Of a stretch of DNA of 36,644 bases, positions 1-36,644 are shown in pieces; position 1 is the stretch's first letter, and every line of letters starts with the position of its first letter. The notes under the pieces are model-generated. The model saw only the letters and a program-made list of their open reading frames with translations. It did not search any database and was not told the DNA's origin. The position numbers and the translations under genes are program-made. Source of the DNA: an uncultured Holophagaceae bacterium (GTDB lineage Bacteria; Acidobacteriota; Holophagae; Holophagales; Holophagaceae). The stretch lies in contig CAIOFF010000001.1 of NCBI GenBank assembly GCA_903857495.1, positions 1 to 36,644 of the forward strand. Reading direction: 5' to 3'.

Positions 1-265
1 GGAGCTGAGGAGAGCGGAGACCGGCCTGGGTGCTTGGGGCGGAAAAGCTTCTTAGCCGGGGATGGACGGGGAGGAGCGGGATAAAGCACTTGGGGCCGTG
101 CTGCACAGCGCATGGGCCCCATCTCGGGGCGCCGCTGCCGCGCCTCTTGGGGGGCGCGGCCGGGGCACCCCGGGATGACTTCCGGCTTTGCCGGAAGCCG
201 CCTGCGGCGGGCCCATGCACGGTGGGTCGGCGCGCCTCTGCGCTCTCTGCGTTCTCTGTGGTTGG
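1..265. repeat. Intergenic multi-hairpin repeat element (left edge, possibly truncated)
   Basis: No credible gene is present. A 10-bp perfect inverted repeat (110-119 with 209-218) encloses a row of smaller stems: 138-144 with 153-159, 160-165 with 168-173, 179-186 with 190-197 (loop ttt) and 198-202 with 206-210 (loop tgc). The right end (about 233-265) is a degenerate 9-nt periodic sequence whose complement reads like acagagaac/gcagagagc. The element at the right end of the window has comparable architecture: purine-rich 9-nt-periodic ends and GC-rich hairpins inside. The left boundary may lie outside the window. The reading as an interspersed element is an inference. Confidence 0.5.
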
Positions 266-300
266 CAGTTCTTTTTCCCCGGAATTCCCGGATGAACCCA

Positions 301-333
301 AAAAAAGGGGCCCGCCTGGATCTGGCGGGCCCC
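301..333 (-). terminator. Rho-independent terminator of the Rieske/hemerythrin-like operon
   Basis: A 10-bp GC-rich stem (307-316 with 324-333, 7-nt loop) is followed on the minus strand by a run of six T (306-301). It lies about 27 nt past the stop of the hemerythrin-like gene. Confidence 0.85.
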
Positions 334-359
334 TTTAGCGCGGGTGGCGTCTGTGCGGC

Positions 360-752
360 TCAGTGATGGCTGGTCGACCCCGGCGCACCAGGGCGGTAGG
401 CGGCGGCCTCCTGGTGGGCCCGCCAGGCCTCCAGGAACGCGTGGATGGCCTCCGTCATGTCGAGGCCCAGGGCCTCGTCCGACATCAGCTCCCAGATCCG
501 CCGCACGAGCCTGCGGTGTTCCCCGCGGTGCCAGGAGAGGCCCGGATCTCGCAGCCGCTCCAGCCGGGTCTCCTCGGCGCGGAAGTGCTTCACCAGGTAA
601 GTGGCGAAGCGGTCCAGGAACCGGCGGTTCGCCAGCGGGTCCCGCAGGACCAGGCCAAGCCAGGCCTCGGCGGCCTGGTTCAGCTGCTCCACGTCGGGCA
701 CCACCGCCCAGGGCACTTCGGCCGTGACTTCGGGTCTTCCTAGCTTGCCCAT
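360..752 (-). CDS. Hemerythrin-like protein with incomplete di-iron site
   Basis: A 130-residue cytoplasmic four-helix protein of the hemerythrin fold. The HFxxEE motif (second-helix His and Glu), the HxxxH motif (third helix) and the last-helix His (WRAH) are visible. The helix-A His of the usual IDxQH motif appears to be Asn (VEQLN), and the Asp of HxxxxD is missing (HQEAAA). In classical hemerythrins those residues complete the second iron and one bridge, so the protein may bind one iron, bind iron differently, or not bind O2. The start has an excellent ribosome site (aaggag) 7 nt upstream. The gene follows the Rieske gene by 40 nt and ends at a strong terminator, so the two are probably co-transcribed. 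A role in redox, O2 or NO sensing is inference. Confidence 0.8.
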   Translation of the reverse strand: MGKLGRPEVTAEVPWAVVPDVEQLNQAAEAWLGLVLRDPLANRRFLDRFATYLVKHFRAEETRLERLRDPGLSWHRGEHRRLVRRIWELMSDEALGLDMTEAIHAFLEAWRAHQEAAAYRPGAPGSTSHH

Positions 753-792
753 GCCATCTCCTTCTGGTTGTTCATACCGCCGCTGCGGCGGG

Positions 793-1287
793 TCAGGTCA
801 GGCGCGTAGAGGCTGGCACGGTCTGCGCCGTGTTCACCATGAGGACGCCGCCGGGGCTGGCCTCGGCGACGGAGAAGTGCACCAGGGGCTGCGTGGCGGG
901 TCCCACCACGTTGCCTCCGGCCAGGTTGTACTGGCTGCCGTGACAGGGGCAGAGGATCAGGCTGCCGCTGGGCAGGCCCACGGTGCAGCCCAGGTGGGTG
1001 CAGACGGCCGTCATGGCGTAGATGCCTGTGGCGTCCTTCAGGAGAAAGAAGTTCCCCAGGTTCCGGTAGTCCCGGGCGGTGCCGTCCGGCGTGGCCAGCA
1101 GGCCCGCCTTGGTGTCCGTGGTGGTCAGGGGCCCGCCCACCGGCGCGGGGGCGGCGGGGGCCGAGGCGGCACCTCCTCCGCCGCCGCAGGCCATCGCCAC
1201 ACCGGCGGTGAGCGAGCTCAGGCAAAACAGCCGCCGATCCATGGGGCTGGTCGTATTCGTGTCCGTGGGGGCATCGGGCTGGGACAT
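793..1287 (-). CDS. Rieske [2Fe-2S] protein, exported (Tat and/or lipoprotein)
   Basis: A 164-residue protein with both Rieske cluster motifs, CTHLGC and CPCHGSQY, which supply two Cys and two His to a 2Fe-2S centre. The N-terminus has a twin arginine (DRRLF), a short hydrophobic stretch and a Cys followed by five Gly, so it is probably Tat-exported and may be lipid-anchored. A Ser/Ala/Pro linker follows. It is shorter than cytochrome bc1 Rieske subunits, and no cytochrome b or c1 gene is adjacent, so it is a stand-alone periplasmic Rieske carrier or part of an alternative complex. The ribosome site ggagga precedes the ATG. The downstream partner is the hemerythrin-like gene. The kinase gene upstream ends 130 nt away on the same strand. 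Confidence 0.9.
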   Translation of the reverse strand: MSQPDAPTDTNTTSPMDRRLFCLSSLTAGVAMACGGGGGAASAPAAPAPVGGPLTTTDTKAGLLATPDGTARDYRNLGNFFLLKDATGIYAMTAVCTHLGCTVGLPSGSLILCPCHGSQYNLAGGNVVGPATQPLVHFSVAEASPGGVLMVNTAQTVPASTRLT

Positions 1288-1417
1288 GGCTCCTCCTTTG
1301 GCAGGCAGCGCCTGGTATGGTGTGGCCCAGGCGATGGCCCACCATCCCCTCTGCAGGTCACCCCGGCCAGATCCGGTTGCGCGAATGCCACCCCTCCGGG
1401 CCTACGGGGCCGGGGCC

Positions 1418-3601
1418 TCAGAGCCGCGAGGAGCCTCCGCCCGCGGCCAGCAGCTTCAGGATCTCCGCGACCTCGGCCGCGGACTGCGGCCGGTCCTCGG
1501 GCCGCTTTGCCATCAGGCGCCGCACAAGGGCGCCGAGGTCCGGAGGCAGCTCCGGGGCGGTCTCCAGGAGAGACGGGGGCGCCGCCTGCAGGTGCAGGTT
1601 CAGAAGGTCCTCGATCCGGGGATCGTCGAAGGGGGGCAGTCCCGAGCAGAGCTCGAACAGCATGACCCCCAGGGCATAGAGGTCGGCGCGGGCATCCACC
1701 CGGTCGCCGCGGATCTGCTCCGGGGCCATGTAACGCGGCGAGCCGACCAGGTTCCCGGACCCCTTGCTGCTCACGCCGGCGACGGGCGCGGCCAGGCCGA
1801 AGTCCATGATCTTGGCGTCCCCTCGCACATCGAAGAGCACGTTTCCGGGCTTGATGTCCCGGTGGACCACACCGACCGCGTGGGCCGCCTCCAGCCCCTC
1901 GGCCACCTGCCGCGTGATGCGGAGCACCAGCGGCAGCGGCAGGCGGCCCCGGTCGTCCAGGAGGCTCCGCAGCGTGACGCCCTTGAGGTATTCCATGGTC
2001 ACGAAGGGGATGCCGTCCGCCTCCCCGAAATCATGGGTCCGGAGCACGTAGCGGTGGGTGATCCGGCGGGCCAGGCGGATCTCCTGCTTGAGCAGGTCCA
2101 GGAAGTCCGGATTGGAGGCGAACTCCGCCCGCACCACCTTCAGGGCCACGTCCTCGTCCAGGTGGAGGTCCCGGACCTTCAGCACCACGCCCATGCCGCC
2201 GCTGCCGAGGATGGCCTCCACCCGGTAGCGGGCGGCGAAGGTCTCCCCGACCTGGAGGATCGACGGCAGCGCCTCCTTGCCCGCGGGGCCGGAGACCATC
2301 TGGACCACGTGGGTGATCCCGTCCAGGTACGGGTCCCGCCCGGCCGACGTGAGGGAGGGCTGGAAGCCCAGCGGCAGGATCGCGGCCTCCGGCTCGACCT
2401 GACCCCGGCGGGCCAGGTCCAGGAGGGCAAGCAGGTCGTCCTTGGCCCGCAGCTCCGCCAGCATGGACTTGAAGGTCCGGGTCAGGATGCCGACCTCGTC
2501 GCCGGTGCTGGCGATGTCCAGGGCCACCGCCGACTCGCCCTCCGCCAGCGCCTCGGAGGCCCGGGCCAGCGCCTTCAGCGGCGCGGTGACCGTCCGGGCG
2601 GAGCGGAGGCTGAGGCCCAGGGCCACCAGGAGGCCCACGATGCCCACCGCCAGGATCGCCCGCTGCAGGTTCCGGAAGGGCGCGAGCAGCGGCTCCACGG
2701 GCATCAGGAGCACCTCGGCCATCTCCAGGTCCAGGGCGTTCACCCCCCGGAGCGGCGAGACCATGCCCAGGTACTTCGTGCCGCCCACCTGCACCGGCAG
2801 CACATTTGAGCGCAGACCATCCAGCACCTGGGCCCGCACCGCGAGCACGGCGGGATCCCGCGCCAGCAGGCGGTCCAGCGCCTCCGCGCTGGGCAGCGTC
2901 GCGCCCAGGGTCCGGAACTGGCTGAGGATCGCCAGGTGAGCCGAAGGATCCCCCTTCTGCGGCCCCGCGATGGCCACCCGGCGCAGGTCCGCCGAGGCGC
3001 GGTCATCGATCCGGGTGCCGACCAGCATCGCGCCGAGCGGCTTGCCGCCGGGAGAGCTCAGGGTGCGCGCCACGGCGTGGTAGATCCCGGGCCGCTCGCC
3101 CCAGTCCACCCGCAGGAAGCCCCGGTAGAGCGGGCCGGGAAAGCCCTGGGCGCGGGCCTCCTCCGGAGCCAGGGCCATCTGGAGGATGCCCACCTCCGGC
3201 AGCGTCGGTCGGGCCCCCCTGGCGCTGCTGGCCAGCACCGCGCCGTCGCGTCCCACCACAATCGCCAGTTCGGCGCCCAGCCTTGGCAGGTTCTCCACCA
3301 GGGTGTCCGCGAGGCTGGACGAAGCCCCGGCCTCGGCGGCGTGCTCGATCAGGGCCACGTTGCCGGAATACTGCGTGAAGACCTCCAGGCCGGCATCCAT
3401 GGACCGGCCCTGCTGCTCGAAGGCGCGGTCGAGGACGTAGCCCCCGGCGGTGAGGCTGGCGCTGGCCGTGGACCGCGCGCCCCGCTCGGCCTCGCTGTAG
3501 GCGACCCAGAGGATGATCGACATGAGGGCCAGGATGGCGGCGGCCTGCCGGATGAAGAAGGTCCAGGCCAGCGTCTGGTACCACTTCACGGTCGGCTTCA
3601 T
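1418..3601 (-). CDS. Transmembrane sensor Ser/Thr protein kinase (periplasmic sensor - HAMP - kinase)
   Basis: A 727-residue protein. TM1 lies at about 16-35, followed by a periplasmic region of about 270 residues resembling a double-Cache sensor, TM2 at about 315-335, a HAMP-like region (about 336-390) and a linker. A eukaryotic-type kinase domain occupies about 458-720, with the glycine loop GSGGMG, lysine in VALKVV, catalytic HRDIKPGN, DFGL and an APE-type MAPEQ. The layout is that of a chemoreceptor or histidine kinase with a Ser/Thr kinase as output. The frame stays open upstream, but the ATG at 3601 has gagg 6 nt ahead and is followed by a positively charged N-terminus and TM1; an ATG at 3607 is the alternative. 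The gene diverges from the cupredoxin gene with only 46 nt between them, so the kinase may sense an envelope redox or copper-related signal (inference). Confidence 0.9.
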   Translation of the reverse strand: MKPTVKWYQTLAWTFFIRQAAAILALMSIILWVAYSEAERGARSTASASLTAGGYVLDRAFEQQGRSMDAGLEVFTQYSGNVALIEHAAEAGASSSLADTLVENLPRLGAELAIVVGRDGAVLASSARGARPTLPEVGILQMALAPEEARAQGFPGPLYRGFLRVDWGERPGIYHAVARTLSSPGGKPLGAMLVGTRIDDRASADLRRVAIAGPQKGDPSAHLAILSQFRTLGATLPSAEALDRLLARDPAVLAVRAQVLDGLRSNVLPVQVGGTKYLGMVSPLRGVNALDLEMAEVLLMPVEPLLAPFRNLQRAILAVGIVGLLVALGLSLRSARTVTAPLKALARASEALAEGESAVALDIASTGDEVGILTRTFKSMLAELRAKDDLLALLDLARRGQVEPEAAILPLGFQPSLTSAGRDPYLDGITHVVQMVSGPAGKEALPSILQVGETFAARYRVEAILGSGGMGVVLKVRDLHLDEDVALKVVRAEFASNPDFLDLLKQEIRLARRITHRYVLRTHDFGEADGIPFVTMEYLKGVTLRSLLDDRGRLPLPLVLRITRQVAEGLEAAHAVGVVHRDIKPGNVLFDVRGDAKIMDFGLAAPVAGVSSKGSGNLVGSPRYMAPEQIRGDRVDARADLYALGVMLFELCSGLPPFDDPRIEDLLNLHLQAAPPSLLETAPELPPDLGALVRRLMAKRPEDRPQSAAEVAEILKLLAAGGGSSRL

Positions 3602-3647
3602 GGGCATCCTCGGATAAATCGGTATACTTGCCTCGAATCTACCCTGG

Positions 3648-4331
3648 ATGCGAAGCATGTTTCGACACTTTTCACGGATCCTGCCGATGCTGGCCCTGCT
3701 GGCGCCCCTGGGCGCGGGCAGCCTCCAGGGACCGGTGCGGATCCATGACCGGGACGGCCGGGTGCGCGCCTCCCTGCGGGACTGCGTGGCCATCCTGGAG
3801 CCCGTCGACGCGCCCGTGCCGCTGGCAGGTCCCGCGAAGCCCGTCACCATCCGCACCCTGGGCAAGCAGTTCCTGCCCCGGATCACCCTCGCCACGCCGG
3901 GAACCGAGATCACCTTTCCCAACCTGGACCACATCCTCCACAACGTGTTCAGCGTGACCCCGGGCAACCGCTTCGACACCGGCCACTACCGGCCCGGGGA
4001 GGCCCCCCGCGTGAAGGTGGCGATGCCCGGGCTCGTGAAGCTCTACTGCAACGTCCACCACCAGATGAACGCCTTCGTGTGGGTGGTGGGCACGCCCTTC
4101 GCCCAGGTGCTGGACGGCAGGGCGGGCCTGTCCTTCGACCAGGTGCCCGCCGGCACCTACCGCCTGCACCTGTGGCATCCCGAGTCCGGCGAGCGCACCT
4201 GGGTCGTCAAAGTCGGCGCCGGCGCCACCGAGGGCGCCTGGGACCTGGAGGCGAGCCTGCCCGCGGTCGAGCCCCACAAGAACAAGTTCGGCCGGGACTA
4301 CGCGCCCCTGACGGATGACCGCGAGTACTAG
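3648..4331 (+). CDS. Periplasmic cupredoxin-domain protein (methylamine-utilization-like)
   Basis: A 227-residue protein with a cleavable signal peptide (hydrophobic residues about 10-24). A cupredoxin-like beta domain carries probable type-1 copper ligands: a His in DHILHNVF (about 95/98) and the cluster CNVHHQM (Cys134, His137, Met140). A C-terminal stretch rich in beta strands (about 150-225) looks like a carboxypeptidase-regulatory or transthyretin-like fold. Proteins of this build are often labelled methylamine utilization protein without evidence for that role. The start is uncertain: ATG at 3648 or 3657, both without a strong ribosome site. It diverges from the sensor kinase, and its stop lies 3 nt from the convergent outer-membrane barrel gene. 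A role as copper or electron carrier at the envelope is inferred. Confidence 0.82.
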   Translation: MRSMFRHFSRILPMLALLAPLGAGSLQGPVRIHDRDGRVRASLRDCVAILEPVDAPVPLAGPAKPVTIRTLGKQFLPRITLATPGTEITFPNLDHILHNVFSVTPGNRFDTGHYRPGEAPRVKVAMPGLVKLYCNVHHQMNAFVWVVGTPFAQVLDGRAGLSFDQVPAGTYRLHLWHPESGERTWVVKVGAGATEGAWDLEASLPAVEPHKNKFGRDYAPLTDDREY

Positions 4332-4334
4332 GCC

Positions 4335-5393
4335 TCAGAACCGCCGGGCCAGGGTCAGGAGTTTGCGGGTGACCTGATAGCTGTCACCTTCGGACCGCTG
4401 GTCGAGGTAGACGAGCGAGACGGTCCACTGGCCCTGGAGGGGCACGGCCAGTTCCACCCGGTGGCCCTGGGCCCGGCGGTAGAACCACCACTCGTCGCCG
4501 TTGACCGGATAGAGGGTGCCCGTCGAGGAGAGCCGCTGCCAGATGTAGGAGAGCTGCGGCCAGTGGCGCCGCTCCCGGCTGCCGAGCAGCACCTGCACTT
4601 CTTCGCTGGACTCCCCGCTCTCCCGGTTCCTGGACTCAAACCACTTCGCCTCGAGGGGCACCACCGTGTGCCACCGGACCCCGGCCCCGAAGGCATCCAT
4701 CGACAGCTGCTGTCGCTCGGTCGAGCTGTGCCGGGGGACCCGCCGCAGCCGCTCGATGCCCGGGTCCCAGGCCAGCTGCCAGCGCCCCGCGTGGGCGGTC
4801 CAGGACCAGGGCCCGGTGTCCAGCTTCAGGACAGCCTGGCCCGCGGCCAGATCCATGCGGCCCCCCAGCACGTTGCGGACCCGGCCCGCGGCCACCCGGA
4901 GACCGGCCTCCTGCACCAGCCCATCTGCGCTGCGGAAGCCCGCCATGCCCCCCGCGCCCACGAAGCGCAGGTCCCGGTCCCACAGGGCCTGGGAGACGAG
5001 GAGACCGTTTTCCTGCAGGCCCAGGCTCAGGCTGCTGAAGGCGCCCGGGCTGGCCCAGGAGACCTCGCCGCGGAACACGTCCGCCTGGGTCCCGTTGGAG
5101 TCCTGCTGGTCCCAGCGGGCCGCGTTGAACTGGTTGCCGTCTGTGCCCACCGCCGAGCGCGCGCCGGCCACAAACCGCACGGAGTTCAGCTCCCAGGTCC
5201 AGCGGAGCCGCAGCTGAGCCGCTAGGCGCTTGAAGCTGTCGCCCGTATCCACAGGATCCGAGAACCGGTCCGCCCGGAGCGTCAGCTCCCAGGCGGGCGT
5301 CCAGGGCTCCACCCGCTCCGGGGGAAAGGGCAAAGCCTCCTGGCCGAGGGCTGACACGGCGAGCAGGGGAAAGATCCAGCGGCAGAACGGCAT
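4335..5393 (-). CDS. Predicted outer-membrane beta-barrel protein
   Basis: A 352-residue protein with a signal peptide (MPFCRW, hydrophobic core, cleavage near ALGQ). Alternating aromatic/polar strands run throughout, and the C-terminal residue is Phe (LARRF), as expected for BAM-dependent outer-membrane barrels. No enzymatic motif was recognised. The long open frame extends to 5543, but the start at 5393 gives a clean signal peptide. The gene converges with the cupredoxin gene (3-nt gap) and diverges from the TIGR03118-like gene. With the cupredoxin and sensor kinase it may form a three-gene envelope sensing or export unit. It could be a porin or a structural barrel. Confidence 0.72.
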   Translation of the reverse strand: MPFCRWIFPLLAVSALGQEALPFPPERVEPWTPAWELTLRADRFSDPVDTGDSFKRLAAQLRLRWTWELNSVRFVAGARSAVGTDGNQFNAARWDQQDSNGTQADVFRGEVSWASPGAFSSLSLGLQENGLLVSQALWDRDLRFVGAGGMAGFRSADGLVQEAGLRVAAGRVRNVLGGRMDLAAGQAVLKLDTGPWSWTAHAGRWQLAWDPGIERLRRVPRHSSTERQQLSMDAFGAGVRWHTVVPLEAKWFESRNRESGESSEEVQVLLGSRERRHWPQLSYIWQRLSSTGTLYPVNGDEWWFYRRAQGHRVELAVPLQGQWTVSLVYLDQRSEGDSYQVTRKLLTLARRF

Positions 5394-5593
5394 TCGACTC
5401 CAGGCGGGAAAGTGCTTGTGGAGGATAGCCCAGGGACGTGCCGGGACGAAACCGGGACCGGACCCAACCGGATGGCTGGCCTTCTGCAAACCGGATCTGG
5501 TCCGGGTCTCAGCGAAGGCGACTCTGGCACTACCGGGAGCCATCCCGGGATCAAACCCAGGACTTTGCTCGCCGTGTCGAGCTGGAGGATTGC

Positions 5594-6754
5594 ATGACCC
5601 ATCCCACGAACCACCTGACCCTCACCGCCGCCACCCGGGTCGGAGTCACCGGCCTGCTGCTGTCCCTGCTCGCCTGCGGAGGCGGGTCCTCCAGCAGCGA
5701 CCCGACCCCTGCTCCGACGCAGGCGCCGCCCTCCTTCCAGCTCACCAGCCTCGTGTCCGATCAGGCTGCGGCGGGCGCGACCACCACGGACGCCAACCTG
5801 GTGAACGCCTGGGGTCTCGCCTGCGGCCCCACCACCGATTTCTGGGTGGCCAACCAGGGCACCGCCACCTCCACGGTGTATGACGGCCTGGGCAAGCGGC
5901 CCACGGTCCCCATCGTGGTCACCGTCCCGCTGATGCCGGGGCAGGTCATGGCGGGCCCCACGGGCATGGTGTTCAACGGCTCCACCGCCTTCGCCGGGGA
6001 TGAGTTCATCGTGGCCTCGCTGGAGGGCTGCATCTGCGGCTGGAGCGCCGGCGCGACCATGATCCGCCGGGTGGACAACTCCCCCGCCGCTGCCGTCTAC
6101 ACGGGCCTGGCGCGGGGCGCCGTGGGGACCACCACCTACCTGTTCGCCGCGAACCTGGCCGCGGGCAAGGTGGATGTGTTCGATGCCACCTACGCGCCGG
6201 TCAGCCTGGGCGACTCCGCCTTCGTGGACCCCACCCTGCCGGCGGGCTTCTCCCCCTACAACGTCCAGGTGCTGGCCGGCAACCTCTACGTGACCTACGC
6301 CAAGCACGCGCCCGCCACCCTGCGGGAGACCCCGGGCGCCGGCCTCGGCTATGTCAGTGTCTTCAGCCTCGACGGCACCTTCCTGCGGCGCCTCGCCTCC
6401 GGCGGCGCCCTGAACGCCCCCTGGGGCATGGCTATCGCGCCCGCCGGCTTCGGCGCCTTCGGCGGGGCCCTGCTCGTGGGCAACTTCGGTGACGGCCGCA
6501 TCACGGCCTTCGACGCCACCACGGGCGCCCAGCTGGGCCAGCTCGCCGATGCCAACAACGCGCCCCTGGCCATCCCCGGACTCTGGGCGCTGACCTTCGG
6601 CAACGACCTCGCGGCCGGCAGCTCCCGCCAGCTCTACCTCACGGCCGGACCGCAGGCCGAGACCCACGGCCTGTTCGCCACCATCAGCTACGGCGATCCC
6701 GCCACCGGTGGCGGCGGCACGGGTGGCGGCACGGGCGGCGGCCTCGGCTATTGA
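5594..6754 (+). CDS. TIGR03118-family secreted lipoprotein (beta-propeller-like)
   Basis: A 386-residue protein. The lipobox LLSLLAC is followed by a Gly/Ser/Pro linker and a long repetitive domain with motifs such as LVNAWGL, DFWVANQGT, NAPWGMAIAP and LVGNFGDGRI. These are typical of the TIGR03118 family, which resembles NHL/SMP-30 propellers. The C-terminus is a Gly/Thr-rich tail. Function is not established for the family. The start was chosen because ggagg sits 5 nt before the ATG and the lipobox follows directly; the open frame continues upstream without support. About 60 nt downstream begins the MocR-like regulator on the same strand, after a likely promoter. Confidence 0.85.
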   Translation: MTHPTNHLTLTAATRVGVTGLLLSLLACGGGSSSSDPTPAPTQAPPSFQLTSLVSDQAAAGATTTDANLVNAWGLACGPTTDFWVANQGTATSTVYDGLGKRPTVPIVVTVPLMPGQVMAGPTGMVFNGSTAFAGDEFIVASLEGCICGWSAGATMIRRVDNSPAAAVYTGLARGAVGTTTYLFAANLAAGKVDVFDATYAPVSLGDSAFVDPTLPAGFSPYNVQVLAGNLYVTYAKHAPATLRETPGAGLGYVSVFSLDGTFLRRLASGGALNAPWGMAIAPAGFGAFGGALLVGNFGDGRITAFDATTGAQLGQLADANNAPLAIPGLWALTFGNDLAAGSSRQLYLTAGPQAETHGLFATISYGDPATGGGGTGGGTGGGLGY

Positions 6755-6765
6755 AGATTGTTGTC

Positions 6766-6794
6766 TTGACATGTTAATCGCGGGACACAATTCT
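6766..6794 (+). promoter_or_regulatory. Candidate promoter of the MocR-like gene
   Basis: A perfect TTGACA (-35 type) lies at 6766-6771 in the short gap before the regulator gene and overlaps the palindrome acatgt. The best -10-like sequences (cacaat, aattct) are poor or badly spaced, so this is only a candidate. Confidence 0.3.
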
Positions 6795-6817
6795 GATCCC
6801 CACCATGGAGTAGCCAC

Positions 6818-8296
6818 TTGGCCAACTGGGACCTCGCCATCGCGCTCGACCGAACCCGGCCCGAGCCCCTCTATCTCCAGCTGGTGAAGGCCCTGGAGGA
6901 GGGCATCCGCAACGGGCGCTTCAAGCCCGGCGATGCCCTCCCAGGGACCCGCGCGATGGCGGAGCTCCTGGGCGTCAACCGCAATACCGCCCTGACCGCC
7001 TACAAGGAACTGGAAGCCGAAGGCTGGATCGAAGTGGCCCCGGACCGGGGCACCTTCGTTTCCAGGAAGCGCCCTTTCGTCCTCCATGCGCCCGTGGGCA
7101 TCTCCGCCCAGGACTCGGCCTCCTGGAAGCGGCCCACCCCACCCAGTGAGCCCTTCTTCCAGCCGGGCGCCCCGGCGCTGTCGTCGTTCCAGCTCATCCC
7201 GGACACAACGGACCTGCGGCTCGCGCCGACCGAGGCCATCCACCGGGCCTACGGCCGGATCCTGAAGCTCCACCCCGAGCGCCTGCTGCAGCCCGGCTGG
7301 GATCCCCGGGGCCTGCTGGATCTCCGCAACTCCCTCAGCAAGATGCTCCGGGACATGCGCGGGCTGTCGGTCGAGGCCGGCAACCTGCTCCTCACCCGGG
7401 GGCTGATGAGCACGCTCAACCTGGTCTCCCGCGTGCTCTTCGCGCCGGGGGATGCCGTGGCCGTCGAGGATCCCGGCTGGTTCCGGGTGGCCGAGGCCTT
7501 CCGGTCCGCCGGGGCCCGGCTCTTCCCGGTCCCCGTGGATGCCTCCGGCCTGGACGTGGAGGCCCTGGAGGCCCTGCTCATCCAGGAGCCCATCCGCCTC
7601 CTCTACGTCACCGCCAGTCCCCAGCACCCCACGCAGGTGGTGCTGGATCCCTCCCGGCGCAAGCGCCTGCTGGAGCTGTCCCGGGTGCACGGCTTCCGTA
7701 TCCTGGAGGGTGATCCCATCCTGGGCTTCCACCGGGAGAAAAACCCCAGCCTGCCGCTGGCCAGCGAGGACCCCCACGGCCGGGTGCTCTACTTCGGCAG
7801 CTTCGAGCAGATCCTGGCCCCGGGGCTGCAGGTGGGCTTCCTGGCCGGCGAGTCGGGCCTCATCAAGGCCCTGGCCCAGCAGCGCCAGCTCGTGGACTGG
7901 CCCGGCAACCTGGTGCAGGAGGCCACCATCGAGGAGACGCTGCGGGACGGCGAGATCGTCCGGCACCTGCGGCGCATCCGCAAGCTCACGGACGAGCGTC
8001 GGGACACCATGGTGGACCGGCTGCTGCTGCACCTCCATCCCGCCCTCAGCGTGAAGAACCCGCGGGAGGGTCTCTCCCTGTGGGTCCGCGTGGCCGACGC
8101 GGTGCCCCTGGAGGCCTGGATCCAGCGCTGTCTCGCCCGTGGCGTGGTCTTCTATCCCGGTTCCCTCTACGACTTCCACCGCAAGGAGCGGCCCCACATC
8201 TGCCTGGGCTTCGCCGCCCACACGGTCGAGGAGCAGAACGAAGCCTGCACGCGCATGGCCCTCGCACTGAAGGACGTCGGCAGCCGCAGCGCCTGA
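6818..8296 (+). CDS. MocR/PdxR-type GntR regulator with degenerate aminotransferase domain
   Basis: A 492-residue protein. An N-terminal GntR winged helix (about 12-82; YLQLVKALEEGI, LPGTRAMAELLGVNRNT, GWIEVAPDRGTFV) is joined by a linker to a fold-type I aminotransferase-like domain (about 120-485). In functional MocR proteins the PLP Schiff-base lysine lies in GSFSKxLxPGLRLG. Here the segment reads GSFEQILAPGLQVG, with Gln331 in the lysine position. The EDDY motif reads EGDP, and the C-terminal LRLGF arginine is Cys (ICLGF). PLP binding by the usual mechanism is therefore unlikely. The start is TTG with ggag 7 nt upstream. The target is unknown; neighbours are the TIGR03118 gene upstream and the convergent electron-transfer operon. 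Confidence 0.88.
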   Translation: MANWDLAIALDRTRPEPLYLQLVKALEEGIRNGRFKPGDALPGTRAMAELLGVNRNTALTAYKELEAEGWIEVAPDRGTFVSRKRPFVLHAPVGISAQDSASWKRPTPPSEPFFQPGAPALSSFQLIPDTTDLRLAPTEAIHRAYGRILKLHPERLLQPGWDPRGLLDLRNSLSKMLRDMRGLSVEAGNLLLTRGLMSTLNLVSRVLFAPGDAVAVEDPGWFRVAEAFRSAGARLFPVPVDASGLDVEALEALLIQEPIRLLYVTASPQHPTQVVLDPSRRKRLLELSRVHGFRILEGDPILGFHREKNPSLPLASEDPHGRVLYFGSFEQILAPGLQVGFLAGESGLIKALAQQRQLVDWPGNLVQEATIEETLRDGEIVRHLRRIRKLTDERRDTMVDRLLLHLHPALSVKNPREGLSLWVRVADAVPLEAWIQRCLARGVVFYPGSLYDFHRKERPHICLGFAAHTVEEQNEACTRMALALKDVGSRSA

Positions 8297-8306
8297 GGGC
8301 CGCGCC

Positions 8307-8765
8307 TCAGTCAGTCAGCCGCGGCGCGGGACGGCTCAGGCCGGCGGCCCCCTCCGCCCAGGCGCTGAGGCCATGCCCGAGATACGTCAGCAGGAAGAGC
8401 AGGCTGGCGGAGCCATGCACCCAGGCCCAGGCAAGCCTCCATCCCGGCGCCACGGCCACCTGCAGCAGGTAGCCGGAGGCGACCATGGGCAGGATCAGCA
8501 GGCCCATCCCCAGCCCTGTGTTCCGGCGCTCGGCGCCCACCCGCAGCTTGGCGGCGAGGTGGCCCCGCACCGCCATGCCCAGGGCGAACAGGAGCACCGG
8601 GGCCGCGAGCACGTGGAGGTGCTGCGCCAGGGCCTGCAGCGGATGGGGCTCCAGGCCGAACTCGCCCGCCGCCCGGCCGAAATAGCGCAGCCACCCATAG
8701 GCAACGCCGCTGAGGGCCGTCAGGAAGGCGCCCAGGTGCAGGCTCCACCGCTCGAGGGCAGTCAC
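8307..8765 (-). CDS. Four-helix membrane protein, probable b-type cytochrome
   Basis: A 152-residue integral membrane protein with four predicted helices (about 8-26, 48-67, 82-104 and 112-131). His residues lie in or near the helices (H10, QHLH near 48-51, RGH near 68, WVHG and LGHG in the last helix), in the style of small diheme cytochrome b or DUF4405-like proteins. The start is GTG at 8765, overlapping the TGA of the FMN-binding gene by 4 nt (GTGA), which points to translational coupling. As the only membrane-spanning redox candidate of the operon, it would pass electrons from the quinone pool to the periplasmic flavoprotein (inference). No heme CxxCH motif is present. Confidence 0.78.
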   Translation of the reverse strand: MTALERWSLHLGAFLTALSGVAYGWLRYFGRAAGEFGLEPHPLQALAQHLHVLAAPVLLFALGMAVRGHLAAKLRVGAERRNTGLGMGLLILPMVASGYLLQVAVAPGWRLAWAWVHGSASLLFLLTYLGHGLSAWAEGAAGLSRPAPRLTD

Positions 8766-9298
8766 TTGCCCTCCCCGTGGAGCACCTGGTGCAGCGCCAG
8801 CATCCGCCGGGCTGCCTCCGTGAGGGCGTGCGCCGTGAGGGTGCTGCCGGACAGCGGGCGGATGGCCCCCTTGAGGGAGAGCTGCCCGTCCAGGCGCTTC
8901 CCGTCGAACTGGCGCACCCAGGCCTCCCTGGCGAGGTATTCCTGGGGCTCCCGGAAGGCCAGGACCTCCACCCGCTGGATGCGGCCGTCGGGAGTGATCA
9001 CCACCAGGGTCGTCTCCGGCAGGGTCCGGACGCGGTGGGTGTCGAGGTAGGCCACGCCCAGCAGCTGCCCGCCGCTGCGGGCCTCGTAGGAGACCTGCCA
9101 CAGCCCCGCCAGGACCGTGCCCGCCAGTGCCTGGACCTGCTGGGCCTGGGGCTCCGTGAGCCAGTGCTCCTTCCGGGTCCACTCGGCGCTCGGAAAGGCG
9201 AGGGCGAGGGCCTGTTGGGTGGTCGGCAGGGCCGCCTGCAGCCCGGTGCCCAGGAGCAGGGCGAGCGCCGCCAGTCGGATCGGATGCAGGAGCTTCAT
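8762..9298 (-). CDS. Periplasmic FMN-binding (flavinylated) protein
   Basis: A 178-residue protein with a signal peptide (MKLLHPIRL plus hydrophobic core) and an FMN-binding domain like those of NqrC and RnfG. The segment SGSTLTA (about 150-156) matches the SGAT-type site at which ApbE attaches FMN through a phosphoester to Thr (Thr153 here). The gene for ApbE is in the same operon. The start was set at ATG 9298 because gagg lies 5 nt upstream; a GTG two codons earlier is the alternative. The porin gene ends only 7 nt before it and the cytochrome gene overlaps its end. Likely role: flavin electron carrier between membrane cytochrome and an extracellular or periplasmic acceptor such as ferric iron. 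Confidence 0.87.
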   Translation of the reverse strand: MKLLHPIRLAALALLLGTGLQAALPTTQQALALAFPSAEWTRKEHWLTEPQAQQVQALAGTVLAGLWQVSYEARSGGQLLGVAYLDTHRVRTLPETTLVVITPDGRIQRVEVLAFREPQEYLAREAWVRQFDGKRLDGQLSLKGAIRPLSGSTLTAHALTEAARRMLALHQVLHGEGK

Positions 9299-9305
9299 GA
9301 CCACC

Positions 9306-10568
9306 TCAAAAGTAAAAGCCGAGGGCGAGGTTCGTCTGGTTCTGGCCGCTGCGCGCCTGGTTTTCGAGGCGCTGGAAGTCGCCCTTGAGGGCCACGTTGG
9401 GAATGGGCTTCCAGTTCAGTCCCACGGTGAGCACGCTCTGGTCGAAGGCACCGGTGGCGATCACGCCCGGCACCACCTGGGCCTGGGTGTTCAGGCGCTC
9501 CCAACGGACGAAGGGGATGAGCGCCTGTCGGCCGGAGAGCAGGTCGTAGCCCACCTCCAGGTAGCCGCCCCACTGGCGCGTGCCGCTCGCCCGGGCGGGC
9601 TCCGTGGCGCCCAGCTGGGCGAGATAGGGAGTGCTGAGGGTGGTGCGGGTGTAGAGGCCGCGCAGCTGCAGGCCGCGGTTGCGGTACTCCGCGTGGAGGT
9701 CCCAGAGGGTCGTGGTCAGCGCCTCGCCGGTGCCGCTCTGGTTGCTGTTGCCGGTGTAGAAGCTGAGGCCCGCGGTGGCACCCACGAAGGGGGCCCAGTC
9801 CAGGCGGCCGGTCCAGGCCAGGCTCTGGGCCTTGGCCTCCTTGCCGAACTGGCGGCCACCCTGGATGCCCGCCGCGCCGAACTTCTCCGCGTTCATGCCG
9901 TTCACCAGGTAGACCCGGTAGCTGAAGCTGCCGGGCAGGTCGCCGTGGAGGCCCACGCCGTTCTCGTGCCAGGTGGTGGGGATCAGGATCTGCTCCACGA
10001 GGGGGCGCCGGGAGCCCAGGAAGGCCGGGGGTTCGTGCGCTTCATTGATGAACCCCACGGGCAGGAGCATCTGTCCGGCCCGCACGTTGAAGGCCTTGCT
10101 GATCAGGAAGTCCAGGTAGGCGAACTCGACCTTGGCCTCGCCCTCGGGGCTGGCGTCGCTGTAGCCGCCATGCTCGAACTCCACCTCGGTGTTCAGCACG
10201 ATCCGGTCCGAGAACTTGTAGCCCGTGTAGAGCACCAGCCGCAGGGCATCCAGGCTCTTCTCGCCCACGCCCCGGGTGCCGTCCTGCAGCCGTCCCTCCT
10301 TGGCCTGGTAGAGGAACTCGCCGTAGCCGCCGATGCTCAGGCCGCCCCTGCTCTCGTAGACCTTGGACGCGGCCTGGGCCATGCCGAAGGAGCCCTTCTC
10401 CGGCGCCGCGGGCTGGACCGAGCCCGTGCGCTGGGCCTCCAGCTCGCGCGTGAGGGTCTCCAGCTTGCGGTTGAACTCCTCCCGGAGCCGGGTGATCTCG
10501 GGGCTCTCCTGGGCCGCCAGGGACAGGCCCAGGAGGGCCGCGAGGAGAGGGGTGGCAAGGCAGGTCAT
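9306..10568 (-). CDS. Outer-membrane porin with N-terminal coiled coil (phosphate-porin-like)
   Basis: A 420-residue protein. After the signal peptide (cleavage near LAAQE), a short coiled coil (ITRLREEFNRKLETL, about residues 24-45) precedes a beta-barrel domain beginning GGLSIGGYGEF and ending in Phe (LALGFYF). The pattern resembles OprO/P-like porins of metal-reducing and other Gram-negative bacteria. Its ATG overlaps the apbE stop by 4 nt (ATGA), so it is translationally coupled to the flavin transferase. In the operon it would provide passage of a substrate, or of a soluble acceptor such as chelated iron, across the outer membrane (inference). Confidence 0.85.
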   Translation of the reverse strand: MTCLATPLLAALLGLSLAAQESPEITRLREEFNRKLETLTRELEAQRTGSVQPAAPEKGSFGMAQAASKVYESRGGLSIGGYGEFLYQAKEGRLQDGTRGVGEKSLDALRLVLYTGYKFSDRIVLNTEVEFEHGGYSDASPEGEAKVEFAYLDFLISKAFNVRAGQMLLPVGFINEAHEPPAFLGSRRPLVEQILIPTTWHENGVGLHGDLPGSFSYRVYLVNGMNAEKFGAAGIQGGRQFGKEAKAQSLAWTGRLDWAPFVGATAGLSFYTGNSNQSGTGEALTTTLWDLHAEYRNRGLQLRGLYTRTTLSTPYLAQLGATEPARASGTRQWGGYLEVGYDLLSGRQALIPFVRWERLNTQAQVVPGVIATGAFDQSVLTVGLNWKPIPNVALKGDFQRLENQARSGQNQTNLALGFYF

Positions 10569-11506
10569 CGGGGCTCCCGGGGCAGCAGCTTGGGGTGGAG
10601 GGCGCGGAAGGCCGGGGTCATCCGGATCCTCCCATCGCGGAGAAGGAAGACTGCTGCGAGGCCTTGGCGGCGGGCCCAGGCGAGCCCGGCCTCGGGGCCC
10701 ATGACGTAGAGCGCCGTGGACAGCACGTCCGCGGAGAGGCCATCCGTGGCCACCACGGCGGTGCTGCCCCAGGCGGGACAGGGCTCGCCCGTCGCCGGGT
10801 CGAGAAGGTGGCGCCCGCGCTCGGCGGTGCCGCTGCTGGACAGCGAGGCGTTCTGCAGCCGGAAGGTCAGCCGGGGGCGCTGGCGGTGGTTCGGGTCCGC
10901 CACGCTCACCGCCACGGGAGGCCCCCAGACCAGCAGCTGGCCGCCGAAGTCCAGGCGTCCCGCCGGCACGTGGGCCACGACGCGCATGCGGTCCAGCGCG
11001 TAGCCCTTGAGGAAGCCGCCCTCCTCCAGCGCCGCGGCCGGGTGGGTGAGGCGCGCCCGGCCCTGGGTCTCGTCCAGTTCCAGCAGCGAGGCCCCGGAGG
11101 CCGCCCGGGCCTGGGCCAGTTCCCCGGGCGAGGGGGTCCGCCCCCCCTCCCGGGTGCCCCAGGCCTGGAGCAGGGCCCCGAGCACCGGGTCGAAGGCACC
11201 CCCGGTGCGAACTTGCCAGGCCTTCATCTCACCCAGGAGCCGCAGCCACTCCGGCGCCAGGGCCACCGGAGCGCCCCCGGCGGCATTGAAGCGGCTCCAC
11301 TCCGAGCGCGGATCCCAGGTCGAGCAGGCAGCTTCCAGGCGCGCCACCTCCTGCAGGGCGGCCTCCTCTGCCACCCGGGGGGCCGGATCGCCCAGCTGCA
11401 GGCGCAGCTCCGTGCCCATGGCCAGGACCAGCCGCTCAGTGCCCTCGCCTGCGGCAAGGGTGGGACCGACAAGGCACAGCAGAGGAAGTAAGCATCGGAA
11501 CAACAT
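10565..11506 (-). CDS. apbE: FAD:protein FMN transferase (ApbE)
   Basis: A 313-residue exported enzyme that moves FMN from FAD to a Thr/Ser of target flavoproteins, with Mg2+. Family motifs seen: LVLAMGTELRL near the start, GGAFDPVLG, GGFLKGYALD, LDFGGQLLVWG, HLLDPATGEP, and the Mg-binding end TDGLSADVLSTALYVMG. A signal peptide is present (MLFRCLLPLLCL, LAAG). The start is uncertain: ATG at 11506 is chosen because the TTG at 11542 lacks a ribosome site and the 36 nt between them carry palindromes typical of a promoter region. It heads the operon and its evident substrate is the FMN-binding protein two genes downstream. Confidence 0.92.
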   Translation of the reverse strand: MLFRCLLPLLCLVGPTLAAGEGTERLVLAMGTELRLQLGDPAPRVAEEAALQEVARLEAACSTWDPRSEWSRFNAAGGAPVALAPEWLRLLGEMKAWQVRTGGAFDPVLGALLQAWGTREGGRTPSPGELAQARAASGASLLELDETQGRARLTHPAAALEEGGFLKGYALDRMRVVAHVPAGRLDFGGQLLVWGPPVAVSVADPNHRQRPRLTFRLQNASLSSSGTAERGRHLLDPATGEPCPAWGSTAVVATDGLSADVLSTALYVMGPEAGLAWARRQGLAAVFLLRDGRIRMTPAFRALHPKLLPREPR

Positions 11507-11566
11507 GAGAACAAGTCTCAATTTGGTCCAACCAAATCGCAATCCTATTTTTGAGACTTGATCTCA
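11506..11566 (-). promoter_or_regulatory. Triple palindrome operator array upstream of apbE
   Basis: Two copies of TGAGA-N5-TCTCA lie at 11506-11520 and 11552-11566. They are inverted relative to each other and differ at one base; their centres are 46 bp apart. Between them, at 11521-11537, is a perfect palindrome ATTTGGT-CCA-ACCAAAT. The distal site overlaps a possible minus-strand promoter (TTGAGA, TAGGAT). The 15-bp dyads resemble the 7-1-7 shape of Fur-family boxes, so metal control is plausible but unproven. Confidence 0.65.
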
Positions 11567-11579
11567 ATATTGACCTTCG

Positions 11580-12005
11580 TCACAGGGCGGATCGCTCCCG
11601 GGCGAACTGGACGTAGCCCATGTCCGCCTCGTTGATGTGGTGGGCCAGCCAGTCCGCGGCAAAGTTCGCCATGTGCGCGGCGAAGTCGGCCATGTGCGCG
11701 GGGATTGTCAGGTCCTCGTCCACCTTGCGCTGGAGCAGCTCGATCTTGGCCACCAGGGCGGCGTGCTCCTCCTGGTGGAAGGTGAGCAGGGGATAGCCAA
11801 GCTCCCGCATGTAGGCCTCTTCGGTATCGAAGTGCTCCATCGTGTACTGCGCCAGGAAGACGAGGCTCTCCCTGGCCTCGTCTTCCTGCGTACCCGCCTG
11901 GAAGGCGTCCTCCATGCGGTTGATGGCCTCGAAGAGGCGCTGGTGCTGGGCATCGATCACCGCGATGCCGGTGGCGTAGGCAGCTTTCCAAGTGGCATGG
12001 GGCAT
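11580..12005 (-). CDS. Bacteriohemerythrin
   Basis: A 141-residue cytoplasmic hemerythrin with all seven expected di-iron ligands: IDAQH (helix A His), HFDTEE (His, Glu), HQEEH (two His) and HHINEAD (His, Asp). It binds O2 reversibly or stores or senses it. The start at 12005 follows gggagg by 5 nt; upstream codons in the same frame lack support. A seven-residue tandem duplication, AHMADFA/AHMANFA (DNA units 11664-11684 and 11685-11705), lengthens the segment before the last iron-binding helix. The gene lies 43 nt downstream of the sedolisin gene and just before the divergent-looking palindrome region of apbE; both operons read leftward. Confidence 0.92.
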   Translation of the reverse strand: MPHATWKAAYATGIAVIDAQHQRLFEAINRMEDAFQAGTQEDEARESLVFLAQYTMEHFDTEEAYMRELGYPLLTFHQEEHAALVAKIELLQRKVDEDLTIPAHMADFAAHMANFAADWLAHHINEADMGYVQFARERSAL

Positions 12006-12048
12006 GGGCGCCTCCCAGGGTAGAGACCCGGCCCAGGGAGCCTTGGGT

Positions 12049-13239
12049 CTAGAAGGAGGTTGCTCCCATGGGCGCCCCGACGCCAGTCGTGTAGTCCCAG
12101 CCGGCAAGGGCGGGGAAGCCGTTGCTGCCAGAGGTGATGTCGCGGAACACCTTGGGGGTGCTGAGGAACTTGGTGTAGAGGCTGTTGAGGAAGGCCGTGG
12201 TGTTGGCGTAGCTCGCGCCGCTGGCGTTCAGCATGCCGGCCATGCAGGGCGACGAGACGCTGGTGCCGCCGAAGACCATCCAGCCCTTGTAGCCCTGATA
12301 GGGGGTACTGTCATAGACCGCGACGCCCGTGGCCGGATCGGCATCCGAAGAGATATCGGGCGTGCCGCGCCGGGTGCCGGTCATGGTGACCCCGGACTGC
12401 CAGCTGGGCCTAGGCGTGTAGGCGCTGTTGCCGCCGCCGCCGCTGGTCCAGGCGCTCTCCCCCGTGAAGCCTCCGGTGGCATTGGTGGTGACACTGGTGC
12501 CGCCCACAGACACCACGTAGGCAGAGCTCGAGGGATAGATCACCTTGCCGCCAGTGTCGCCAGAGGACGCGAAAAAGATCGGTCCGGTGGCCTTGTTGAA
12601 GTGGCTGTCATAGGTGGACTGGCCCGAGGTCTCGCTGGCGCCCCAGCTCATGGAGATCTGCTTCACGCCGGCGATCTTCGCCGCCACGTCGACCGCCGCA
12701 TAGAGGTCCGCAAAGCTCGCGGAGTTGGCCTCCACCAGGACAATCTTGGCGTTGGGAGCCATGGCGTGGGCCCACTCGATGTCCAGGGCCGCCTCCTGGT
12801 TCCAGCCCGCGTTCCCCCGGGGCTGCTTGCCCCCGGCGTAGACCACCTGGAAGACGGTGTTGCCGCTGGCAGTGGCATTGGTGGAGTTCTCCACCGGCAG
12901 GCCGAACTGGATGGAGAAGGTATTGAAGTCCGCCAGCGCCGTGGGGTAGTGATAGGCGTCCACGATGACAATGGTGCCGCCGCTGGGGGCACTCGGGACC
13001 CCATAGAAGGCGCGGAGCTGGTTGGGAGACATGCCCCCGGCGGGACCCAGCCCCCCCGCAGGCTCGATGAGGATCTTGTGGTTCGTGTGGGCGCGAACGC
13101 CGATGTCCTCGGGCTGCTCGATGCTGGTGTCCGGGATCAGGACCTTGCCTTCGATGCGGCTGCGGCCCTCCTGGGCGGTCAGCGCCAGGCTTGAGAGCAG
13201 TGCGGTCGCAGCCAGCAGGGATGAGATGCGCCTTGTCAT
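12049..13239 (-). CDS. Sedolisin-family (S53) serine-carboxyl peptidase, short form
   Basis: A 396-residue secreted protein. Signal peptide at 1-22 (MTRRISS, LALTAQ), a short N-terminal segment, then an S53 catalytic domain from about residue 70 (MSPNQLRAFYGV). Catalytic triad: Glu149 and Asp153 (NQEAALDIEW) and Ser327 (GGTSVSSP), with the oxyanion Asp228 (SSGDTGG). The C-terminal calcium site is recognisable (RDITSGSNG, GWDYTTGVGAP). S53 enzymes usually have a prodomain of about 150-200 residues; only about 45 residues precede the catalytic domain here. The start has aggagg 4 nt upstream. It would act on extracellular protein, probably at low pH in view of the family. Confidence 0.92.
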   Translation of the reverse strand: MTRRISSLLAATALLSSLALTAQEGRSRIEGKVLIPDTSIEQPEDIGVRAHTNHKILIEPAGGLGPAGGMSPNQLRAFYGVPSAPSGGTIVIVDAYHYPTALADFNTFSIQFGLPVENSTNATASGNTVFQVVYAGGKQPRGNAGWNQEAALDIEWAHAMAPNAKIVLVEANSASFADLYAAVDVAAKIAGVKQISMSWGASETSGQSTYDSHFNKATGPIFFASSGDTGGKVIYPSSSAYVVSVGGTSVTTNATGGFTGESAWTSGGGGNSAYTPRPSWQSGVTMTGTRRGTPDISSDADPATGVAVYDSTPYQGYKGWMVFGGTSVSSPCMAGMLNASGASYANTTAFLNSLYTKFLSTPKVFRDITSGSNGFPALAGWDYTTGVGAPMGATSF

Positions 13240-13371
13240 GGGACCTCCTGGGGGAATGAGAATGGGCCAAGTTCGCCCATCCTGCTCCATCAAAAAAGGC
13301 GCGTCAACTCCTTCTTGCAGCTGGAAATCATTGGCCAAAAACCGACTTCTACATCAACAACGACGGTGATG

Positions 13372-15531
<2,160 letters not shown>

Positions 15532-15684
15532 GCAGGTTCCTGGGCGCGGCCACCAGAGCTTCCAGAGGCCGAATGATCATCGGACCACGCGGTGGGGTGC
15601 CCTGGAAAGAGGCGAACGTGCGCTGTTCGCTCCGGCGGCCCCCGGTCCCCCGCCAATCGCGTCATCCTGGGGCCGGAGGGGACC

Positions 15685-16338
15685 ATGCGCTTCATCTTCG
15701 AGCAGCTCCGCCTGGGCGGTGACCGCAACTTCGGCTACCTGCTGGGCGACCGCGAGGCCGGCGAGGGCCTGCTGGTGGATCCGTCCTACGATCCCGGCGC
15801 CGCCGTGGCCCGCGCCGAGGCCCAGGGCCTCCGGATCACCGCGATCCTGAACACCCATGGGCACCAGGACCACGCCAACGGCAACGCCGAGGCGAAGGCC
15901 CTGACGGGTGCGCCGGTGCTGGGCGGTCCCGGCCATCCGGGACCCCTGGACCGCATCCTGGAGGATGGCGACCGCCTGCCCTTCGGCGCCTACCACCTGA
16001 AGGTCTGGCGGGTGCCCGGCCACTGCCCGGACCACCTGGCCTTCCTGGTGGAGGAGGAGGGGGCGGGGATCACGGGGGACCTGCTTTTCGTGGGCAAGGT
16101 CGGCGGGACCGGCAGCGACACCGACGCCCGCACCGAGTGGGGCAGCCTCCAGCGCCTGCTGCGGGACTGGCCCCCGGAGACCACGGTCTGGCCCGGTCAT
16201 GACTACGGCGCCCGGGCCGCCTCCACCATGGCCCTGGAGCAGCGTGGCAACCCCTTCCTGCTGTGCCCCGATGTCGAGGCGTTCATCCGGCTCAAGGCCG
16301 ACTGGCCCGCCTTCAAGGCACGGCACGGCCTCCGCTGA
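15685..16338 (+). CDS. Metallo-beta-lactamase-fold hydrolase (glyoxalase II-like)
   Basis: A 217-residue cytoplasmic protein with the metal-binding motif THGHQDH (about 54-60), a later His in PGHCPDH, the bridging Asp in GDLLF and the last His in PGHDYG. This order is characteristic of the glyoxalase II/GloB-like branch, which hydrolyses thioesters such as S-lactoylglutathione, or related persulfide dioxygenases. It is shorter than classical GloB (about 250 residues), so the substrate may differ. The start at 15685 has ggagggg 3-4 nt upstream; the frame is open further upstream without support. pepD follows on the same strand 86 nt later. Confidence 0.88.
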   Translation: MRFIFEQLRLGGDRNFGYLLGDREAGEGLLVDPSYDPGAAVARAEAQGLRITAILNTHGHQDHANGNAEAKALTGAPVLGGPGHPGPLDRILEDGDRLPFGAYHLKVWRVPGHCPDHLAFLVEEEGAGITGDLLFVGKVGGTGSDTDARTEWGSLQRLLRDWPPETTVWPGHDYGARAASTMALEQRGNPFLLCPDVEAFIRLKADWPAFKARHGLR

Positions 16339-16424
16339 AGTGACCGAGGTCACGCCTCCCGGCCAGGGACCCCCTTACCCTGGAGGGTCCGCCGGGCCTG
16401 TGTCCCGGCCCGTAGGGAGGTTCC

Positions 16425-17873
16425 GTGAACGCGCTGCTCGATACCCTCGAACCCAAGGCCATCTGGTCCTATTTCCTCGAGCTTTCGAAGATCCCCCGCG
16501 GGTCCAAGCAGGAGGCGGAAGCCGCCGCGTGGGTGGCTGACCAGGCCAAGGCCCTCGGCTGCGAGGTCGAGCGCGACGCGGTGGGCAACGTCATCATCCG
16601 CAAGCAGGCCACCCCCGGGAAGGAAGGCAGCCCCACGGTCTGCCTCCAGGCCCACGTGGACATGGTCTGCGAAAAGAATGAAGGCACCGTCCACGACTTC
16701 ACCAAGGATCCCCTCCAGGTCTACCAGGACGGCGACCTGCTGCGGGCCAGGGGCACCACCCTCGGCGCCGACAACGGCATCGGCGTCGCCGCCGCCCTGG
16801 CGGTCCTGGCCAGCAAGGACATGGCCCACGGCCCCATCGAGGTGCTCATCACCATCGACGAGGAGACCGGCCTCACCGGCGCCAACGGCCTGCAGCCGGG
16901 CCGCCTCAACGCCCAGTTCCTCATCAACCTCGACAGCGAGGAGGAGGGCTACCTCACCATCGGCTGCGCCGGCGGCGTGGACACCATCGTCACCCGCAAG
17001 CTCACCCACGCCGCGCCCGCCGCGGGTGCCAAGCCCTACCGCCTGAAGGTCTTCGGCCTCAAGGGCGGCCACTCCGGCATCGACATCAACGCCGGCCGCG
17101 GCAACGCCATCCGCATCCTCGCCCAGGTGCTCAACGCCACCAGCGCCGAGTTCGGCATCGGCCTCGCCGCCATCAAGGGCGGCAACAAGCGCAACGCCAT
17201 CCCCCGGGAGGCCTCGGCCCAGGTCTTCCTGAATCCCGCCAAGGAGCAGGCCTTCCGCGCCGCCCTGGCCAGCCACCAGGCCCACTGGAGCGCCGCCCTC
17301 GGCGCCTTCGATCCCGGCCTGCAGCTGGGCCTAGAGCCCGGCGACGCGACCCAGGTCATGGCCACCGCGGACGCCGAGGCCCTCCTCAAGCTGCTGCTGG
17401 CCCTGCCCCACGGCGTCGAGGCCATGAGCCCCGACATCAAGGGCCTGGTCCAGACCTCCACCAACATGGGCGTCATCGACACCCGCGCGGACGAAGTCGA
17501 AGTGAACCTGCTCACCCGCAGCTCCATCGACGCCTCCAAGGTCGCCCTCTCCGCGCGCATCGCCGCCACCTGCGCCCTGGGCGGCTTCGAAGCCCACACC
17601 ACTGGCGGCTACCCCGGCTGGAAGCCCGAGCCCAACGCCTCCCTGGTGCAGATCGTCAGCAAGACCAACGAGCGGCTCTTCGGCAAGCCCCTGGTCATCA
17701 TGGCCATCCACGCGGGTCTGGAGTGCGGCCTCATCGGCGAGAAGTACACGAGCATGGAGATGGTCTCCATCGGCCCCAACATGTGGGATGTGCACACCCC
17801 CGACGAGCACGTGAGCATCTCCTCTGTCGCCAACTTCTGGAAGCTGCTCACCGCCGTCCTCGAGTCCGTGTAG
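16425..17873 (+). CDS. pepD: Xaa-His dipeptidase (aminoacyl-histidine dipeptidase, M20)
   Basis: A 482-residue cytosolic zinc dipeptidase; family length is about 485. Recognisable segments: LSKIPRGSKQE, LQAHVDMVCEK (metal His and Asp), GTTLGADNGIGVAAA (bridging Asp), ITIDEETGLTGA (catalytic Glu and metal Glu), INLDSEEEGYLTIGCAGG, GGHSGIDI and a C-terminal HAGLECG. It cleaves carnosine-like and other dipeptides. The start is GTG, with ggagg 5 nt ahead. It is followed by tRNA-Ser on the same strand. A 14-nt palindrome, gtgacc-ga-ggtcac, lies at 16340-16353 between this gene and the hydrolase and might be an operator. Confidence 0.95.
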   Translation: MNALLDTLEPKAIWSYFLELSKIPRGSKQEAEAAAWVADQAKALGCEVERDAVGNVIIRKQATPGKEGSPTVCLQAHVDMVCEKNEGTVHDFTKDPLQVYQDGDLLRARGTTLGADNGIGVAAALAVLASKDMAHGPIEVLITIDEETGLTGANGLQPGRLNAQFLINLDSEEEGYLTIGCAGGVDTIVTRKLTHAAPAAGAKPYRLKVFGLKGGHSGIDINAGRGNAIRILAQVLNATSAEFGIGLAAIKGGNKRNAIPREASAQVFLNPAKEQAFRAALASHQAHWSAALGAFDPGLQLGLEPGDATQVMATADAEALLKLLLALPHGVEAMSPDIKGLVQTSTNMGVIDTRADEVEVNLLTRSSIDASKVALSARIAATCALGGFEAHTTGGYPGWKPEPNASLVQIVSKTNERLFGKPLVIMAIHAGLECGLIGEKYTSMEMVSIGPNMWDVHTPDEHVSISSVANFWKLLTAVLESV

Positions 17874-17948
17874 CTCTGGTTACCGGCCCTTGGCGAGAGC
17901 CCGGGGCCGTGATAACCTTGTCGATTGCCGCGCCCGCGCGGAAGCCAT

Positions 17949-18039
17949 GGAGAGTTGTCCGAGTGGTTTAAGGAGCACGCCTGGAAAGTGTGTGTAGGTC
18001 AAAAGCTTACCGAGGGTTCGAATCCCTCACTCTCCGCCA
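17949..18039 (+). tRNA. tRNA-Ser (anticodon GGA), CCA encoded
   Basis: A class II tRNA of 91 nt. The acceptor stem ggagagt (17949-17955) pairs with actctcc (18029-18035), with discriminator G and encoded CCA. The anticodon loop ctGGAaa lies in the expected place, a long variable arm follows, and the T-loop ttcgaat is intact. It reads Ser codons UCC/UCU. Confidence 0.96.
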
Positions 18040-18042
18040 ACT

Positions 18043-18070
18043 GAAGCCGCCCCCGGGCGGCTTCTTTTGT
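18043..18070 (+). terminator. Rho-independent terminator after tRNA-Ser
   Basis: A 10-bp GC-rich stem (18043-18052 with 18055-18064; gaagccgccc with its complement, 2-nt gap) is followed by tttt gtt. It lies 4 nt after the tRNA CCA. Confidence 0.88.
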
Positions 18071-18093
18071 TGGCGGAGAGCGAGGGATTCGAA
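18071..18093 (-). repeat. Inverted partial copy of the tRNA-Ser 3' end
   Basis: These 23 nt are the reverse complement of the last 23 nt of the tRNA (18017-18039, T-loop through CCA) with one mismatch. Similarity stops exactly at the T-loop ttcgaa. The two copies flank the terminator and could fold into a 23-bp stem. The position is typical of integration or repeat junctions at tRNA ends, but the copy is inverted and no integrase is nearby. Confidence 0.85.
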
Positions 18094-18438
18094 GTCACTG
18101 AATTGCTGGCAGGTAGGCGCCCCTGTAGGCAGCCCGGGGGGCTGTCGGAAGGGATCAGCGCCGTGCCAGCAATTCGTGCGGCCGGAGGGGACGCCGCAGA
18201 GCGATGGCCCCGGAGGGAATCCCGCTGCCTAAACCCGCCAAACGCTTCGGCGGAGGCGGCACCGCAAGGAAGGGCCCGCAGGGCGATGCGGGACATCGTT
18301 CACCATTCGCGCAGCGAACAGGGCCGCATCGGCAAAGCCGATGGCGGGGGCGTAGCCCCGAGGGCCAAAGGCCTGAGCCAAGGGACCTGACGCGGCGGGG
18401 CGCCTGCCTGGCTTCCTCCCTCCGGGCGAGGGGTTTTG
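18094..18438. repeat. Non-coding hairpin-rich region after tRNA-Ser
   Basis: No credible gene is present, though two frames stay open by GC bias. A 12-bp perfect inverted repeat (18100-18111 with 18164-18175) holds nested stems, including cagccc-gg-gggctg. Farther on, four consecutive hairpins have 3-nt loops: 18306-18310/18314-18318 (gca), 18327-18333/18337-18343 (aaa), 18347-18351/18355-18359 (gta) and 18363-18366/18370-18373 (aaa). The style matches the hairpins at both window edges. It could be a degenerate mobile repeat or an untranslated structured RNA. Confidence 0.55.
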
Positions 18439-19935
18439 TTAGGCACTCTTACTGAAGCAGACCGTGTCCGTGAGGGTCTGGTTGTAGGCGGGAAGGAAGA
18501 CACTCGCGTCCATGCAGTAGGACCCGGGCGGCAGGCTGGGCAGCGGATCAAAGCCGTTGTCCATGTCCGGTCGGACCTTGGCGGTGGTCGTGGCCACCAC
18601 GGCGCCAGTACCATTCCGGATGGTGATGGTCACCACGGCCCCGAAGAAGGCAGGGTCTGGCTGGATGGCCCAGGGCGAGGTCCCGGGGGGGTTGAGGGTG
18701 GTGAGATCGGATTTGCCGATGACCACAAAACCGGTGACGCTCCGGTCGGCCATGTCGTGCCGGATGTAGCCCCGCCCCGCTCCGGCGTTCATGGTCACGA
18801 GGTCGATGGCCAGGGGCAGACTCGCGGGGTTGGCCGAGAACATCTTCGTGCCATCGACCCATGGGTCCTTGGGTGTGCCGAGCACCGTCGAGGCGGCGCA
18901 GGCGGCCTTCACCGTAGCGACGAGTCCGGCCTTGCCCTGCCACAGCCCTTTGTTCCACTCCGCGAAGAGCTTGCGGTAGAACCCACCGTCCGTCCGCCAG
19001 AGGGCCGCGTAGACCATGCAGGCATCGTCGATGGCAGCGGAGTTCATCCCGTAGTTGTTCGGCCAGGCGGAGTGGATGACCTCAGGCCGGATCGAGCCGT
19101 AGGCCGCCAGGTAGGCCGGGTCATCCAGAAGGGTCACGGTCTCGCCGTAGCCGGCGAGCTCCTGAGCCGAGAAATACTGCATGAAATCCGAAGACCGTAG
19201 CGAGTAGAGCAGCACCGAGGCGATGGACTGGCTCAGATACTCATTGAGCCTGTAAAGGTTGGTCTCAGCATCGGTGGTCAGCCCGCTGTACCCAGGCACA
19301 TAGAGGTGGGCGACCTCGACCACGTACCAGCTGGCCCAGTAGAGATCCACCGTGGGCTTGGCATCGGCATAGAGGTTCTCGAGGCTGCCACCCCAGGAGC
19401 GGTGGCGAGTCGGGTCATAGATGAGGTTGAACGACTTCACGGGCGCGACGCCAAGGAGGTCGTTCAGCACCGCGACCAGGTGGCCGTGGAATTCGCGGAT
19501 CCAGGCTGCCTCCTCTGCGGTGAAGCCCGTCAGACTGACCGTGATGTTGCTGGCCGTGGGCAGCGCGGGGGCCACCACCGAGAGGACGAGGCCCACGGAA
19601 GTGGAACCCCCCGAGTTCGACGCGGTGACCACGTAGGAGGCCTGGGCCAAAGCCACCGTCGGGGTCCCCGTCATCACCCCAGTGGTGGGGTTCAGACTCA
19701 GCCCCGCCGGCAGGATCGGGCTGGTGGTGTAGGACACCACGGCTCCCCCGCTGCTGGACGGTGCATTGGCCGTGATGGCCGTGCCCCGGGTGTAGGTCGC
19801 AGGGTTGGCGGAATAGGTCAGGGCTGCAGGCGCCTGGACCGTGGGTGTGCTGGCCCCGCCGCCACCGCTCCCGCAGCCGGCCGAGAGGAGAAGGGCCGCC
19901 ATCAGGGGAACCAGCATCCAGCTCGGCAATCTCAT
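18439..19935 (-). CDS. Large lipoprotein with putative Ig domain, function unknown
   Basis: A 498-residue protein. Lipobox LLLSAGC near residue 21 with a Gly-rich linker; a putative Ig/cadherin-like domain (about 38-120) with the motif LPAGLSLNPTTGVMTGTPT found in He_PIG repeats; then an unrecognised domain of about 370 residues rich in aromatic residues (IREFHGHLVAVLNDLLG, WASWYVVEVAHLYVPGY, WPNNYGMNSAAIDDACM). VEVAHLY is reminiscent of, but does not match, the zinc motif HExxH, so no peptidase call is made. It is probably anchored to the outer membrane and may bind or process a surface substrate. The start has the usual charged N-terminus (MRLPSW). Divergent from the next small gene, with 173 nt between. 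Confidence 0.8.
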   Translation of the reverse strand: MRLPSWMLVPLMAALLLSAGCGSGGGGASTPTVQAPAALTYSANPATYTRGTAITANAPSSSGGAVVSYTTSPILPAGLSLNPTTGVMTGTPTVALAQASYVVTASNSGGSTSVGLVLSVVAPALPTASNITVSLTGFTAEEAAWIREFHGHLVAVLNDLLGVAPVKSFNLIYDPTRHRSWGGSLENLYADAKPTVDLYWASWYVVEVAHLYVPGYSGLTTDAETNLYRLNEYLSQSIASVLLYSLRSSDFMQYFSAQELAGYGETVTLLDDPAYLAAYGSIRPEVIHSAWPNNYGMNSAAIDDACMVYAALWRTDGGFYRKLFAEWNKGLWQGKAGLVATVKAACAASTVLGTPKDPWVDGTKMFSANPASLPLAIDLVTMNAGAGRGYIRHDMADRSVTGFVVIGKSDLTTLNPPGTSPWAIQPDPAFFGAVVTITIRNGTGAVVATTTAKVRPDMDNGFDPLPSLPPGSYCMDASVFLPAYNQTLTDTVCFSKSA

Positions 19936-20108
19936 GATGACCCCAGGGTAGGAAACGCCTCCCCCAGTCTGTCATGGCCCGGATCGCCCGGTAGTAGGCG
20001 GGCTTTGGATCCTGGGCATCACCCCTCGCCCCGGCGGGTGTCCCAGCACCTGGGCAGTGCATCAATGCCGGTTCTGTCACACTCTGCCCATCCCAATGGA
20101 GTTCCGGC

Positions 20109-20369
20109 ATGGACGCACTTGAAACCCCTATGGCGAAAGTCTTGTCGGACATCAGCCTGAGCTTGCCCGGCGAAAAGCAGCAGGAGCATCCCAGGAAGCG
20201 ACTCGGCGCCGTTCTTCTGCTGGCAGGTCTTCTTGCCTGCGGTTCTGCTACCACCACCCCCCGGCGCGATGACGGCAGGTCGCAGCCCATCAGCCCGGTC
20301 ATCACGGGCAACCAGCCGCAGCCAGGGGCGGCCATGCGCCCGCTGTTCCCCGCTCCCATCAAGCGTTAG
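20109..20369 (+). CDS. Small hypothetical protein with internal lipobox-like segment
   Basis: An 86-residue frame with ggag 7 nt before the ATG. A hydrophobic segment ending LLLAGLLACGS (about 34-46) looks like a lipoprotein signal, but 30 or so charged residues precede it, which is long for an n-region. The rest is Pro/Thr/Arg-rich and low in complexity. It may be a real small lipoprotein with the start misplaced (MAKVLS is an internal option), or non-coding. It is not recognised as a member of any family. Confidence 0.4.
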   Translation: MDALETPMAKVLSDISLSLPGEKQQEHPRKRLGAVLLLAGLLACGSATTTPRRDDGRSQPISPVITGNQPQPGAAMRPLFPAPIKR

Positions 20370-20469
20370 CGGCAGCGCCCCACAGCCTTCTCAGACTCCA
20401 CGCCAGCCGGGATCACGGCTCGACCTCCTCCCGCGCCCAAGCATCGCCTCCAGTCCTCAGGGAGAACCC

Positions 20470-22242
20470 ATGACCCCTTGCACGATGGTAAGACTCAGGG
20501 CCTTCGCGCTGCTGGTGGCCCTGCCCCTGGCCACCCTGCTGGCTCAGGCTCCGCCCCGCGCCTACGTGGGAGCCACCCTGGTGAACCCGGGCGAGGCCCC
20601 CATCGCGAACGCCGTGGTGGTGGTGAAGGACGGCCGCATCCTGGCCGCCGGAGCGGCGGCGAAGGTGCTGATTCCCACCGATGCAGAGCGGATAAGCGTC
20701 CTCGGGAAGTGGATCATGCCGGGCCTGGTGGATGCCCACATGCACTTCTTCCAGTCCGGCGGGCTCTACACCCGGCCCGACATCAGGGACCTCCGGGCCT
20801 ATCGCAGCTACGAGCAGGAGACCACGATGATTCGCCGCGACCTGCCGGACACCTTCGCCCGCTACCTGCGTTGCGGCATCACCAGCGTCATCGACATGGG
20901 CGGGCCCAACTGGAACTTCGAGGTGCGCGACCTGGCTGCGAAGACGGCACTGGCGCCCCATGCGTGGGTGGCGGGCCCCCTGCTCACGCCGGGGCCGCTG
21001 AAGGGTCGCACCGGCGGCCCCCACTTCCTCACCACGGGCAGCGACCCGGCGGTCATCTCTGGCACCACGGAGGAGGCCGCGAGAGCCGAGGTGCGCCGTC
21101 AGGCGGCGTTGCACACGGACCTCTTCAAGCTGTGGGTCTCCGAGGGGCCCACCACGGCCGCGCAGAAGGCCGCCTATGACGAGGCGAAGAGGCTGGGGCT
21201 GAGGGTCGCGGTTCACTCCACCTCCCTGGCCGGGGCCACCGAGGCTGTGAAGGCGGGAGCGGACATCCTGGTGCACAGCGTGCTCGACCAGCCCATTCCA
21301 GACGCCCTCATGGCCGAGATGAAGCGGCGGGGCGTCATCCTCATCCCCACCCTGGTGGTGTTCCGGGGTGGGCCGATGCTGCGCACCCGGCGGTTCGTCT
21401 TTGAGCCCTGGGAGTTTGAGCTGGCGAACCCCCATGTCATGGGCACCCTCTTCGACGTACTGCACCTGCCCTTGAAGCTCGACGAGGTCGCGACGAAGGC
21501 CATCCAGGAGGGCAAGGTCTGGGAAGCACCGGCGGTGGCCCTTGATAACCTGCGTCGCCTCGTCGCCGCCGGGGTCACCGTGGCCACTGGCACCGACGCG
21601 GGCAATCAAGGGGCGTTCCACGGGGCTTCGTACTACACGGAACTGAAGCTCATGGCCCAGGCGGGTCTGACCCCGAAGGAGATCCTGACCTGCTCCACCC
21701 TCAACGGCGCCAAGGTGCTAGGCAAACAGAGGGAGTTCGGCTCCCTGGAGGCAGGGAAGCGGGCCGACCTGCTGGTGCTGGACGCGGATCCCCTGCAGGA
21801 CATGCTCAACACCCGCCGCATCCACTTGGTGGTGAAGGATGGCCAGCCCTATGCCCCGGCAGAGATCCTCAAGCCCACCGTCGAGGACGTCGTCCAGCGG
21901 CAGGTCAATGCCTACAATGCGCGAGATGCCGTGGCCTTCGCAGCCACCTATGCGCCGGACGTGACCATCCGCACCCTGCCCGAGACCACGGACCTGTTCC
22001 GGGGGCGGGAAGCCCTGCAGACAAAATACGCTGAGCGGTTCAAGCAGCGCCCTGACAGTGCCGTCCACATCACCAGCCACGCCGTCCAGGGCCCCTTCGT
22101 CATCGACCAGGAGCAGCTTGTCCATCGCTGGGATGCCACCAAGACCAGCTTTGCCGGAACCGCCATCTACGAGGTGAAGGACGGCCTCATCCAGACGGTC
22201 TGGTTCCTCAAGCCGCGCCCAGCGGAACCAGGCAAGCCCTAG
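20470..22242 (+). CDS. Exported amidohydrolase fused to C-terminal NTF2/SnoaL-like domain
   Basis: A 590-residue protein. Signal peptide (MTPCTMVRLRAFALL, cleavage near LLAQA); an amidohydrolase superfamily domain (about 30-465) of the imidazolonepropionase-like branch, with metal His in VDAHMHFF, a candidate bridging Lys in FKLWVSEG, His in VAVHST and ILVHSV, and Asp in TGTDAGNQG. A composite barrel and sandwich is closed by AGKRADLLVLDADP. From about residue 475 a second domain (VEDVVQRQVNAYNARDAVAFAATYAPDV) is typical of NTF2/SnoaL-like folds. The substrate is unknown; exported members often act on peptides or small cyclic amides. The ribosome site is aggga before ATG 20470. Confidence 0.88.
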   Translation: MTPCTMVRLRAFALLVALPLATLLAQAPPRAYVGATLVNPGEAPIANAVVVVKDGRILAAGAAAKVLIPTDAERISVLGKWIMPGLVDAHMHFFQSGGLYTRPDIRDLRAYRSYEQETTMIRRDLPDTFARYLRCGITSVIDMGGPNWNFEVRDLAAKTALAPHAWVAGPLLTPGPLKGRTGGPHFLTTGSDPAVISGTTEEAARAEVRRQAALHTDLFKLWVSEGPTTAAQKAAYDEAKRLGLRVAVHSTSLAGATEAVKAGADILVHSVLDQPIPDALMAEMKRRGVILIPTLVVFRGGPMLRTRRFVFEPWEFELANPHVMGTLFDVLHLPLKLDEVATKAIQEGKVWEAPAVALDNLRRLVAAGVTVATGTDAGNQGAFHGASYYTELKLMAQAGLTPKEILTCSTLNGAKVLGKQREFGSLEAGKRADLLVLDADPLQDMLNTRRIHLVVKDGQPYAPAEILKPTVEDVVQRQVNAYNARDAVAFAATYAPDVTIRTLPETTDLFRGREALQTKYAERFKQRPDSAVHITSHAVQGPFVIDQEQLVHRWDATKTSFAGTAIYEVKDGLIQTVWFLKPRPAEPGKP

Positions 22243-22291
22243 TCGGCGAGAACCCCAAGGGTCTGTAAGTTCTGCTCATCTGAAGGATTCC

Positions 22292-23014
22292 ATGACCACA
22301 CCCATCAACCTTGCCACTTTCTGCATCGTGGATACCGAAACGACCGGCCTGGACCCTGCAGTGGATCGGGTCTGCGAATTGGCAGGCGTACAGTGGGCGG
22401 CACGCCAGGGAGAGCTTCGACACTTTGAGACACTGGTGAATCCCGGGCGGACCATCCCACCTGAAGCCTCGGCCATCCATCACCTGGTCGACGAGGATGT
22501 GGTCGGGAGCCCGAACCTGCAGGAGGCTTTGGCAGACCTGAATCGGGAACCATTTGGGGTCTGGGTGGCTCACAACGCTGATTTCGACTTCAAGTTTCTG
22601 CCGAAGGACGGACGCCCCATCCTTTGCACGCTGAAGCTTGCGAAGAAGCTCTTTCCGGATTCGCCGAAACACACCAACCAGTATCTTCGCTATGCGCTGA
22701 AGCTCCAGGTACCAGGGGCCAAGGGGCTTCCAGCTCACCGCGCTCTTGCGGACGCCTTCGTGACCACCGCCCTGCTCAGCTATCTGTTGGCCGAAGCGAA
22801 TAAGCATCGTCCGGAACTTACGACGGTCGAGGACCTGGTGGCCTGGACGCTCGAACCCAACCTCCTGCCCATGTGTCGTTTCGGAAAGCACTCTGGAAAA
22901 CCCTGGAGTGAGGTCCCTAAGGACTACCTCCAGTGGATGGTCAAGACCATGACTGACATGGATTCCGATCTGAGATTCACCGTCGAGCACTGGCTGCGTC
23001 CAGGTTCGAACTAA
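22292..23014 (+). CDS. DEDDh 3'-5' exonuclease with ExoX-like C-terminal domain
   Basis: A 240-residue protein. The DnaQ-like exonuclease domain (about 8-170) has motif I VDTETTGLD, motif II HNADFD and motif III HRALADA, so it is DEDDh type. The C-terminal segment CRFGKHSGKPWSEVPKDYLQWM matches the small domain found in exodeoxyribonuclease X and DUF3820 proteins. It likely removes nucleotides from DNA ends during repair, or acts on RNA. Base composition is visibly lower in GC than the neighbours (about 60 percent in a sampled line against about 70). The ribosome site (aagga) stands about 7 nt before the ATG. It precedes the alpha/beta hydrolase by about 150 AT-richer nucleotides. Confidence 0.87.
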   Translation: MTTPINLATFCIVDTETTGLDPAVDRVCELAGVQWAARQGELRHFETLVNPGRTIPPEASAIHHLVDEDVVGSPNLQEALADLNREPFGVWVAHNADFDFKFLPKDGRPILCTLKLAKKLFPDSPKHTNQYLRYALKLQVPGAKGLPAHRALADAFVTTALLSYLLAEANKHRPELTTVEDLVAWTLEPNLLPMCRFGKHSGKPWSEVPKDYLQWMVKTMTDMDSDLRFTVEHWLRPGSN

Positions 23015-23169
23015 AGAGGATTCCCTACTCCTGCGAGGCTGTACGTGAGCAAGTGACAGCGGGTTGCTGAACGTGTCAAGCCTCTTGAGAAACAATGCGT
23101 CTTATCTCTTATCTGGTCTGTGTGATTTAGGGTGAAATGAGAACGTAATCCCATGGGGGCTTGAAACAG

Positions 23170-24375
23170 ATGCTGAAAGCCATTGTCCGAAGAACGGCCT
23201 TCCTGCTCACCGGGCTGCTGGCGATTGGCCAGCTGTTCGCTGGCCATCCGACCTTGCAGGAGGTCTGGGCGAGGCATGACCAGACTCTGATGGGGGCGCT
23301 CGGGAAGCCCGTGGCCAGGGATTCGTCTCAGGACCATGTCTTCAAGGGCAAGGCCGGGCGCACCGTTCACGGGATAGACATCGGCCCCGAGGCCATGCCT
23401 CCCGTCCTCTGGTGGAATGGTGGTCCAGGCCTACCCGCTGATACGGCCTGGGACTCGTTTTGCTTCGCTGAGGCGGGCCGTTACAGGCACCTTGAGATTG
23501 ATTCACCCGGCACAGGTCTCTCTTCCTGGGTGGAAGGCTGGAGACCGGAGGACACGGTGGATGATGCGGCAGCCTTCCTGCGTCTGCGGGGCATCACCAC
23601 CCCGATTCTGGTGGTTGGATACAGCTGGGGCTCCACCATGGCCCTGCTCTTCGCGCAGCGGCACCCCGAGCTGGTGCGAGGTGTCGTGATCGGTGGCGTC
23701 TGGGCGAATACGAAGAAGGAAGTTGAGGCCTACCTGGGGGTCAATGGGAATCGGATCTGGATGCCCGGGGTATCGGATGCCTTCCGTGGCAGCGTGCAAG
23801 GTCCCATCTCAGCGAGCAGCATCCATGCGGCGATCCGTTCGGGACGTGGCGGCAAGGCCTTATGCCTGGCCTACGATGCCGCGGAGACCCTTCAGGCAGT
23901 TGGAGGGCGCATCCCACTAAAGGCGCTGCTCGACCCGATCGATGCCTCCGTGGTAAGTCCCCTCAACATCGCCACCGAAACCGACCCTGACATTCGGTTT
24001 GCCTTCATCGAATCGGAAATGATGGCCCGAGGGGAGCAAGGGAAGTGGTCATTGAAGCCTCGTTTCCCGAAAGCACTCGAAAGGGTGCCGATCATCATCG
24101 TCCAAGGTCGTTTTGACCAGATCTGTTCAAGAGAGGTCGCGCAGAAGGTCCTTCGCGCCTGGCCCTGCAAGGACAAGCTGCTGGTCCCGATGAACGGTGG
24201 GCACCTGTCCTTTGGCGCACCCCCCAAGGAGACCCTCGAGTTGGCTGGTCTTGTGCTGACGGAACCCCAGAGGACCTCACTGCGCAGGGCCATGGGGCTG
24301 CACTATGGAAACGTCAGTGCGCTCTTCGGTGCAGCCATCGACTGCCTGATGCAGACCGGCCCATCCCCGCAGTGA
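23170..24375 (+). CDS. Exported alpha/beta hydrolase, prolyl-aminopeptidase-like (S33)
   Basis: A 401-residue protein with signal peptide (MLKAIVRRTAFLLTGLLAIG). Motifs of the S33 proline iminopeptidase branch are present: NGGPGLP (oxyanion), GYSWGSTMAL (nucleophile Ser, usually GGSWG), FDQIC with catalytic Asp, and GGHLSF with catalytic His. Secreted relatives release N-terminal residues or hydrolyse small esters. The start is uncertain: ATG 23170, or TTG 23161 three codons upstream; neither has a good ribosome site. GC is lower than the flanks. The intergenic stretch before it (23015-23169) is AT-rich and probably holds the promoter. Confidence 0.82.
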   Translation: MLKAIVRRTAFLLTGLLAIGQLFAGHPTLQEVWARHDQTLMGALGKPVARDSSQDHVFKGKAGRTVHGIDIGPEAMPPVLWWNGGPGLPADTAWDSFCFAEAGRYRHLEIDSPGTGLSSWVEGWRPEDTVDDAAAFLRLRGITTPILVVGYSWGSTMALLFAQRHPELVRGVVIGGVWANTKKEVEAYLGVNGNRIWMPGVSDAFRGSVQGPISASSIHAAIRSGRGGKALCLAYDAAETLQAVGGRIPLKALLDPIDASVVSPLNIATETDPDIRFAFIESEMMARGEQGKWSLKPRFPKALERVPIIIVQGRFDQICSREVAQKVLRAWPCKDKLLVPMNGGHLSFGAPPKETLELAGLVLTEPQRTSLRRAMGLHYGNVSALFGAAIDCLMQTGPSPQ

Positions 24376-24377
24376 CG

Positions 24378-24427
24378 CTGCCTCGTCAGAGGCCAGGCAT
24401 CCGCTTTCACTTGGAACGATGAGGCAG
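24378..24427. terminator. Candidate stem between convergent hydrolase and M14 genes
   Basis: 24378-24387 can pair with 24418-24427 (10 bp, one G-U), with a 30-nt loop. It lies exactly in the gap between two convergent stops but has no T run. Confidence 0.3.
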
Positions 24428-24438
24428 GCACGGGAGGT

Positions 24439-25905
24439 CTACCTCCAATCGGTTGGGCTCCCCACCCCCTGGCCGGTCGCGGCCAGCTTGCCGCCCACCA
24501 GCCTGCCTCGGAGGACGGCGCCTTCCAGGGTCAGGGTGCCCGCGCGGTCCGCCCGGTAGAGCAGGACCGCGCCCGCAAAGCCCGGCCGGGCCACGGCAGC
24601 CTCACCCTGGGCGTGGACGGCGGCTAGGAGCTTGGCCTCGTCCGTGGCGAGCAGGCCGCGCGAGCTCAGGGACTCGCGCAGCGCGGCCCAGTCGCCTGGG
24701 GGTGTGGGCCAGGGCACTGCCAGCAGGCCCGTGGCGTCCAGCTCGGCGAGGCCGCGGAGGTGCGTCAGGTCACCCACCTCGATGAGGGACGGCTCCCGGC
24801 GGCGGGGGGAGTCCCCGGAGAAGGCGCCAGGCACCAGGAAGGCCAGATCCGCAGGGAACGGCGGCAGGGCGCGTCCCCCGACCAGGCGCACGTTCCGGAC
24901 CACCAGCGTGGTGAGCGCATCCCGCTCGTTCAGGGGGATCTGCGGGTAGGCCTCGGCCCGGACCGTCTCGAGGGAGCCATCCGCGATCGCCGTGAGGGAC
25001 CCGGCCAGGGCCACGAAGTTCAGCCGGACAAGGCGCTGGGCCTCCTCCGCACCGACCCAGCCGCCGGTCTCGATGAGCAGGGTGGACGTGCCCCAGCGGG
25101 TCATGGAGTCGCCGAAGGCGCGGGCCGTGTAGTCCATGTCGTAGCGCGAGACGCGGCCCGGGGCGAGGGGCTCCACCAGCTCCCGCACCCGCACCGCCAG
25201 CTGCTTGGTCCGGCGGGTGCCGGGGGTCTCGGTCAGGGCCTCGTCGCCGGGCACGGACAGCAGCGCGATGGCCACCTGGTCACCCGTGAGCCCCGCCCGC
25301 AGGTTGGGGTTCTGGTTGTGGAGGTTGTAGCCGAACACGGGCTGCACCTGGTCCCGCAGCGCCTTCAGGAAGCGGCCCTCGGGCGAGGCCAGCCGCAGGG
25401 CGTCGCGGTTGATGTCGACCTCCTGGGCGTTCCGGCGCTGGGTGCGCTCGGCTCCGTCCGGGTTGAGCATCGGGATGATCCAGAGGGTCAGCTTCGAGAG
25501 CACCTGCTGGGCCGCGGGGTCGGCGGGGCTGGCGCCCAGCCAGTTCAACAGGTCCAGGAGCGCTGACGTCGCCGTGGGCTCGTCCCCGTGCATCTGGGAC
25601 CAGAGGAGCACGCCCGTGGGTCCGTGGCCCAGGCGCAGGGCCGGGATTTTCCGCCCCTCGCTGGAGACGCCCTCTTCCACCAGGGTGATGAGCCCGGGAT
25701 GCCGCTGCTGCAGCGTGGCCAGCGCCACCCGGAGCTCGCGGTGCTTCAGGGCCCAGGGATCGGCCGGAGACACACGCACCCGGGGCCAGACCTCCCAGAG
25801 CGACCGGGCCTGGCTGGCGGCCGGTGCGGGCGGGGCGGCCCCGGCGGCGCTGCCGCAGAGCAGCAGCACCAGGGCAGCGAAGGCGAGGGCGCGTCGCACG
25901 GGCAC
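24439..25905 (-). CDS. M14-family zinc carboxypeptidase, exported
   Basis: A 488-residue protein with signal peptide (hydrophobic 7-24). M14 motifs: QMHGDEPTAT (zinc His and Glu, HxxE), a region with NPDGAERTQRRN and VDINRD (substrate Arg/Asn), YNLHNQNP (zinc His) and LIETGGW (catalytic Glu). A C-terminal region of about 180 residues is less conserved. It would remove C-terminal residues from peptides or peptidoglycan stems in the envelope. The start is GTG at 25905, 3 nt after the stop of the S66 gene, so the two genes are almost certainly co-transcribed and coupled. Confidence 0.9.
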   Translation of the reverse strand: MPVRRALAFAALVLLLCGSAAGAAPPAPAASQARSLWEVWPRVRVSPADPWALKHRELRVALATLQQRHPGLITLVEEGVSSEGRKIPALRLGHGPTGVLLWSQMHGDEPTATSALLDLLNWLGASPADPAAQQVLSKLTLWIIPMLNPDGAERTQRRNAQEVDINRDALRLASPEGRFLKALRDQVQPVFGYNLHNQNPNLRAGLTGDQVAIALLSVPGDEALTETPGTRRTKQLAVRVRELVEPLAPGRVSRYDMDYTARAFGDSMTRWGTSTLLIETGGWVGAEEAQRLVRLNFVALAGSLTAIADGSLETVRAEAYPQIPLNERDALTTLVVRNVRLVGGRALPPFPADLAFLVPGAFSGDSPRRREPSLIEVGDLTHLRGLAELDATGLLAVPWPTPPGDWAALRESLSSRGLLATDEAKLLAAVHAQGEAAVARPGFAGAVLLYRADRAGTLTLEGAVLRGRLVGGKLAATGQGVGSPTDWR

Positions 25906-25908
25906 GCC

Positions 25909-26952
25909 CTACCGGACCGCGGGTTCCAGCAGCTTGATGGAGCCGCGCGTCGCGTCGATCTCAGCGCGCACGCCGACCGGCACCGTGAACTTGTTCTCGA
26001 TGTGCCCGATCATCGCGCCCTCCCAGGCCGGCACCTTCAGGGGCCGGAGGTGGTCGTTCAGGACCTCTTCCAGGGTCAGCGACCCCTGCCCCTCGCCCGG
26101 GAGGCACTTGGTGCACTTCCCGAAGACCACGCCCGCCACCTTGTCCAGCACCCCCGCCAGCTTCAGCTGGGTCAGCATCCGGTCCACGCGGTAGATGCTC
26201 TCGTTGGTGTCCTCGAGGAACAGAATCTTCCCGGACCAGTCCGGCAGATACGGCGACCCGAGCATGGCGGTGAGCACTGTCAGGTTCCCGCCGACCAGTA
26301 CCCCCGCGGCGACGCCCGGAGTGATGGTCCGGATCCGGTCCTCGGTGACCACCAGGCCCTTGCCGATCACGGCGGGGTTGGTCAGGGTGACGGCCTCAGC
26401 GTTGAACAGTACCCGGCGGACATAGTCCAGGGAGTAGGGGTTCCAGGTGGAGGTGCCCACGGGTCCGTGGAAGGTGATGAGGCCGGTCTTGGCGTAGATC
26501 GCGGTGAGCAGGGAGGTGATGTCGCTGTAGCCGAGCAGGATCTTCGGATGGGCCGCAATCAGGGGGTAGTCGAGCAGGGGCAGCAGGCGGTTGCAGCCCC
26601 ACCCGCCGCGGATGCACAGGATGGCGTCCACGGAGTCATCGCCGAACATCATGTTCAGGTCCGCGGCCCGGTCCGCATCCGTCCCGCCCAGGTAGCCGTA
26701 GCGGTCGAGCACATGCTTGCCGAGCTTCGGCTTCAGGCCCAGGGCCCGGAGGGTCTCCTGGAGGATCTCGAGCTCCTCCGTGAGCCAGGTGGCGCTGGCC
26801 GGGCTCACCAGCCCCACCGTGGCCCCGGGCACCAGTCGCCGGGGCCGGACCGACGAGGCGGAGGCCGCGGCCCCCAGTAGCTCGGGGGCGACCTGGGTCG
26901 AGAGGGCCGCAAGCAGGGTGGCCTGCAGGAAGGAGCGGCGGTTCTGAGTCAT
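25909..26952 (-). CDS. LD-carboxypeptidase (S66, LdcA/MccF-like), Tat-exported
   Basis: A 347-residue protein. Twin-arginine signal NRRSFLQATLLAA at the N-terminus, which is unusual since LdcA is normally cytoplasmic. S66 motifs are seen: GATVGLVSPA, IRGGWGCNRLLPLLD, nucleophile Ser in GYSDITSLL, a Glu in FLEDTNE and His in IGHIENK. LdcA cleaves the L,D bond of muropeptides; MccF relatives hydrolyse peptide-nucleotide antibiotics. The start was set at 26952 because ggga lies upstream and the Tat signal follows; the frame stays open beyond. The next gene, coding M14, follows after 3 nt, so a joint role in peptide trimming in the periplasm is likely. It is divergent from the kinase-TPR gene. 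Confidence 0.9.
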   Translation of the reverse strand: MTQNRRSFLQATLLAALSTQVAPELLGAAASASSVRPRRLVPGATVGLVSPASATWLTEELEILQETLRALGLKPKLGKHVLDRYGYLGGTDADRAADLNMMFGDDSVDAILCIRGGWGCNRLLPLLDYPLIAAHPKILLGYSDITSLLTAIYAKTGLITFHGPVGTSTWNPYSLDYVRRVLFNAEAVTLTNPAVIGKGLVVTEDRIRTITPGVAAGVLVGGNLTVLTAMLGSPYLPDWSGKILFLEDTNESIYRVDRMLTQLKLAGVLDKVAGVVFGKCTKCLPGEGQGSLTLEEVLNDHLRPLKVPAWEGAMIGHIENKFTVPVGVRAEIDATRGSIKLLEPAVR

Positions 26953-27093
26953 GGAAGCTCCCGGAAGCTGGTAGTGGAACACGGCGCCTTTCACCGAGGC
27001 AAATCCGGAGGAGAGGCAGACGCCTGGTGAATTTTTTGGGGTGGGATGAGATTGCCCAGAATCAAAAGACTCGCACCTGAATAATAATGATCC

Positions 27094-30000
27094 ATGTCCT
27101 CCCACCCCGTACCGGATCCCAAGGATCAGCCGACGGCCATTCTCGGAGAAGGTCTTGACCTGAAACCGGTCTTGCGGTCCTCAAGCATCCCCGCCGCCCT
27201 GCTCGCCTGGGACCGCTACGAGGTGTTCGAGGTGCTGGGCCAGGGCGGCATGGCGAAGGTCTACCGGGCCCGGGACCGAAAGCTGAACCGGATGGTGGCC
27301 CTGAAGTTCATCCGCGAGGAGCACCAGGGCAGCGGCCGCCTCCTGACCCTGGAGGCCCAGCTCCAGGCCAGCCTGGACCACGAGAACATCGTCAAGGTCT
27401 ATGAGACCGGCACCTTCGACGGCCTGCCCTTCATCGCCATGCAGCTGGTGCAGGGCGAGACGCTGGACCGGGTGTGCACCAACGACCTCCGCGCCCGGGT
27501 GGGGCTCCTGGTCCAGATCGCCCTGGCCCTGGACGCAGCCCACCGGCAGGGCATGGTGCACCGGGACCTGAAGCCCACGAACATCATGGTGGAGGCCGTG
27601 GACGGGCGGCTGAAGCCCTACCTCATGGACTTCGGGCTGGCGCGGCTCACCAACGTGGCCGGGCAGACGAGGGCCACATCCATCGTCGGCACCCTGGCCT
27701 ACATGTCCCCGGAGCAGGCCGAGGGAAACTGCCCCCTGGACATCCGCACGGACGTCCACGGTCTGGGCACGCTCCTCTACGAGTTCCTCTGCGGCCACCC
27801 CCCTTTCATGCAGGAGTCGTCCTCCCACGTGGAGATCATTCGCCGCCTGCTGGAGGAGGAAGCGACCCCACCCAGCCGCCACCACCCCGAGGTGCCCCGC
27901 GACCTGGAGATCATCGCCCTGAAGTGCCTGGAGAAGCAGCCGGAGCGCCGCTATGCCACGGCCGCGGCGTTGGCCGAGGACCTGCAGTGCTGGCTGGAGG
28001 GGCGGCCCATCCAGGCCCGCCGCACCAGCCTGCTGGAGCGCCACTTCAAAGCCATCCTGCGCCTGCGGAAGAACCGCCAGGCCTGGCTCACCACCCAGGC
28101 CGCAGGCCTGACCATCCTCTGCCTGCTCGGGATGGGAGCCTGGACCCTCTGGCGCGCGCGGCAGCGGGCGGACTTCGTGGCCCAGATGGGCATGACCCTG
28201 ATCCGGCTCGAGGAGGTCGTGCAGGCCTCGGAGATGGGACCGCTCCACGACACGCGCTCAGACCGCCGCCAGGTCAATGAGTTGTTGAACCTCGTCCGCA
28301 CCGACGCCGCCCGCTACGGAGCCACCACCCGGGCCCCCCTGGCCTATGCCCTGGGGCGGTTCCACCTGGCGCTCCACGACTACGAAGCGGCCCTGGAGGA
28401 CCTGCAGGATGCCTGGGACCAGGGCTTCCGGAACCCGGAGTCCGCCGAGGGTCTCGGCATGGCCCTGGGCGAGGTCTACCGGCTCCGCCGCCAGGCCCTG
28501 GAGCAGATCAAGGATCCCCAGCGCCGCAAGGCCCAAGAGGCACGGCTGCAAAAGACCCTCCAGGAGCCCGCCCTGGCCTACCTCTCTCAGGCGCAGGGGG
28601 GACGACCCGAGGATCAGGGCTACCGCGCCGCCCTGGCCGATGCCTTCGCCTGGCGCCACGCGGCGGTGCTCCAGCGCACGGAGCACCTGCTCAAGAATGC
28701 GCCCCTCGGCTACCGTTTCCTCAAGCTCCGGGCCAGTGCGGAGATGGGGCTCGCCAACCAGGCCATTGAAAAGGGGGATAATTCCGAGGCGCAAGTGCGC
28801 GTGCACAGCGCCTGCCAGGACCTCCGCCAAGCCCTGGACATCGCCCGCAGCGACAAGGAGAGCTGGCTCAACCTGGCCCGGGCGGCGGACCGGCTCCTCT
28901 ACCTGAACTCTTTCGTGAACGAAAACCCCCAGGAGAGCTACGCCTTCGGCATGGAGGCCTGTGCCAAAGCCCGAAGCCTCGATCCCGAGGACTCGGAGCC
29001 GTTCATCCTCGAGGCGGACCTCATCCGCAGCCTGGCGCGAGCGACAGAGGCCAAGGGCACCGACTCCAGCGGCCGCTTCCTGGAGGCCATCACCCACCTG
29101 GATGAGGCCCTGAAGCTTGCCCCGGACAACTTGGAAGCGCGCCGGAAGCTTGGCCTGCTCTACTGGAGCCTCGCCAACCTCGCTGTGGACCGCCAGCAGC
29201 CCTGCCAGGACCTGCTGGCCAAAGCTGAAACCGAGCTGCGCCGGGTGCTGGCCCAGCGCCCGGGCGACGTGCTCGCGGTGGCCATCCTGCTTGATGTGAT
29301 CTTCGACCAGTGCCAGGACCGGGACCGGCGGGGCGAGGATGTGCTGCCCACCCTCGACCAGGCCTTCCTGGTGTTCAAGAAGAGCCTTGAGCTGGAGCCC
29401 GCCAACGGCCGGATCCAGAACGTGGGCGTGATCCTCTGCGGCCAGCGCGCCCTCATCCGGGGGATCAGGGGCCTGGACCCCCTGCCGGACCTCAACGAGG
29501 GCATCGCCCTGGCGGAGGAGGTCATCAACCGGAACCGCGCCTACGCTTCGGCCATCGGCAACCGCTCGCTGCTGCTGCGCATGCGGGCCGAGCACAAGTG
29601 GCGCATCGGCGTCCCCTTTGAAGCCGACCTCCAGGAGGCCATCGAGACCGCCCAGCGGGGCCTGAAGATCCGCGGGACCAACGAGATCATCATCAACCTG
29701 GGGATGGCCCAGGCCTTGCGGGGCGCCCTGCGGGCCCGGGTCGGCGGGGATCCGCACCGGGACGTCGCGGACGCCCTGGAGCGCTTCGACCAGGCCCAGA
29801 AGCAGGACCCCATGAACCCGAACGTCCACTACTACAAGCTGGACGCCCGGATCACGGAGGCGACCTGGCTGCTCCAGCAGGGCCGGAGCGCCGCCGAGGT
29901 GCTGCGGGCCTGCCGCCGGGACCTGGACCGCGTGCGACCCATGGCTCCGGAGGCCCCGGACCTGCTCGTAGATCAGGCCAAGGTGCTCGAGTTGGAGGGC

Positions 30001-30264
30001 GTGGAGGCGGCCCGCATCGGGGGCACGCCGGCCGCCTTCCTTAAACGAGCGCTGAGCAGCCTCGAGCCTTTCGAGAAGCAGGCCGTGCAGATACCTGAGC
30101 ACAAAGCGCTCCGGGCCCGCCTCCTCCGGCGCCTCGCGGACTGCGAGCACGGCCCCGCTGCCGAGCAACTCCGGGAACAGGCCCGCGTCCTCCTCATCCG
30201 GGCCTTGGCCGAGAATCCCTACCTTACAGCCGAATACGGCAGTGGCGCCGGCCCGGCGCGTTAG
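27094..30264 (+). CDS. Ser/Thr protein kinase with C-terminal TPR-type region
   Basis: A 1056-residue protein. A cytoplasmic kinase domain (about 42-305) shows GQGGMA, VALKFI, VHRDLKPTNIM, DFGLAR, YMSPEQ and YEFLCGHPPF. One membrane helix (about 333-352, LTILCLLGMGAWTLW) follows, then about 690 residues of alpha-helical TPR-like repeats (such as ALGRFHLALHDYEAALEDLQDAWDQG) predicted outside the membrane. This kinase-TM-TPR plan is common in acidobacterial and myxobacterial signalling. No ribosome site is obvious before the ATG. It diverges from the S66 operon by 141 nt, and its stop is 19 nt from the convergent CoA-transferase fusion gene. Confidence 0.93.
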   Translation: MSSHPVPDPKDQPTAILGEGLDLKPVLRSSSIPAALLAWDRYEVFEVLGQGGMAKVYRARDRKLNRMVALKFIREEHQGSGRLLTLEAQLQASLDHENIVKVYETGTFDGLPFIAMQLVQGETLDRVCTNDLRARVGLLVQIALALDAAHRQGMVHRDLKPTNIMVEAVDGRLKPYLMDFGLARLTNVAGQTRATSIVGTLAYMSPEQAEGNCPLDIRTDVHGLGTLLYEFLCGHPPFMQESSSHVEIIRRLLEEEATPPSRHHPEVPRDLEIIALKCLEKQPERRYATAAALAEDLQCWLEGRPIQARRTSLLERHFKAILRLRKNRQAWLTTQAAGLTILCLLGMGAWTLWRARQRADFVAQMGMTLIRLEEVVQASEMGPLHDTRSDRRQVNELLNLVRTDAARYGATTRAPLAYALGRFHLALHDYEAALEDLQDAWDQGFRNPESAEGLGMALGEVYRLRRQALEQIKDPQRRKAQEARLQKTLQEPALAYLSQAQGGRPEDQGYRAALADAFAWRHAAVLQRTEHLLKNAPLGYRFLKLRASAEMGLANQAIEKGDNSEAQVRVHSACQDLRQALDIARSDKESWLNLARAADRLLYLNSFVNENPQESYAFGMEACAKARSLDPEDSEPFILEADLIRSLARATEAKGTDSSGRFLEAITHLDEALKLAPDNLEARRKLGLLYWSLANLAVDRQQPCQDLLAKAETELRRVLAQRPGDVLAVAILLDVIFDQCQDRDRRGEDVLPTLDQAFLVFKKSLELEPANGRIQNVGVILCGQRALIRGIRGLDPLPDLNEGIALAEEVINRNRAYASAIGNRSLLLRMRAEHKWRIGVPFEADLQEAIETAQRGLKIRGTNEIIINLGMAQALRGALRARVGGDPHRDVADALERFDQAQKQDPMNPNVHYYKLDARITEATWLLQQGRSAAEVLRACRRDLDRVRPMAPEAPDLLVDQAKVLELEGVEAARIGGTPAAFLKRALSSLEPFEKQAVQIPEHKALRARLLRRLADCEHGPAAEQLREQARVLLIRALAENPYLTAEYGSGAGPAR

Positions 30265-30283
30265 GAACTGGAACGAAATAAGC

Positions 30284-32158
30284 TCAGGGCGCTGCGAACA
30301 GCATGGTCACGTGGAGGGCGTCGTCCTCGCGGGTGACGCTCACGTTGTCGCAGCACTTCTTCGCCAGGGCCACCATCTTCTCGTTCTGGGGCAGGATCTC
30401 CGCCACGAACCCGCGCACGCCCCGGGTCATGGCGTGGGCCACCATGTGGGACTGCAGCACCGTGCCCAGGCCCGTGCCCTGCCAGGCGGGGTCCACCATG
30501 AAGGCGGTCTCCGCGAGGTTGCTCGACAGGTTCAGGAAGTAGCAGCACTGGGCCACCACGCACTCGTTCTCCCGCTCGCCGGTGACCGCCACGAAGGCCA
30601 CCTCGCTCTCGAAGTTGAGGTTGCACAGGCGCTGCACCTCGTCGCTGGAGAGGGCCAGCACCCGGCGGAAGAAGCGGGTGTAGACGTCGTCCTTCGACAG
30701 GTGGTGGAAGAGGCCCCGGATGGCGTCGCCGTCGCTGGCCTTGGCGGGACGCAGCATCACCTGGCGGCCGCCCTTGAGGGTGTAGGTGCGCTCCTCCTCC
30801 ACGGGATAGCTGCGCAGGTTCTCCAGGCGCTGGTCCGCGGGCAGGTAGCCCAGCTGCTTGGCCTCCTCCATGAGCCAGGGCCGGAACTTGGGATGGGCCA
30901 GCTCGATGAGGGCGATGGTCCGCTCCCGGATGGACTTCCCGAAGAGGTAGGCGATGCCGTATTCGGTGATGACGTAGTGGACGTCCGTGCGGGCGATGCT
31001 CACGCCCTCCCCCGCCAGCAGCTGGGGCCGGATGCGCGACATCGACGCGTCATCGTTGGTGGAGGAGAGGCAGACGATGGGCTTGCCGCCGGGGGAGCGT
31101 GCGGCGCCCCGGAGGAAGGCCGACTGGGTCTCTAATCCCCCGTAGAACTCGCCGTCGAGCTGGTCCGTGCAGACCTGGCCCGTGAGGTCCATGGTGAAGG
31201 CCTGGGTGATGGCCACCATGCGGGTCTGGGCCGCGATGGTGAAGGGATCGCAGACGATCTGGATGGGCTGGAGTGAGAACAGGGGATTGCGGTGGACCAG
31301 GTCGTAGAGGCGCCGGGTGCCAAGCAGGAAGCTGGCCACGATGCGGGACCGGGCCAGGGACTTCTGCTTGCCGGTGAGGATCCCCTTCTCCAACAGGGGG
31401 ATGACGGAGTCCGTGATCACCGCCGAGTGGATGCCCAGGTCCTTGCGGTCACCGAGGTATTTCAGCGCCTGCTCGGGGATGCGCCCGATGCCGATCTGGA
31501 GCGTGGAGCCATCGTCGATGATCCCCGCGATGTACTGGGCGATGCGCTCCACCACCGCGCCCTTGGTGACCGGGTGGCGGTATTCGATCACCGGGGTGTC
31601 CACGGGCACCAGCGCGTCGATCTCGCTCACATGGAGCGTGGTGTCCCCCATGGTCCAGGGCATGGCCGGGTTCACTTCCGCCAGGATCAACTTGGCCTTC
31701 TCCACAGCTGCGGACACCACATCCACGGAGACGCCGAGGCTGACGTAGCCAAACTCGTCGGGCGGGGTGACCTGGATGAGGGCCACGTCCACGGGGATGC
31801 GGCCCCGCTTGATGAGCTCGGGCACCAGGGCGAGCGAGATGGGCACATATTCAGCGAGGCCCTGGCGGATGGCGGCCCGCATGTCGGAGCCCACGTAGAA
31901 GCTGCGGTGCCGGAACCGCGTGGTGCAGCGGCCCTCGGCATCGTGGGGCACCGTGTCGGTGGTGATGAAGTGCAGCAACTCCAGGTCCGCGGGCGGCCGC
32001 TTCATGGTCTCCAGTGCGGCCACCAGGGCCCGCGGGCTGGCGCAGGCGGTGCCCAGGAAGACCCGCTGGCCCGGCTGGATGCGGGCCACGGCCTCCTCGG
32101 CCGTGCAGACCTTGCTGGCGTAGCGCTCGAGACTGGGCAGCAGGTTCGGCTGGGTCAT
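30284..32158 (-). CDS. CoA-transferase/acetyl-CoA hydrolase domain fused to GNAT acetyltransferase
   Basis: A 624-residue protein. Residues about 15-440 are an acetyl-CoA hydrolase/4-hydroxybutyrate CoA-transferase type domain (GIGRIPEQAL, GGKPIVCLSST, TEYGIAYLFGKSIRERT). Residues about 460-624 are a GNAT domain with acetyl-CoA loop QGTGLGT and Pat-like segments (MLRPAKASDGDAI, AETAFMVD). In this CoA-transferase class a Glu in GIHxEM is thought to form the acyl-glutamyl intermediate; here it reads GIHSAV with Ala246, so transferase activity is doubtful. Analogy to bacterial Pat, where a degenerate acyl-CoA-binding domain regulates a GNAT domain, suggests a protein-acetylation enzyme. The gene is divergent from a sirtuin-like gene. 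Confidence 0.9.
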   Translation of the reverse strand: MTQPNLLPSLERYASKVCTAEEAVARIQPGQRVFLGTACASPRALVAALETMKRPPADLELLHFITTDTVPHDAEGRCTTRFRHRSFYVGSDMRAAIRQGLAEYVPISLALVPELIKRGRIPVDVALIQVTPPDEFGYVSLGVSVDVVSAAVEKAKLILAEVNPAMPWTMGDTTLHVSEIDALVPVDTPVIEYRHPVTKGAVVERIAQYIAGIIDDGSTLQIGIGRIPEQALKYLGDRKDLGIHSAVITDSVIPLLEKGILTGKQKSLARSRIVASFLLGTRRLYDLVHRNPLFSLQPIQIVCDPFTIAAQTRMVAITQAFTMDLTGQVCTDQLDGEFYGGLETQSAFLRGAARSPGGKPIVCLSSTNDDASMSRIRPQLLAGEGVSIARTDVHYVITEYGIAYLFGKSIRERTIALIELAHPKFRPWLMEEAKQLGYLPADQRLENLRSYPVEEERTYTLKGGRQVMLRPAKASDGDAIRGLFHHLSKDDVYTRFFRRVLALSSDEVQRLCNLNFESEVAFVAVTGERENECVVAQCCYFLNLSSNLAETAFMVDPAWQGTGLGTVLQSHMVAHAMTRGVRGFVAEILPQNEKMVALAKKCCDNVSVTREDDALHVTMLFAAP

Positions 32159-32182
32159 GGCGGCTCTCGCAGGAAAGACTCA

Positions 32183-32200
32183 CGCGCCAACTGTGGCGCG
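32183..32200. promoter_or_regulatory. Palindrome in the CoA-transferase/sirtuin intergenic region
   Basis: CGCGCCA-actg-TGGCGCG is a 7-bp inverted repeat in the divergent region. It is a possible operator or a 5' UTR hairpin of the GNAT fusion gene. Two further tggcgc copies lie at about 32232 and 32263. Confidence 0.4.
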
Positions 32201-32310
32201 GGAGGTAAAAAGCAGGCATTGGAAAGGAGTCTGGCGCCTATTCTGTGGTGCTTCGTCCCTGGCGCATAGAGGCAATTCCGGGGCGCTATGATGTCCGCAC
32301 GGAGGTCCGA

Positions 32311-33018
32311 GTGGCCAGATCGTCCATCGTGGTGCTGAGCGGGGCTGGGATCTGTCCCGGCGGCGGCATCATGGCGGCCCACGCCGGGGACTCGCTCTGG
32401 GAGCGCCAGCTCCTGGAGGAAGTGACCGTGCCCATGGCCTACCGGCAGGATCCCCTGCGCATCCAGGGCTTCTACAACGCCCGGCGGCGGCGCCTCGCGG
32501 ACTTGGAACCCAGCGCTGCACACGTGGCCCTGGCCCGGCTGGAGACGGCCTGGCCCGGAGACTTCCTGCTGGTGACGACGAACGTGGACGATCTGCACGA
32601 GCGGGCGGGCAGCCGGGCCCCGATCCACCTCTTCGGCGAGCTGCTCAAGGCCCGTTGCACCGAGTGCCATCACGTGCACCCCTGGGCGGAGGACCTCGAC
32701 TTCAGTTCCTGCTGCCCCTCCTGCGCCACCCTGGGCCAGCTGCGGCCAAATATCGTCTGGTACGGCGAGCCCCCTCTGGAGATGCAGCGGGTCCATGCCA
32801 CTCTCGCCCAGTGCACCTGCTTCCTGGCCCTTGGGACCCCGGGGTACCTCCACCCGGCAGCGGGTTTTCGGGAGGACGTGCCCCCCTCGGCCCGCACCCT
32901 GGTGCTGGGCGCGGAGCCGGCAGAGGAGTCCGACGGCTTCCGGGAGCACCGCGTCGGCCCCGCGGACAGCGAGGTGACCGACCTCGTGGCGGAACTGCTG
33001 GCGGAGCAGGAGAGCTAG
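32311..33018 (+). CDS. Sirtuin-family protein (CobB/SIRT5-type fold) lacking catalytic His
   Basis: A 235-residue protein matching CobB in length and order: GAGIC (usually GAGIS) at 11-15, a FYNARRRR segment with Tyr55 and Arg58 as in desuccinylase-type sirtuins, TTNVDDLHERAG (usually TQNxD), two zinc CxxC pairs (116/119, 135/138), RPNIVWYGE and LGTPGYLHPAAGF. The catalytic His that precedes Gly in HxHG is Phe108 here (IHLFGELL), Phe-Arg of the FR motif is Ala-His, Gln of TQN is Thr90, and GTS is GTP. NAD or acyl-peptide binding may persist, but deacylation by the normal mechanism is unlikely. The start is GTG 32311, with ggagg 5 nt upstream; a longer frame from 32245 is not needed. It lies 152 nt from the divergent GNAT fusion gene. 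Confidence 0.9.
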   Translation: MARSSIVVLSGAGICPGGGIMAAHAGDSLWERQLLEEVTVPMAYRQDPLRIQGFYNARRRRLADLEPSAAHVALARLETAWPGDFLLVTTNVDDLHERAGSRAPIHLFGELLKARCTECHHVHPWAEDLDFSSCCPSCATLGQLRPNIVWYGEPPLEMQRVHATLAQCTCFLALGTPGYLHPAAGFREDVPPSARTLVLGAEPAEESDGFREHRVGPADSEVTDLVAELLAEQES

Positions 33019-33159
33019 CCGCCTGCAGCCGGTACCCCGGAATCCGCTATTGGGCCATCGGGTTCACCCTTCCCGCCGGGACCGGGGGACAGGGCGTGAT
33101 CCGGGCCCTAACCTCTCCCCTGCGGCGGGCGGTTTCCTTTCGCCGCGACGGGAGGTCTC

Positions 33160-34455
33160 ATGAGAATGGGTGCTGCCAGCGTGATCATCATCCTGGGCCT
33201 CGCGGCTGGCGCCGCCTGGGCCCGAGGGGATCGGCAGCCCCCGCCGCGACCCGCGGGCGGCCCAGAGCGCCGTCCCCCCAGGGAGGGACAGGGCGGCGGC
33301 TACAGCCTGGAACAGGCCCTGTCGGACCGCGCCCAGCTGCACACCATCGCCTTCAGCGGCCTGGCCTTCCTCACGGGGGAACCGGGCGCCTCCAGCTTCA
33401 TCCCGCCGGGCAAGGTCGCGGACTTCTTCGGCTTCCAATATCTGCGCGACATCGACGCCGCGGGCAAGGGACACAACCCCATGTTCCTGGATCGCATCGC
33501 CGGGAATGTGATGCGCCTGCTGAGCACCCCCCAGCGCCGCATCTTCGAGCAGGCCGCCCGGGAAGAGGCCGCGCAGCTGGAGGCCATCGCCCGCTTCCGC
33601 CTGCCCCTGGTGGCCGCCTTCCACCAGGACCTGGCAGGCCGCCTGCCCGCGGGCTGCAGGGGGCTGGATCGCCTCGCGGTGCGGGCCTACGTGGCCGACC
33701 TGTTCGAGCTGGACGCGCGCCTTGCCTGGCACCGCGCCAGGGCCTTCGGCGCCGTGGCCCAGTCCCTCAGCGACACCCAGTGGCGGACCCTCGGCGCCTG
33801 GAAGTTCGGCGACTTCCGCACCTGGCCCGAGGTGGACCGGGAAGCCCTCCGGGACCTGCGCCCCCGCGCCGCCACCAAGCTGGAGAGCGTCGCCTACATG
33901 ACCCTGGCCAGCGAGTTCTTCAGCTGGGTGGCGGGCTCGGTGGAGGCCGATACCTACTTCTGCCCCGAGCGCCACGGCACCTACTTCGGGGGCTTCTACT
34001 TCAAGGACCTGCCCGCCATGGGCCAAAAGGACTTCGACATCTCCACGAGCCTGACGGGCGACTCGGGGGAGGCCTTCCTGGCGGCCCTGACCCCCGCGCA
34101 GCGAGCCCGCATGGAGGCCCTGCCGGACCAGCAGCGCGAGCTGCTGCGGGGCATCGTGACGGTGCGCCGAGCCATCGCGGGCAAGCTGCGCACCTTCCAG
34201 ACGGGAGCCGGACCCACCGAGACGGAGCTTCGGGCCCTGGGCCGCCGTTACGGCGAGCTGGATGGCGAGCTGGCCTACCTCTACGCCAGCACCTTCGCGG
34301 CCATCGGTCGCTCGGCAGACGCCCCGCAGCTGGCTCGCCTCCGGTCCCTGCGCGGCCAGCCGAGCCGGGAAGCCGGCACCGCCTTCCTGTACTCGGACCG
34401 AATTCCCATGCCCCAGTGGCCCGATGCGTCCTTCCTCCTGGGCGGCCGGCGCTGA
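33160..34455 (+). CDS. Exported alpha-helical protein with internal duplication, unknown function
   Basis: A 431-residue protein with a signal peptide (MRMGAASVIIILGLAAGAAWA), a Pro/Arg/Gly linker (about 22-46) and then two related helical halves. Half one has FFGFQYLRDIDAAGKGHN, then a Gln/Arg-rich helix after LLSTPQRRIFEQA. Half two has FGGFYFKDLPAMGQKDFD, then LTPAQRARMEALPDQ. The LTPAQ/LSTPQ segments recall the LTxxQ motifs of Spy/CpxP-type periplasmic proteins, but no clear family membership is claimed. The ribosome site gggagg lies 5 nt upstream of the ATG. It is followed 45 nt later by the EF-hand gene, probably in one operon. Confidence 0.85.
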   Translation: MRMGAASVIIILGLAAGAAWARGDRQPPPRPAGGPERRPPREGQGGGYSLEQALSDRAQLHTIAFSGLAFLTGEPGASSFIPPGKVADFFGFQYLRDIDAAGKGHNPMFLDRIAGNVMRLLSTPQRRIFEQAAREEAAQLEAIARFRLPLVAAFHQDLAGRLPAGCRGLDRLAVRAYVADLFELDARLAWHRARAFGAVAQSLSDTQWRTLGAWKFGDFRTWPEVDREALRDLRPRAATKLESVAYMTLASEFFSWVAGSVEADTYFCPERHGTYFGGFYFKDLPAMGQKDFDISTSLTGDSGEAFLAALTPAQRARMEALPDQQRELLRGIVTVRRAIAGKLRTFQTGAGPTETELRALGRRYGELDGELAYLYASTFAAIGRSADAPQLARLRSLRGQPSREAGTAFLYSDRIPMPQWPDASFLLGGRR

Positions 34456-34500
34456 GCGCCGCCCTCCAGCCTCCCGTTCCCCTTCTGAAGGAGATCCCCC

Positions 34501-34983
34501 ATGCACCCCTCATTCCTACTCTTCCCGCTGCTGGCCGCGCTGCCCCAGAGCCCGGAAGCTTCCTCCCCTCGCCCGCGCCCCATCTCGCCCATCCTGCTGG
34601 CCCTGGACCTCAACGGCGACGGCATCCTCGACGCCGGTGAGCTGGCCGCCGCTTCCCAGTCCCTGCTGAAGCTCGACAAGAACGGGGACGGCCAGCTGAC
34701 GCCGGACGAGTATCGCCCGCCCCGCCCCGACGGCCAGACTTCGACCGCGCCCCCGCCCAGGCCCGCGAGTCAGGCCCGGGAGGCCCGCCCCCTGGAGCGC
34801 CCACGGCCGCCCCTGGACGCGGCCCTCGATGAGGACGGCGACGAGATCATCAGCGCCGCAGAGATTGCCCGCGCACCGCTGCTGCTCAAGAAGCTGGACC
34901 GCAACGGGGACGGCCGGCTGACGCCGGACGAGTACCAGCCGACGCCGCAGACGGGTCAGCCATCGAAGGCTGACAGACCGTAA
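34501..34983 (+). CDS. Secreted EF-hand protein (four EF loops in two pairs)
   Basis: A 160-residue protein with a short signal peptide (MHPSFLLFPLLAALP). Four 12-residue EF-hand loops are recognisable: DLNGDGILDAGE, DKNGDGQLTPDE, DEDGDEIISAAE and DRNGDGRLTPDE. They form two pairs separated by a Pro/Arg-rich linker, as from an internal duplication. The third loop has Glu in place of the conserved Gly at its sixth position and may bind calcium weakly. The ribosome site aaggag is 7 nt before the ATG. It is probably co-transcribed with the helical exported protein and serves calcium-dependent or structural roles in the envelope (inference). Confidence 0.9.
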   Translation: MHPSFLLFPLLAALPQSPEASSPRPRPISPILLALDLNGDGILDAGELAAASQSLLKLDKNGDGQLTPDEYRPPRPDGQTSTAPPPRPASQAREARPLERPRPPLDAALDEDGDEIISAAEIARAPLLLKKLDRNGDGRLTPDEYQPTPQTGQPSKADRP

Positions 34984-35001
34984 AAGCACCAGCGGCAGGC
35001 A

Positions 35002-35101
35002 GGGGGTATGCGGGTCTGCACGCCTAATCGCTTGCCCGATCCCGAGCACCCCCCAACACTTGGCTCCAGGGTCTGCCCTCGACGCGGCGCCCCCTGGAGC
35101 C
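35002..35101 (+). promoter_or_regulatory. Candidate structured leader that hides the ribosome site of the trans-sulfuration gene
   Basis: A perfect 10-bp inverted repeat, 35062-35071 with 35092-35101, pairs the Shine-Dalgarno ggag (35096-35099) of the next gene into a stem with a 20-nt loop. A second pairing, gggggt 35002-35007 with accccc 35048-35053, could form an upstream domain. The arrangement suits translational control; no known riboswitch class was recognised. Confidence 0.45.
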
Positions 35102-35106
35102 TTGCC

Positions 35107-36297
35107 ATGGACACCCGGAACAGCGGATTCAACACCAAGCTCGTGCACGCGGGCATTCCCGACGACGCCCACGGCAGCGTGGTGACCCCCATCTACCAGA
35201 CCTCCACCTTCGCCTTCCGCGATGCCCAGCAGGGCGCCAACCGCTTCGCGGGGACCGAGGGCGGCTACATCTACACCCGCATCGGCAACCCCACCACTGT
35301 GGCCCTGGAGGAGAACGTCGCTCAGCTCGAAAACGGCTTCGGCGCCACGGCCATGGCCAGCGGCATGGGCGCGGTCAGCACGGTCTACCTGGCCCTGCTC
35401 AGTTCCGGGGATCACATCGTCAGCACCGACTCGGTCTACGGCCCCAGTCGCGGCCTCATGGAGAAGCACATGAGCCGCTTCGGCGTGGCCTCCATCTACG
35501 TGGACACGTCGGACCTGGAGCACCTGCGCAAGGCGCTGCGGCCGAACACCAAGCTGGTCTACATCGAGTCACCCTCGAACCCCGCCATGTCCGTGACGGA
35601 CATTCAGGCCGCGGCCGAGCTGGCCCACGCCGCGGGAGCCCTCCTGGTGGTGGACAACACCTTCGCCAGCCCGCACCTGCAGAAGCCCCTGGATCTCGGC
35701 GCCGACGTGGTGCTGCACTCCGTCACCAAGTTCATCAACGGCCACGCCGACGTCGTGGGCGGCATCGTGGTCTCAAAGACCGAGGCGCTGCACAAGCAGA
35801 TCCGGGCCATGCTGATCAACCTCGGCGCCAACATGGATCCCCACCAGGCCTACCTGGTCAGCCGCGGCCTGAAGACCCTCGCCCTGCGCGTGGAGCGCGC
35901 CGAGCAGAACACCCATCAGGTGGCCCCCTGGCTGGAGGCCCGGCCCGAGGTGGCCTGGGTGCGCTACATCGGCCTGCCCAGCCATCCCCAGCACGCCCTG
36001 GCCACGCGCCAGATGACGGGCTACGGCTCGATGATCTCCTTCGAGCTGAAGGGCGGCACGGAAGCCGGCCGCATCCTCATGGACAACGTGCACCTGGCGG
36101 GCCTGGCCGTCTCCCTGGGCGGCGTCGAGACCCTCATCAGCCATCCCGCCTCCATGACCCACGCCAGCATGCCCCGGGAAGCCCGGCTGGCGGCGGGCAT
36201 CACGGATGGCCTGGTGCGCCTCTCCATCGGCATCGAGGACGTGGCGGACATTCTGGCGGACCTGGACCTGGCGCTCCGCCGCACCACGAGCGCCTGA
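35107..36297 (+). CDS. PLP-dependent trans-sulfuration enzyme (methionine gamma-lyase/cystathionine gamma-lyase family)
   Basis: A 396-residue cytosolic Cys/Met metabolism enzyme; family length is about 390-400. Seen: [70 protein letters not shown] with the PLP Lys in SVTKFINGH, and [18 protein letters not shown] near the end. The Cys that marks many methionine gamma-lyases (YGC) is Pro here (YGPS), so beta- or gamma-lyase specificity cannot be fixed. The ATG at 35107 has ggag 7 nt upstream; the frame from 35008 is not supported. Its leader can fold so as to block that site. It lies 123 nt after the EF-hand gene. Confidence 0.9.
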
Positions 36298-36370
36298 CTG
36301 CCATTTAATAAAAACAAAAACTAGCCACCGATTAAAAGCTGATAAAGAAAGATCTAAAAGATGTTGACAT
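36298..36370. other. AT-rich island after the trans-sulfuration gene
   Basis: In the line 36301-36360 only about 28 percent of bases are G or C, against about 70 elsewhere. No gene is present. It ends in a perfect TTGACA (36364-36369) without a good -10 at the expected distance. It could be a promoter/UP-element region or the insertion target of the adjacent repeat. Confidence 0.6.
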
Positions 36371-36410
36371 TGGCTTTCCTGATTATCGGCCAGACTCCGC
36401 TAAAAAGACG

Positions 36411-36643
36411 CTCCACGAAGGACACGAAGACGCCCTGCGGGCGTAGGAAGCACACGAATGCGCCCGGGCTCACCCCGGGCATCCCCAAGGGGGCGGCGGC
36501 TGGCTGCGGCCCCAAATAGCCGTCCCAGCCGCCGCCCCCTTGGCCGGTCGCACGCGACCGGGGGCCCCAGGCCCGGATGCCCTGTCGGCGCGATGACTGC
36601 GCCTTCGTGCCCTTTGGGCCAGCTCTTCGTGTCCTTTGTGGAG
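36411..36643. repeat. Intergenic element with 20-bp terminal inverted repeats and central 19-bp stem
   Basis: Ends 36411-36430 and 36624-36643 are inverted repeats (19 of 20 bases match) built on the 9-nt unit cacgaagga. Inside lies a perfect 19-bp inverted repeat (36485-36503 with 36525-36543, 21-nt loop) and smaller stems: 36430-36435/36439-36444 (loop tgc), 36462-36468/36474-36480, and 36544-36550/36555-36561. No gene is present. The near-symmetric, gene-free structure suggests a non-autonomous mobile or interspersed repeat. Confidence 0.8.
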
Positions 36644-36644
36644 A

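Follow-up and report, generated by a model that had tools for sequence, protein, structure and literature searches.

What can a CobB-type sirtuin do once the histidine of its active site has been replaced, and why would such a protein be kept? This question is raised by a gene, here termed pSIR, of an uncultured bacterium of Holophagaceae, in which a Phe occupies the catalytic His position and whose divergently transcribed neighbor encodes a protein with an acetyltransferase domain. The stretch of DNA analyzed (the window, 36,644 nucleotides) represents contig C1 of the source genome, which comprises 3.7 Mb and is 98.5% complete. In bacterial protein acylation both writers and erasers are known, and pSIR would offer an example, open to direct test, of an eraser that has become a binder.

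The sirtuin gene and its active site

An initial annotation had described a CobB-like sirtuin with Phe at the catalytic His position, and this identity was borne out by the present analysis. pSIR matches the Pfam SIR2 domain with 96.8 bits (cut-off 24), and its AF2 model (mean pLDDT 84.7) superimposes on E. coli CobB (6rxj) with a TM of 0.90. By its Pfam domain and fold, the protein belongs to the SIR2 superfamily, CobB class III. The closest solved protein by sequence is likewise E. coli CobB (197 bits), and the nearest named records derive from uncultured Holophagaceae MAGs. The scores against two NCBIfam deacylase equivalogs fall below the respective cut-offs, both for NF001755, the best NCBIfam model (217 bits, cut-off 318), and for NF040867 (121.4 bits, cut-off 320). 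Annotation may call genes of this type NAD-dependent deacylases, given a SIR2 domain score well above its own cut-off. The GTG at 32311 is the likely start of the gene; an in-frame GTG located upstream, at 32245, would extend the product to 257 amino acids. The coordinates of this and the other features of the locus are collected in Table 1.

Table 1. Features of the pSIR locus and their positions in the window
Feature	Position	Strand	Basis or remark
Ser/Thr kinase-TPR protein	27094..30264	+	converges on the fusion gene; gene order shared by four genomes; both genes missing in G022
Fusion of a Cat1/4-hydroxybutyrate-type CoA-transferase domain and a Pat-like GNAT domain, 624 aa	30284..32158	-	profile and structure matches
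Fusion codon 246, GCG (Ala) at the catalytic Glu position (E238 of 3GK7)	31421..31423	-	alignment
Direct repeat CTGGCGC(C/A)TA	32231..32268		starts 28 bp apart
82 bp invariant across four species	32257..32338	+	TATGAT -10-like box, GGAGG, GTG start, nine codons
pSIR, CobB-type sirtuin without the catalytic His	32311..33018	+	235 aa; GGAGG lies five bases before the GTG start
Rewritten cofactor-binding loop, codons 15-28	32353..32394	+	C P G G G I M A A H A G D S replaces S A E S G x x T F R x x x G
Tyr55/Arg58, presumed acyl-recognition pair, codons 55-58	32473..32484	+	alignment; SIRT5 comparison
TTC (Phe) in codon 108 of pSIR, in place of the catalytic His	32632..32634	+	codon comparison
Zinc ribbon, codons 116-138, CxxC pairs C116/C119 and C135/C138	32656..32724	+	kept; conserved more among orthologues than in canonical copies
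431-aa protein	33160..34455	+	no Pfam or NCBIfam match
Small EF-hand repeat protein	34501..34983	+	downstream of pSIR

In the catalytic column of the alignment, His is found in 72 of the 76 rows, and Phe in the four pSIR orthologues alone. All four of them use TTC as the codon, against CAC or CAT in the 46/46 other rows of the genus which cover the motif. A single base error at this codon was ruled out, as the change from His to Phe requires two base changes and is common to four species. The initial annotation had proposed a search for orthologues with the same Phe, where the usual His would have pointed to a single mutation or base error; Phe is present in 4/4 full-length orthologues.

The replacement of the His of HG (F108) is accompanied by further substitutions, namely C15 for the Ser of GAGIS, A22-A23-H24 for Thr-Phe-Arg, T90 for the Gln of TQN and P177 for the Ser of GTS. 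The GAGxS...TFR cofactor-loop and GTS motifs are typical of sirtuins and are near-invariant in the present alignment too; pSIR departs from both of these marks of the CobB type, through C15, A22-A23-H24 and P177. Of the cofactor-loop positions that are near-invariant (Ser15 to Gly28), all but Gly19 are changed in the four pSIRs. The residues retained are N91, D93, Y55/R58 and the zinc cysteines (Cys116/119/135/138), as well as the VW(F/Y)GE strand, except for a change of its F to Tyr, which presumably falls within the acyl-lysine channel. By motif, we take Tyr55/Arg58 to be the equivalent of Y102/R105 in SIRT5. The acyl-recognition role of this SIRT5 pair is known, according to an excerpt of the source (PMC10652111).

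The residues which the initial annotation had listed as lost (Ser of GAGIS, Phe-Arg, Gln of TQN, Ser of GTS) or kept (the CxxC pairs, NxD and Tyr/Arg) are each as described, yet the exchange of Gln for Thr is no loss by itself, and the full extent of the loss is larger. Near-invariant columns were defined as those with one residue in at least 95% of 70 other sirtuins (L036 and L041 were excluded here, though counted for the His). Of 73 such columns, 47 are kept in all four pSIRs, 10 are mixed and 16 are lost. The losses affect 11/25 columns of the NAD/catalytic motifs versus 5/48 elsewhere (Fisher p 0.002, with a motif set that was picked after the losses were seen).

Several variants were observed in other sirtuins. 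The relatives from Marinobacterium (L037-L044) and Haliea (L036) are CobB-like and read TTN with an intact HIHG, and the zinc cysteines are absent from their aligned part. A sirtuin of the family, L116 (G428), has PMHG for HMHG, where the first His is replaced by Pro and the catalytic His is kept. As for the predicted structure of the cofactor loop, the mean AF2 pLDDT over residues 21-30 is 43 in pSIR versus 60 in a canonical control; disorder of the loop was considered weak evidence for loss, because the control is also poorly predicted there.

Orthologues, selection and shifted constraint

Orthologues of pSIR, 82-100% identical, occur in 4/47 genomes of the genus and 4/77 of the family, the source genome included. 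The genomes are G000 (own), G029 (L004), G069 (L046, the same place as L034) and G003 (L005). The reading frame is stop-free in 4/4, and all four proteins share HLFG, GxGICP(G/D)GGIMAAH and GTPG, together with T or A in place of the TQN Gln. In a sample of the phylum, 281 of 396 genomes have a sirtuin match, and among the matches listed close ones are found in G000 and G069 only; G003 and G029 were absent from the listed genomes, and the active-site residues were read in the fetched rows only. As far as four species show, Phe108 and its associated losses are a fixed trait of one clade.

An ordinary HMHG sirtuin is encoded elsewhere in each of the four pSIR genomes, in the source genome on contig C46. 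Over the six species pairs, the ML dN/dS of pSIR is 0.077-0.118 and that of the canonical sirtuin 0.035-0.111; the corresponding NG86 values are 0.204-0.312 versus 0.107-0.300, and dS among the pSIR pairs is ~0.6-0.8. pSIR and the canonical HMHG sirtuin are under purifying selection of similar strength. In pSIR, the sites on which it acts have shifted. Across the four species, the zinc ribbon (residues 116-142) has 24/26 identical columns in pSIR versus 12/26 in the canonical copies, while residues 191-235 have 20/41 versus 34/41 and the N-terminal 40 residues have 33 versus 37; the remaining segments are about equal (the segments were set after inspection of the data, and the p values are descriptive). 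Constraint has moved in pSIR, with a rewritten NAD loop, a freer C-terminal part and a zinc ribbon that is far more constrained than in the canonical sirtuin. The pattern is that of a protein which has probably abandoned NAD chemistry and gained a new constraint on its zinc ribbon. Another member of the genus also carries a second, long-branch sirtuin (L064 1293-1973, G004:C9), in which HLHG is intact; additional sirtuin copies in the genus therefore need not lose the His.

The pSIR clade is fully supported (100/100) on a long branch (1.43), and its members are 47-55% identical to the other sirtuins of the genus. In the tree of 75 rows, the clade adjoins the sirtuin of G201, from another genus of the family, with weak support (80/33). 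Recent duplication of the canonical copy of the same genome is unsupported, in view of this identity and of the weak placement by G201. An AU test of placement inside versus outside the canonical clade of the genus does not discriminate (p 0.504), such that the source of pSIR may be either a duplication within the genus or another lineage of the family. Duplicates were omitted from these analyses (L002, L033, L034 and L035, of L003, L004, L046 and L005), as was L065, a piece at a contig edge; the trees were calculated without L037-L044 and L118, which are partial, and the AU test without L036, L041, L113 and L114.

The invariant 82-bp run that spans the start of the gene is the longest such stretch within the 1.7 kb compared, and the adjoining segment (32150-32229) has 19/80 variable columns. 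The run fits a kept promoter and start, and argues against a dead gene. Its -10-like box was spotted by eye and is weak, given that a sigma-70 consensus scan found 0 sites (0.1 expected). A start at the upstream GTG (32245) would fit as well; in the frame that it opens, the two variable positions read by eye in 32245-32310 each fall on the third base of a codon. An RNA leader or Rfam element upstream of pSIR was rejected, with no Rfam match and no fold signal (z 1.28). The direct repeat listed in Table 1 lies in the conserved divergent promoter region and is a possible operator.

The divergent neighbor and its surroundings

The CoA-transferase domain of the divergently encoded fusion protein matches solved 4-hydroxybutyrate CoA-transferases. 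Its GNAT domain is recognized by Pfam (Acetyltransf_1, 34.5 bits, cut-off 20.7) and resembles that of Pat, with matches to 4nxy, 9it0 and 4oll. Q-x-x-G-x-G is the acetyl-CoA motif of GNAT domains, and QGTGLG in the fusion fits this motif. Against the NCBIfam Pat model the protein scores 54.2 bits, far below the cut-off of 460. No acetyltransferase of the CoA-transferase-GNAT architecture was described among the open-licence full-text matches listed.

E238 is the catalytic Glu of the CoA-transferase 3GK7, as given in an excerpt of PMC11659651. The corresponding residue, Ala246, is shared by 4/4 pSIR-linked fusions and is Gly in the orthologue of G201 (69% identical), and the Glu is present in 15/15 other aligned relatives, including five other CoA-transferase-GNAT fusions (the alignment was made without a seventh full-length fusion match, G126, and without the two stand-alone CoA-transferases of the source genome). 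The loss of the Glu is no proof of inactivity, since the CoA-transferase ThnP functions with Gly at this position, according to the same excerpt (PMC11659651). Fusions of this architecture with an intact Glu (L120-L124) occur in other families of the phylum.

The full-length fusion is found in the same 4/47 genomes of the genus as pSIR (the other genomes include incomplete MAGs) and adjoins it in 4/4. The pairing is one inherited block, and the co-occurrence counts as a single event. No sirtuin was detected near six other fusions (G201, G117, G355, G121, G400 and G273), in stretches of 10-12 kb with ~4 kb on either side, and in G201 the fusion lacks the Glu and has no pSIR alongside. The source genome also encodes an 820-aa protein, L125, with GNAT, CoA-binding and succinyl-CoA-ligase-like domains, i.e. 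the Pat architecture. Judged by its sequence, the locus would represent a second writer, with a sensor domain minus its catalytic residue, together with a second "eraser" minus its own.

A fifth genome, G022, holds part of the locus. Here pSIR is joined, at codon 171-172 (window 32823), to DNA that lies immediately upstream of the S66 peptidase gene (window 27002), and only a frameshifted 3' remnant of pSIR is kept. Most simply, a single deletion of ~5.8 kb removed the kinase, the fusion and the first 171/235 pSIR codons, although the junction may be an assembly fault of this 340-contig MAG. If the deletion is real, the island is ancestral to five species and dispensable in one. No clean empty site was found; in G026, G030 and G035, fragmented assemblies place the S66 peptidase and gamma-lyase genes on separate contigs. 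On the other side of pSIR, the gene for the 431-aa protein is present in G029 and G069 at 94-95% identity, with no copy found in the parts of G003 and G022 that were read, and that for the EF-hand protein is present in the three other pSIR species and in G022 (weaker in G003, at 61%). Pfam was run on 16 ORFs of the window, among them those of the kinase and the fusion to one side of pSIR and those of the 431-aa, EF-hand and gamma-lyase proteins to the other; among these 16, macrodomain, GcvH-L/lipoyl carrier and LplA2/lipoate ligase families are absent.

Possible functions and known systems

The probability that pSIR lacks deacylase activity, as a genuine pseudo-deacylase kept by selection, is estimated at about 0.85. 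The initial annotation had considered a pseudoenzyme that may sense acyl-lysine or NAD. The pseudoenzyme part of this proposal is supported by losses that four species share while the gene is under purifying selection, by the canonical sirtuin that these genomes also keep and by the concentration of the losses in the NAD/catalytic motifs. NAD sensing now seems the less likely role, as it is in the NAD-binding loop and the C-terminal part that the protein has been rewritten or freed. Acyl-lysine binding fits better, in that the Tyr/Arg pair, the VW(F/Y)GE strand (with Tyr for its F) and the zinc ribbon are kept; against it stand this Tyr, with its presumed place in the acyl-lysine channel, and G022, where pSIR is mostly lost and is thus dispensable.

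Most likely, pSIR would be a non-catalytic protein that binds acyl-lysine or a partner and is tied to the adjoining acetyltransferase. It may bind acyl-lysine, or the acetyltransferase itself, without cleavage, and may thereby serve as a reader, shield or competitor for the proteins acylated by that enzyme, with erasing left to the ordinary sirtuin elsewhere in the genome. That acyl-lysine binding or shielding is its main role is proposed tentatively, at somewhat less than even odds. Ala246 suggests that the CoA-transferase domain of the fusion may in turn be a non-catalytic acyl-CoA sensor, like the dead acyl-CoA synthetase domain in Pat. A more speculative and rather unlikely extension is a "shadow" acylation module, in which an acetyltransferase would be steered by a dead CoA-transferase sensor and a dead sirtuin would read or shield the resulting acyl-lysines, the two sharing a divergent promoter region and acting atop the ordinary Pat-like protein and sirtuin. 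If true, this module would comprise a bacterial acyl-lysine reader derived from an eraser. Both elements are already known, though separately, from the class M sirtuins, which lack the His, and from the dead sensor domains of Pat; no report of a sirtuin-derived bacterial reader or a CobB-type pseudo-sirtuin was found among the open-licence full-text matches listed.

The zinc ribbon, as the segment most over-constrained relative to the canonical copy, would also suit a dead sirtuin that acts through this ribbon as a scaffold or inhibitor, with the canonical sirtuin or the CoA-transferase-GNAT protein as its partner, and reads no acyl-lysine. Such coupling has a precedent in the sirtuin paralogues FAM118A and FAM118B, which regulate each other, according to an excerpt of PMC12700824. 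A pure scaffold, however, needs neither the Tyr/Arg pair nor the acyl-lysine-channel strand, which are kept, the latter for the most part, and this explanation is somewhat unlikely. Nor is the loss of the His proof of inactivity, since class M sirtuins keep NAD chemistry without it. pSIR may have retained or gained another NAD-dependent activity, such as ADP-ribosyl transfer or NAD hydrolysis, for which its Asn91 and Asp93 speak, as does SirTM, an active ADP-ribosyltransferase without the His in the excerpted account (PMC4518038). Yet the Ser, Thr, Phe, Arg and Gly of the cofactor loop, the Gln of TQN and the Ser of GTS are all changed, residues 191-235 are the least constrained part of the protein, the Gln137 that SirTM activity requires is Phe in pSIR, and the accompanying macrodomain, lipoyl carrier and lipoate ligase families are missing from the 16 scanned ORFs, all of which renders such an activity improbable.

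The two remaining explanations may be given very little weight. The frameshifted 3' remnant, all that is left in G022, and the loose C-terminal 45 residues are features of the kind expected from a neutrally decaying paralogue whose frame has not yet been broken. Still, an ML dN/dS of ~0.1 at the dS observed and the open frames led to the rejection of a decaying pseudogene; in addition, the invariant region spans the start, and the remnant stems most simply from a multi-gene deletion and not from gradual decay. A lysine deacylase that operates via another base or substrate-assisted chemistry would account for the retained fold, zinc site and Tyr/Arg pair, but with both the general base and the NAD loop lost it is hardly to be expected. 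Acyl-lysine or partner binding without catalysis is retained as the preferred reading.

Among known systems, pSIR most resembles E. coli CobB (1s5p, 6rxj) in fold, size and the Tyr/Arg pair, and the two are 42% identical across the structural alignment. In CobB, the catalytic His (His147, according to an excerpt of PMC8556138) and the full cofactor loop are present, whereas pSIR has Phe and a rewritten one. Class M sirtuins are the nearest precedent for a sirtuin fold without the catalytic His. The excerpt available for SirTM (PMC4518038) reports that no deacylase activity was found, and describes the conserved Gln137 and an operon with a macrodomain, GcvH-L and LplA2; unlike SirTM, pSIR has Phe108 in place of this Gln, and the scanned part of the window has none of these operon families. 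The pair formed by pSIR and the canonical sirtuin may be compared with FAM118A/FAM118B, likewise sirtuin paralogues, for which regulatory coupling is known; the excerpted source (PMC12700824) describes the FAM118 proteins as ThsA-like, with an active-site His, and as processing NAD jointly. The fusion, for its part, is like the Pat-type acetyltransferases, the type I/II GNATs, which have an inactive acyl-CoA synthetase domain, as stated in an excerpt of PMC8556138. In both cases a Pat-like GNAT is joined to a large acyl-CoA enzyme domain minus its catalytic residue, yet this domain is an NDP-forming acyl-CoA synthetase in Pat and a CoA-transferase in the fusion.
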